Shown here: positions 1 to 46,701 of the stretch, one piece after another
How the letters are laid out: each line of letters begins with the position of its first letter
How positions within the stretch are numbered: the first letter of the stretch is position 1
DNA from: Streptomyces glaucescens
GTDB lineage: Bacteria > Actinomycetota > Actinomycetes > Streptomycetales > Streptomycetaceae
Assembly: GCF_002154375.1 (NCBI RefSeq)
Contig: NZ_MUND01000076.1
Span: 1 to 46,701 of the forward strand
Direction: 5' to 3'
Length of the DNA stretch: 46,701 nucleotides
The notes under the pieces: model-generated
Seen by the model: only the letters and a program-made list of their open reading frames with translations
Database searches by the model: none
What the model was told of the DNA's origin: nothing
Made by a program: the position numbers and the translations under genes

Positions 1-52
1 CCCTGGAGGAGGTGGCCGCCCCGGGTGTCCAGGGCGGCCACCTCCTCCAGGG
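1..52. repeat. Perfect 21-bp inverted repeat at the window edge
   Basis: Bases 1-21 are the exact reverse complement of bases 32-52, separated by a 10-base loop (22-31). It lies inside the exporter gene, exactly where the sequence stops. In this exporter family the stretch after LASLEEVAALDTRGG is not expected to read the gene's own reverse complement, so a fold-back at a sequence end is more likely than a real hairpin. Confidence 0.8.
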
Positions 53-1193
53 AGGCGAGGGAGACCTTGTCGGCGGACGGGTAGCCGAAGCGGACGTCGT
101 CGAACTCGACCGCGACCGGGCCGTCCGGCACCGGGCGGGCGTCCGGCCGGTCCTCGATGAGCGGCTTCAGGTCCAGCACCTCGAAGACCCGCTCGAAGCT
201 GACGAGGGCGCTCATCACCTCCACGCGGGCCCCGGCGAGCGCGGTGAGCGGGGCGTACAGCCGGGTGAGCAGCAGGGCGAGGGCGACGACGGCGCCCGGC
301 TCCAGGGTGCCGCGCAGGGCGAGGGCGCCGCCGAGGCCGTAGACCAGGGCGAGCGCCAGGGCGGAGACCAGGGTGAGGGCGGTGATGAAGGCGGACTGGG
401 CGGTCGCGGTGCGGATGCCGATGTCCGCGACCCGGCGGGCCCGCTCGGCGAACTCGCGGGACTCCTCCTCGGGGCGGCCGAACAGCTTGACGAGGGTGGC
501 GCCGGGCGCGGAGAACCGCTCCGTCATCCGGGTGCCCATCGCGGCGTTGAGCGCGGCGGCCTCGCGCTGCATGCGGGCCATCCGGCGGCCCATCCGCCGG
601 GCGGGCACCACGAACACCGGCAGCAGCACCAGGGCGAGCAGGGTGACCTGCCACGACAGGGTGAGCATCACGGCGAGCGTGAGCACCAGGGTGACCACGT
701 TGCTGACCACGCCGGACAGGGTGTTGCTGAACGCCCGCTGGGCCCCGATGACGTCGTTGTTGAGACGACTGACGAGCGCGCCCGTACGAGTGCGTGTGAA
801 GAACGCGACCGGCATGCGCTGCACATGATCGAACACAGCCGTCCGCAGATCGAGGATCAGTCCCTCGCCGAGCGTCGCCGACAGCCTCCGGCCGAGGATG
901 CCGAGGGCCGCCTCCACGACCGCGATGAGCGCGATGAGCAGGGCGAGCCGTACGACGGTGTCCTGGTCGCCGTCCGACACGAGCGCGTCGACGACCTGCC
1001 CGGCGAGCACGGGGGTGGCGACGGCGAGCAACGCGGTGGCCACCCCGAGCAGCACGAACAGGGCGATGCGGTGGCGGTGCGGGCGGGCGAAGGCGCCGAT
1101 GCGGCGCAGGGTGGCGCGGGCGAAGGGGCGGCGTTCCTCTTGGGCGTTGAGGACGCTGTGCAGCTGCGTCCAGGCCGTGGTCTCCATGCTCAT
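1..1193 (-). CDS. ABC transporter, fused membrane and ATPase subunits (3' end missing)
   Basis: An open frame starts at ATG 1193 (a second in-frame ATG lies at 1187) and runs off the left edge, giving about 397 residues. The first ~320 residues hold the six hydrophobic helices of a type-1 exporter membrane domain, with family segments such as HVQRMPVAFFTRTRTGALVSRL and KLFGRPEEESREFAERA. The frame then enters the ATPase domain at about residue 360 (VEFDDVRFGYP, including the A-loop Tyr). Walker A and everything after it lie outside the window. Half-exporters of this type normally have about 600 residues and dimerise in the membrane to export lipids, peptides or drugs; the substrate cannot be told. 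The last ~7 visible codons come from a fold-back of the sequence (see the inverted repeat at 1-52) and do not look like the family, so they may be artefactual. Confidence 0.88.
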   Translation of the reverse strand, partial: MSMETTAWTQLHSVLNAQEERRPFARATLRRIGAFARPHRHRIALFVLLGVATALLAVATPVLAGQVVDALVSDGDQDTVVRLALLIALIAVVEAALGILGRRLSATLGEGLILDLRTAVFDHVQRMPVAFFTRTRTGALVSRLNNDVIGAQRAFSNTLSGVVSNVVTLVLTLAVMLTLSWQVTLLALVLLPVFVVPARRMGRRMARMQREAAALNAAMGTRMTERFSAPGATLVKLFGRPEEESREFAERARRVADIGIRTATAQSAFITALTLVSALALALVYGLGGALALRGTLEPGAVVALALLLTRLYAPLTALAGARVEVMSALVSFERVFEVLDLKPLIEDRPDARPVPDGPVAVEFDDVRFGYPSADKVSLASLEEVAALDTRGGHLLQ

Positions 1194-1328
1194 GACGCCG
1201 ACGCTAGGACCTCGACCGAGCTTCAGGTCAAGACCGGGCGGGCGGCCGCCGACCGGACGGGCGTCCGTAAGCCGCCGTCCCCGCGTCCGCAACCCGCGGT
1301 TGAGGCGGTACGGCGAACCTCTCCCGGT

Positions 1329-2279
1329 GTGACAGCGATACGGCTCCCCCGGCGCGTCCCGCTCCGCACCCTGCTGTGCCTGCTGCCGCTCGTCCTGGTC
1401 GCCGTCCTGGCGGTGCGGCACCGGGCCGTGCTCGCCGACGGATTCGGCCATCTCGCCACGGCCCGCCCGTCCTGGCTGCTGGCCGCCGCCGTGGCGACCT
1501 GCCTGACCTGGGTGGCTGCCGCCTTCACCCGGCAGGGCGCGGTCGTCGAACGGCTCCCCCGGTGCCGGCTGCTCGCCACCCAGTTCGCGGCGGGCGCGGC
1601 CAACCACCTGCTGCCCACCGGGCTCGGCGCGAGCGCGGTCAATCTGCGGTTCATGACGGTGTGCGGGCTGCCGCTCGCCCGCTCCTCGGCGGCGCTGGCG
1701 CTCTACCTGCTCGCCGAGAGCATCGGGCGGGTGGGACTCCTGGCCGGCCTGCTCATCGCCTTCCCGGACGCGCTGCGGCTCGGCCCGCTCCTCCCGGCGG
1801 GCGCGGTCGGCCCGCTGCTGCTCACGCTCGGCGCGGCGGCCGGGCTGGCAGTGGCCGCCCCGCTGTGCGTACGGCGGCTGCGCGCGGCCGCCGGCTCCTT
1901 CCTGCGCACCGCGCTGGGCGAGGCCCGCGCCGTCCACAGCCGCCCCTCCCGGGCCCTCGCCCTGTGGGGCGGCTCACTGGCCTTTCCCGCGCTGCAGGCC
2001 GCCGGGCTGGTCGCGGTGGGGCGGGCGCTGGGACTGCCCGTGCCGCTCGGGCACATCGCCGTGGCGTACCTGGCGGCGACCGTCGCCGTCGCGCTGATCC
2101 CCACCCCGGGCGGGATCGGCTCGGTGGAGGCGGCACTGATCGTGGCCCTGGTGGCGGCGGGTGGGCCCGCGGCGGTGGCGACGGCGGTGGTCCTCGCGTA
2201 CCGCATCATCACGGTCTGGCTGCCGCTGCTGCCGGGGGCACTGACGCTGGGGGCGCTGGTGCGGCTGAGGGCCATCTAG
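1329..2279 (+). CDS. Lysylphosphatidylglycerol synthase-like integral membrane protein (UPF0104 family)
   Basis: GTG 1329 begins a 316-residue, strongly hydrophobic protein. The frame stays open far upstream, but that part is antisense to the exporter and unlike any protein; GTG 1329 starts exactly where the membrane protein begins. About eight membrane helices are visible. Two family motifs are clear: the segment AAGAANHLLPTGLGASAVNLR near residue 90, and the C-terminal IPTPGGIGSVEAAL motif near residue 260. The fold is that of the flippase half of MprF and of related glycan/lipid-linked membrane proteins. The aminoacyl-transferase domain of MprF is absent, so lysine transfer to lipid is not expected from this protein alone. 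It is divergent from the exporter gene (135-base gap). Substrate unknown. Confidence 0.85.
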   Translation: MTAIRLPRRVPLRTLLCLLPLVLVAVLAVRHRAVLADGFGHLATARPSWLLAAAVATCLTWVAAAFTRQGAVVERLPRCRLLATQFAAGAANHLLPTGLGASAVNLRFMTVCGLPLARSSAALALYLLAESIGRVGLLAGLLIAFPDALRLGPLLPAGAVGPLLLTLGAAAGLAVAAPLCVRRLRAAAGSFLRTALGEARAVHSRPSRALALWGGSLAFPALQAAGLVAVGRALGLPVPLGHIAVAYLAATVAVALIPTPGGIGSVEAALIVALVAAGGPAAVATAVVLAYRIITVWLPLLPGALTLGALVRLRAI

Positions 2280-2334
2280 GACTCCGCCCTGGTGGGGAGG
2301 CAGGCGAGTGCCTGCGCCCCCGCCGGGCGCGGAC

Positions 2335-2747
2335 CGGTGGGGGCGGATCGCGCAGTTCCCCGCGCCCCCGGGTGGGTCGAACCCGCCTGGACGTGATGCG
2401 GGCGGCGCCATGACGAACAGGCTACGGAAACTCCCCTGGGCACGGAGAACCGCGCGACCAACCCCCACAACCCGCACCCGACTACACACCGCACCCCACC
2501 ACCACCGCAGGGGCGCGGGGAACTGCGCGACCAACCACCGCCGACCCGCACCCGGCGACACACCACACCCCACCACCACCCCAGGGGCGCGGGGAACTGC
2601 GCGACCAACCACCCACCGCCCGCACCCGGCGACACACCACACCCCACCACCACCCCAGGGGCGCGGGGAACTGCTCGACCAGCCACCCACAACCCGCACC
2701 CGGCGACGCACCGCACCCCTACCCCGCGAACCCAGCGGAGCGCCGCC
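2335..2747. repeat. Intergenic field of ~74-bp GC-rich repeats
   Basis: This is the gap between two convergent genes. Four direct copies of a unit beginning GGGGCGCGGGGAACTGCGCG start at 2437 (degenerate), 2510, 2584 and 2658, with periods of 73, 74 and 74 bases. A copy in the opposite orientation lies near 2343-2372. The parts between the core motifs are conserved too (CACCCGGCGACACACCACACC). There is no convincing gene here; the proline-, arginine- and histidine-rich frames are compositional. Similar GGGGCGCGGGGAACTGCGCGA elements are, to my knowledge, widespread between Streptomyces genes. Facing copies could form a long hairpin and help terminate both genes. Confidence 0.85.
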
Positions 2748-3470
2748 TCACCACGGCACAGCGCGGCCGTCGCGGAAGAAGCCGCCGGTCGGGCCACTGT
2801 CGGGGAGGGTGGCCGCCCAGACGACTCCGGCGGCGCCCTCGGGAACCGGCCGCCCGCCGCCGCCCATGTCGGTGGCGGTCCAGCCCGGGCAGACGGCGTT
2901 GACCAGCACCCCACGCCCGCGCAGCTCTCCGGCGAGCAGCCGGGTGAGGGCGTTGAGTGCGGCCTTGGAGACGGCGTAGGCGGGGGTGCCGCCGGTCATG
3001 CCCTGGAGGGAGCCGGTCTCGCTGCTGACGTTGACGATCCGGGGGTGCGGGCTGCGTTCCAGCAGCGGCAGCAGCGCCTGGGTGACCCGCCAGGCGCCGA
3101 ACAGGTTGGTGTCCAGGGCTCGTTGCACCTCGTCGAGATCGGCGGTGCGGGCCCGGGCCCAGCTGTCGTAGAGGATCGCGGCGTTGTTGACGAGGACGTC
3201 CACCCGGCCGAGTTCCCGGGTGACCGTCTCGGCCATGGCGGCGACGCTCGCCGCGTCGGCGACGTCGAGCTGGACGGGGACGACCCGGGTGCCGCCCGGG
3301 TCGAGGCGGCCGGCGGCGGCCCGGCCCTTGGCGAGGTCGCGGGAGCCGAGGACGACACGGTGGTCCCGGTCCGCGAGTTGCCGTGCCACTTCGTAGCCGA
3401 TGCCGCGGTTGGCGCCGGTCACCACGGCGACGGGCGGGCCCTGCGGGGTGCCGGTGCGTCGCGCTGCCAC
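2748..3470 (-). CDS. Short-chain dehydrogenase/reductase (SDR)
   Basis: GTG 3470, with GGAGGAGG about ten bases upstream, starts a 240-residue classical SDR. The Rossmann motif TGANRGIG is at residues 19-26, VLVNNAA near residue 97, and the catalytic Ser150, Tyr165 and Lys169 sit in NVSSETGS and YAVSK. The later NAVCPGWTATDMGG segment is also typical. It is probably a cytoplasmic NADP(H)-dependent carbonyl reductase; these motifs do not reveal the substrate. The frame remains open upstream to 3905, but that part overlaps the degraded hydratase on the other strand and has no family similarity. It stands alone, divergent from that pseudogene. Confidence 0.9.
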   Translation of the reverse strand: MAARRTGTPQGPPVAVVTGANRGIGYEVARQLADRDHRVVLGSRDLAKGRAAAGRLDPGGTRVVPVQLDVADAASVAAMAETVTRELGRVDVLVNNAAILYDSWARARTADLDEVQRALDTNLFGAWRVTQALLPLLERSPHPRIVNVSSETGSLQGMTGGTPAYAVSKAALNALTRLLAGELRGRGVLVNAVCPGWTATDMGGGGRPVPEGAAGVVWAATLPDSGPTGGFFRDGRAVPW

Positions 3471-3542
3471 TGGGTTCCTCCTCCGTGTGGGACAGTGCGC
3501 ACCGTAGCGTGCCACCGCGGACGTCCGGGAAGGGTTGCCGCC

Positions 3543-3945
3543 ATGCCGGTCCGCACTGTTCGAAATGGCCCTGTCACCACGGTGATTCTCGACCGCCCCG
3601 AGGTCCGCAGCGCGGTGGACGGCCCCGAGGGCGGCCGAACTCTCGTTTTTGTCAGGGGAGTTCGAGGAGGCGCGGGTGGTGGTGCTGTGGGGTGCGGGCG
3701 GCACGTTCCGCGCGGGTGCCGGTCCAAGGCGCTGGGCACCGGGCGGGGCAACCGGGTCGCGCCGGGCCGGGCCCGCGCCGAGGCTGAGGAACCGGCCGCC
3801 GCGATCGCCCGTTTCCCCCAGGGCCGCCCGCGCGCCGACCGCGCCTCGGTGCTGGACCAGGAGGGCCTGGACGACGAGGCGGCGCTGCGCGGCGAGCTGC
3901 GCCATGGCTCGGGCGGGGCGGCACGGATCGTTCTCGGAGCGGTGA
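3543..3945 (+). pseudogene. Decayed enoyl-CoA hydratase (crotonase family)
   Basis: Pieces of a crotonase lie in two frames. From ATG 3543 the frame gives MPVRTVRNGPVTTVILDRPE and V-SAVDGP, the usual start of this family. After about 3650 the next frame gives EEARVVVLWGAGGTFRAGAG, matching the 'VLxGxGxxFCAGAD' oxyanion region. The first frame then resumes with KALGTGRGNRVAP. The whole central domain (about 110 residues, including the second catalytic segment) is missing, and a late segment follows directly: ARAEAEEPAAAIARFPQG and ASVLDQEGLDDEAALRGELRHG. A final frame change gives GRHGSFSER and a stop at 3943-3945. Frameshifts plus an internal deletion mean no working enzyme. The family identification is from memory of typical actinobacterial sequences. 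Confidence 0.8.
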
Positions 3946-3986
3946 CCGCGAGGCCGGCGTCACGGGCCGGTGTCAGCGGGCCGGTG

Positions 3987-5234
3987 TCAGCGGGCCGTCA
4001 CCCGCACCGGACCGCCCTTCGCGTCGACCCGGTGGGCCCAGCGGGCCGTCAGCGTCAGGGACCGGCCGGCGGCTGCGCCGCGCACGCGTTCCCGGTGCAG
4101 GACGCGGTCGTCCTGGGTGATTTCGAGGAGCGGGCGGGTGAGCCGGGACGCCGTGCGCAGGGTGTACGGCAGGGTGTCGGCGGGGGTGACGCGGCTGGGG
4201 GTGATCCAGCGCAGTGGCGGATCGAGGATGAGCGGCACCCCTTCCGGCCAGGCGGCCCCCGACCCGGCTGCGGCGCCGGCCCCGGCTGCGGCGAGCGCGG
4301 CGGTGACCGCGGCGGCGGCCAGCGTGCCCTCCCGGGCGGCCGTGGCCGCCCGCTCGACGGCGTGCAGCAGGTTGCCCGCGGCGAACACGCCGGGCCGCGA
4401 GGTGCGCAGGGCGCCGTCGACGGCGGGGCCGCGCGTGCGGGGGTCGAGGGTCAGGCCGCCGAGGCGGGCGAGTTCCTGCTCGGGCACGAAGTCGCCGGTG
4501 AACACGACGGTGTCACAGGGCAGTACGGCCGCACGCCCGTCGTGGTGGCGGATCCGGACGCCGGACAGGCGGCCGTGGCCGAGGAGTTCGGCGACGACGG
4601 TGCCGGTGAGCAGCGGGACGCCCCGGCGCAGCCGGGTGTCGAGGGCGCGCGCGGGTGCGGTCCGGTGGGCGGGCAGGTCGGTGACGAGGGCGACGACTTC
4701 CGCTCCGGCGCGGCGCACGGTGTCGGCGGCGGCGTAGGAGACGTCCTCCGCGCCGACGATCACCGCGCGGGTGCCGATCGGCTGCCGGTAGAGGTGCACG
4801 GCCTGCTGGAGTTCGCCGGTGGTGTAGACACCGGCCGGGCGGGTGCCGGGGACCAGACGGGCCGCGCGGGGGCGTTCGCGGGCGCCGGTGGCGAGGACGA
4901 CGGCCCGCGCGCGGAGGATCTCGGGGCCCTGGGGACCGACCGTGGCGAGGTCCAGTGGGCCGGCCCAGTCGAGGGCGGTCACTCCGGTGCGGACGGCCGC
5001 CCCCGCGCGGACCGCGGCGTCCGCCAGTTCCCGCGCGAGGCGGGGCCCGGTCAGCGGACGCCGCCACGAGCCGAACCCGCCGTGCGCGCAGGTCCGGGGC
5101 ACTCCGCCGGGCGTCCGTTCCCGCTCCAGCACCTCGACCCGGCCCGCGCCGCGCGCGGCGAGCGTCGCGGCGGCGGTGAGCCCGGCGGGTCCCGCGCCGA
5201 CGACGAGCACGTCGACCTGGCGTACGGCGGTCAT
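3987..5234 (-). CDS. FAD/NAD(P)-dependent oxidoreductase of the polyol operon
   Basis: This 415-residue protein starts at ATG 5234, overlapping the previous gene's stop by four bases (ATGA). The N-terminus carries the dinucleotide-binding motif VLVVGAGPAGLTAA (residues ~9-22), and ATGARERP occurs near residue 130. A second nucleotide-binding segment (RAVIVGAEDVSYAAADTVRRAG) follows, then TSRPGVFAAGNLLHAVE, the second FAD contact typical of pyridine nucleotide-disulfide-type reductases. The redox-active CxxC of thioredoxin reductase is not seen. The last ~85 residues form an extra domain I do not recognise. Related flavoproteins (NADH-oxidase-like or opine-oxidase-A-like) are often encoded next to a GlpA-like dehydrogenase and may pass electrons from it to NAD or another acceptor. 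Last gene of the operon. Confidence 0.85.
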   Translation of the reverse strand: MTAVRQVDVLVVGAGPAGLTAAATLAARGAGRVEVLERERTPGGVPRTCAHGGFGSWRRPLTGPRLARELADAAVRAGAAVRTGVTALDWAGPLDLATVGPQGPEILRARAVVLATGARERPRAARLVPGTRPAGVYTTGELQQAVHLYRQPIGTRAVIVGAEDVSYAAADTVRRAGAEVVALVTDLPAHRTAPARALDTRLRRGVPLLTGTVVAELLGHGRLSGVRIRHHDGRAAVLPCDTVVFTGDFVPEQELARLGGLTLDPRTRGPAVDGALRTSRPGVFAAGNLLHAVERAATAAREGTLAAAAVTAALAAAGAGAAAGSGAAWPEGVPLILDPPLRWITPSRVTPADTLPYTLRTASRLTRPLLEITQDDRVLHRERVRGAAAGRSLTLTARWAHRVDAKGGPVRVTAR

Positions 5235-6682
5235 GCGCGGCCTCCCTCCACCGTCGCGCCGGACCCCGCCGAACCGTCACGGCGGCCCTCCTCGAACAGC
5301 GCGCGCACGGCGGCCCCGCAGTGGAAGCCCTGGCAGCGGCCCGCACGGGCGCGGGTGCGGCGGCGCAGTCCGTCGAGGGAGCGCGGCGGGACGGGGCCGG
5401 CGAGGGCGTCGCGGATCTCACCCAGGGAGACCCGTTCGCAGTGGCAGACGAGGGTGCCGTAGGACGGGTCGGCGGCGATCAGGTCGGCGCGCTGGTAGGG
5501 GCGCGGGAAGGCCTCGCCGAGGTTGGGCATGCGCACCGGCTCCAGGTCGCGGGCGGGGCCGGGGTCGAGGCCGGTCTCCCGCAGGAGGGCGAGGACGTGT
5601 TCGGCGAGGGCCGGGGAGGCGGTGAGGCCGGTGGAGCGGATGCCGCCGACGGTGACGTATCCCTGGCCGGGGTGGGCGCGGACCCGGTAGTCCTCGTGCC
5701 CGGTGGCGGCGCGCAGCCCGGCGTAGACGGCGGTGACCTCCTCGTCGAGCAGGGCGGGCAGGACCCGGCGGCCCTGCTCGCGCAGGGCGGCGAGACCGTC
5801 GGCGGTGGAGCCGGTGGCCCGCTTGTCGTCCAGGTCCTCGGCGGTGGGGCCGAGCAGGACGTTGCCGTGGACGGTGGGGGCGACCAGGACGCCCTTGCCG
5901 AGGGCGGTGGGGACGGGCAGCAGGATGTGCCGGACCAGGGGGCGGGCGAACTTGTCGTAGACGAGGAGCTGGCCGCGGCGCGGGGTGACGGTGAAGTCGT
6001 CGTGACCGAGCTGCCGGTCGAGGGTGTCGGCGTGCAGTCCGGCCGCGTTGACGAGCCGGTGGGCGCGCAGGGTGCCCCGGGTGGTGGTCAGCTCGTGGAC
6101 GCCGTCCCGCCGGGTGGCCTGCTCGACGCGGCACTCGAGGTGCAGGTGGACGCCGTTGCGGACGGCCTGGGTGGCGTAGGCGAGGGTGGTGGTCCAGGGG
6201 CAGACGACGGACTCGCCGGGGACGTGCAGGGCGCCGAGCGCGCCCGGTCCGAGGTGCGGTTCGCGCGCGTACAGTTCGGCCGGGCCGAGCAGGCGGGTGT
6301 CGTGGCAGTCGTTGCGTACGGCCTTCCGGGCGAGCCGGGGCAGGGCGGCGAGCTGTTCCTCGTCCCAGGCGACGAGGAGGGCGCCGACCCGTTCGACGGG
6401 GATGCCCGATTCGGCGGCGTAGGCGGTGAGGAGCCGGGCGCCCTCGCGGACCAGGCGGGCCTCCAGGGAGCCGGGGACGGCGTCGAAGCCGGTGTGCAGG
6501 ATGGCGGTGTTGGCCTTGGAGGTGCCCTGGCCCACGTCGTCCTGCGCCTCGACCAGCGCCACCCGCAGACGGGGGTGCCGGGCGAGGGCACGGGCGATCG
6601 CGCTGCCGACCACGCCCGCGCCGACGACGGCGACGTCGTACGGCTGCGGAGGCAGTGGCCCCTCGGTGGTGACGACGGTCAT
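5231..6682 (-). CDS. Glycerol-3-phosphate dehydrogenase-like FAD oxidoreductase with C-terminal BFD [2Fe-2S] domain
   Basis: ATG 6682 (four-base overlap with the kinase stop) gives 483 residues. The first ~390 are a DAO-type flavoprotein: YDVAVVGAGVVGSAIARAL is the FAD-binding motif near residues 15-33, followed by GTSKANTAILHTGFDA, typical of GlpA-type dehydrogenases, and YVTVGGIRSTGLTASPALAE near the C-terminal FAD contact. Residues ~410-460 carry Cys413, Cys415, Cys450 and Cys455 (CxC ... CxxxxC), the ligand pattern of a bacterioferritin-associated-ferredoxin-like [2Fe-2S] domain. It probably oxidises a phosphorylated polyol made by the kinase encoded upstream and passes electrons to the partner FAD protein. 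The frame extends open to 7798, but that part is antisense-like shadow over the kinase. Confidence 0.88.
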   Translation of the reverse strand: MTVVTTEGPLPPQPYDVAVVGAGVVGSAIARALARHPRLRVALVEAQDDVGQGTSKANTAILHTGFDAVPGSLEARLVREGARLLTAYAAESGIPVERVGALLVAWDEEQLAALPRLARKAVRNDCHDTRLLGPAELYAREPHLGPGALGALHVPGESVVCPWTTTLAYATQAVRNGVHLHLECRVEQATRRDGVHELTTTRGTLRAHRLVNAAGLHADTLDRQLGHDDFTVTPRRGQLLVYDKFARPLVRHILLPVPTALGKGVLVAPTVHGNVLLGPTAEDLDDKRATGSTADGLAALREQGRRVLPALLDEEVTAVYAGLRAATGHEDYRVRAHPGQGYVTVGGIRSTGLTASPALAEHVLALLRETGLDPGPARDLEPVRMPNLGEAFPRPYQRADLIAADPSYGTLVCHCERVSLGEIRDALAGPVPPRSLDGLRRRTRARAGRCQGFHCGAAVRALFEEGRRDGSAGSGATVEGGRA

Positions 6683-8118
6683 GCGGGCGCCCCGTCGAGG
6701 AGGGCGGTCACGGCGGCGCGGAAGCGGGCGCGGCGTTCGGCGGCCTGGTCGGGGCTGATGCGGGGCTCGTGGACGGCGGACGGTTTCCAGTCGGGCAGGG
6801 CGTCCGCGAGGTCGAGCCCGGGGGTGGCGCCGAGCCGGGCGAGGGCGCCCGCGCCGAGTGCGGTGGCGTCGGGCAGGGCGGACACCTCGACGGGGCGTTG
6901 CAGCAGGTCGGCCTGGGTCTGCAGGAGGAGCGCGGAGCGGGTGAGGCCGCCGTCGACGCGCAGTGTGTCCAGCGGGGCGCCGAGGTCGTCGGCGGCGGCG
7001 TCGGCGAGTTCGGCGACCTGGGCGGCCAGGCCCTCGCACAGGGCGCGCACCAGGTGGCCCGGGCCGGTGTCGAGGCCGAGTCCGGTGAGCGAGCCGCGCA
7101 GGTCGCCGCGCCACCAGGGGGCGGCGAGTCCGGCGAGGGCGGGCACGAAGGTGACGCCGCCGCTGTCGGGCACGCTCCCGCCGACGGTGTCGAGGTCGGC
7201 GGCGCCCTGGATGACGCCGAGGTCGGTGAGCCAGCGGACGGCGGAGGCGGCGGTGTAGACCTGCCCGTCGAGGCAGTAGCTGGTGTGTCCGGCGAGCCGC
7301 CAGGCGACGCAGCTCACCAGGCCGGAGGTGCCGCGGCGGGGCCGGTCGCCGGTGTGGGCGAGGAGGAACGCGCCGGTGCCGTAGGTGCATTTGGCGCCGC
7401 CGGGTGTGGTGATGCGCTGGGCGAGCAGGGCCGCCTGCTGGTCGACGGCGAGGCCGGTGAGGGGGATGGGATCGCCGAACGCGGTGGTGGTGCCCACGTG
7501 CTGGGCGGCGTCGACGACCTCGGGGAGGCGTTCGCCGGAGAGGCCGTACACCTCCAGGGCCCTGGGGGACCAGGCCGCGCGGTCGAGGTCGAGCAGCTGG
7601 GTGCGGCCGGCGGTGGCGGCGTCGGTGACATAGGCGCCGGTGAGCCGGTGGACCAGCCAGGTGTCGCTGGTGGTGACCACGCCCTCGCTGGTCAGGTGAC
7701 GTCGTATCCAGGCCATTTTCGGCGCGGCGAAGTACGGGTCCAGGGGCAGACCGGTGAGGTCGCGCAACTCCTCGGCGTGCTCGGCGAGTTCGGCGCACAC
7801 CGACTCGGCGCGCCGGTCCTGCCAGACGAGGGCGTCGGTCAGCGGGCGGCCGGTGGCGGGGTCCCAGGCGAGGACGGTCTCGCCCTGGTTGGCGAGGCCG
7901 AGCGCGGTCACCGGTTCGCCGGCCTCGGCGAGCGCCCGGCGCCCGGCGTCGACCACCGAGTCGTACAGCTCGGCGGGGTCGGCCTCGACCAGGCCGCCGG
8001 GCAGGAAGCGGGGGCGGACGGCGGTGAAGCCGGTGCCGAGGATCCCGCGCTCGGGGCAGATCACCAGCGCCTTGGTGCCGGAGGTGCCCTGGTCGATGGC
8101 GAGCACCGGTCCTGTCAT
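6679..8118 (-). CDS. FGGY-family carbohydrate kinase, glycerol kinase-like
   Basis: ATG 8118, preceded by GGGAGGCG, gives 479 residues; an in-frame ATG at 8172 lacks a ribosome site and adds an unconserved tail. AIDQGTSGTKAL (residues 7-18) is the phosphate-binding start of the family. VWQDRR, LDPYFAAPKMAWI and VDQQAALLAQ match glycerol kinase segments that hold the Trp, Tyr and catalytic Asp. One substrate residue differs: glycerol kinases have NQRET, whereas this protein has NQGET (Gly79), losing the Arg that binds glycerol. It could therefore phosphorylate glycerol poorly or act on another polyol. It is the first gene of a three-gene operon joined by ATGA overlaps. No transporter or IclR-type regulator is next to it, unlike the usual Streptomyces glycerol operon. 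Confidence 0.87.
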   Translation of the reverse strand: MTGPVLAIDQGTSGTKALVICPERGILGTGFTAVRPRFLPGGLVEADPAELYDSVVDAGRRALAEAGEPVTALGLANQGETVLAWDPATGRPLTDALVWQDRRAESVCAELAEHAEELRDLTGLPLDPYFAAPKMAWIRRHLTSEGVVTTSDTWLVHRLTGAYVTDAATAGRTQLLDLDRAAWSPRALEVYGLSGERLPEVVDAAQHVGTTTAFGDPIPLTGLAVDQQAALLAQRITTPGGAKCTYGTGAFLLAHTGDRPRRGTSGLVSCVAWRLAGHTSYCLDGQVYTAASAVRWLTDLGVIQGAADLDTVGGSVPDSGGVTFVPALAGLAAPWWRGDLRGSLTGLGLDTGPGHLVRALCEGLAAQVAELADAAADDLGAPLDTLRVDGGLTRSALLLQTQADLLQRPVEVSALPDATALGAGALARLGATPGLDLADALPDWKPSAVHEPRISPDQAAERRARFRAAVTALLDGAPA

Positions 8119-8271
8119 CGCGCCTCCCGCCCCGTGGTGATCACGGGGCGACAGCCTGCCGTCGCCGGCCACACCGCGTCAAGCGTCGCTGACCCACGGT
8201 CAGCACGCGGGGCGGCGTGGGGTCGTTTTCCCGGATGGCGAAACCGGCGTCTCATTCGGAACACACGCCTC

Positions 8272-8277
8272 TATAGT
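8272..8277 (+). promoter_or_regulatory. Possible -10 box upstream of the 329-aa gene
   Basis: TATAGT at 8272-8277 lies in the gap between the divergent kinase and the 329-aa gene and fits the TAnnnT pattern. No good -35 hexamer is placed 17-18 bases upstream (CGTCTC/GTCTCA), so this is a weak call. Confidence 0.3.
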
Positions 8278-8379
8278 GACGGCCGACCGAACACGATCTC
8301 CTCAACCGCCGCTCGGGGGAGGGCTGTTGTCACACCACCTTGTCACCCTGACCCGCCCGTTGACCGGGGCGGGAGGGTG

Positions 8380-9369
8380 ATGGCCAGAGACGGAGCACGT
8401 CCCGCCTACGATCCCGCCGGACCCGACACCGCCCTGCGCGCGGCCCTCCAGGAGGTGCGCGCCGGGCGCTGGATGTCCATGCGCACCCTGCTCGCGGAGA
8501 CCGCGTCCTGGGGGCGGTGGACTCAGCGTACCCAGGTCCTGGCGGCGGCCGCCGCCGGTACCGATGTGGTGCGGGCCTGGCTCGCCGAGGAGCCGCACAG
8601 CCTGCCGGCCGCCCTGATGCACGCCCGGGTGGCCGTCGAGCGGGCCCTGCGCGCCCATCGCGAACGGCACGGCCGCACCACGGAGTTGTGGCACGAGGCG
8701 TGGCGGGCGAGCGACGCGCTGACGCGTGCCGCGCCGCACGACCCGGTGCCCTGGGTGTGTCTGCTGGCGCTGTCCCGGCTCGACGAGGAGCAGCGCTGGG
8801 CGGAGCACCGCGTGGCGCCGCCGGAGCCGATGCTGCCGCCCGGCCCGTGGGGTCTGCTGGCGGAGGCCGACAAGCGCGACCCGTACAACCGCGAGGCCCA
8901 CCACCGGATGCTCCAGTTCCTGTACGGCCGTTCGGCGTCCGGACGGCTGGCGGAGGCGGCGGGCTTCGCGCACTGGGCGGCCGACGCGGCACCGCCGGGT
9001 TCGCCGCTGCATCTGCTGCCGCTGTATGTCCGGGTCGAGCGCTACCGGCGCGACGGCGGGCGGGACGCCGCGCTCGACCTGCACTGGGTCGCCGAGGACG
9101 CCTCCCGGGAGGCGCTGCGGGCGTTCCACGGGTGGTTCGAGCCGGCCACGGCCGCCGAGCGCGGCCCGCTCGACCTCAACCATCTCGCCCACGCCCTGTG
9201 GGGTGCGCTGCGATTCGCCGAGGCGGACCGGGTGTTCGACGCGGTCGGCCCGTACTGGACGCCGCTGCCCTGGACCCACCGCACCGCCGCGCCCGGCGAC
9301 CACACGCAGGCCGCGGAGGTGTTCCAGCAGGCCCGCGCCCGCAGCAGGTCGGGGGCCCGGCGCCCCTGA
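8380..9369 (+). CDS. Conserved-looking protein of unknown function, 329 aa, mostly helical
   Basis: The start is ATG 8380, with the GGGAGGG just upstream as ribosome site; GTG 8377 is an equal alternative. I do not recognise the family. The sequence is rich in Ala, Arg, Trp and Glu and reads as amphipathic helices with repeat-like pairs (WLAEEPHSLPAALMHARVAVERAL; AAGFAHWAADAAPPGSPLHLLP), suggesting a TPR-like helical solenoid. There is no signal peptide or membrane segment, so it should be cytoplasmic. The permease gene follows 35 bases after its stop and may be cotranscribed. Confidence 0.75.
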   Translation: MARDGARPAYDPAGPDTALRAALQEVRAGRWMSMRTLLAETASWGRWTQRTQVLAAAAAGTDVVRAWLAEEPHSLPAALMHARVAVERALRAHRERHGRTTELWHEAWRASDALTRAAPHDPVPWVCLLALSRLDEEQRWAEHRVAPPEPMLPPGPWGLLAEADKRDPYNREAHHRMLQFLYGRSASGRLAEAAGFAHWAADAAPPGSPLHLLPLYVRVERYRRDGGRDAALDLHWVAEDASREALRAFHGWFEPATAAERGPLDLNHLAHALWGALRFAEADRVFDAVGPYWTPLPWTHRTAAPGDHTQAAEVFQQARARSRSGARRP

Positions 9370-9404
9370 CGTCCCCTCGTTCCTCGTCTTCCAGGAGGTT
9401 CCGC

Positions 9405-10922
9405 ATGTCCCGCACCACCCTCGGCGCCCAGCAGCAGGACGAGGAGCAACGCCTGCGCGAACTCGGCTACCGGCCGGTGCTCGCCCGCCGGATGGGCGGC
9501 TTCGGCAACTTCGCGATCAGCTTCTCGGTGATCTCGATCCTGTCCGGCTGCATGACCCTGTACGGCTTCGGCATGGGCGCGGGCGGCCCCGCGGTGATGC
9601 TGTGGGGCTGGGCGGGCGTCGGCCTGTTCGTGCTGTGCGTGGGCCTCGCCCTGGCGGAGGTCACCAGCGCCTATCCCACCTCCGGCGCGCTGTACTACAT
9701 GGCCGACCGGCTCGGCGGCCGGCGCTGGGGCTGGTACACGGGCTGGCTGAACCTGCTCGGTCTGCTCGGTGCGATCGCCGGCATCGACTACGGCGCCGCC
9801 CTGTTCACCGGGGCGTTCCTGAACCTGCGGTTCGGGTTCGAGCCGACCCCCGAGAAGACCATGCTGATCTTCGTCGTGATCCTGCTGCTGCACGCCGTGC
9901 TGAACCTGTTCGGGGTCCGGCTGGTCAGCGTGCTCAACTCGATCAGCGTGTGGTGGCACCTGGCCGGGGTCGCGCTGATCGTCGGCGCGCTGGCGGTCGT
10001 CCCCGAGCACCACCAGTCGCCGTCGTTCGTCTTCACCGAGTTCGTCAACGACACCGGCTGGGACAACCCGCTGTACGTCGCCGCGATCGGCCTGCTGCTC
10101 GCCCAGTACACCTTCTCCGGCTACGACGCCTCAGCCCACCTCTCGGAGGAGACGGCGGGCGCCTCGGTGGCGGCGGCCCGCGGCATCGTCCGCGCCATCT
10201 GGGCCTCCTGGATCGCCGGGTTCGTCCTGCTCGCCGGGCTGACCTTCGCCATCCAGGACTACGACGCGACGCGGGCCAGCGAGACCGGGGTGCCGCCCGC
10301 GCAGATCCTGCTCGACGGGCTCGGCACGAACGGGGCGAGCGCGCTGCTGCTGGTGGTGATCGTGGCCCAGCTGTTCTGCGGCAACGCGGAGGTCGCCGCG
10401 GCCAGCCGGATGGTGTTCGCGTTCAGCCGGGACGGGGCGCTGCCCGGCTCGCGGCTGTGGCGCAAGGTCAGCGTCAGGACGCAGACGCCGGTCGCCGCGG
10501 TGTGGCTGTCGGTGGCGGTCGCCGCCGTGCTGGCGCTGCCGTCGCTGTACTCGGCGACCGCGTACGGCGCGGTGACCGCCATCAACGTCATCGGCATCAC
10601 CCCGGCGTACGCCATCCCCATCCTCCTGCGGCTGCGCGCCGGGGACCGGTTCACGCCCGGCCCGTGGAACCTGGGCCGGTGGAGCAGGCCCATCGGCTGG
10701 ACCGCGGTGGTGTGGGTGGCGTGTGTGACGGTGCTGTTCTGCCTGCCGCAGTCCTCGCCGGTGACGGTCGACACGATGAACTACGCGTCCGTCGCCCTCG
10801 CCGTCGTACTCGTGCTCGCCACGGTGTGGTGGTTCGTCGCCCGCCGTTCGTACGGAACGCCGAAGACCGCGGCGTACGGATCCGACCGCGACCAGGCGGA
10901 ACTCGCCGAGGGCATCGTCTGA
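9405..10922 (+). CDS. APC-superfamily amino acid permease
   Basis: ATG 9405, preceded by AGGAGG at a good distance, gives 505 residues with about twelve membrane helices. The N-terminal LRELGYRPVLARRMGGFGNFAISFSVIS is characteristic of the APC family, GABA/choline-permease-like branch. Other family features are SGALYYMADRLGGRRWGWYTGW, the FSGYDASAHLSEET segment in the middle and AAASRMVFAFSRDGALPGSRLW in helix 8-9. It should be a cytoplasmic-membrane, cation-coupled importer of an amino acid or related amine; the substrate cannot be fixed from these motifs. It follows the unknown 329-aa gene closely. Confidence 0.9.
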   Translation: MSRTTLGAQQQDEEQRLRELGYRPVLARRMGGFGNFAISFSVISILSGCMTLYGFGMGAGGPAVMLWGWAGVGLFVLCVGLALAEVTSAYPTSGALYYMADRLGGRRWGWYTGWLNLLGLLGAIAGIDYGAALFTGAFLNLRFGFEPTPEKTMLIFVVILLLHAVLNLFGVRLVSVLNSISVWWHLAGVALIVGALAVVPEHHQSPSFVFTEFVNDTGWDNPLYVAAIGLLLAQYTFSGYDASAHLSEETAGASVAAARGIVRAIWASWIAGFVLLAGLTFAIQDYDATRASETGVPPAQILLDGLGTNGASALLLVVIVAQLFCGNAEVAAASRMVFAFSRDGALPGSRLWRKVSVRTQTPVAAVWLSVAVAAVLALPSLYSATAYGAVTAINVIGITPAYAIPILLRLRAGDRFTPGPWNLGRWSRPIGWTAVVWVACVTVLFCLPQSSPVTVDTMNYASVALAVVLVLATVWWFVARRSYGTPKTAAYGSDRDQAELAEGIV

Positions 10923-11084
10923 GCGGGGTGCGGCCGGACCCGGTCCCGGTACGAACTGGCGTGCCGGATACGGCAGGATGAACGGTCGCACATCCCGGAA
11001 TCGAGCAGGTGACAACGTGACGAGACTTCACATCCGGCCGCCGGCGGCCCCGTTTGCCGCGGAACGTCCTTCCGGAGGTGACCG

Positions 11085-12185
11085 ATGACCCGCGCGCTGA
11101 CCCTGGACGACCTGATCCTCGCCGGCATCGCCCTGGCCGCGGGCCTGCTGGCCGCGTTCGTGCTGCGGCTGCTGCTGCGCTGGCTGGGCAAGCAGGCCGA
11201 CCGCACCCGCTGGAGCGGTGACGACGTCATCGTGGACGCGCTGCGCACGGTGCTGCCGTGGGCGGCGGTGGCCGGCGGGGCGGCGGCCGCGGCGGCGGCG
11301 CTGCCGCTGACCCGGACCGTGCAGCACCACACCAACCAGAGCCTGACCGTGCTGCTGATCTTCGTGGTGACGGTGGCGTCGGCCCGGGTCGTGGGCAATC
11401 TGGTGCGGTCGGTGGCCCAGTCCCGCTCCGGCGTCGCCGCGTCCGCCACGATCTTCGTGAACATCACCCGGGTGATGGTGCTGGCGCTCGGCTTCCTCGT
11501 CGTGCTCCAGACGCTGGGCATCTCGATAGCGCCGATGCTCACCGCGCTCGGCGTGGGCGGTCTGGCGGTCGCGCTGGCCCTCCAGGACACCCTCGCCAAC
11601 CTCTTCGCGGGCCTGCACATCCTCGCCTCGAAGACCGTGCAGCCGGGCGACTACATCCGGCTGAGCAGCGGTGAGGAGGGCTACGTCACCGACATCAACT
11701 GGCGGCAGACCACCATCCGCAACCTCTCCAACAACCTGGTCATCATCCCCAACGGGCAGCTCGCGGGGACCAACATGACCAACTACAACCGGCCGGAGCA
11801 GGAGCTGACCATCATGGTCCAGGCCGGCGTCGGCTACGACAGCGATCTGGAGCAGGTGGAGCGGGTGACCTGCGAGGTGGTCACCGAGGTGATGCGGGAC
11901 GTCACCGGCGCCGTCCCGGACCACGAGCCCGCCGTCCGCTTCCACACCTTCGGCGACTCGCGGATCGGGTTCACGGTGATCCTCGGGGTCGGCGAGTTCA
12001 GCGACCAGTACCGGATCAAGCACGAGTTCATCAAGCGCCTGCACCGGCGCTATCGCACGGAGGGCATCAGCATCCCGGCCCCGGCCCGCGCGGTGACGCT
12101 GCGGCAGGGCACGGTGTCCATCCCGCAGCAGCGCGACGGCGCGGAGGAGGCGGGCGGCGTGTCCGCCGCCGTCCGCCTCGACTGA
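11085..12185 (+). CDS. Mechanosensitive ion channel, MscS family
   Basis: ATG 11085, with GGAGGTG upstream, gives 366 residues. Four hydrophobic stretches (about residues 8-28, 56-76, 86-106 and 122-145) lead into the pore helix, where GVGGLAVALALQDTLANLFAG is the Gly/Ala-rich pore-lining signature. The beta domain follows with GDYIRL ... GYVTDINWRQTTIRNLSNN and VIIPNGQLAGTNMTNY, then the soluble alpha/beta vestibule domain and a short charged tail. It should release solutes on sudden osmotic down-shock. It is a single gene convergent with the beta-propeller gene 36 bases away. A 23-codon open frame (GTG 11017 to the TGA at 11086-11088) overlaps its start codon and could be a leader peptide, though this is unproven. 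Confidence 0.92.
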   Translation: MTRALTLDDLILAGIALAAGLLAAFVLRLLLRWLGKQADRTRWSGDDVIVDALRTVLPWAAVAGGAAAAAAALPLTRTVQHHTNQSLTVLLIFVVTVASARVVGNLVRSVAQSRSGVAASATIFVNITRVMVLALGFLVVLQTLGISIAPMLTALGVGGLAVALALQDTLANLFAGLHILASKTVQPGDYIRLSSGEEGYVTDINWRQTTIRNLSNNLVIIPNGQLAGTNMTNYNRPEQELTIMVQAGVGYDSDLEQVERVTCEVVTEVMRDVTGAVPDHEPAVRFHTFGDSRIGFTVILGVGEFSDQYRIKHEFIKRLHRRYRTEGISIPAPARAVTLRQGTVSIPQQRDGAEEAGGVSAAVRLD

Positions 12186-12221
12186 GCCGCTCCCGGGCCG
12201 GTCCCGCACCGCGCCGGTGGC

Positions 12222-15732
<3,511 letters not shown>

Positions 15733-15760
15733 CGCTCGCCCCGCAAGACGCTCTCCGTAA

Positions 15761-15794
15761 CCGCCCCGGTCGGCACACTGCCCGACCGGGGCGG
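15761..15794 (+). terminator. Hairpin terminator after icd
   Basis: A perfect 13-bp stem (15761-15773 CCGCCCCGGTCGG, 15782-15794 complementary) with an 8-base loop lies 28 bases after the icd stop. There is no T tract, which is common for Streptomyces terminators. Confidence 0.75.
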
Positions 15795-15838
15795 ACCCGT
15801 CTGCCCGTCCCCCGTCCCCGCATCTTCGGAGCCGCCCC

Positions 15839-16624
15839 GTGTCCCGTCCTTCGTTCGAGCTGCTGCCCGGTGCCGACGACTCGCCGGTGATCCTGCATGT
15901 GCCGCATTCCGCGCGGGAGATACCGGCGGACGTGCGGGCGGGGATCGTGCTGGACGACGCGGCGCTGGAGCGGGAGCTGGACCACATCGTCGACGCGCAC
16001 ACGGCGCGGATCGCGGCGCGGGCGGCGGACCTGGCCGCCGTCAGGCCCTGGCGGTTCGTGAACCGGCTGGCGCGGCTGGTCGTGGATCCCGAGCGGTTCC
16101 CCGACGAGCGGGAGGAGATGCTCGCCGTGGGCATGGGGGCCGTGTACACCCGGACCACGCACAAGGAGGTGCTGCGGGCGGACGGACACGACCCCGAGCC
16201 GCTGATCGAGCGGTACTTCCGGCCGTACGCGCGGGCCATGGCCCAGGCCGTGGCCGGGCGGCTGGCCGCGACCGGCCGGGCGGTGATCATCGACGTGCAC
16301 TCGTACCCGAGCGAGGCTCTGCCCTACGAACTGCACGGCGCGGGCCCGCGTCCGCCCGTCTGCCTGGGCACCGACTCCTTCCACACGCCGCCCGGACTGC
16401 TCGCCGCCGCGCGCGGCGCCTTCGGGGAGGACACCGGCCTGGACAGCCCGTTCAGCGGGACGTACGTACCGCTGGAGTACTACGGAACGGACCCGCGGGT
16501 CTGCGCGCTGATGGTGGAGATCCGCCGGGACACCTACATGACGGAGCCGGGCGGCCCGGCCGGGCCCGGGCTGGAGCGGCTGGCGGACGCGCTCGCGGCG
16601 CTCGTCACCGCCGTACCGCGCTGA
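15839..16624 (+). CDS. N-formylglutamate amidohydrolase family protein
   Basis: GTG 15839 gives 261 residues. [12 protein letters not shown] (residues ~19-30) is the family's metal-binding start, followed by [25 protein letters not shown], and [17 protein letters not shown] with further His/Asp residues. [11 protein letters not shown] and [11 protein letters not shown] complete the expected pattern. In the histidine degradation pathway of some bacteria this family splits N-formylglutamate into formate and glutamate; no hut genes are nearby, so the real substrate is uncertain. It stands alone after the icd terminator and is convergent with the 179-aa protein gene. Confidence 0.88.
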
Positions 16625-16645
16625 CGTCCCGGGCCCGCGGCGCGG

Positions 16646-17185
16646 TCACGCCCGCATCCACTCCGTCACGACCACCTCCCCGCCGGTCCGCAACCGCAGG
16701 GCGAACGGACCGGTGCGCGGCAGCTCGCCGGCGAAGCGGCCCATGGTGTCGGCGGTGAGAGTGGCCGGCGCGGCGGGGTGCGGGCCGCCGAGGACCTCGA
16801 TGCGGGCCGGTTGCGGCGGCAGCAGCTGGCCGATCAGTCCGTGCGCGGTCACCTCGACGTCGACGCTCAGCTCGCCGGTGCGGAACGTCAGCATCCGCGG
16901 CACGTCGGTCGCGCCACGCACCGGGATGGCGTCCACCAGGGAGTCGAAGGTCAGCTCGGCGAGCCGGGCGTCGAGGTCGTGCAGGGCGTAGGCGTCCACG
17001 GCCAGGCGGCGCAGCTCTGGCGGGACCGGGTCGAGGATGGCCGCGGCCTGGCGCAGCTCCTCCTCCAGCAGCCCGGCCCCGAACTCCGCCTCGTCGAGGA
17101 CGCTTTCCCCGCCGAAGCCGTCGTCGGCGCCGGCCGCGCGGTTGTCTCCGTTGCTGCCGTTGTCGCCGTTGTCGATGTGGTTCAC
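16646..17185 (-). CDS. Unknown 179-aa protein of the sigma/S8-protease operon
   Basis: GTG 17185 overlaps the sigma gene's stop by four bases (GTGA) and has GGGGAGC upstream, so translation is coupled. I do not recognise the family. Residues 1-~28 are an Asn/Gly/Asp-rich flexible tail (HIDNGDNGSNGDNRAAGADD). Residues ~35-85 form an acidic helical part (LLEEELRQAAAILDPVPPELRRLAVDAYALHDLDARLAELTFDSLVD). Residues ~90-179 alternate like a beta sandwich (MLTFRTGELSVDVEVTAHG ... GPFALRLRTGGEVVVTEWMRA). There is no membrane segment or signal peptide. By position it could be a partner, inhibitor or substrate of the sigma factor or proteases; this is inference only. Confidence 0.8.
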   Translation of the reverse strand: MNHIDNGDNGSNGDNRAAGADDGFGGESVLDEAEFGAGLLEEELRQAAAILDPVPPELRRLAVDAYALHDLDARLAELTFDSLVDAIPVRGATDVPRMLTFRTGELSVDVEVTAHGLIGQLLPPQPARIEVLGGPHPAAPATLTADTMGRFAGELPRTGPFALRLRTGGEVVVTEWMRA

Positions 17186-17820
17186 GATGCTCCCCGTGCG
17201 TCGAGTCGGGCGCGCAGCCGGCGCAGACAGCGCTGGCGCAGCGGCCCGATGCTGCCGACGGCGATGCCCAGGGCGGCGGACACCTCCTGATAGCTGGGCG
17301 GCGGCGACGCCATCAGCACCCGCAGCAGCTGCCGGCACCGCTCCCCCAGCTCCTCGAACTCCTGCCACAGCCGCCGGACCCGCTCGCTCTGCGCGGCCGC
17401 CTCCTCGGAGTCGAGCAGCGACTGCTCCGGCGTACGGTCCTCGCTGACCCGGTCCAGCAGGTGCGGATCATCGGTCGGCGTCAGCCGCTGCCAGCCCCGG
17501 ATCACCTTGAGCGACTCGTTGCGCGCCGTGGTGGCCAGCCAGGATCCCGCCTTGTGCGGTTCGCGGATGCGGCCGAGGTGCTGGGCGAAGCGGAACCAGA
17601 CCGTCTGATATACCTCGTGCGCGTCGGCGTCGGAGAGCCGGTGGGCGCGCACGACCGACCACACCAGCGGGCTCAGCCCTTCCACGAGCGCCTTCCAGGC
17701 CGCCGCGTCGCCGTCGACGGCGGACTGGACGAGCGCGCCGACATCTGCACGGTCCACGGCCCCACCCCTCGTGTACGGCAAGTCATCGTACGCCGTGGCG
17801 GGGACTGCTCCGGTGTTCAT
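17182..17820 (-). CDS. Sigma-70 family RNA polymerase sigma factor (ECF-like)
   Basis: ATG 17820 overlaps the S8 protease stop by four bases, giving 212 residues. Region 2 is at residues ~30-105 (DGDAAAWKALVEGLSPLVWSVVRAHRLSDADAHEVYQTVW, then GSWLATTARNESLKVIRGWQR, the -10 recognition helix). Region 4 is at ~155-205 (LGERCRQLLRVLMASPPPSYQEVSAALGIAVGSIGPLRQRCLRRLRARL), with a helix-turn-helix for the -35 element. Regions 1 and 3 are absent, as in ECF-type factors. It sits between an intracellular subtilase and a 179-aa protein in one operon, so its activity may be controlled by proteolysis rather than by a membrane anti-sigma factor, of which none is seen. Confidence 0.92.
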   Translation of the reverse strand: MNTGAVPATAYDDLPYTRGGAVDRADVGALVQSAVDGDAAAWKALVEGLSPLVWSVVRAHRLSDADAHEVYQTVWFRFAQHLGRIREPHKAGSWLATTARNESLKVIRGWQRLTPTDDPHLLDRVSEDRTPEQSLLDSEEAAAQSERVRRLWQEFEELGERCRQLLRVLMASPPPSYQEVSAALGIAVGSIGPLRQRCLRRLRARLDARGAS

Positions 17821-19247
17821 GCGACGGCCACCGGCGGCTCGGCCGGCACGGCCCGCCAGGTGGGCGGCAGCAGCGCCGGCACATGCGCCCCGCGCACCTC
17901 CGCGAACTCGGTGTTCGCCGCGAGCAGTTGCCTGCGGGCGGCGCGCGGGTCGGTCTCCTTGTGCGCCGTCATGTGGGCGGCGATCAGCCCGGCGACCACG
18001 GGGGTCGCGAACGAGGTGCCGCTCCACTGCGCGAGCCCCTGGAACATCACCTGGTCCGGCTTGGCGAGCGCGTTCTCGTCGCTGAGCACACCGGTGTGCC
18101 GGGGGAACTGGCAGGTGCAGCCGTAGCCGAACCCGTAGCGGCAGGCGTCGTACGTGGAGTGCTGGTACACGTACGGCACCGGGGCGGCCCAGCCGGTCAG
18201 GGGGCCGGTCAGGCGCTCGCCGGGGGCGTAGACTTTCACCCAGGCCCCGTGGTTGCTGAAGCAGGCGCCGAACTCGCCGTCGCCGCGCAGCGCGCCGACC
18301 GACAGCACGCTGTCCTGCCACTCGGGCAGGTCGGCGTAGGCGGCGGGCCAGAAGGGGGTGGCGCTGGCGTTGTTGCCGGCGCAGGCGACGAGCAGGGTGT
18401 GCTGCTCGCGCAGTTCCTCCATGAACGCCTGGACGCCGAGGAGTCCGTCGGTACGGCCGTTGGAGGTGCCCGCGGAGAGGCTGAGGATGTCGGGCCAGCC
18501 GCTCGCGTCGACCGCGTCGAAGAGTCTCTCGCCGAACTCCGACTCCAGGATCGCCCCGGCGTCGTTCAGCGAGTTCCGCACGGTGACGTCGGTGTTGGGC
18601 GCGACGGCGGCGACCAGCCCGGCGATGAACGTGCCGTGTCCGACGTACTGCTGGAGGACGCCCTGCTCGTCGGTCTCCTGGAGCTGGAGGTCGCCGTCGG
18701 TGTGCGCGAGCAGCGGGTAGGAGCGGTAGTCGCTCATCAGGCCGGTGTCGACGACGAGGACGCCGACGGCGGTGTCCGGGTCGTGCAGGCCCTCCGCGGC
18801 GGCCGGGTTCGGCGGCTCGTGCGGCGGTGCGGGGGCGGGTTCGTCGCCGGGGCAGGCGTTGACCGCGATCGACACCACGTGGTTGCGGCTGACCAGCCGG
18901 CGGCCCGCGCGGCCCTCCGCCTGCCGCAGCGCCCGCAGCGCGCCCGCCACCGCCCGGTCCGCGCCCGGGGCGCCCTCCCCGGGGTCGCCGACCTGGATCC
19001 GGGTGATGCCGGAGCGGTTCCGTCGCGGGCTCGCCCGGCGCACCGTGTCGGGGGTGAGGTCGGGCGCCTGGGTGAAGAAGGTGCGCACGGCGTCCTCGAC
19101 GATCTCGGCCTCCTCGCCGTCGCGGGCGAGGACGACGCCCTTCTCGTAGAGGAACTCCGCGGAGTCGTCCGGTCCCATGGCGAGCGGGACGTCTCGCATC
19201 GCGCGCTGGATCTGGTCGAACTGCTCCCGGAATCGCTGTGGTGCCAT
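17817..19247 (-). CDS. S8 (subtilisin-like) serine peptidase without signal peptide
   Basis: ATG 19247 (GGGGAGGAAAAC upstream) gives 476 residues. The catalytic triad is intact: Asp167 in VLVVDTGL, His204 in YVGHGTFIAG and Ser412 in SGTSFATPVVAG; CAGNN at 289-293 supplies the oxyanion Asn. No signal peptide or membrane segment is present, so it should act inside the cell. Residues 1-~155 form an N-terminal extension not found in secreted subtilases, containing FLYEKGVVLARDGEEAEIVEDAVRTFF and VSRNHVVSIAVNACPGDEP, possibly a regulatory or pro-domain. Four Cys (CRYGFGYGCTC and C329) lie near the active site. It heads an operon with the sigma factor and the 179-aa protein and is divergent from the TPR-CHAT gene. 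Confidence 0.93.
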   Translation of the reverse strand: MAPQRFREQFDQIQRAMRDVPLAMGPDDSAEFLYEKGVVLARDGEEAEIVEDAVRTFFTQAPDLTPDTVRRASPRRNRSGITRIQVGDPGEGAPGADRAVAGALRALRQAEGRAGRRLVSRNHVVSIAVNACPGDEPAPAPPHEPPNPAAAEGLHDPDTAVGVLVVDTGLMSDYRSYPLLAHTDGDLQLQETDEQGVLQQYVGHGTFIAGLVAAVAPNTDVTVRNSLNDAGAILESEFGERLFDAVDASGWPDILSLSAGTSNGRTDGLLGVQAFMEELREQHTLLVACAGNNASATPFWPAAYADLPEWQDSVLSVGALRGDGEFGACFSNHGAWVKVYAPGERLTGPLTGWAAPVPYVYQHSTYDACRYGFGYGCTCQFPRHTGVLSDENALAKPDQVMFQGLAQWSGTSFATPVVAGLIAAHMTAHKETDPRAARRQLLAANTEFAEVRGAHVPALLPPTWRAVPAEPPVAVA

Positions 19248-19303
19248 GGCGTTTTCCTCCCCGTTGTCGCGACGTTCGTCAACTAGAGCCGTGATGTCGC
19301 CGA

Positions 19304-19312
19304 CTGATACAG
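19304..19312. promoter_or_regulatory. CTGATACAG motif in the S8 / CHAT divergent region
   Basis: The same 9-mer also occurs at 24161-24169 in the LuxR/metalloprotease divergent region. It is AT-rich for this genome. It could be a shared binding site, but two short matches are weak evidence. Confidence 0.25.
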
Positions 19313-19353
19313 AGACGAATCGGTGGCCCGTGGTTCCGCGCGGCGGCGGCCAC

Positions 19354-19359
19354 TACCAT
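19354..19359 (+). promoter_or_regulatory. -10 box suggesting a leaderless TPR-CHAT transcript
   Basis: TACCAT (TAnnnT) ends seven bases before the GTG start at 19367, the spacing expected when transcription begins at the start codon. No ribosome site precedes the GTG, consistent with a leaderless message. No clear -35 hexamer is visible, so an alternative sigma factor or an activator could be needed. Confidence 0.4.
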
Positions 19360-19366
19360 CCGTGGG

Positions 19367-21970
19367 GTGAGAGCGGGAAGCGACTCGGTTCTCGAACTGC
19401 TGCCGATGGTGTTCGCCGCCCCCAACGAGGCGCTGGACCGGGCCCAGGAGGTGCTCGCCACCGGTCCCTCACCGCTGCACGCCTCCGTGGCGCACCAGGT
19501 GATCGGCATCTGGCAGCGGGACTTCGGCGATCTGCGGATCGCCCTGCACCATCTGCGGCGTGCCCGCGACCTGGCGGCGCGCGCGGACTCAGCGGAGCGG
19601 GAGGCGGACGTCCTCGGCACGCTCGGCGTGGCCCTGGTGCACGCGGGCCGCACCCGGCAGGGCCTCGCGGCGTTCGACCGGGGCGTGGCGCGGGGCACGG
19701 GGCACACCCGGGCGCGGGTGCGGTATCGCCGGGCGTACGTGTGGTGGGTGCTCGGCCATCACCGCGAGGCGCTGGAGGACGTACGCCGGGCGATTCCCGT
19801 GCTGCGGCAGGCGGACGACGTGATCTGGACCGCGCGGGCGCTGACGCTGCGGGCGACCGTGCACCTGGCGCTGGGCGCGGTGGAGCGGGCGGACGCCGAC
19901 TTCACGGCCGCGGAGGCGCTGTGGGAGACCACCGGCCAGGAGCACGACAAGGCCGACGCGGTGGAGAGCCGGGGGCTGGCCGCGTTCCGGTCCGGGGACA
20001 TCCCGGCCGCGCTGCGGCTGCTGGACGAGGCGGAGGAGCGGTACGCCAAGCTGGGCACGCCGACGTTCATGCTGAACATCCGGCGCTGCGAGGTGCTGAT
20101 GGCGGCCGGTCTGGCCCCGGAGGCGCTGGCCGAGGCGGACGCGGCGATCGCCGTCCTGGACGGCATGGGCGGGCAGTCCACCCGCAAGGCCGAGCTGCTG
20201 CTCGCCGCGGCGCGCGCGGCCCGGCTGGCGGGCGACCCGCACACCGCGATAGCCCGCGCGGCGGTGGCGGTGCGGCTGTTCGCCGGGCAGCGGCGCACCT
20301 GGTGGGAGACGCATGCCCGGCTGGTGCTCATCGAGGCGCGGGTCGCCGCGGGGCGCTGCTCGGGCCGGCTGGTCGCGGACGCCGCCGCGGTGGCCGAGCG
20401 GCTGGCGTCGTTCGGGGCGCCCGCCGCGCCGGAGGCGTCGCTGCTGGCGGGCCGGATCGCGCTGGCCCTGGGCTGGACGGCGGACGCGGAACGCCATCTG
20501 GCGGTGGCCGCGCGCAGCCGGCACAGCGGGCCGCCGCTGGCCCGGATGACGGGGTGGGCGGCGCAGGCGCTGCGGGCCCGGGCGGCCGGGTCTGCGCGGG
20601 GCGTGCTGGAGGCGTGCCGGCGCGGTCTCGACGTCCTCGACGACCACCGCATGACGCTCGGCGCGTCGGAGCTGCGGGCGCGGGCCACCGAGCAGGGCGC
20701 CGAGCTGGCCGCGCTGGCCCAGCGGGCGAGCCTCGCCGGGGGCGGGCCGCGCCGGCTGCTGGTGTGGAGCGAGCGCTGGCGGGCCACCGTGCTGTCCGCG
20801 CCGCCGACGCGGCCCCCGGCCGATCCGGCGCTGCTGAGCGGACTGACCGCGTTCCGGGAGATCGCGGCCCGCGCGGAGGCGGCCCGCTGGGAGGGCCGCC
20901 CCATAACGGCGCTGGAGCGCGAACAGCGGCGGCTGGAGCGGGAGGTGCGGTCCCGGACGCTGCACATCCGCGGGGACGCGCCCGGCGACGGGCACCGCTT
21001 CGACGTGGCCCGCCTGCTGGACCGGCTGGGCGAGACCCGGCTGGTGGAACTGGCGGTCCTGGACGGGCGGGTGCACGTCCTGCTGTGCGGGCGGGGCCGG
21101 GTGCGGCGGTTCGAGGCGGGGCTGCTGGCGGAGGCGGAGGTGGAGGCCGAGCACGTGCAGGCCGGTCTGCGGCGGCTCGCCCATCCGGGGGCCGAGGGCC
21201 GGCTGCCGGTGGTGGAGGCGGCGGGCCGCCGTCTGGAGGAGCTGCTGCTCGGGCCGGCCGCCGCGCATCTGGGCCCGGGGCCGGTGGTGATCGTGCCGCC
21301 CGCGCGGCTGCACCGGGTGCCGTGGGCGCTGCTGCCGTCGCTGCGGGAGCGGGTGGTCAGCGTGTCGCCGTCGGCGAGCAGCTGGCTGCGGGCCCGGGAG
21401 ACCGAGCCGCCGCCGGGCGGCGGGCAGGTGCTGGTCCGCGGGCCGGGCCTGGCGACCGGTGGCGCGGAGGTGCCCGAGGTGGCCGACCGGTACCCGCAGG
21501 CGCGGGTGCTGGAGGAGGAGGACGCGCGGGTGCCGCGGGTGCTGCGGGAGCTGGACGGCGCGGCGCTCGCCCATATCGCCGCGCACGGCACGTTCCGTGC
21601 GGACAGCCCGATGTTCTCGTCCCTGCGCATGGCGGACGGCCCGCTCATCGTCCACGACTTCGAGCGCCTGGACCGCAGCCCGTACCGGATCATCCTGTCC
21701 AGCTGCGACACCGCCCGGCTCGCCTCGGTCGGCGCGGACGAGCTGCTGGGCCTGGTCACCGCGCTGCTGCCGCTGGGTACGGCAGGTGTCGTCGCGAGCA
21801 GCGCGCCGGTCAACGACGCCGCGGTGGTCCCGCTGATGCTCGCCCTGCACAAGGGGATCGGCGCCGGGCTGTCCCTGGCCGAGGCCCTGCGCGACGCCCG
21901 CGCGGCCCTGCCGGGTGACGCCCTGCACCAGGCGACGGGGTGGGCGTTCACCGCGTTCGGAGCCGCGTGA
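19367..21970 (+). CDS. TPR-CHAT protein (caspase-like protease with helical repeats)
   Basis: GTG 19367 gives 867 residues. Residues ~30-450 are tandem TPR-like helix pairs (for example LGTLGVALVHAGRTRQGLAAFDRG; AVESRGLAAFRSGDIPAALRLLDEAEERY). After a linker, residues ~560-867 form a CHAT domain. Its dyad is visible: His740 in AHIAAHGTFR and Cys780 in IILSSCDTA, with PVVIVPPARLHRVPWALLPS before it and GTAGVVASSAPVNDAAVVPLMLALH after it. Both catalytic residues are present, so it is predicted to be an active cysteine endopeptidase. The TPR half likely senses or docks a partner. It lacks membrane segments. It is divergent from the S8 protease/sigma operon, 119 bases away, which suggests joint function. 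A type III-E CRISPR protease has the same architecture. Confidence 0.93.
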   Translation: MRAGSDSVLELLPMVFAAPNEALDRAQEVLATGPSPLHASVAHQVIGIWQRDFGDLRIALHHLRRARDLAARADSAEREADVLGTLGVALVHAGRTRQGLAAFDRGVARGTGHTRARVRYRRAYVWWVLGHHREALEDVRRAIPVLRQADDVIWTARALTLRATVHLALGAVERADADFTAAEALWETTGQEHDKADAVESRGLAAFRSGDIPAALRLLDEAEERYAKLGTPTFMLNIRRCEVLMAAGLAPEALAEADAAIAVLDGMGGQSTRKAELLLAAARAARLAGDPHTAIARAAVAVRLFAGQRRTWWETHARLVLIEARVAAGRCSGRLVADAAAVAERLASFGAPAAPEASLLAGRIALALGWTADAERHLAVAARSRHSGPPLARMTGWAAQALRARAAGSARGVLEACRRGLDVLDDHRMTLGASELRARATEQGAELAALAQRASLAGGGPRRLLVWSERWRATVLSAPPTRPPADPALLSGLTAFREIAARAEAARWEGRPITALEREQRRLEREVRSRTLHIRGDAPGDGHRFDVARLLDRLGETRLVELAVLDGRVHVLLCGRGRVRRFEAGLLAEAEVEAEHVQAGLRRLAHPGAEGRLPVVEAAGRRLEELLLGPAAAHLGPGPVVIVPPARLHRVPWALLPSLRERVVSVSPSASSWLRARETEPPPGGGQVLVRGPGLATGGAEVPEVADRYPQARVLEEEDARVPRVLRELDGAALAHIAAHGTFRADSPMFSSLRMADGPLIVHDFERLDRSPYRIILSSCDTARLASVGADELLGLVTALLPLGTAGVVASSAPVNDAAVVPLMLALHKGIGAGLSLAEALRDARAALPGDALHQATGWAFTAFGAA

Positions 21971-21972
21971 AC

Positions 21973-22033
21973 GTCAGGTGGAGCGCGGGTGCCGGGCCGA
22001 CGGGCGGCGCGGGCGCCCGCACTCCCGCCTGAC
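21973..22033 (+). terminator. Imperfect hairpin terminator after the TPR-CHAT gene
   Basis: GTCAGG...GGAG...GCGGG (21973-~21988) can pair with CCCGC...CTCC...CCTGAC (ending 22033), a stem of about 15 base pairs with small internal loops, starting three bases after the stop. The remainder of the 21971-22295 gap holds no convincing gene. A 66-codon minus-strand frame (22271-22071) has no recognisable family and no clear ribosome site. Confidence 0.55.
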
Positions 22034-22249
22034 TTCGTCCGAGATTGAACGGTCCGGATCCACCGCTGTGTCAGCCGTCGATCGCGATGCGTGACGGCAC
22101 GTGCGCGGTCAGGTTCTCCCCGGGACCGTCAAGGTGCTTCACGGGAACGGCCAGGTCCAGGCGCGGCATGCCGCGAACGGCAGGTGCGTGCCTGGTGGGG
22201 CGGGCCGGTTCATCGAGCGGCTGCCCGTCCACCGGTGCGACCCGGGTGG

Positions 22250-22284
22250 CCGGGCCCCGAGACGACGCCACGCTCGGGACCCGG
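22250..22284 (-). terminator. Hairpin terminator after the LuxR gene
   Basis: Arms 22250-22261 and 22273-22284 pair over 12 positions (one G-U) around an 11-base loop. On the minus strand it starts about 11 bases after the stop of the LuxR-type gene. Confidence 0.65.
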
Positions 22285-22295
22285 CTCCCGGCCGG

Positions 22296-24134
22296 TCAGG
22301 CGGACCGTACCTCGGGCAGCTCCACCAGCCACGGCAGCGAGCCCCGGTCGCCGGCGCCGAGGCGGGCGTAGGCGCTGTAGAGGTGGTTGCCGACGGTGCG
22401 GACGGACAGGGTGAGGCGTTCGGCGATCTGCCGGTTGCTGAGGCCGGCTGCGGCCAGTGTGACGATCTGCCGCTGCCGGGCGGTGAGTTCGCCCAGGACC
22501 AGGCCGGACAGGGCCGGGGTGCGCGCGCCGGGGCAGCGGCGGGCCAGGGCGACGGCGCGGGTGCGGGCGGTGCGGGCGGCGCTCGGATCGCGGTGCACGG
22601 GGACGGCCTGGGCGTACGCCTCGGCGGCGAACAGCAGCAGGCCGCGCTCCGCCAGGCGGGCGGCCGCCCGGTCCAGGGCGGGTCCGTCCCGGCGGACGAG
22701 GGCGGCGGCGTGCTCGGCGAAGACGCTGCCCGCGGGCAGCCGGCCGAGGACCGTCTCGGGGGCGCCGAGACGCACCGCGTCGTAGAGCGTGAGGACGTCC
22801 TCGCCGGGGATCTCCCGGCCGGCGTCCGCCTCCTCCGGTTCGCCTCGGGCCGCGGCCAGCCAGGTCGCCGCGGTCCCCCGCGCCGTACACCCGCCGAGGG
22901 CGTCGTACGCCGCCGTGGCGTCCCCCGACTGCGCGGCGGCCAGGGACAGTTCGGTACGGCAGGAGAGGTCGTCCGGGTCGTGCCGCAGCCCTTCCCGGGC
23001 CCAGGCCGCGGCCTCGGGCAGCTGTCCGCGCAGCCGGGCGTGGCGGGCGCGCACGGCGGCGTGCCCGCACGGCACCGGATGGCCCTCCGCCGTCAGCCAC
23101 TCCCCCACGGGCGCGGACCGGTCCCGGACGTCGGCCTCGGTGATCGACCGGGTGAGCGCGGCCGTCTCGGCGGCGAGGGCGGAGCCGTACCGGCCGGGCG
23201 TGCCGGCCAGCCGCCGGGCCCGCAGCCGCCCGGCCGTGGCGCGCAGGGCCGGGCCGTACAGCGGGTGGGCGAGGCGGAGGCCGTGCCGCTCGTCGAGGTC
23301 GATCAGCCCGGCCGCCTCCAGGTGTTCGAGCACGTCCAGGTCGAAGGCGTCGGCGTCGGCCGCCAGCGGCTCGGCGAAGGCCAGCCGGTCGAGGGTCTCC
23401 CGCTCGACGGGGTCGGTGCGGTCGAGGACCGGCGCGGTGCGCACGCGGACGGCCGGGGTGACCGGGACGGGGCCCCGCCAGGCCCACTCGTCGGTGCCGG
23501 GCACCCGGGTCAGCAGCCCGTCCTCGCGCACCGCGCCCAGCAGGTCCCGCAGCAGCCGCAGATCGCCCTGGCAGAGCCGGTGCAGGCGCCGTACGGTGAG
23601 CGGTTCCAGGGGTCGGCCCGCGCCCGCCGCGGCGAGTTGCGCGGTCTCCTGCGGGGGCAGCGGCCGCAGGGCGAGCCGGGGCAGCAGTTCACCCGTCCAC
23701 AGCCGGGACACCGCGCCGGGCGCGGGCGCGCCGTCGGTGGCGACGACCACCAGGCGGGTGCGGCCGTGCACGGCGAGCTGGTGGACGAGGGCGGCCGAGG
23801 AGCCGTCCAGCCAGTGGGCGTCGTCGACCAGCAGCAGCCGTACGCCGGACAGCACCTTGAGCGCGCGGTGCAGGGTGACGGACTCGGGCAGCAGGTGCGC
23901 GAACGCGGCGAAGGGGATGTCCCGGGACTCGGGGCTGCCGGCCGTCCGGACACAGTCGGTGCCGCGGACGGCCTCCGTGACCAGCCGGGTCTTGCCCACG
24001 CCGGCCGGGCCGGTGACCACGATGCCGGGGCGGCCGGCCGCGATCGAGCGGCGGACCAGCTCCAGTTCGTCCTCCCGGCCGGTGAACGGCCAGGGCAGGT
24101 GAAGGGTCTTCGCGTCCTGTTCGTAAGTCATCAC
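22296..24134 (-). CDS. AAA-ATPase LuxR-type transcriptional regulator (LAL-like)
   Basis: GTG 24134 (or the adjacent ATG 24131) gives 612 residues. FTGREDELELVRRSIAAGRPG begins a STAND-type ATPase; Walker A is GPAGVGKT at 42-49 and Walker B LLLVDDAHW near 100-108. The middle (~250-540) is Ala-rich and helical, probably TPR-like. The last 65 residues are a LuxR helix-turn-helix (LTARQRQIVTLAAAGLSNRQIAERLTLSVRTVGNHLYSAYARLG). It is shorter than classical LAL regulators (~900 residues). It is divergent from the metalloprotease gene with an inverted repeat between them, suggesting that it controls that gene and itself. The inducing ligand is unknown. Confidence 0.93.
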   Translation of the reverse strand: MMTYEQDAKTLHLPWPFTGREDELELVRRSIAAGRPGIVVTGPAGVGKTRLVTEAVRGTDCVRTAGSPESRDIPFAAFAHLLPESVTLHRALKVLSGVRLLLVDDAHWLDGSSAALVHQLAVHGRTRLVVVATDGAPAPGAVSRLWTGELLPRLALRPLPPQETAQLAAAGAGRPLEPLTVRRLHRLCQGDLRLLRDLLGAVREDGLLTRVPGTDEWAWRGPVPVTPAVRVRTAPVLDRTDPVERETLDRLAFAEPLAADADAFDLDVLEHLEAAGLIDLDERHGLRLAHPLYGPALRATAGRLRARRLAGTPGRYGSALAAETAALTRSITEADVRDRSAPVGEWLTAEGHPVPCGHAAVRARHARLRGQLPEAAAWAREGLRHDPDDLSCRTELSLAAAQSGDATAAYDALGGCTARGTAATWLAAARGEPEEADAGREIPGEDVLTLYDAVRLGAPETVLGRLPAGSVFAEHAAALVRRDGPALDRAAARLAERGLLLFAAEAYAQAVPVHRDPSAARTARTRAVALARRCPGARTPALSGLVLGELTARQRQIVTLAAAGLSNRQIAERLTLSVRTVGNHLYSAYARLGAGDRGSLPWLVELPEVRSA

Positions 24135-24150
24135 ATCAGCAGGAGTCGCG

Positions 24151-24183
24151 CTACTCAGTCCTGATACAGGGGCGGTTGAGTAG
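24151..24183. promoter_or_regulatory. Inverted repeat CTACTCA-N19-TGAGTAG (candidate operator)
   Basis: Perfect 7-bp arms at 24151-24157 and 24177-24183 lie in the 95-base region between the divergent LuxR-type and metalloprotease genes. A dimeric LuxR-family protein could bind it. The partial copy GACTCAG occurs at 24189-24195. Confidence 0.5.
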
Positions 24184-24229
24184 ACCCCGACTCAGGCGCC
24201 CGGGGGCCGCCGGACGGCAGTCTGGGCCC

Positions 24230-25315
24230 ATGACCGCACGCTACTGCTCCCTCGCGCAGCAGCCCGCCCCCGCCTTCGCGCCGGGGCTGGCCGCCGAGCG
24301 GATCGGTGCGCTCGTCCGGGGCCACCGGATGTGGGTCAACGGCACCGTGCTGCACTACTACTTCTTCGACGGCGACACCGACGGCTCCGTCATCCCCGTG
24401 CCGGGGACCGGGGAGACCCGGCGGATGCCGTGGGCGGGCACGAAGGAACAGCAGGACGTCGTCCGGGAGTGCTTCGACGAGTGGCAGCGCCTCGGCATCG
24501 GGCTGACCTTCACCGAGGTCGGCGACCGGTCGGAGGCGGAGCTGCGCATCGGGTTCCAGCCCGGCGACGGGTCCTGGTCGATCGTGGGCCGGGACGCCCT
24601 GCGGGTGGGACTGCACGAGCGCACCATGAACTTCGGCTGGGACCTGACCGCGCCCGGGGAGCGCGCGACGGCCCTGCACGAGATCGGGCACGCGCTGGGC
24701 ATGACGCACGAGCACCAGAGCCCGTACGCCGGTATCCACTGGGACGACGAGGCCGTCTACGAGGAGCTGGCGGGCCCGCCCAACTTCTGGAGCCGGGACC
24801 GGACGTACGGCAACATCCTGCGCAAGCTGGAGCGGGACGAGGTGAACGGCGCGGTGTGGGACCCGCAGTCGATCATGGGGTATCCGTTCCCGCCGGGGCT
24901 GATCCTGGAGCCGGAGCAGTACCGCGGGGGGCTGCTTCCGCCGGGCACGCTGTCGGCGGCGGACAAGGAGTTCGCGCTGCGCTGGTACCCGCCGGCGGGC
25001 GCGCCGCGGCCCTGCGCGCTGGTGCCGTTCCGGTCGGCACCGCTGCGGCTGGCGCCCGGCGGGCAGGCGGACTTCACCGTGGAGCCGCCGGAGACCCGGG
25101 AGTACACGGTGGGCGTCTTCGGCGCCGCCGACACCGTCGTCGTGGTCTTCGAGGAACGCGACGGCGAACCGCGCTACCTCACCGCCCAGGACGACGGCGG
25201 CACCGCCGGCAACGCCACCGTCCGGGCCCGGCTCGTCAAGGGCCGCCGCTATGTCGTCCGCGTGCGCCTGTACTCCGCATGGGGTTCGGGAGAGACGGCC
25301 GTCATGTGCTGGTGA
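24230..25315 (+). CDS. M12-like zinc metallopeptidase with C-terminal beta domain, no signal peptide
   Basis: ATG 24230 gives 361 residues. The active site HEIGHALGMTHEH spans residues 150-162, with zinc ligands His150, His154 and His160 and catalytic Glu151, as in astacin/M12A peptidases. The preceding IGFQPGDGSWSIVG and MNFGWDL segments, and the later SIMGYPFP (Met-turn region), fit astacin-like enzymes. Residues ~270-361 form a beta domain resembling a pre-peptidase C-terminal domain (GGQADFTVEPPETREYTVGVFGAADTVVVVFEE, then ARLVKGRRYVVRVRLYSAWGSGETAVM). There is no signal peptide, unusual for this family; it may act in the cytoplasm or leave by another route. Divergent from the LuxR regulator. 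Confidence 0.9.
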   Translation: MTARYCSLAQQPAPAFAPGLAAERIGALVRGHRMWVNGTVLHYYFFDGDTDGSVIPVPGTGETRRMPWAGTKEQQDVVRECFDEWQRLGIGLTFTEVGDRSEAELRIGFQPGDGSWSIVGRDALRVGLHERTMNFGWDLTAPGERATALHEIGHALGMTHEHQSPYAGIHWDDEAVYEELAGPPNFWSRDRTYGNILRKLERDEVNGAVWDPQSIMGYPFPPGLILEPEQYRGGLLPPGTLSAADKEFALRWYPPAGAPRPCALVPFRSAPLRLAPGGQADFTVEPPETREYTVGVFGAADTVVVVFEERDGEPRYLTAQDDGGTAGNATVRARLVKGRRYVVRVRLYSAWGSGETAVMCW

Positions 25316-25367
25316 CGGTCGGATCCACCGCGCGGACCCGAAGACCACAGTCCGGCACCGGGGGAGC

Positions 25368-25408
25368 GGCCGAGCGCGTCATCCACGGGGGAGATGACGC
25401 GCTCGGCC
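25368..25408 (+). terminator. Perfect 15-bp hairpin after the metallopeptidase gene
   Basis: GGCCGAGCGCGTCAT (25368-25382) and its exact complement (25394-25408) flank an 11-base loop, 52 bases after the stop codon. There is no T tract. Confidence 0.7.
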
Positions 25409-25470
25409 ACGCCGTTGCCGCGTCGTCGAGGAGGACCGGCTCAGCGCCGTTCGCACACGTCCGGGCAGCG

Positions 25471-25504
25471 AAAAAGGCCCTCACAGGTTCTCCCTGTGAG
25501 GGCC
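25471..25504 (-). terminator. Intrinsic terminator of the tRNA-Pro gene
   Basis: GGCCCTCACAGG (25476-25487) pairs perfectly with CCTGTGAGGGCC (25493-25504) around a 5-base loop. On the minus strand the stem is followed by five T residues (25475-25471). It begins ten bases after the tRNA 3' end. Confidence 0.88.
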
Positions 25505-25514
25505 CTTCGCCGTG

Positions 25515-25588
<74 letters not shown>

Positions 25589-25679
25589 GCGGCGAACACG
25601 CGGTTTCCCGCGTGATCGTGCAGGTCAACCCTACCTCATGTGCGGGACCCACTTCCCCAGCGCTTCCATGTTCGGCGGG

Positions 25680-25935
25680 CCCGCACCGCAGGTGCCCCGC
25701 ACAGCCGGCGTGCTGACCTCCGCCGTGCCCTGCCTCGCCGGTCTGCTCACCCTGCGCCGGGTCCCGGCGAACACCTCCGGGCTGTTCATGAGCGTCAACC
25801 CGGTGCCGGCCGCCGTGGCCGGCCGGCTCGTCCTCGGCGAGGGGCTGGGGGCGTGGGAGTGGGCCGGGATCGCGGCGGTCGGCACGGCGAACGCGGTGAG
25901 CATGGCGGCCCGGCGCACCCGAGCCCGCCCGGGTC
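25680..25935 (+). pseudogene. Remnant of an EamA/RhtA-type exporter (C-terminal part only)
   Basis: This frame gives AGVLTSAVPCLAGLLTLRRV, PANTSGLFMSVNPVPAAVAG, RLVLGEGLGAWEWAGIAAVG and TANAVSMAARR. These match the last two or three membrane helices of DMT-superfamily exporters (typical: LSSxLPYxLELxALRRxPxxxFGxLMSLEPAxAAxxGxxxLGExL). The first ~200 residues are missing: upstream is only the tRNA gene. The frame continues past 25935 into Arg/Pro-rich low-complexity sequence built of CCGGAC-like repeats to a stop at 26153. Key residues are changed (Glu to Asn in MSVNP). A small product from GTG 25710 is conceivable but unlikely to work. Confidence 0.75.
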
Positions 25936-26163
25936 CGCGCCGAACGCCGCGCCGAGTGCGCGCCGGCCGTCCGGACCGGCCGGACCGGCAGGACCGGTCG
26001 TTCGTCGGCCGGCCGGTCCGGGCAGTCGGCAACGGAACGGCCCGCCCGGCTGGGCCGGCCGAGCGTTCCGGCCGGGTGCGCGACGAAGTGTCCGGCCGGC
26101 GGGGCCGATCCCGCACACTCTGTCGGCACCGGGGCGGGGGTGCGGCTGGCTAGGGTCGGCCGT

Positions 26164-26508
26164 ATGACCCACAGTTTCGTTGTCCACGTCCCCGACGCCG
26201 AGCTCGAACCGGAGCCGCTGGAGCCCGGGCAGATCCTCTCCGGGACGCCCGAGGTCACCGGGAAGGTGGTGTGGGAGTCGGCGGACGGCCGTCAGGTGCG
26301 CGGGATCTGGCAGATCACGCCGGGCGTGGTGACCGACACCGAGGCGGACGAGCTGTTCGTCGTGCTCAGCGGGTCGGCGACGATCGAGGTGGAGGGCGGG
26401 CCGACGCTGAGGGTCGGGCCCGGGGACATGGCGGTGCTGCGCGAGGGTGACCGTACGACCTGGACGGTGCACGACACGCTGCGCAAGGCGTACGCGATCA
26501 GTCTGTGA
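26164..26508 (+). CDS. Small cupin-domain protein
   Basis: ATG 26164 gives 114 residues. The sequence is a single RmlC-type cupin: GIWQITPGVVTDTEADELFVVLSGSATIEVEGG and LRVGPGDMAVLREGDRTTWTVHDTLRKAY. The metal-binding histidines of motif 1 (HxH) are replaced here, so a catalytic metal centre is doubtful; such small cupins are often called EutQ-like or 'cupin domain-containing'. No ribosome site is seen. TAGGGT at 26151-26156 lies seven bases before the ATG, so the transcript may be leaderless. Its last 11 bases overlap the 3' end of the convergent LacI gene. Role unknown. Confidence 0.85.
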   Translation: MTHSFVVHVPDAELEPEPLEPGQILSGTPEVTGKVVWESADGRQVRGIWQITPGVVTDTEADELFVVLSGSATIEVEGGPTLRVGPGDMAVLREGDRTTWTVHDTLRKAYAISL

Positions 26509-27502
26509 GCGGCGGGGCGGTCGTCCCGCGGATCTCCAGGGTCGGCGCGGCGAGATGGGTGCGGCCCTCGCCGCCCGGCCGGTCGAAGCGGTCCAGCAGG
26601 CAGCGGGCGGCGCGGCGGCCGACCTCGTGCCCGGCGTGGTCGACGGTGGTGAGCCACAGATGGCGCAGCCGGGCGACGGCCGTGTTGTCGTACCCGGTCA
26701 CGGAGAGGTCGTGCGGGACGCGCAGGCCGAGTTCGGCCGCCGCGGACAGGGCGCCCACGGCGGCGATGTCGTTGACGGCTAGCACGGCGGTGGGCCGGTC
26801 GGCGCGCCCGAGGAGCCGTACGGTCGCCCGGTAGCCGCCCTCCTCCGTCATGTCGCTGGGCTCGACCAGCGCGCCCTCGGCCAGGCCGTGCGCCCGCACG
26901 GTCGCCTCGAAGCTGCGCCGGCGCAGCCCGCCGACGGCGCCGTAGCCCGCGATGTGCGCGATCCGGCGGTGGCCGAGCCCGATGAGGTGCTCGGTGACGA
27001 GCCGCGCGCCCCGGGTGTCGTCGCCGGCGACCAGGTCGACGCCGGGCGGCACCTCCTCGCGGGCCCCGGCGACCACCACGGGTATGCGCGCGGCGGCCGG
27101 GGCGAGCGCGGCGGGGTCGGGCAGGGTGCCGACGACGACCAGACCGTCGACGCCGAGGTCGAGGAAGGGGCCGGCCGGGTCCTGGCCGGTGCGGCGGTTG
27201 AGCCGGGCGTCGGCGAGGACGGTGCGCAGTCCCGCGGTGTGCAGCAGGGAGTTGAGGCCGTCGAGCAGGTCGACGTACCAGGGGTTGCGCAGGTCGTGCA
27301 GCAGGACGCCGATGGTGCGGGTGCGCTGTTCGCTGAGGCTGCGCGCGGCGGCGTTGGGCCGGTAGCCCAGCTCCCGGACGGCCCGCAGCACGGCGTCGCG
27401 CTTCTCGGGCCGCACCTGCGTCGAGCCGCGCAGCACGAGCGAGACCAGCGACTTGGACACCCCGGCCCGTTCGGCCACATCGCGGATCGTCGGCGGTCTC
27501 AT
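26498..27502 (-). CDS. LacI-family transcriptional regulator (first)
   Basis: ATG 27502 gives 334 residues. The N-terminal helix-turn-helix (TIRDVAERAGVSKSLVSLVLRG, residues ~4-25) and hinge (YRPNAAARSLSEQRTRTIGVLLHDL) are standard, followed by a periplasmic-binding-protein-like sensor domain (LVAGDDTRGARLVTEHLIGLGHRRIAHIAG; VTGYDNTAVARLRHLWLTTVD). It is divergent from a Gfo/Idh/MocA dehydrogenase gene. The 133-base gap between them holds two near-identical CG-centred palindromes and a 32-bp hairpin, so it probably represses both genes until a sugar ligand appears. Its 3' end overlaps the convergent cupin gene. Confidence 0.95.
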   Translation of the reverse strand: MRPPTIRDVAERAGVSKSLVSLVLRGSTQVRPEKRDAVLRAVRELGYRPNAAARSLSEQRTRTIGVLLHDLRNPWYVDLLDGLNSLLHTAGLRTVLADARLNRRTGQDPAGPFLDLGVDGLVVVGTLPDPAALAPAAARIPVVVAGAREEVPPGVDLVAGDDTRGARLVTEHLIGLGHRRIAHIAGYGAVGGLRRRSFEATVRAHGLAEGALVEPSDMTEEGGYRATVRLLGRADRPTAVLAVNDIAAVGALSAAAELGLRVPHDLSVTGYDNTAVARLRHLWLTTVDHAGHEVGRRAARCLLDRFDRPGGEGRTHLAAPTLEIRGTTAPPLTD

Positions 27503-27506
27503 GGCG

Positions 27507-27518
27507 TGGACCGTTCCA
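27507..27518. promoter_or_regulatory. LacI-type operator copy 1 (TGGACCGTTCCA)
   Basis: This 12-bp site differs by one base from the perfect palindrome at 27601-27612 and lies four bases upstream of the LacI gene's start codon. A central CG is typical of LacI-family sites. Confidence 0.6.
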
Positions 27519-27520
27519 TG

Positions 27521-27552
27521 CTCCGCGCCGCCTTGTCAAAGGCGGCGCGGAG
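27521..27552. repeat. Perfect 14-bp inverted repeat with 4-base loop
   Basis: CTCCGCGCCGCCTT (27521-27534) and its exact complement (27539-27552) flank GTCA. It sits between the LacI gene and the TTGACA box of the divergent dehydrogenase gene. It could be a transcript hairpin that stops read-through, or a further operator. Confidence 0.7.
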
Positions 27553-27554
27553 GG

Positions 27555-27584
27555 TTGACACCGGTCAGTGGCGGCACCCAAGGT
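27555..27584 (+). promoter_or_regulatory. Candidate promoter of the first Gfo/Idh/MocA gene
   Basis: TTGACA (27555-27560) is followed 18 bases later by CAAGGT (27579-27584), a weak -10. Predicted start near 27590 puts the palindrome at 27601-27612 just downstream, a good place for a repressor. Confidence 0.45.
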
Positions 27585-27600
27585 GACCCCGGACAGGCGA

Positions 27601-27612
27601 TGGACCGGTCCA
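27601..27612. promoter_or_regulatory. LacI-type operator copy 2 (TGGACCGGTCCA)
   Basis: A perfect 12-bp palindrome with central CG lies 23 bases before the dehydrogenase start codon. See copy 1 at 27507-27518. Confidence 0.65.
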
Positions 27613-27635
27613 AAGACGGGCGGAGAGGGGCTGTC

Positions 27636-28799
27636 ATGGCGGAGACGCTGGGCGTCGCGGTCGTCGGGTTCGGCTGGATGGGCCGGGTGCACACCCAGGC
27701 CTACGCCCGGGTCCGGCATCACTATCCGCAGCTGCCGCTGCGGCCCGAGCTGGTGACGGTCGCCGAGGAGGTGCCGGGCCGGGCCGAGCGGGCCGCCGAG
27801 CAGTTCGGGTTCGCCGGGACGGCCCGCGACTGGCGGGAGGTGGCCGCCGATCCACGCGTGCGCGCGGTCAGCGTCACCGCTCCGAACTTCCTGCACCGCG
27901 AGATCGGCGTGGCGATGGCCGAGGCGGGCAAGCACCTCTGGATCGAGAAGCCGGTGGGCCTGACCGCCGAGGACGCCAGGGCGGTGGCGGACGCGGTGGC
28001 GGCGGCCGGGGTGCGCGGCGCGGTCGGCTTCAACTACCGCAACGCGCCCGCCGTGGAGACGGCCCGCTCGCTGATCGCCGAGGGCGCGATCGGCACGCCC
28101 ACCCATGTCCGCGTCCGTCTCCTCAGCGACTACGCGGCCCACCCCGAGGCCGCGCTGACCTGGCGCTACGAGCGGGAGCGCGGTGGCAGCGGGGTGCTCG
28201 GCGACCTCGCGTCGCACGGCGTGGACCTGGCCCGGTACCTGCTCGGCGAGATCGCCTCGGTGACCGCCGACACGGCCGTGTTCGTGCCGGAGCGGGCCCG
28301 CCCGGCCGGTGCCACGGCCGGACACGGCCGCGCGGCCGGCGGGGAGCCGGGCCGGGTGGAGAACGAGGACTACGTCAGCTGCCTGCTGCGTTTCGCCTCC
28401 GGCGCGCGCGGGGTGCTGGAGGCCTGCCGCGTCTCGGTCGGCGAGCAGAACGCCTACGGCTTCGCGGTGCACGGCACGAAGGGCGCCGTGTTCTGGGACT
28501 TCCGCCGGCTGAACGAGCTGGGCGTCTGCCGCGGCGAGGGCTACCAGGACCAGCCCGTGAGCACGGTGTACGTCGGCCCGGGCGACGGCGAGTTCGGCGC
28601 GTTCCAGCCGGGGGCCGCCAACGCCATGGGCTACGACGACCTGAAGGTGATCGAGGCGTACCGGTTCCTGCGGTCGATCGCCGAGGGCGTGCCGCACGGC
28701 GCGACCCTCACGGACGCCGTGCGCAGCGCCGCCGTCCTGGACGCGATGGCGCGTTCCGCCGAGAGCGGGGCCTGGGTCTCGCCGGACGCGGTGGGGTGA
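27636..28799 (+). CDS. Gfo/Idh/MocA-family oxidoreductase (first)
   Basis: ATG 27636, preceded by GGAGAGGGG, gives 387 residues. The Rossmann start is VAVVGFGWMGRVHTQAYARV (residues ~7-26). IEKPVGLTAEDARAVADAV contains the family's EKP motif with the conserved Lys. GFNYRNAPAVETARSLI and the catalytic-region LGDLASHGVDLARYLLG (His in the GxHxxD-like position) follow, then an open-faced beta-sheet domain. The family oxidises or rearranges sugars and inositols with NAD(P). It is divergent from the first LacI regulator, which probably controls it. The exact sugar is unknown. Confidence 0.92.
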   Translation: MAETLGVAVVGFGWMGRVHTQAYARVRHHYPQLPLRPELVTVAEEVPGRAERAAEQFGFAGTARDWREVAADPRVRAVSVTAPNFLHREIGVAMAEAGKHLWIEKPVGLTAEDARAVADAVAAAGVRGAVGFNYRNAPAVETARSLIAEGAIGTPTHVRVRLLSDYAAHPEAALTWRYERERGGSGVLGDLASHGVDLARYLLGEIASVTADTAVFVPERARPAGATAGHGRAAGGEPGRVENEDYVSCLLRFASGARGVLEACRVSVGEQNAYGFAVHGTKGAVFWDFRRLNELGVCRGEGYQDQPVSTVYVGPGDGEFGAFQPGAANAMGYDDLKVIEAYRFLRSIAEGVPHGATLTDAVRSAAVLDAMARSAESGAWVSPDAVG

Positions 28800-28802
28800 G
28801 GG

Positions 28803-29420
28803 TCAGCGGGCTCTCCGGGCGCGCCGCCCCATGAACACCTTGAGTGGGACGAGCAGGAGCCAGCACCAGGCGGCCGCCGCCCCGAGCACCAGGGTGAGCG
28901 GAATGCTGACGAGGAACACGACGACGGTGGCCGAGAGGTCGCGGATGTGGTGCGCGAACTCCTCGTCGGGTGCCACCCGGCCGCACAGCCAGGGGCGTCG
29001 GGTCAGGAGCGCGACCAAGCCGACATGGGTGGCGCCCAGCGCGGCGACCGCCCCCGCGTAGATCGCGACGGAGACGGGTTCGCCGCCGTAGTCGGACATC
29101 AGCCGGGTGGGAAAGGGCACCAGTGCGGCTGCGCCCAGCCCGAGCACGGACAGCGCGACGACCTGTCCGTCCACCTGGCGCACCCAGCGGAAGATCGTCC
29201 GGTGGCCGTGCCAGAAACCGCCCAGCACCAGCACGCTCAGCGCGTAGGCTCCCAGGTCGGGCAGCAGCTCGCGCAGGGCCTCGCGGTACTGCTCGGGGTT
29301 CAGATCCCGGGGCACCGTGAGGTCCAGGACGAGCAGGGTGATGGCGATGGCGAACACCCCGTCGGCGAGCGCGATCAGCCGCTCGGGGCTGCCGTCCGGG
29401 TTCGATTTCCACATGCGCAC
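28803..29420 (-). CDS. TMEM175-like (DUF1211) potassium channel protein
   Basis: GTG 29420 or ATG 29414 gives 203-205 residues with about six membrane helices. ERLIALADGVFAIAITLLVLDL at residues ~13-34 is the hallmark first helix of bacterial TMEM175 proteins, whose FS(D) motif forms the filter region; here the Phe-Ser pair reads ALAD. GGFWHGHRTIFRWV and PFPTRLMSDYG are also typical. Bacterial TMEM175 proteins are potassium-leak channels and tetramers. It is convergent with the first Gfo/Idh/MocA gene, three bases away. A link with the sugar genes is not evident. Confidence 0.85.
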   Translation of the reverse strand: MRMWKSNPDGSPERLIALADGVFAIAITLLVLDLTVPRDLNPEQYREALRELLPDLGAYALSVLVLGGFWHGHRTIFRWVRQVDGQVVALSVLGLGAAALVPFPTRLMSDYGGEPVSVAIYAGAVAALGATHVGLVALLTRRPWLCGRVAPDEEFAHHIRDLSATVVVFLVSIPLTLVLGAAAAWCWLLLVPLKVFMGRRARRAR

Positions 29421-29480
29421 GACGGTAGGGAGCCGGGACCCGTCCTGCGGGGATACACGCCCGAGGCGTGCGCCCCGTCG

Positions 29481-30509
29481 TCACCGGACGGCCGGGGGCA
29501 CGTTGTACGGCGTCACCACCTGGATCGGGGACGGCAGGGTGGGTCCGGCGGGAGGCAGCGCGCCGTGCGCCCGCATGACCAGACGGCAGGCCTCGCGCAG
29601 GTCGTGCCGCAGATCGTGGTGGAGGACGGCGGACAGGCGGTGCTCACGCAGCAGCCGGGTGTTGTCGTGGTCGAGGTCGTGCGCGACGAGGACGGCGCAC
29701 TCCCGGCCCGCGTCCTCGAAGGCGCGCAGTGTGGCGAGGTTGCCGCCGCCGATCGAGTAGACCGCGCGGATCTCCGGGTCGCGGTCCAGGGCGGCGCGCA
29801 CCAGGTCGTACTGGGTGGCGTCCAGGCCCTGGCCCTCGGCGATCTCGACCAGGGTGCGGCCCGGGTGCCGGGCGCGCAGGGTGGCCCGGAAGCCCATCTC
29901 GCGCTCCTCCTCGTTGCGGAAGAAGCCGCTGCTGAGACTGGTGAGCACATGGGCGGGCCGGTCGCCCAGCCACTGGCCCATGAGGTACGCGGCGGTGGCG
30001 CCCGCCGCCCGGTTGTCGATGCCGACGTAGCCGATCCGGGCACTGGCGGGCAGGTCGGTGACGAGGGTGACCACCGGGATGCCCGCGGCGGCCAGCCGGC
30101 CGACGGCGGCGGTGACCTCGGGCACGTCCGGCGCCTTGAGGATGACGCCCTGGGAGCCCCGCCGGGCGATCCGGTCGAGGGTGGCGAGCTGCTCGTCGAC
30201 CGGGCCGGTCTCGCGGAAGTGGAAGCGGGAGCGCAGCACGGCCGGGTGCAGTCCGGGCAGTTCGGCCTCCAGGGCGGTGCGGACGGCGGTGGAGAACCGC
30301 TCCGGCGCCTGCATCACTATGTCGATCATGAAGGTGCGGCCGACGAGGCGAACCTGGGTACGCTGCCGGTCCAGGTCGGCGATGGCCCGGTGCACCTCCT
30401 GCGCGGTGCTCGGGCGCACCCCGCCGCGCCCGTTCAGGACGCGGTCGACGGTGGCCTCGCTCAGCCCGGCCTGACGTGCGATCTCACGGAGGGGGAAGGG
30501 GTGGCCCAC
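29481..30509 (-). CDS. LacI-family transcriptional regulator (second)
   Basis: ATG 30509 gives 342 residues. The helix-turn-helix PLREIARQAGLSEATVDRVLNGRGGV (residues ~6-31) is that of the LacI family, with a GLSEATVDRVLNGR recognition helix typical of regulators that bind inositol or related sugars. The sensor part contains GVILKAPDVPEVTAAVGRLAAAGIPVVTLVTDLP and YVGIDNRAAGATAAYLMGQWLG, as in type-1 sugar-binding folds. It is divergent from the second Gfo/Idh/MocA gene. Between them lies TTGTC-CT-GACAA, a likely operator, and a variant of this site also occurs before the ABC operon 8 kb away, so its regulon may include that transporter. Confidence 0.94.
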   Translation of the reverse strand: MGHPFPLREIARQAGLSEATVDRVLNGRGGVRPSTAQEVHRAIADLDRQRTQVRLVGRTFMIDIVMQAPERFSTAVRTALEAELPGLHPAVLRSRFHFRETGPVDEQLATLDRIARRGSQGVILKAPDVPEVTAAVGRLAAAGIPVVTLVTDLPASARIGYVGIDNRAAGATAAYLMGQWLGDRPAHVLTSLSSGFFRNEEEREMGFRATLRARHPGRTLVEIAEGQGLDATQYDLVRAALDRDPEIRAVYSIGGGNLATLRAFEDAGRECAVLVAHDLDHDNTRLLREHRLSAVLHHDLRHDLREACRLVMRAHGALPPAGPTLPSPIQVVTPYNVPPAVR

Positions 30510-30557
30510 ACACGGCTCCTCGCGCCTGTTGAGGGTTTTTTGACGGCTCGCTGATGG

Positions 30558-30586
30558 TTGCCCGAGTGGTTTGTCCTGACAACAAT
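30558..30586 (+). promoter_or_regulatory. Candidate promoter with operator TTGTCCTGACAA
   Basis: TTGCCC (30558-30563) and AACAAT (30581-30586) are spaced 17 bases. The palindrome TTGTC-CT-GACAA (30571-30582) lies between them, where a bound repressor would block polymerase. The related TTTGTCAAGACA lies at 38924-38935. Confidence 0.5.
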
Positions 30587-30632
30587 GACATCACTCCGTC
30601 GCCCCTGTCAGCGAAAGGACGGCAGCCGTTCC

Positions 30633-31637
30633 ATGCGCATCGGAATCCTCGGCCTCGGCCGTATCGGCGCCTTCCACGCCGAGACCCTCTCCGGGCTCGA
30701 CGCGGTCGAGTCGCTCGTGCTCACCGATCCGTTCGCGGACGCCGCCAAGACCGCCGCGGAGCGGTTCGGCGGAGAGGTCGTGGACTCACCGGAGGCGGTG
30801 CTGTCCGCCGGGGTCGACGGGGTGGTGATCGCCGCCGCGACCGACGCCCACCCGGGCCTGATCCTCGCCACCGTGCGGGCCGGAGTGCCCGTCTTCTGCG
30901 AGAAGCCCGTCGCCCGGACCATGAGCGAGGGCGTCGCGGTGCTGGACGCCGTCCGGGGATCGGACGTGCCGGTCCAGATCGGCTACAACCGCCGCTTCGA
31001 CGCCGGCTTCGCCGTCGCGCGCGCCGCCGTGCACAGCGGCGAGCTGGGCCCGCTGCACACCGTCCGGTCGACCACCCTGGACCCGGCGCCGCCGCCCGCC
31101 GCGTACATCGCGGCCTCCGGGGGCATCTTCCGGGACTGCTCGGTGCACGACTTCGACATCATCCGCTGGGTGACCGGCCGCGAGGTGACCGAGGTGTACG
31201 CCGTCGGCGGCAACCGGGGCGCCGCCCCCATCGCCGCCGCGGGCGACGCGGACACCACCGGCGCGCTGCTCACCCTGGACGACGGGACGATCGCGGTCGT
31301 CTCCAACTCCCGCCACAACGGGCGGGGTTACGACGTGCGGATGGAGCTGCACGGCTTCGCGGACTCGATCGCGGTCGGCCTGGACGACAAGCTGCCGCTG
31401 CGCTCGGTGGAGCCGGGCGTCACGTTCCCGGCCGGGACGCCGCACGACTTCTTCATGGACCGCTTCGCCGCCGCCTACCGCGCCGAACTCACCGCGTTCA
31501 CGGAGGTGGTGGCCGGTGCCAGGCCCTCGCCGTGCACGGTCGAGGACGCGCTGGAGGCGGGCTGGATCGCCGAGGCGTGCACGCTGTCGCGGGCCGAGCA
31601 CCGGCCGGTGACGATCGCGGAGGTCCGCACCATCTGA
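30633..31637 (+). CDS. Gfo/Idh/MocA-family dehydrogenase (second), myo-inositol 2-dehydrogenase-like
   Basis: ATG 30633, preceded by AAAGGA, gives 334 residues. MRIGILGLGRIGAFHAETLSGL is the NAD-binding start. FCEKPVARTMSEG carries the EKP Lys near residue 95, QIGYNRRFDAGFAVARAAV follows, and GGIFRDCSVHDFDIIRWVTG holds the catalytic Asp-His pair (HDxD) expected of inositol 2-dehydrogenases. Length and motifs fit IolG-type enzymes converting myo-inositol to scyllo-inosose, though related sugar dehydrogenases look alike. It is divergent from the second LacI gene. The isomerase and ABC genes at 34.9-38.8 kb would suit the same pathway. Confidence 0.92.
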   Translation: MRIGILGLGRIGAFHAETLSGLDAVESLVLTDPFADAAKTAAERFGGEVVDSPEAVLSAGVDGVVIAAATDAHPGLILATVRAGVPVFCEKPVARTMSEGVAVLDAVRGSDVPVQIGYNRRFDAGFAVARAAVHSGELGPLHTVRSTTLDPAPPPAAYIAASGGIFRDCSVHDFDIIRWVTGREVTEVYAVGGNRGAAPIAAAGDADTTGALLTLDDGTIAVVSNSRHNGRGYDVRMELHGFADSIAVGLDDKLPLRSVEPGVTFPAGTPHDFFMDRFAAAYRAELTAFTEVVAGARPSPCTVEDALEAGWIAEACTLSRAEHRPVTIAEVRTI

Positions 31638-31875
31638 CTCAGCGGTGAAGCGCCGGCCGCTCCGCGCCGCCGGCCGCCCGGTCGGGTGCGGGGTCACGAA
31701 GCCCTCCCGGTCGCGGGACGGCTTCGAGGGAGGCCGGGCGCGAGCACCCGAGCAGCACTTGTGTGGGGGACAGCGAGCCCGCACCCGGCTTCCCTCAGTC
31801 CGCAATCTGCCACACCGGCCGTCCGCCCGCGCGCCGAACGCGTCCGGACGGCGGCGGTCCGGCCCGCGGGCCGCC

Positions 31876-32832
31876 CTACGGCGCCGAAAGCACCAGGCGG
31901 CGGGCGAAGTTGCGGTAGCCGAGACGGGTGAACGCGGCGGCCATCGGGGCGTTCGCCAGGTCGGTGTCGGCGCGCACGGTGTCCGCTCCGGCCTCCTCGG
32001 CCAGGAAGCGGGTGATCTCGGCCAGCAGGTCGTCCACGTGGCCGTGGCCGCGGTGCTCGGGCAGCACGCCGAGGTAGCCGACGACATGGAAGCTGGGGTT
32101 CCGGGAGGGCAGCGCGAAGCCGACCGGGCGGCCCTGCGGGGTCTCGGCGATCCGCCACCAGGCGCGGTCGCCGGCCATCTCGTCCCGGTAGAAGGCGACG
32201 TCGGTCCGGGCCTGCGCCTCGGCGCCCACGGTCGCCGCGCCGGTGCCGGAGTGCGCGTCGAGGGTGCCGTCCAGCACCCGGCGGAAGAGGTCGACGAAGA
32301 CCTCGTCGTCCGGCTCGGCCCGGAACCGCAGCCGGCCGGAGGGCCGGGGCACGCCGTTCTCGGGGGTCCACTCGAAGCGGAGCCGCTCGAGGGAGGCGGT
32401 GAGCCCGACGCGCCGGGCGGCCGCCCGGCGCCAGCGCAGGGCGGCGACCGCGTCGGGGCGCTCGCGCCAGTCGCCGGGCAGCGCGACGTGGTACTCGGGC
32501 GGGGTGGTCAGGCCGGTGGCGGCGAAGGCGGTGTGCGCCGCCGTCAGGACGCGGGCCGCGAGGTCCGTGCGCGCCTCGTCGGTTCCGTCGAGGTCGCGGA
32601 CGTTCAGCACGTCGAGCGCGGCCGGCTCGGTGTCGTGCGGTCCGGCCCACCAGACGGCGAGGGCGACCGGCTCGCCGCCGTCCTCGGCCAGCCAGCTCCG
32701 CTCGGGCCGGTACTCACCGGTGCCGAGCCGGTCGCGGAAGGTGTCGGCGTCGGCCCAGACGCCGACCTCGCCGGCGGGCAGCAGGGGCAGCACGCGGTCG
32801 GTGTCGGAGTCGGTCAGCGGGCGGATGATCAC
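31876..32832 (-). CDS. GNAT-family N-acetyltransferase with two GNAT-like halves
   Basis: GTG 32832 overlaps the hydrolase stop by four bases, giving 318 residues. The C-terminal half contains the acetyl-CoA-binding segment VGYLGVLPEHRGHGHVDDLLAEITRFL (V-x-P-x-x-R-G-x-G pattern) near residue 260, followed by ADTDLANAPMAAAFTRLGYRNF. The N-terminal half (IIRPLTDSDTDRVLPLLP ... LAVWW) resembles a degenerate GNAT fold, so this may be a tandem GNAT protein. The substrate is unknown. It is cotranscribed with the alpha/beta hydrolase gene. Confidence 0.88.
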   Translation of the reverse strand: MIIRPLTDSDTDRVLPLLPAGEVGVWADADTFRDRLGTGEYRPERSWLAEDGGEPVALAVWWAGPHDTEPAALDVLNVRDLDGTDEARTDLAARVLTAAHTAFAATGLTTPPEYHVALPGDWRERPDAVAALRWRRAAARRVGLTASLERLRFEWTPENGVPRPSGRLRFRAEPDDEVFVDLFRRVLDGTLDAHSGTGAATVGAEAQARTDVAFYRDEMAGDRAWWRIAETPQGRPVGFALPSRNPSFHVVGYLGVLPEHRGHGHVDDLLAEITRFLAEEAGADTVRADTDLANAPMAAAFTRLGYRNFARRLVLSAP

Positions 32833-33746
32833 GAGGCCTCCGAGGCGGGTCGGTCCCAGGTGCGGTCGAGGAAACCGGCGATCAGCGGGGCGATCTCCGG
32901 CAGGTGGTCCTCCAGGGCGAAGTGCCCGGTGGGGAACAGGTGCAGTTCGGCGTCGGGCAGGTCGCGCAGGTAGGCGTGGGCGCCGTCGGGGATGAAGAAC
33001 GGGTCTCCCGTGCCCCAGGTGATGAGGGTGGGCGGGCGGTGGGCGCGCAGCCAGGCCTGCCAGTCCGGGTAGGCGGCGAGATTGCTCTTGTAGTCGTAGG
33101 CGAGGGCGAGTTGGGCCTTCTTGCGGCCCGGCTGGTCGAGGAAGTGCTGGTCGAGCAGCCAGCTCTCGGGGGCGACGAGCGCGGGATCGGCCGTGCCGCC
33201 CTCGTACTGGGCGCGGGTGGCGGCGAGGGTGAACAGGTCGAGGATGGTCTGCTCGGCGCCCGGGGTGTCCGGGGTGAGGGCGGTGAACTCGCGGGCGGCG
33301 TCGGACAGTCCGTCGAGGTAGGCGTTGCCGTTCTGCACCACCAGGCCGGCGACGCGGCCGGGACGGCGCTGTGCGAGGCGCAGGCCGACCGGGGCGCCGA
33401 AGTCGAAGAGGTACAGCGTGTACCGGGTCAGTCCGAGCCGTTCGGTGAAGCCTTCGACGATGTCGGTGAGCCGCTCGAAGGAGTAGGTGAAGTCCTCGGG
33501 GGCGCGGGTGTGCCCGAAGCCCGGGTAGTCGGGGGCGATCAGCCGGTAGTGCCGGCCGAGGGTGTCGATGAGCCGCCGGAACTGGTGCGAGGCGGACGGG
33601 AAGCCGTGCAGGAGCAGCAGCACCGGGGCGTCCGGCCGCTCGGGCAGGGACTCGCGGTAGAAGACGTCGGCCCCGTCGACGTGCAGGTGCCGGTGGGCGG
33701 TGCGGGCGGGTGGGCTGATGCGCGCGGCGAACGCCGGGGTGGTCAT
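32829..33746 (-). CDS. Alpha/beta hydrolase, epoxide hydrolase / dehalogenase-like
   Basis: ATG 33746 gives 305 residues. HGFPSASHQFR (residues 47-57) holds the oxyanion loop, APDYPGFGHT is typical, and the nucleophile elbow reads LFDFGAPVG with Asp115 at the nucleophile position, as in epoxide hydrolases and haloalkane dehalogenases rather than Ser esterases. DPFF and TGHFALEDH supply the later acid and His. No signal peptide. It is the first gene of a two-gene operon with the GNAT gene and is divergent from a CGNR regulator, which may control it. Confidence 0.9.
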   Translation of the reverse strand: MTTPAFAARISPPARTAHRHLHVDGADVFYRESLPERPDAPVLLLLHGFPSASHQFRRLIDTLGRHYRLIAPDYPGFGHTRAPEDFTYSFERLTDIVEGFTERLGLTRYTLYLFDFGAPVGLRLAQRRPGRVAGLVVQNGNAYLDGLSDAAREFTALTPDTPGAEQTILDLFTLAATRAQYEGGTADPALVAPESWLLDQHFLDQPGRKKAQLALAYDYKSNLAAYPDWQAWLRAHRPPTLITWGTGDPFFIPDGAHAYLRDLPDAELHLFPTGHFALEDHLPEIAPLIAGFLDRTWDRPASEAS

Positions 33747-33769
33747 GTGACAGTCATATGCCGCCGTCT

Positions 33770-33802
33770 TCTAATGCGTCAACTGTTTTATGTAGCATTA
33801 GA
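33770..33802. promoter_or_regulatory. Inverted repeat TCTAATGC-N17-GCATTAGA (candidate operator)
   Basis: Perfect 8-bp arms at 33770-33777 and 33795-33802 lie in the 60-base, unusually AT-rich region between the divergent hydrolase and CGNR genes. It fits a site for the CGNR regulator acting on both promoters. Confidence 0.55.
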
Positions 33803-33806
33803 TTTC

Positions 33807-34379
33807 ATGGACGCCAGCGCACCGCCGACCGGCGAGCCCCTGCCTCTGGACCTCGTCAACACCCGCCCGCTGAGCGGCACGGGCCGTGCCGACCTGCTCG
33901 GCACCCCGGACCGGCTGGCCGCCTGGCTGGCCCGGCAGACGGACCGGCTGGGCGCGGAGGCGGACGGCCCCGCCCCGACCGAGGCCGACCTCGCCCCCGT
34001 GCACGCCGTACGGGACCACACCGAGGCGGCGCTGCGCGCGCTGCTGGACGGGCGACGGCCGCCCGAGTCCGCGCTGCGCGCTCTCGCCGACGCCCAGCGC
34101 GCCGCACCGGCCGTCCGGGTCCCGGTCTGGGACGGTACGGCGGTCACCGCCCCGCCGCGCCGCACCGGCCCGCTCGGCACCCGGCTGGCCGCGCTGCTCG
34201 CGGAGGCCGCCGCCGCCCTGCTCGCCGACCCGGCGGTCGCCCGGGTCAAGGAGTGCGAGGCCGACGACTGCGTCCTGCTGTTCCTCCCGGCGCACCCCCG
34301 CCGCCGCTGGTGCTCCCCCGCCCGCTGCGGCAACCGCACCCGGGTCGCCCGCCATTACCGGCGGCACAGGAGTCCCTGA
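33807..34379 (+). CDS. CGNR zinc-finger regulator (ABATE domain)
   Basis: ATG 33807 gives 190 residues. The N-terminal GEPLPLDLVNTR is the characteristic start of ABATE domains. The C-terminus carries KECEADDCVLLFLPAHPRRRWCSPARCGNRTRVARHYRR: four Cys as zinc ligands and the CGNR motif that names the family. Such proteins are stress-linked DNA-binding regulators. No ribosome site is obvious and the start lies in the AT-rich operator region, suggesting autoregulation. It is divergent from the hydrolase-GNAT operon. Confidence 0.9.
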   Translation: MDASAPPTGEPLPLDLVNTRPLSGTGRADLLGTPDRLAAWLARQTDRLGAEADGPAPTEADLAPVHAVRDHTEAALRALLDGRRPPESALRALADAQRAAPAVRVPVWDGTAVTAPPRRTGPLGTRLAALLAEAAAALLADPAVARVKECEADDCVLLFLPAHPRRRWCSPARCGNRTRVARHYRRHRSP

Positions 34380-34861
34380 GAGTGGCCGCCGCTACCCCGG
34401 AGCCCTGAAGTGCCGGAGTGCCGATGCGCCGTGGCGTCTCGCCCCTCCCCCCCGGTCCTGCTGGGCCTTGAGCGTCGTCCGGTCCTCGCGCCGATGCTGG
34501 TCCGGTACGTCAGACCGCGCGCGGCGGTGTCTCTCCTGCCGGGGCACCGAGAAGATCCGCGGCCACCGGGGCTGCGTCTTCACCGGCACCGTCCCGCCGA
34601 CACAGGTCGGCACCCGCCAGGTGCCGGGGCGCGCTGGTGGGGCGGCCGGGCGCCGCCCAGGAGTTCGCGGTGAGCCGCGCCGAGGAGGTCACCCCCCGGA
34701 TGCGCACGGTGGGTTTCGCCGCCCCGGTCACGGCGGCGGCGACGGGACTGTTCCTCAGGCGGGCGGCGCGGTGCCGCCGGCCCGCGGCGGACGGCGGCGC
34801 GCCGAGGCGGACGGCGGCTCCTGAACGGCTGCACGGCCGTGTCCACCGCCCCGGTGGGGGC
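34380..34861. other. Non-coding gap, possibly decayed coding DNA
   Basis: No complete gene is convincing here. One plus frame gives LSCRGTEKIRGHRGCVFTGTV and PPTQVGTRQVPG (about 34525-34628), and another gives EFAVSRAEEVTPRMRTVGFA (about 34661-34720). Both look protein-like but are short, lie in different frames and have no usable start. I cannot name the parent family. They may be relics of a lost gene between the CGNR regulator and the isomerase. Confidence 0.35.
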
Positions 34862-35764
34862 TCAGGCCCCGCAGGAGCGCAGGAACCTGCGGGTGCGGGT
34901 CGCGATCGGCAGGGGCCTGTCCGGCTCGCAGGGGTACATGTCCTGCTCGACGATGGCGAACAGCTCGACGCCGAGGCGCTGCGCCGCCATCAGGACGGGC
35001 TGGAGCTCCGGCACCCCGGCGGGGGGTTCGCACATCACGCCGCGCTGCACGGCGGGCCCGAACGGCACCCCGTTCGCGACCACGTCGGCCAGGATCTCCG
35101 GGTCGACCTGCTTGAGGTGGAGGTAGCCGATGCGCTCGCCGTACGTCTCGATCAGCTTGACGCTGTCGCCGCCGCAGTAGGCGTAGTGCCCGGTGTCCAG
35201 GCAGAGGTTGACCAGGTCGGAGTCGGTGGAGTCGAGGAAGCGCTCGACGTGCGCCTCGGTGTCGATGTGGGTGTCGGCGTGCGGGTGGACGACGATGTCC
35301 AGGCCGTAGGCCTCCTTCACCTCGTGGCCGAGCCGTTCCATGCCCTTGGTGAGGTGGGCCCACTGCTCGGCGGTCAGCTCCGGCGGCTCCAGGATCTCGG
35401 CGGTCTTGTCGTCCCGCCAGAAGGAGGGGATGACGACGAGGTGCCGCGCGCCCATGGCCCGGGTGAGCGCGGCGACCTGGCCGACGTGCTCCCAGGTGGA
35501 CTCCCAGACGGCCGGGCCGCGGTGCAGGCCGGTGAAGACCGTGCCCGCTGAGACCTTCAGGTTCCGCTTGGCCACCTCGTCGGTGAGGCGGGCCGGGTCG
35601 GTCGGCAGGTAGCCGTACGGGCCCAGCTCGATCCAGGAGTACCCGGCCTCGGCGACCTCGTCGAGGAAGCGTTCCCAGGGCACCTGCCGCGGGTCGTCGG
35701 GGAACCAGACACCCCAGGAGTCGGGGGCGGAGCCGACCCGGATGCGGTCGAGCACAGGGGCCAT
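34862..35764 (-). CDS. Sugar phosphate isomerase/epimerase (TIM barrel, IolE/IolI-like)
   Basis: ATG 35764 gives 300 residues. IRVGSAPDSWGVWFPDDP opens an AP-endonuclease-2-type TIM barrel; ARLVV-like strands and the metal ligands follow: IVVHPHADTHIDTEAHVERFL, LCLDTGHYAYCGG and YLHLKQVDPEI. These match inosose dehydratase and inosose isomerase families of inositol breakdown. ELFAIVEQDMYPCEPDRPLPIA near the C-terminus is also typical (Glu ligand). It is the last gene of the ABC operon, one base after the ATPase stop, so it likely acts on the imported polyol or its first oxidation product. Confidence 0.9.
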   Translation of the reverse strand: MAPVLDRIRVGSAPDSWGVWFPDDPRQVPWERFLDEVAEAGYSWIELGPYGYLPTDPARLTDEVAKRNLKVSAGTVFTGLHRGPAVWESTWEHVGQVAALTRAMGARHLVVIPSFWRDDKTAEILEPPELTAEQWAHLTKGMERLGHEVKEAYGLDIVVHPHADTHIDTEAHVERFLDSTDSDLVNLCLDTGHYAYCGGDSVKLIETYGERIGYLHLKQVDPEILADVVANGVPFGPAVQRGVMCEPPAGVPELQPVLMAAQRLGVELFAIVEQDMYPCEPDRPLPIATRTRRFLRSCGA

Positions 35765-35765
35765 G

Positions 35766-36677
35766 TCAGGAGCTTCCTTCCGGAGACGACGGGGATGACG
35801 GATGCGACGGAGCCGACGGGCGCGACGGGATCGGCGCTGCGGTGGCCCGGAGGTCCCGCTCGTCGGGGAGTTCCTCGACGTCGACGCCGCGGACCTGGGC
35901 GAGTTCGTGCTTGAGGGCGGCGAGTTCGGCGCCTCCGGCCATGTGGTTGGTCAGCTCTTCGAGACTGACCTCGCTGCGGTCGGCGGAGAGTTCCAGGGTG
36001 CCCAGGCGCAGCACGCTGAAGTGGTCGCCGACCAGGTAGGCGTGGTGGGGGTTGTGGGTGATGAAGATGACGCCGAGGCCGCGGTCTCGGGCGGCGGCGA
36101 TGTACTTGAGGACGACGCCGGACTGCTTGACGCCGAGGGCGGCCGTCGGCTCGTCGAGGATCAGCACCCGGGCGCCGAAGTGGACCGCCCGGGCGATGGC
36201 GACGCACTGGCGCTGGCCGCCGGAGAGGGTGCCGATGGGCTGTTCGAGGTCGTCGAGGACGATGCCCATGTTGCGCAGTTCCTCGTCGGCGGTCTTCTTC
36301 ATCCGCTCGATGTCGAGGCGGCGCAGGGGCCACGCGCCCTTGGTCAGCTCCGAGCCGAGGAAGAAGTTCCGCCACACCGGCATCAGCGGCACGGTCGCCA
36401 GGTCCTGGTAGACGGTGGCGATGCCCCGGTCGAGGGCCTCGCGCGGGGAGGAGAAGCGGACCGGCTCCCCGTCGACCAGGAACTCGCCCTCGGTGTGCTG
36501 GTGCAGCCCGGAGACGATCTTGATGAGGGTGGACTTGCCGGCGCCGTTGTCGCCGAGCACGCAGGTCACCTCGGACGGGCGGACGGTGAGGTCGACGCCG
36601 TGCAGGGCACGGATGTTGCCGTACGACTTGCCGGCCCCGCGCAGTTCCACGAGGGGTGTCTCGGTCACGGTGGTCAT
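35766..36677 (-). CDS. Sugar ABC transporter ATP-binding protein (single ATPase domain)
   Basis: ATG 36677 gives 303 residues. Walker A is GDNGAGKST (42-50), the signature LSGGQRQ (151-157), and Walker B LILDEP (172-177), followed by the H-loop [15 protein letters not shown]. Monosaccharide ATPases such as RbsA have two fused ATPase domains (~500 residues); this one has one and must act as a homodimer, as in FrcA-type systems. The last ~40 residues are a Pro/Ser-rich tail ([19 protein letters not shown]). It works with the permease and binding protein encoded just upstream. Confidence 0.95.
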
Positions 36678-36684
36678 GGGTGGC

Positions 36685-37761
36685 TCACCTCCGGGTCGCG
36701 GTCCTGCGGACCCACAGATTGATCAGGGTGGCGCCGAGCAGCATCACGCCGAGGAAGGCCTTGAACCAGTCCGGGTTCCAGCCCGCGTAGACGATGCCCT
36801 GCTGCACCATGCCGAACATGAAAGCACCGAAGACCGGGCCGATCGCGGAGCCGTAGCCGCCGGTGAGCAGACAGCCGCCGATCACCGCCGCGGCGATGTA
36901 GATCAGCTCCTGGCCGACGCCCTCGCCGGACTGCACCGTGTTGAAGGAGAACAGCTGGTGCATGCCGACGAACCAGGCACCGAGGCCGACCAGCATGAAC
37001 AGGGAGATCTTGGTGAACGTGACGGGCACGCCGACGGCCCGCGCGCTCTCCTGGTCGCCGCCGGCCGCGAAGACCCAGTTGCCGTAGCGGGTGCGCAGCA
37101 GCACCCAGGTGGCGAGGCCCGCGAAGACCAGCCACCACACGACGGTGATCTTCACCTGGACGCCGCCGACGTCGAACGACGAGGCGAAGATCGCCCTGGC
37201 CTGGCCGAAGCCGTCCATGTCGCTGATGTCGTCGGTGGCCACATTGCCGGTGATCAGCTTGGTGACGGCGAGGTTGACGCCCTGGAGGATCAGGAAGGTG
37301 CCGAGGGTGACCAGGAAGCTCGGCAGCCCGGTCCGCACCAGCATCCAGCCGTTGAGCAGGCCGACCCCGAGCGAGACGGCGAGGGCGACGATCACGCCGA
37401 CCCAGACGTTCATCGTCAGCTGGTAGCTGATCATGCTCGCGGTGAGCGCGGAGGTGATCACCGCGACGCCGGACGACAGGTCGAACTCGCCGCCGATCAT
37501 CAGCAGGGCCACCGGCAGCGCCATGATCCCGATCGTCGACGACTGGTAGAGGATGTTCGCCATCGAGCTGCCGTCGCGCACCGCGGGTGCGGCGACCAGG
37601 AAGAACACGAACACGGCGACGGCCCCGAGGAGGACGCCCACCTCCGGCCGGGCGAGCAGCCGCAGCGCGAGCGGGCGCCGGGCGGTGCGCCCGTCGCTCT
37701 CCTTCGGGCCGGGGGCCGGTGGTGCGGGCACCGCCGGCGCGGCCTGCTGGGACATGCTCAT
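36685..37761 (-). CDS. Sugar ABC transporter permease (RbsC/FrcB family)
   Basis: ATG 37761 gives 358 residues; GTG 37764 is also possible. The stop of the binding-protein gene overlaps this start. About ten membrane helices follow a Pro-rich cytoplasmic tail. [18 protein letters not shown] is the BPD_transp_2 signature (cf. 'GGIDLSVG'). [41 protein letters not shown] and [21 protein letters not shown] also match CUT2-type permeases, which function as homodimers for monosaccharides or polyols. Confidence 0.95.
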
Positions 37762-38789
37762 CACCGGGTGCCCTTCGCGGCGAACCCGGCGACCCGGTCG
37801 ACGTTGGACTTGTCGACGAACGCCGGGCCGGTCAGCACGGGCTGCTCGCCGCCGCCGCTGTAGTTGCCGTTGTTCTCGTAGAGCCACAGGGAGTCGACGG
37901 CGAGGTAGCCCTGGAGGTAGGGCTGCTGGTCGACGGCGAACTCGATGGTGCCGTCGCCGATGGCGGCGGTGAGCTGCTTGTTGAGGTCGAAGGTGGCGAT
38001 CTTCGCCTTGCTCCCGGCCTCCGACACCGACTGCACCGCCGTCAGCGCGAAGGGCGCGCCGAGGGTGACGACGTAGTCGATGGCGTCGTCCTCCTTGAGC
38101 TTGGCGGTGATGGTGGACTTCACCGAGGGCATGTCGGTGCCGTTGACGTACAGGGTCTCGGTGTCGCCGGAGAAGGTCTTCCGCACGCCGTCGCAGCGCT
38201 GGGTGAGGCCGATGTTGCCCTGTTCCTGGATGACGCAGACGGCCCTTCTCGCGCCGGACTCGTTCAGCCGCTTGCCGAGCGCTTCGCCGGCCACGGTCTC
38301 GTCCTGCCCGAAGAACTCCAGGAGGCCGAGCCTGCGCCATTCGCTGACGCCGGAGTTGAGGCCGACCACGGGTATCCCGGCCGCGTTCGCCTTGCTCACC
38401 ACGTCCTTGAGGGCGTCCGGCTTGGCGAGCGTGACGGCGATGCCGTCGACCTTCTGGTCGATCGCGTTCTGCACCAGGTTGGCCTGGTTGCCCGCGCCCG
38501 GGTCGGCCGAGTAGACGAGCTTGATGTTGCCCTTGGCGGCGGCGGCCTCGGCGCCCTTGCGGACGATGTCCCAGAAGGTGTCGCCGGGCGACTGGTGGGT
38601 GATCAGGGCGACCGTCATCCGGGGGGTGGAGGCCTTGCCCGCGGCGGCGCCCTCCGCCGGCTCCTCGGCCTTCTTGCCGCCGGAGCCGCTGGAGCAGCCG
38701 GCGAGGACCAGTGCCGCTGCCGCTGCCACGGCCAGGGCTGAGGTGGTGCTGCGGGAGCGGGACGAGCGGTCCCGAGGAGTGCGGTCCAT
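37761..38789 (-). CDS. Sugar ABC transporter substrate-binding lipoprotein
   Basis: ATG 38789, preceded by GGAAAG, gives 342 residues. A positively charged start and hydrophobic stretch end in LVLAGC, the lipobox, with Cys32 as the lipidated residue; a Ser/Gly linker follows. The mature part is a type-1 periplasmic binding protein (MTVALITHQSPGDTFWDIVRKG; DGIAVTLAKPDALKDVVSKANAAGIPVVGLNSG; IATFDLNKQLTAAIGDG), as in ribose/inositol/xylose-binding proteins. It captures the sugar outside the membrane for the permease. First gene of a four-gene operon; divergent from the GntR regulator. Confidence 0.95.
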   Translation of the reverse strand: MDRTPRDRSSRSRSTTSALAVAAAAALVLAGCSSGSGGKKAEEPAEGAAAGKASTPRMTVALITHQSPGDTFWDIVRKGAEAAAAKGNIKLVYSADPGAGNQANLVQNAIDQKVDGIAVTLAKPDALKDVVSKANAAGIPVVGLNSGVSEWRRLGLLEFFGQDETVAGEALGKRLNESGARRAVCVIQEQGNIGLTQRCDGVRKTFSGDTETLYVNGTDMPSVKSTITAKLKEDDAIDYVVTLGAPFALTAVQSVSEAGSKAKIATFDLNKQLTAAIGDGTIEFAVDQQPYLQGYLAVDSLWLYENNGNYSGGGEQPVLTGPAFVDKSNVDRVAGFAAKGTR

Positions 38790-38831
38790 CTTTCCTGCAC
38801 CTCACTGTGCGACGAGGGAAGCACGGCTCTT

Positions 38832-38880
38832 GCCTTGCGGCTGCTTTCGCCTTGCGGCTGCTTTCGCCTGCGGCTCTTGC
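38832..38880. repeat. 17-bp tandem repeat in the ABC-operon leader
   Basis: The unit GCCTTGCGGCTGCTTTC occurs twice without change (38832-38848, 38849-38865), and a shortened third copy runs to 38880. It lies between the predicted promoter and start codon of the ABC operon, so it would be in the transcript leader. Confidence 0.85.
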
Positions 38881-38891
38881 GTTGAGACCGG

Positions 38892-38920
38892 ATTCCATCC
38901 CTTGGGGCGCCCGCTGTCAA
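38892..38920 (-). promoter_or_regulatory. Candidate promoter of the ABC operon
   Basis: On the minus strand TTGACA (38920-38915) is followed after 17 bases by TGGAAT (38897-38892). A second TTGACA (38933-38928) lies 13 bases upstream and overlaps the TTTGTCAAGACA motif. Confidence 0.5.
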
Positions 38921-38923
38921 TAC

Positions 38924-38935
38924 TTTGTCAAGACA
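38924..38935. promoter_or_regulatory. TTTGTCAAGACA, variant of the operator before the second Gfo/Idh/MocA gene
   Basis: It matches TTTGTCCTGACA at 30570-30581 in ten of twelve positions. It overlaps the upstream edge of the ABC-operon promoter and suggests that one regulator, perhaps the second LacI, controls both. Confidence 0.45.
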
Positions 38936-38957
38936 TCATTTCACAAGCAGGTCCGAA

Positions 38958-39002
38958 TGTAAGTACAAAGCATTGACAAGGTGTCCGCCCCCGGCCTACA
39001 CC
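38958..39002 (+). promoter_or_regulatory. Candidate gntR promoter with TGTAAGTACA operator
   Basis: TTGACA (38973-38978) and TACACC (38997-39002) are 18 bases apart. Just upstream, TGTA-AG-TACA (38958-38967) is the short GT...AC-type palindrome bound by HutC-subfamily GntR regulators, so autoregulation is plausible. Confidence 0.5.
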
Positions 39003-39031
39003 TGGTGACCACCGCTCCCAGGAGGTGTCCC

Positions 39032-39793
39032 GTGGCGACGACCGGCTCCGCACTCGACGCCGTGCGCTTCACCCTCGACCGCACCAGCCCGGTCCCGCTC
39101 TACCACCAGCTCGCACGACAACTGGAGGAGGCGATCGAGCAGGGAGCCCTCGCCCCGGGAAACCTGCTGGGCAACGAGGTCGGCCTCGCCGCCCGGCTCC
39201 GCCTGTCCCGGCCGACGGTCCGTCAGGCCATCCAGTCCCTGGTCGACAAGGGGCTGCTGGTGCGCCGCCGCGGGGTCGGCACCCAGGTCGTGCACAGCCA
39301 GGTCAGGCGCCCGCTGGAACTGAGCAGCCTCTACGACGACCTGGAGGCCGCCGGGCAGCGGCCGGCCACCCGGGTCCTGCGCAACGAACGCGTTCCCGCG
39401 CCCGCCGACGTGGCCGCCGCGCTCGGGGTGCCGGAGGGCGCCGAGGTCGTCGCCCTGGAACGCCTGCGCCTCACCCACGGCACACCGGTCGCGTTCCTCC
39501 GCAACCACCTCCCGCCCGACCTGCTCGCCCCGGACACCGGCCGGCTGGAGGCGACCGGCCTGTACCGGATGCTGCGCGCCGCCGGCCTCACCCTGCACAG
39601 CGCCCGCCAGACCGTCGGCGCCCGCGCCGCCACCGCCGAGGAGGCCGCCCGCCTGGACGAGCACGAGGGGGCGGCCCTGCTCACCATGGAGCGCACCGCC
39701 TACGCCGACACCGGTCGCGCCGTCGAGCACGGCAGCCACCTCTACCGCGCCTCGCGCTACGCCTTCGACTTCCAGTTGCTGGTGCGGCCGTGA
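39032..39793 (+). CDS. GntR-family regulator, HutC subfamily (UTRA sensor domain)
   Basis: GTG 39032, preceded by CCAGGAGG, gives 253 residues. The winged helix is at residues ~15-85 (PLYHQLARQLEEAIEQGALAPGNLLGNEVGLAARLRLSRPTVRQAIQSLVDKGLLVRRRGVGTQV). The UTRA effector domain spans ~100-250 (ADVAAALGVPEGAEVVALERLRLTHGTPVAFLRNHLP; GLYRMLRAAGLTLHSARQTVGARAATAEEA). UTRA domains bind sugar phosphates or similar small molecules. It is divergent from the ABC transporter operon and most likely its repressor. Convergent with the aldo/keto reductase across a shared hairpin. Confidence 0.95.
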   Translation: MATTGSALDAVRFTLDRTSPVPLYHQLARQLEEAIEQGALAPGNLLGNEVGLAARLRLSRPTVRQAIQSLVDKGLLVRRRGVGTQVVHSQVRRPLELSSLYDDLEAAGQRPATRVLRNERVPAPADVAAALGVPEGAEVVALERLRLTHGTPVAFLRNHLPPDLLAPDTGRLEATGLYRMLRAAGLTLHSARQTVGARAATAEEAARLDEHEGAALLTMERTAYADTGRAVEHGSHLYRASRYAFDFQLLVRP

Positions 39794-39799
39794 CGGGCC

Positions 39800-39830
39800 G
39801 GCCGGACCGTCACGGCCGCCCGGTCCGGCC
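39800..39830. terminator. Shared hairpin terminator between gntR and the aldo/keto reductase gene
   Basis: GGCCGGACCG (39800-39809) and CGGTCCGGCC (39821-39830) are exact complements around an 11-base loop, filling the 37-base gap between the two convergent stop codons. Confidence 0.75.
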
Positions 39831-40817
39831 TCAGTGCGCCGCGTCCAGCCGGGCCCGCTGATCCGGCGTCAGCTCCAGGTCGACGGCGGCGAGGTTCTCC
39901 TCCAGCTGGGCCACCGAGGAGGCCCCGGCGAGCGGCACGACCGGCAGCGCTCCGCCGATCTGCCAGGCCAGCACCACCTGGTTGACGGTCGCGCCGGCCT
40001 CCCGGGCCACCTCGCGCAGCACCGCGAGCCGGCGCGGGGTGCCCGGGTGGTCGTAATCCGGGGGCAGCGGCTTGTCCTCGCGGACGTAGGCGCCCGCCAG
40101 CAGCGGCGAGTAGGCGACCAGGGTGAGGGCGGGCTCGGCCCGCAGGTAGCCGAGGAGTTCGGGGCCCGCGTGCCCGAGGCTGCCGTCGGGGAAGAGGCCG
40201 CCCGGCACGTCGAAGCGCGGGCGCAGATGGCTGTGCTGGTACTGGAGCACCTCGTAACCGGGCAGTCCGGCCGCCGCCGCGAGGGCGCGGGCGCGTTCCA
40301 CCTTCCAGATCGCGTGGTTGCTGACCCCGAGCAGGCCGACGGTGCCCTCGGCGACGAGTCCGGCGAAGCCCTCGACGGTCTCCCGCAACGGCACCGTGGG
40401 GTCCTCGATGTGCGCGTAGAGCAGATCGATCTTCTCGACACCGAGCCGTTCCCGGCTGCGTTCGGCGGCCTCGCGGATCACCTTCGCCGACAGGCCCTCG
40501 GCGTTGTCGATGTAGCCGGTGCCGGGCGCCAGGGGGCGGGCGCCGAGCTTGGTGGCGATGACGATCTCGTCGCCGACGCCCCGGCTGCGCCGCCACCGGC
40601 CGAGCAGCTCCTCGCTCTGTCCGCCCTGACTGCCGTCGACCCAGAAGGCATAGTTGTCGGAGGTGTCGATGAAGTTCCCGCCGGCCTCGACATAGCGGTC
40701 GAGGACGGCGAAGGAGGTCTTCTCGTCGGTCACGGAGCCGAAGAGCATGGCGCCGAGCGCGAGGACGCTCACCTCGCGGCGGTGCGCCGGGTCCGTGCCG
40801 AGCGTGCGGTACTTCAT
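39831..40817 (-). CDS. Aldo/keto reductase
   Basis: ATG 40817, with GGGAAGGAA upstream, gives 328 residues. The family signature is complete: MLFGSVTDEKTSFAVLDRYVEAGGNFIDTSDNYAFW (catalytic Asp and Tyr), IVIATKLGARPLAPG (catalytic Lys), IDLLYAHIEDPTVPLRETVEGF (His), LLGVSNHAIWKVERA, and VVPLAGASSVAQLEENLAAVDLELTP for the NADP cofactor. It is a cytoplasmic NADPH-dependent reductase of an unknown aldehyde, ketone or sugar. A TetR gene lies upstream on the same strand (135-base gap), but a separate promoter is likely. Confidence 0.93.
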   Translation of the reverse strand: MKYRTLGTDPAHRREVSVLALGAMLFGSVTDEKTSFAVLDRYVEAGGNFIDTSDNYAFWVDGSQGGQSEELLGRWRRSRGVGDEIVIATKLGARPLAPGTGYIDNAEGLSAKVIREAAERSRERLGVEKIDLLYAHIEDPTVPLRETVEGFAGLVAEGTVGLLGVSNHAIWKVERARALAAAAGLPGYEVLQYQHSHLRPRFDVPGGLFPDGSLGHAGPELLGYLRAEPALTLVAYSPLLAGAYVREDKPLPPDYDHPGTPRRLAVLREVAREAGATVNQVVLAWQIGGALPVVPLAGASSVAQLEENLAAVDLELTPDQRARLDAAH

Positions 40818-40952
40818 GGTGGCCGTTCCTTCCCGTGAGCCCGCCGGCCGGGCTCTGGCACGGGAGTCTTCAGCTTCGCGCGCACTCGAAGTCAAGCGCG
40901 TGATCGCGTCCCGTACGGCCGGGAGGGAGCGTGCCGCCGGGAGGGGCCGCGT

Positions 40953-41594
40953 TCAGCGCCGGCCGCCGGCGGCGAAGGTGCGCGGCGCCGGCCGGGACGC
41001 GGTGCGCGAAGCACGCTGCTCCATCCCGTCGAGAAGGGTCTCCAGCCCCGCCTCGAAGTCCTCTTCCGTGGCCCGCAGCGGGGACTGTTCCGGCTTGTCT
41101 CCGCCGGACAGCAACTGCTGCGCCACGTGCTGGATGCACACCCCCTGCACGTACGACCAGACGGCGATCGAGAACGACCGTGCGAGCTCGGCGTCCTCGG
41201 TCAGACCGGCCAGCGCGCCCACCATCCAGTCGAGGCAGGTGGTGTCGGAGAAGTGCCGTGCGGAGCTGGAGGTCACCAGCGCCCAGGGGTGTGCGCAGTA
41301 CACCTCCCAGTCGAGCCGCGCGGCGAGCCGCATCGCCTCCCGCCAGTCCGCCGGAGCGGGTTCGGGATAGGGACGCTCGTCGCAGGCCGCCCGGGTGATC
41401 GCGGTGAGCAGGGCGTCCTTGTTCGCCACATGCCGGTAGAGCGACATGACACCGGAGTCCAGCTCGGTGGCGATACGGCGCATGGACAGCGCGGCCACGC
41501 CCTCGGCGTCCGCGATCCGCATGGCGGCCGCCACGATGGCGCCCCGCGACAGTCCCGGTGAACTCGCCCGCCCGCGCTGTTTGTCGATGGCCAT
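40953..41594 (-). CDS. TetR-family regulator of the adjacent MFS pump
   Basis: ATG 41594 gives 213 residues. The frame is open to 41699, but that part crosses the operators and is not protein-like. The helix-turn-helix lies at residues ~14-60 (LSRGAIVAAAMRIADAEGVAALSMRRIATELDSGVMSLYRHVANKDALLTAIT), and the C-terminal ligand domain is of the TetR_C (tetracycline-repressor-like) type (LDWEVYCAHPWALVTSSSA; LSFSIAVWSYVQGVCIQHVAQQ-like). It is divergent from the MFS transporter gene with three matching palindromes between, so it probably represses both until a drug or metabolite binds. Confidence 0.94.
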   Translation of the reverse strand: MAIDKQRGRASSPGLSRGAIVAAAMRIADAEGVAALSMRRIATELDSGVMSLYRHVANKDALLTAITRAACDERPYPEPAPADWREAMRLAARLDWEVYCAHPWALVTSSSARHFSDTTCLDWMVGALAGLTEDAELARSFSIAVWSYVQGVCIQHVAQQLLSGGDKPEQSPLRATEEDFEAGLETLLDGMEQRASRTASRPAPRTFAAGGRR

Positions 41595-41615
41595 GGCGAA
41601 GTCTAACCAGCGGCT

Positions 41616-41678
41616 TGCGTACACCGCACGCAGACCTCTAGCGTACGCCGTACGCGCGGCCTGCGTACGACGTACGCA
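41616..41678. promoter_or_regulatory. Three TetR-type operators (TGCGTACG-n-CGTACGCA)
   Basis: Site 3 (41662-41678) is a perfect 17-bp palindrome with central A. Site 2 (41641-41655) is a perfect 15-bp palindrome with central C. Site 1 (41616-41632) is an imperfect copy (TGCGTACACCGCACGCA). Centres are 24 and 22 bases apart, about two helical turns. All lie between the divergent tetR and MFS genes. Confidence 0.85.
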
Positions 41679-41723
41679 CCGTCTGCCGCGTCCCCGCACG
41701 CCCTTTTCCAGAGAGGCCGCACC

Positions 41724-43193
41724 GTGACATCCCTCGACTTAGCCGCAGAGCGAGCCGGCCGACGGGCCTGGCTGGGCCTCCTCATCGTGCTGGGCCCCGT
41801 CGCACTCGTCGCGATGGACGGCTCCGTCCTCTACCTCGCCATGCCGGGCATCACCTCCGCGCTGACTCCCACCACCGGCCAGGCCCTGTGGATCCTTGAC
41901 ATCTACGGGTTCGTGGTCTCGTCCCTGCTCATCGCCTTCGGCAGCCTCGGCGACCGCCACGGCAGGCTGAGGTTCCTGCTGACCGGCGCCGTCGTCTTCG
42001 GCGCCGGATCCGTCGGCGCCGCCTTCTCCCCCAGCCCCGAACTGCTCATCGCCAGCCGGGCCCTGATGGGCCTCGGCGGCGCGACGCTGCTGCCCTCCGG
42101 CCTCGCGATCATCGGCGGCCTCTTCCCCGACCCGAGGCAACGCTCCCGCGCCATCGGCGTCTTCGCCGCGACCTTCGCCGCCGGCTTCGCGGCCGGACCG
42201 GTGATCGGCGGTCTGCTGCTCAGCCGTTACGCCTGGGGCTCGGTCTTCCTCATCAACATCCCGGTCGTCGTCCTCTTCGTCGCCCTCGCCCCGTTCCTGC
42301 TGCGTGAGGTGCGCACGGCCGGCCCCGCGCGGGTCGACGCCCTCAGCGTCGCCCTGTCCGCCGTCGGCATCCTGCTGGCCGTGTACGCGGTGAAGACGGC
42401 CGCGGCGGAGGGCCTCACCGCGACCCAGGCCGTCAGCGGGGTCACCGGCGCCGCCCTCCTGCTCTGGTTCACCCGCCGGCAGCTCACCCTGGACCACCCG
42501 CTGCTCGACCTGCGGCTCTTCAAGGACCGGGTCTTCACCGTCGCGATCCTCACCGGCGTGCTGTCCCTGGTCGCCTGGGCGGCCACGGGCTACCTCACCG
42601 GCACGTACCTCCAGTCGGTCCTCGGCCACGGCGTCCTGGCGGCGGCCCTGCTGGCGCTGCCCGGCGCGGCCGTCCTCACCGCCGCCTGCGTCGGGGCGAG
42701 CGGCGTGGTGGACCGGATCGGCAAGCGCTCGGCACTCATCGCCTCGCACTTCTTCATGGGCGTCGGCCTGCTGCTCCTTCTCCTGACGACCACCGGTCAG
42801 GGCGTGCCGGTCTTCATCGCCTCCTCCGTCGTCACCGGTGTCGGCTACGGCCTCTCCTTCAGCCTGGTGGCGGACACGGCGGTCGCGGCGGTCCCCGCCG
42901 AGCGCGCCGGCTCGGCCGCCTCCATCGCCGAGACGAGCAACGAACTCGGCAACGCCCTCGGCATCTCCCTGCTCGGCTCCCTCGCGGCCCTCTGCTTCCG
43001 GCTGACCGGCCCCGGCGTCGCGGGCACGCTCGACGAGACCCTGGACACCCCGGGTCTGTCCGCCACCGCCCTCGCCGAGGCCGAGCACGCCTTCCTCACC
43101 GGCCTGCACGTGGCGATCGGGGTGGCGAGCGCGCTCTGCCTGGCGCTGGGCGTGCTGGCGGTGCGGTGGGTGCCGAAGGAACAGCCGAGCTGA
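41724..43193 (+). CDS. MFS efflux transporter, DHA2 (EmrB/QacA) type with 14 helices
   Basis: GTG 41724 gives 489 residues with about fourteen membrane helices. VALVAMDGSVLYLAMPGI (residues ~26-43) is the DHA2 motif D1-like start, WILDIYGFVVSSLLIAFGSLGDRHGRLRFLLTG carries MFS motif A (GxLxDRxGRR), and ALMGLGGATLLPSGLAIIGGLFP and FAAGFAAGPVIGGLLL (motif C, antiporter) follow. It is a proton-coupled drug or metabolite exporter in the membrane, under the divergent TetR regulator. Being next to the kynurenine operon, it might export a product of that pathway, but this is only positional. Confidence 0.95.
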   Translation: MTSLDLAAERAGRRAWLGLLIVLGPVALVAMDGSVLYLAMPGITSALTPTTGQALWILDIYGFVVSSLLIAFGSLGDRHGRLRFLLTGAVVFGAGSVGAAFSPSPELLIASRALMGLGGATLLPSGLAIIGGLFPDPRQRSRAIGVFAATFAAGFAAGPVIGGLLLSRYAWGSVFLINIPVVVLFVALAPFLLREVRTAGPARVDALSVALSAVGILLAVYAVKTAAAEGLTATQAVSGVTGAALLLWFTRRQLTLDHPLLDLRLFKDRVFTVAILTGVLSLVAWAATGYLTGTYLQSVLGHGVLAAALLALPGAAVLTAACVGASGVVDRIGKRSALIASHFFMGVGLLLLLLTTTGQGVPVFIASSVVTGVGYGLSFSLVADTAVAAVPAERAGSAASIAETSNELGNALGISLLGSLAALCFRLTGPGVAGTLDETLDTPGLSATALAEAEHAFLTGLHVAIGVASALCLALGVLAVRWVPKEQPS

Positions 43194-43218
43194 CCGGCGT
43201 GCCCGACCGCCCGGTCCC

Positions 43219-44496
43219 TCAGGTCACCGGCCCCACGGACGGTGGCGTGACGTCGTAGGCCTCCTCCCGGGTGAGGTCGCGCAGGCGCAGCGCGGCGGTG
43301 AGCAGGTCGCGGTGGCTGGTGAAGAGGGCGTTGACGCCGAAGCGCAGCAGGTCGGGCGCGCGCATGTCGGCGATGACGCCGTGCTCGGCCAGGGCGACGG
43401 CGAGGCCGCGGGCGTGCGGATGGCGCAGGGTGACCTGGCTGCCGCGGCGGGCCGGGTCGGCCGGGGTGACGGAGGTGAAGCCGAGGGGGGTGAGGAGTGC
43501 GTCCGCGCAGTCCAGGAAGAAGCCCGTCAGGGACAGGCTCTTGGCGCGGACCTCGGCCAGGTCGACGCCGTCGAAGGCGGTGAGGGCCGCTTCGAGGGCG
43601 AGCAGGGACAGGATCGGCGGGGTGCCGATGCGGGCGCGGGCGATGCCGGGAGCGGGCGTGTAGTCCTGGGCCAGGCCGAACGGGTCGGCGTGGCCGGTCC
43701 AGCCGGGCAACGGCGTCTCCAGCACGGCGTGGTGGCGCCGCGCCACGTACAGGAAGGCGGGGGCGCCGGGGCCGCCGGAGAGGAACTTGTAGCCGCAGCC
43801 GACGGCCAGGTCCACGCCGAGGGCGTCGACGTCGAGGGGCAGGGCGCCGGCCGCGTGGCACAGGTCCCACAGCGCGAGGGCGCCGGCGGCGTGGGCGGCC
43901 CGGGTCAGCGCCCGCATGTCGTACAGCTCCCCGGTGCGGAAGTCGACGGGCGAGTAGCTCACGACGGCGGCCCGGTGGCCCTCGGCGGCGAGGAAGCGCG
44001 GGAGGTCGGCCGGGGGCACCCGCCGTACCTCGAGGTCCCGGCGGCGGGCGACCGCGTCGGCCAGGTAGCGGTCGGTCGGGAAGTGTCCGGGATCGGTGAC
44101 CAGCAGCGGGCGGTCCGGGCGGAGCGCGGCGGCGGCGTCGAGCGCGGTGAACAGCTGCACGCTGGTGGAGTCGCCCGCGACCGTCTGGCCGGGCGCGGCC
44201 CCGATGAGCGCGCCGATGGCGTCCCCCACCCGCAGGGGCGCCTGCCACCAGCCGTTCGCGTTCCAGGAGCCGATGAGGCCGGTGGCCCACTGGCGCCGCA
44301 CCACGTCGTCCAGGGCCGCCGGCACGGCGGCGGGCAGCGGGCCGAGGGAGTTGCCGTCGAGATGGACGACGTCCGGCGGGAGCAGGAAGCGGGCGCGGAG
44401 GGGGGCCAGGGGGTCGTCGGCGTCGAGCTGTGCGGCCCGCTCGCGCAGGGTGGCTGGTGCGGTCGGTGCCGTCCGTGCGGTCGGTGCGGTGGTCAT
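43219..44496 (-). CDS. kynU: Kynureninase
   Basis: ATG 44496 overlaps the hydrolase stop by four bases and gives 425 residues, the usual length. VVHLDGNSLGPLP at residues ~43-55 is the kynureninase start motif. GDSTSVQLFTALDAA binds PLP phosphate, VVSYSPVDFRTGELYDM and LWDLCHAAGALPLDVD hold the Asp pairing with the pyridine N, and CGYKFLSGGPGAPAFLYV carries the Schiff-base Lys237. GWTGHADPFGLAQDYTPAPGIARARIGTPPILSL is also diagnostic. It cleaves kynurenine to anthranilate and alanine. It is the last gene of a Trp-degrading operon. Confidence 0.96.
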   Translation of the reverse strand: MTTAPTARTAPTAPATLRERAAQLDADDPLAPLRARFLLPPDVVHLDGNSLGPLPAAVPAALDDVVRRQWATGLIGSWNANGWWQAPLRVGDAIGALIGAAPGQTVAGDSTSVQLFTALDAAAALRPDRPLLVTDPGHFPTDRYLADAVARRRDLEVRRVPPADLPRFLAAEGHRAAVVSYSPVDFRTGELYDMRALTRAAHAAGALALWDLCHAAGALPLDVDALGVDLAVGCGYKFLSGGPGAPAFLYVARRHHAVLETPLPGWTGHADPFGLAQDYTPAPGIARARIGTPPILSLLALEAALTAFDGVDLAEVRAKSLSLTGFFLDCADALLTPLGFTSVTPADPARRGSQVTLRHPHARGLAVALAEHGVIADMRAPDLLRFGVNALFTSHRDLLTAALRLRDLTREEAYDVTPPSVGPVT

Positions 44497-45341
44497 CGGT
44501 GTGCGGCCTCCTCGCCCGCGCGGCCGGAGCGCTCCGGGGTGAAGGCGGCCGCCAGCTCCCGGAGGGTGTCGGCGACCGCGCGGGCACCGGGTGCTCCCGG
44601 TTCGATGAGGGTGTAGTGGCCGGTGCCGGGCAGGACGACCGTCCTGAGGTCCCGGTGCACGGCCGCGTAGTCGCTGAACTGGGTGAGCGGTACCTCCTCG
44701 TCGGCGGCGCCGTGCAGCAGCACGGTGGGGACGCCGGTGGTGCCGGCGTCGCGCAGCAGGGTCAAGGGGTCGACCTCGGGCAGCCGCTCGGCGAAGTGTT
44801 CCTCGCCGCCAAGCAGTTGGAGGGCGGCGTCGTTGCTGAGGCGGTCCCGGCGGGTGGCGGTGAGGTCGGTGATCGGCGCGAGGGCGAGCACGCTCGTCGG
44901 CAGGGTCCGGGTGTGCCAGCGAGAGCCGGGCGGCAGCAGTCCCCGGGCGGCGCACCACAGCGCCAGGTGACCGCCGGAGCAGTGGCCCGCCAGGACGTAG
45001 GGCCGCCCCTGGGGCAGGGTGTCCACGATCCGGGCCACGTCGTCGAAGGTCTCGGGATGGCCGCCCGCGCCGCCGGACCGGCGGAAGCCGGGGAGCAGAA
45101 CGCTGAACCCCTGCGCGGAGAGGTAGGCCGCGAACGGGGTCAGGTGCATCCGGTCGTAGCGCCAGTAGCCGCCGTGCAGCAGGACGACCAGCGGGGCGTC
45201 GGGGTCGTCGGACGGCCAGGCGTCGTAGGACTGGTGGGGGTGGTCGCCGTAGCGGCCGTGCACCGGTGCCAGGACCGGCTTCAGGCTCAGGACCCGCCGC
45301 TCCTCCTCGGCCGCGAAGGCGGAGATGACCCTAGACGTCAC
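44493..45341 (-). CDS. Alpha/beta hydrolase, probable N-formylkynurenine formamidase
   Basis: GTG 45341, with GGGAGGTG upstream, gives 282 residues and overlaps the end of the dioxygenase gene by 11 bases. VVLLHGGYWR (residues 52-61) is the HGGxW oxyanion motif of kynurenine formamidases. The nucleophile elbow reads AGHCSGGHLALW: by alignment with GHSAGGH, position 121 is Cys instead of Ser, with Ser122 next to it. LHGAADEEVP supplies the Asp and GTGHYTLIEP the His. Position between TDO and kynureninase strongly suggests it removes the formyl group from N-formylkynurenine. It replaces the cyclase-type KynB found in many bacteria. Confidence 0.87.
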   Translation of the reverse strand: MTSRVISAFAAEEERRVLSLKPVLAPVHGRYGDHPHQSYDAWPSDDPDAPLVVLLHGGYWRYDRMHLTPFAAYLSAQGFSVLLPGFRRSGGAGGHPETFDDVARIVDTLPQGRPYVLAGHCSGGHLALWCAARGLLPPGSRWHTRTLPTSVLALAPITDLTATRRDRLSNDAALQLLGGEEHFAERLPEVDPLTLLRDAGTTGVPTVLLHGAADEEVPLTQFSDYAAVHRDLRTVVLPGTGHYTLIEPGAPGARAVADTLRELAAAFTPERSGRAGEEAAHR

Positions 45342-46179
45342 CGCGCACCTCCCACAGTTCGGGGAAGACCGGGCGGGCCGCCCGCTGCTCCAGCCAGGCG
45401 AGCCCGGCGGAGCCGGCGCTGCCCGGTTTGGCACCCATGGCGCGGCGGACCACCAGGACGTGGTCGAAGCGCCAGCGGGTGACGAGTTCGGCGATGTCGG
45501 TGAGCAGTTCGCCCAGCGCCAGGTGGGGGTGGTGCTGCGGTCCCGCGTAGACCTGCCGCCAGGCCTCGACCACCCCGGGGTCGCTGGTGTAGGGGCTGGT
45601 CACGTCCCGTTCGCGGACGTGGCGCGGGACGGGGAGGCCCTGCCGGTGGAGGTAGGCCAGCACCTCGTCGTACAGGGACGGTTCCCGGTAGGTCTCGGCG
45701 AGCGCCTCGTGGACGGCCGGGTCGCCGCGGTGGGCGCGCAGCAGCCCGGCGGCCTTGTCGCCGAGGAGGAACTCCATGTGCCGGTACATCGCCGACTGGA
45801 AGCCCGACGCCTGGCCGAACGCGGCGCGGAAGCCGTTGAACTGGGCGGGTGTCAGCGCGGCGATGGGCACCCAGGCGCCGTTGAGGGCGTGCAACGCGCG
45901 GCGGCTGCGCGTCAGCGCGTCCATGGCCGCGTGCAGCTCGTCCTTGGCGAAGGCCACCCGTGCCGTGCGCCACTCGTGCACGATCAGGGTGAACCACAGT
46001 TCCATCACCTGGGTGGTGACGAGGAAACCCATCTCGTCCGGGGCCTCGGTGAGGGGGTGCTGGAGGCTGTTGAGGACGGACGCGTGGACGTACGTGTCGT
46101 AGGGGCTGGCGCCCGCGAAGGGCCGGGTCAGGGCGTCGTCCGTCACCGGCTCGTCGAGGGCGGACGTGCGGTCGTTCAT
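45331..46179 (-). CDS. kynA: Tryptophan 2,3-dioxygenase
   Basis: ATG 46179, preceded by TAGGAG, gives 282 residues. SPYDTYVHASVLNSLQHPLTEAPDEM and the ELWF helix match the family, as do SGFQSAMYRHMEFLLG (substrate-binding Arg region) and TRWRFDHVLVVRRAMG with His240 as heme-iron ligand. GSAGSAGLAWLEQRAARPVFPELW ends the protein. At the distal position where the well-studied Xanthomonas enzyme has His55 (HQxxELW), this protein has Thr56 (TQVMELW); I believe this is common in actinobacterial TDOs. It opens the indole ring of Trp to N-formylkynurenine and starts the three-gene pathway. Confidence 0.95.
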   Translation of the reverse strand: MNDRTSALDEPVTDDALTRPFAGASPYDTYVHASVLNSLQHPLTEAPDEMGFLVTTQVMELWFTLIVHEWRTARVAFAKDELHAAMDALTRSRRALHALNGAWVPIAALTPAQFNGFRAAFGQASGFQSAMYRHMEFLLGDKAAGLLRAHRGDPAVHEALAETYREPSLYDEVLAYLHRQGLPVPRHVRERDVTSPYTSDPGVVEAWRQVYAGPQHHPHLALGELLTDIAELVTRWRFDHVLVVRRAMGAKPGSAGSAGLAWLEQRAARPVFPELWEVRGDV

Positions 46180-46204
46180 CGCATCTCCTAGGGGTGCGGA
46201 CGGG

Positions 46205-46701
46205 TCACACACCGAGGTGGGCGCCGCCGGAGGCATCGATCCACTGGCCGGTCACCCAGCGGGCGTCGTCGCTCGCGACGAAGGAGACGACGTCGGCGAT
46301 GTCCACCGGGTCGCCGAGCCGGCCGGACGTGGAGGCCTCGGAGTACCGGCGGCGGATCTCCGGGACGGCGAGGGTGGGGTTGATCTCCGTCTCGGTGTAG
46401 CCGGGTGCGACGGCGTTGACGGTGATGCCCCGGGGGCCCAGTTCCTGGGCCAGGCAGAGGGTCAGGTAGTCGAGGGCGGCTTTGGTCATGGTGTACGAGA
46501 CGATCGCCGGGAAGGCGACGCGGGTCGCGACGGAGGAGATGTTGACGATCCGGCCGCCGTCGCGCAGGCGGTCCAGGCCGCGCTGGACGATGAAGAACGG
46601 CGCCTTGGTGTTGATCGCGAAGACGCGGTCGTAGTCGGCCTCGGTCACCTGGGCGAGGGGGCGGGGCACGGTGATGCCCGCGTTGTTGACGAGGATGTCG
46701 A
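46205..46701 (-). CDS. Short-chain dehydrogenase/reductase (5' end missing)
   Basis: The frame enters from the right edge with DILVNNAGITVPRP and continues for about 165 residues to the stop at 46205. NNAG, RIVNISSVAT, the catalytic YTMTK and NAVAPGYTETEINP are SDR hallmarks; ARWVTGQWIDASGG is the usual C-terminal motif. The first ~85 residues, including the NAD(P)-binding TGxxxGxG, are outside the window. Its stop lies 25 bases before the TDO start on the same strand, so it may be the first visible gene of that operon, though such a reductase has no known step between Trp and anthranilate. Confidence 0.93.
   Translation of the reverse strand, partial: DILVNNAGITVPRPLAQVTEADYDRVFAINTKAPFFIVQRGLDRLRDGGRIVNISSVATRVAFPAIVSYTMTKAALDYLTLCLAQELGPRGITVNAVAPGYTETEINPTLAVPEIRRRYSEASTSGRLGDPVDIADVVSFVASDDARWVTGQWIDASGGAHLGV

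Follow-up and report, generated by a model that had tools for sequence, protein, structure and literature searches.

A conserved TPR-CHAT, subtilase, ECF sigma and 179-residue protein cassette in Streptomyces glaucescens as a candidate proteolytic sigma switch

Within the window, by which we mean the whole 46,701-nt stretch of DNA that was analysed, an operon encoding an S8 subtilase, an ECF-type sigma factor and a 179-residue protein, here called U179, runs along the minus strand (19247-16646) and is divergent from the gene for a TPR-CHAT protein (Table 1). Neighbouring genes in the operon overlap by 4 nt, with ATGA at the S8/sigma junction and GTGA at the sigma/U179 junction. On recheck, the coordinates and reading frames of all four genes proved to be as an earlier sequence-only reading of this DNA had given them, and the catalytic residues were found where it had placed them. 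In Pfam the CHAT protein matches CHAT (1.7e-28; 100.3 bits, cut-off 24) and TPR_12 (2.9e-8), and the S8 protein matches Peptidase_S8 (7.2e-19). The sigma protein meets the sigma70-ECF model (TIGR02937, 70.9 bits, cut-off 42.9), and U179 gives nothing above cut-off in Pfam and no match in NCBIfam or PADLOC. PADLOC run on the four proteins matched S8 alone, as a generic subtilase and weakly as IetS. As judged by Kyte-Doolittle hydropathy alone, the first 60 residues of all four proteins lack a strongly hydrophobic stretch, in agreement with the earlier claim that none carries an export signal; the hydropathy maximum of the CHAT protein (window 1.88) falls within the CHAT domain. A repeat scan of the 46,701 nt finds no CRISPR-like array, as the array part of a further claim, that CRISPR components are absent, had held.

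Table 1 Features of the locus, with positions in the window.
Feature	Position	Strand	Basis or remark
TPR-CHAT protease, 867 aa	19367-21970	+	Pfam domains; dyad His740/Cys780; Asp817
S8 subtilase, 476 aa	17817-19247	-	Peptidase_S8; Asp167/His204/Ser412
ECF-type sigma factor, 212 aa	17182-17820	-	NCBIfam TIGR02937
U179 (179 aa), candidate anti-sigma	16646-17185	-	N terminus looks disordered; then helical hairpin, linker and a beta domain like CarboxypepD_reg
Arg90 of U179, candidate cleavage site	codon 16916-16918	-	Position computed from gene start
Codon of CHAT His740	21584-21586	+	
Codon of CHAT Cys780	21704-21706	+	
Codon of CHAT Asp817	21815-21817	+	
Predicted sigma promoter of S8-sigma-U179 operon, TGTATCA-N16-CTCTA	19284-19311	-	Fixed-spacing motif; 28 nt
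Second motif site, CTGTATCA-N16-CTC	24143-24169	-	Directly ahead of LuxR-AAA start codon
LuxR-HTH / AAA regulator, 612 aa	22296-24134	-	Probable extra target gene

The four genes form one conserved system. All four are present in 30/30 Streptomyces-type loci, with CHAT damaged in two, and the set is complete in 77 of the 80 named loci, the other three being contig ends. Across 296 genomes of the class, the co-occurrence table for U179 and CHAT reads 84/8/4/200 and that for U179 and S8 reads 78/14/5/199. Gene order is shuffled among loci and the set is also found outside the class, and this recurrence across the class and beyond indicates that the grouping is not due to chance. That the four genes constitute one system, as had been proposed, is borne out by the 30 loci, the U179-CHAT table and the out-of-class loci; the co-occurrence check across actinobacterial genomes suggested at the time, now run, clearly goes against the four being rarely neighbours. 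Cut-off effects lie behind some of the exceptions, as a divergent CHAT adjoins U179 in five genomes (G151, G289, G325, G351 and G395) and, in the reverse case, U179 adjoins CHAT in two (G181 and G235). At the cut-offs used, S8 is missing from nine genomes that have both U179 and CHAT, and in the three of these that fall within the alignment (L137, L140 and L141) the linker arginine of U179 described below is kept. The g41 genomes (L065 and L066) carry CHAT-S8 pairs separate from sigma. A phage search gave no match, and a plasmid search gave a single partial match (29% of the protein), in a 1.16-Mb Streptomyces chartreusis record.

The predicted structure of U179 consists of a helical hairpin at about residues 40-85 and a CarboxypepD_reg-like domain, joined by a flexible linker. 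This beta domain matches CarboxypepD_reg, which is regulatory-like, in 29 of 51 members, and not a carboxypeptidase catalytic domain. One linker residue stands apart: Arg90 is found in 51/51 diverged U179 rows, where every other linker column reaches at most 37/51, in 167/169 rows of a wider set, and, judged by reading the rows, in 20/20 out-of-class U179 domains. The two rows of 169 without an aligned arginine are a fragment and G217, a genome with no CHAT match whose U179 is gapped at Arg90; we set aside the idea that the arginine is lost where CHAT is absent, as arginines persist in the shortened G217 linker. Arg90 lies near the start of the beta domain in a stretch with pLDDT <50, its flanking residues follow the pattern [V/L/T/I/A/M]-R-[G/S/A/D/T], and the surrounding linker varies in length and sequence. 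Because Arg90 is invariant, we infer that cleavage would occur after it, and this linker arginine is, as a new prediction from the alignments, a candidate CHAT cut site; its invariance could instead reflect sigma binding.

The sigma gene is immediately upstream of U179 in 44/46 loci, and the position directly downstream of a sigma gene is the usual location for an anti-sigma gene. U179 matches none of the known anti-sigma domain families by sequence models, which often miss divergent anti-sigmas. A sigma-U179 read-through model was built, as two relatives, L070 and L128, can be read through in frame; its domains are good but its pTM is 0.44, and we therefore claim no sigma-U179 interface. The earlier suggestion that sigma is released via the 179-aa protein thus gains support from the invariant linker arginine, the upstream sigma gene and the structural likeness of CHAT to Csx29, separase and DdvA, with both inhibition and cleavage putative.

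Both proteases retain their active sites. The S8 triad is kept in 41/41 rows and the CHAT dyad in 39/41; of the two exceptions, L042 has a broken gene and L068 lies at the end of a contig. The dyad is also invariant across 31 diverged CHAT domains, and in a wider set it occurs in 156/156 covering rows, with Asp817 in 155/156. In S8, 166 residues precede the catalytic Asp, some of them at conserved positions, and arginine is absent from the invariant and nearly invariant columns of the S8 alignment. This absence, together with the nine genomes that have U179 and CHAT without S8, speaks against the earlier proposal that CHAT activates S8.

The motif TGTATCA-N16-CTC is found upstream of the operon in 30/31 Streptomyces-type sequences. 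In other genera it lies upstream of 11/28 leading sigma genes, 9/34 leading S8 genes and 0/22 leading CHAT genes, against a background rate of 0.010 per 600 nt; it is thus not found at 17/28 leading sigma genes of those genera, which is most such loci, and it is present in 1/16 cases where S8 forms a separate unit. Across the 296 genomes, 24 of the 41 strict sites are within 10 kb of U179, and as the reversed control also totals about 41, it is the position of the motif that is special and not its frequency. In the genome that the window comes from, the strict motif (at most one mismatch) matches solely at the S8 promoter, compared with 18 matches for the reversed control. The second site is ahead of the LuxR-AAA regulator, a gene that, among the genomes tested, is confined to Streptomyces genomes having the cassette. 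A search with CTGTATCA-N16-CTC placed 24 of 28 sites at the locus (13 at S8, 11 at LuxR-AAA) in 16 genomes with the system and returned 8 scattered sites in 16 genomes taken as lacking it, one of which (G001) actually has the system, split by a contig end; the reversed control gave 23 matches over the 32 genomes. We predict that TGTATCA-N16-CTC, observed as a motif, is used as a self-activating sigma promoter, which is likewise a new prediction. A wide regulon was rejected, as no third recurring target appears in the 32 genomes scanned. Individual loci carry extra motif sites, which we treat as leads: in L119 one precedes an 843-aa protein that, judged by its start, reads as LuxR-AAA-like, in L125 two precede proteins reading as LuxR-type regulators, and in L062 one faces away from sigma.

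The reading we prefer, whose chances we judge to be evenly balanced, is that the cassette is a cytoplasmic proteolytic sigma switch in which CHAT cuts U179 at Arg90 and frees the ECF sigma. The U179 hairpin would bind and silence sigma, and a signal sensed by the TPR portion of CHAT would switch on the protease, which would cleave U179 after Arg90, in the linker that joins the hairpin to the beta domain. The released sigma would transcribe its own operon from TGTATCA-N16-CTC, which would constitute positive feedback, would raise S8 production wherever S8 leads the sigma operon, and in Streptomyces would also activate the adjacent LuxR-AAA regulator; the CHAT gene, which is without the motif, would be expressed beforehand. 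Rather than the trigger, S8 would most likely be a protease of output or clean-up that might, for instance, remove the cleaved inhibitor. Of the overall interpretation in the sequence-only reading, the single system and the U179 branch of sigma release are supported, and activation of S8 by CHAT is not; none of the results speaks for or against the suggested killing of the cell.

Other explanations fit parts of these data. The published ECF54 proposal, which we consider unlikely, has no anti-sigma: neighbouring proteases degrade sigma to keep it inactive, and U179 would be a carboxypeptidase-related accessory. The passages of the review that treat ECF54 describe it this way and place genes for a carboxypeptidase, a subtilase and a CHAT protein beside sigma (PMC8999054), and both active sites are intact; however, U179 matches the regulatory-like domain and no catalytic one, the linker constraint is strongest in U179, and S8 is missing from the nine genomes noted above. 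It is also improbable that the switch works without cleavage, with CHAT binding U179, either free or in complex with sigma, and Arg90 acting as a binding or structural residue. Such a switch would resemble DdvA, which unites a CHAT domain with an anti-sigma and for which the available text of PMC4374960 does not describe cleavage, and Arg90 is indeed close to the beta-domain start, but the CHAT dyad is complete in every covering row, and the linker around Arg90 is variable, so a cut site fits better than a packed residue. More doubtful still is protease maturation, in which CHAT or S8 matures the other, CHAT cutting the S8 N-terminal region and S8 destroying U179 or many proteins in death or defence: the long, partly conserved S8 N-terminal region and the separate CHAT-S8 pairs of the g41 genomes favour it, yet it is opposed by the lack of a conserved S8 arginine, by the S8-less genomes, three of which keep the linker arginine, and by the PADLOC results.

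The gene neighbourhood is already in print as the context of ECF54, a group of actinobacterial ECF sigma factors (groups of Huang 2015 and Casas-Pastor 2021, as given in a review) whose conserved neighbours encode carboxypeptidase, subtilase and CHAT domains and for which proteolytic control has been proposed (PMC8999054). The relevant passages of that review list the neighbourhood as proteolysis-controlled without naming a substrate, a cut site or a promoter that sigma would act on (PMC8999054), and no experimental study of the cassette was found in the literature searched, which covers few subscription journals. The predictions new here are the U179 linker arginine as candidate cut site and TGTATCA-N16-CTC ahead of the sigma operon. 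With these, the analysis proposes a substrate, a cut site and a promoter that come down to one residue of a 179-aa protein, one 28-nt promoter and one protease, and are precise and cheap to test. If they are right, CHAT proteases govern sigma factors across Actinobacteria outside CRISPR, type III-E switch logic has a widespread counterpart that works without CRISPR, and a compact module linking a protease to transcription is on offer.

Structural comparison of the CHAT protein was limited to families among its Foldseek matches, where separase is among the top ones (rmsd 2.9 over 301 residues, Z 28.5). Separase likewise combines a TPR/helical array with a CHAT-like protease and is Arg-specific, although it is a eukaryotic cohesin protease. 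The best solved sequence relative is DdvA (E 1e-11; VIA Z 23.8), and in DdvA/DdvS of Myxococcus xanthus a CHAT-containing protein also controls an ECF sigma; the DdvS promoter depends on DdvS (PMC4374960). DdvA is titled a transmembrane anti-sigma, whereas in the CHAT protein here hydropathy alone shows nothing strongly hydrophobic near the N terminus, and the role of inhibitor would fall to a separate protein, U179. The ECF54 neighbourhood matches the one found here in its gene content, as genes for a subtilase, CHAT and a carboxypeptidase-type domain sit beside sigma; the review has proteases acting on sigma with no anti-sigma (PMC8999054), while we read U179 as a putative cleavable anti-sigma. 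EACC2-caspase systems place a caspase-superfamily peptidase, a TPR protein and an ECF sigma in one neighbourhood (PMC8195603); the same three elements are neighbours here, but with TPR and CHAT fused in one protein and with U179 and S8 in addition. In the Craspase of type III-E CRISPR, the TPR-CHAT protease Csx29, the sigma inhibitor Csx30 and an ECF sigma are encoded at one locus (PMC10028731), an arrangement shared here if U179 is the inhibitor. The window differs in having no CRISPR array and in the additional S8 and U179, a U179 profile run against PDB sequences did not find the Csx30 chain at E<=5, and the printed Csx29 rows have Ser aligned with Asp817 of this CHAT. Csx29 and this CHAT have a common fold (VIA Z up to 32.9) and similar sequences (E 1.4e-8). 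We suggest, more tentatively than the switch itself, a CRISPR-free actinobacterial switch of the Craspase type: its TPR-CHAT protease, which resembles separase, would cleave a soluble anti-sigma after a near-universal arginine and so free a self-amplifying sigma with almost no other targets. If this is true, type III-E would represent an RNA-guided form of a protease-sigma design that is older than it or parallel to it.

The four cassette genes of the window, including that of the 179-aa protein (called U179 here), form a recurrent set. Both the S8/sigma and sigma/U179 junctions overlap by 4 nt in the source genome (8.4 Mb in 1135 contigs). A relative of the TPR-CHAT protein (CHAT) is encoded in 507 named records, and the 80 best of these comprise 79 titled Streptomyces and one titled Actinobacteria bacterium OV320. 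At the named loci the complete set is present in 77 of 80, and the other three stop at a contig edge. Using the S8 protein as query against 199 relatives returned 45 genomes, including the source genome, and 40 stretches around these places were taken for locus comparison. Thirty of them (L037-L060, L071-L076; Streptomyces-type) carry all four genes, and CHAT is divergent in each; 29 belong to the same genus and L060 to another family. In two Streptomyces-type genomes CHAT is shortened or broken, yet S8, sigma and U179 are still open (L042 11572-13866, L044 6448-7767). The ten distant loci (L061-L070), with identities of 28-36% for S8 and 34-48% for CHAT, all retain CHAT and S8, and 7/10 have sigma and U179 near by.

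Family profiles run over 296 genomes of the class (U179, A1, E≤1e-6; CHAT, A2, E≤1e-60; S8, A3, E≤1e-40) gave 92, 88 and 83 positives, respectively. The co-occurrence tables (both/first only/second only/neither) were 84/8/4/200 for U179-CHAT, 78/14/5/199 for U179-S8 and 79/9/4/204 for CHAT-S8, to which we attach no probability because related genomes are not independent. Incomplete sets at these cut-offs comprised nine genomes with U179 and CHAT without S8, three with U179 and S8 without CHAT, four with CHAT and S8 without U179, five with U179 alone and one with S8 alone, and several of these are cut-off effects. Within 10 kb of U179, CHAT was found at 66/100 places and S8 at 60/100. Across 46 U179 loci (40 stretches around U179 homologues plus earlier stretches; L146 duplicates L064), 44 have sigma immediately upstream in the same orientation; by our count 33 of the stretches include CHAT (a TPR part cut off by a contig end being counted) and 31 include S8. 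The genes differ in order and strand from locus to locus, which argues that the set is kept for function rather than by inertia. Among f21 genomes, for example those of g41, sigma-U179 is separate from CHAT-S8; L065 (4952-10249) and L066 (5936-11237) have a tandem S8 pair adjoining CHAT, and sigma-U179 is located at another place in these genomes. Outside the class, 19 stretches covering 20 of 23 U179 places (G563, G592 and G612 omitted) have sigma next to U179 in 16 and contain CHAT in 12. One of the loci, L332 (9746-19843), carries U179, CHAT and S8 twice each, in tandem, with a single sigma gene detected.

A candidate promoter motif points to likely targets of the sigma factor. The S8-CHAT gap contains TGTATC followed by CTC in 30/31 Streptomyces-type sequences, the window counted and L047 the exception, mostly near -68 of S8. 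Over the 296 genomes, TGTATCW-N16-CTCTG occurs at 41 sites in 39 genomes; a reversed control pattern was about equal (41 by our count), and the number of sites is therefore not special. Of the 41, however, 24 are no more than 10 kb away from U179. A form derived from Streptomyces sites, TGTATC-N16-18-CTC (an earlier matrix combined both groups), was counted within 600 nt of leading genes in 49 stretches (L061-L070, L107-L145), and precedes 11/28 sigma, 9/34 S8 and 0/22 CHAT genes, against a background over the whole stretches of 0.010 per 600 nt. Most leading sigma genes in other genera thus lack the strict form. By our count, leading S8 genes have the motif in 8/18 cases when heading an operon with sigma or U179 and in 1/16 when separate. 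At L062 (~883 and below, - strand) a site directed away from sigma precedes a 182-aa frame, helix-hairpin-helix-like by reading.

In Streptomyces, TGTATCA stands directly before the start of the neighbouring gene for a LuxR-HTH/AAA regulator (LuxR-AAA), both in the window and in 23 other loci; by reading, 23/24 of these also have CTC in register. The LuxR-AAA gene is present in 5/8 tested genomes having the system, in G001, where a contig end cuts the system, and in 0/15 tested genomes without it. From the motif sites and this distribution, the most likely targets of sigma are its own operon and, in Streptomyces, a single further regulator. The 3' end of a 397-aa frame overlaps the second motif site of the window, the one ahead of LuxR-AAA.

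Other features of the window
Feature	Position	Strand	Remark
tRNA-Pro, anticodon ggg	25514-25588	-	~1.4 kb upstream of LuxR-AAA gene
Monomeric isocitrate dehydrogenase and N-formylglutamate amidohydrolase	13129-16624	+	cassette flanks in most Streptomyces-type loci
397-aa frame without Pfam match	24155-25348	-	conserved together with LuxR-AAA at many loci
Three tandem 74-nt repeats, 86-91% alike	2470-2691

U179 alone has no above-cut-off match in family-model scans, and 29/51 members of its family match CarboxypepD_reg (best E 9.3e-6), a beta domain that is regulatory-like. In L070, where sigma and U179 can be read through, an AF2 model of the fused product has a pair of helices joined by a low-confidence linker to a beta sandwich; its Foldseek matches are mainly sigma factors, with a few beta proteins over ~100 columns, and its pTM of 0.44 establishes no placement of U179 on sigma. 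Across 51 diverged members, Arg90 is the sole invariant linker residue, preceded by V37/L6/T4/I2/A2 and followed by G20/S18/A10/D2/T1, while no other column between 83 and 96 exceeds 37/51, and several of these columns are gapped. The matching L070 residues (284-291) have pLDDT <50. In a wider set the arginine is present in 167/169 rows (107 Streptomyces-type and 60 distant, some strains twice); the two gapped rows are a fragment starting past the linker and G217. The 20 out-of-class domains, independent of pattern discovery, all read as Arg then G, S or A. The S8 alignment has no Arg in invariant or nearly invariant columns. Fixed inside an otherwise free, flexible linker, Arg90 resembles a processing site.

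The CHAT active site is intact, with a complete His-Cys dyad in 156/156 covering rows and Asp817 in 155/156. Residues 1-390 of its predicted structure (pLDDT 91.7, pTM 0.89) match TPR folds that bind ligands, among them MalT domain III (Z 25.9) and Rap proteins (Z 21-24), several of the latter in complex with peptides. This is at most a hint that the N-terminal part, a putative sensor, may recognise a small ligand or a peptide. In the source genome CHAT is matched six times and the sigma70-ECF model 83 times (54 above cut-off, own count). Computation shows the gene linkage, the intact active sites, the invariant arginine and the motif. In our best reading, a signal would reach CHAT, which would cut U179 at Arg90 and so set free a sigma factor that U179 had inhibited, and the free sigma would then amplify its own expression; S8 would also have a role in this system.

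By Foldseek E-value, the top five entries for the CHAT model are human separase (2.3e-16 to 1.9e-15), followed below by Csx29 (2.0e-15) and DdvA (8.9e-15). In a second structural look at these matches, Csx29/TPR-CHAT entries rank first (Z up to 32.9), followed by separase (301 residues of the CHAT end at rmsd 2.9, Z 28.5) and DdvA (595 residues at rmsd 4.9, Z 23.8). By sequence, DdvA is the closest solved relative (E 1e-11), and Csx29/TPR-CHAT chains come next (E 1.4e-8 to 0.0045). At the position aligned to Asp817, DdvA also has Asp, and the Csx29 rows among those listed have Ser; the separase acid that reads Arg presumably lies near it.

The gene grouping itself is already known, as a review describes carboxypeptidase, subtilase and CHAT genes as conserved neighbours of ECF54 members and proposes proteolytic control without an anti-sigma factor (PMC8999054). 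Passages from PMC7159879 and PMC8103513 add nothing specific. Other reports describe EACC2-caspase-sigma neighbourhoods (PMC8195603), the Csx29-Csx30-sigma precedent (PMC10028731) and, together with PDB titles, DdvA as the anti-sigma factor of DdvS (PMC4374960).
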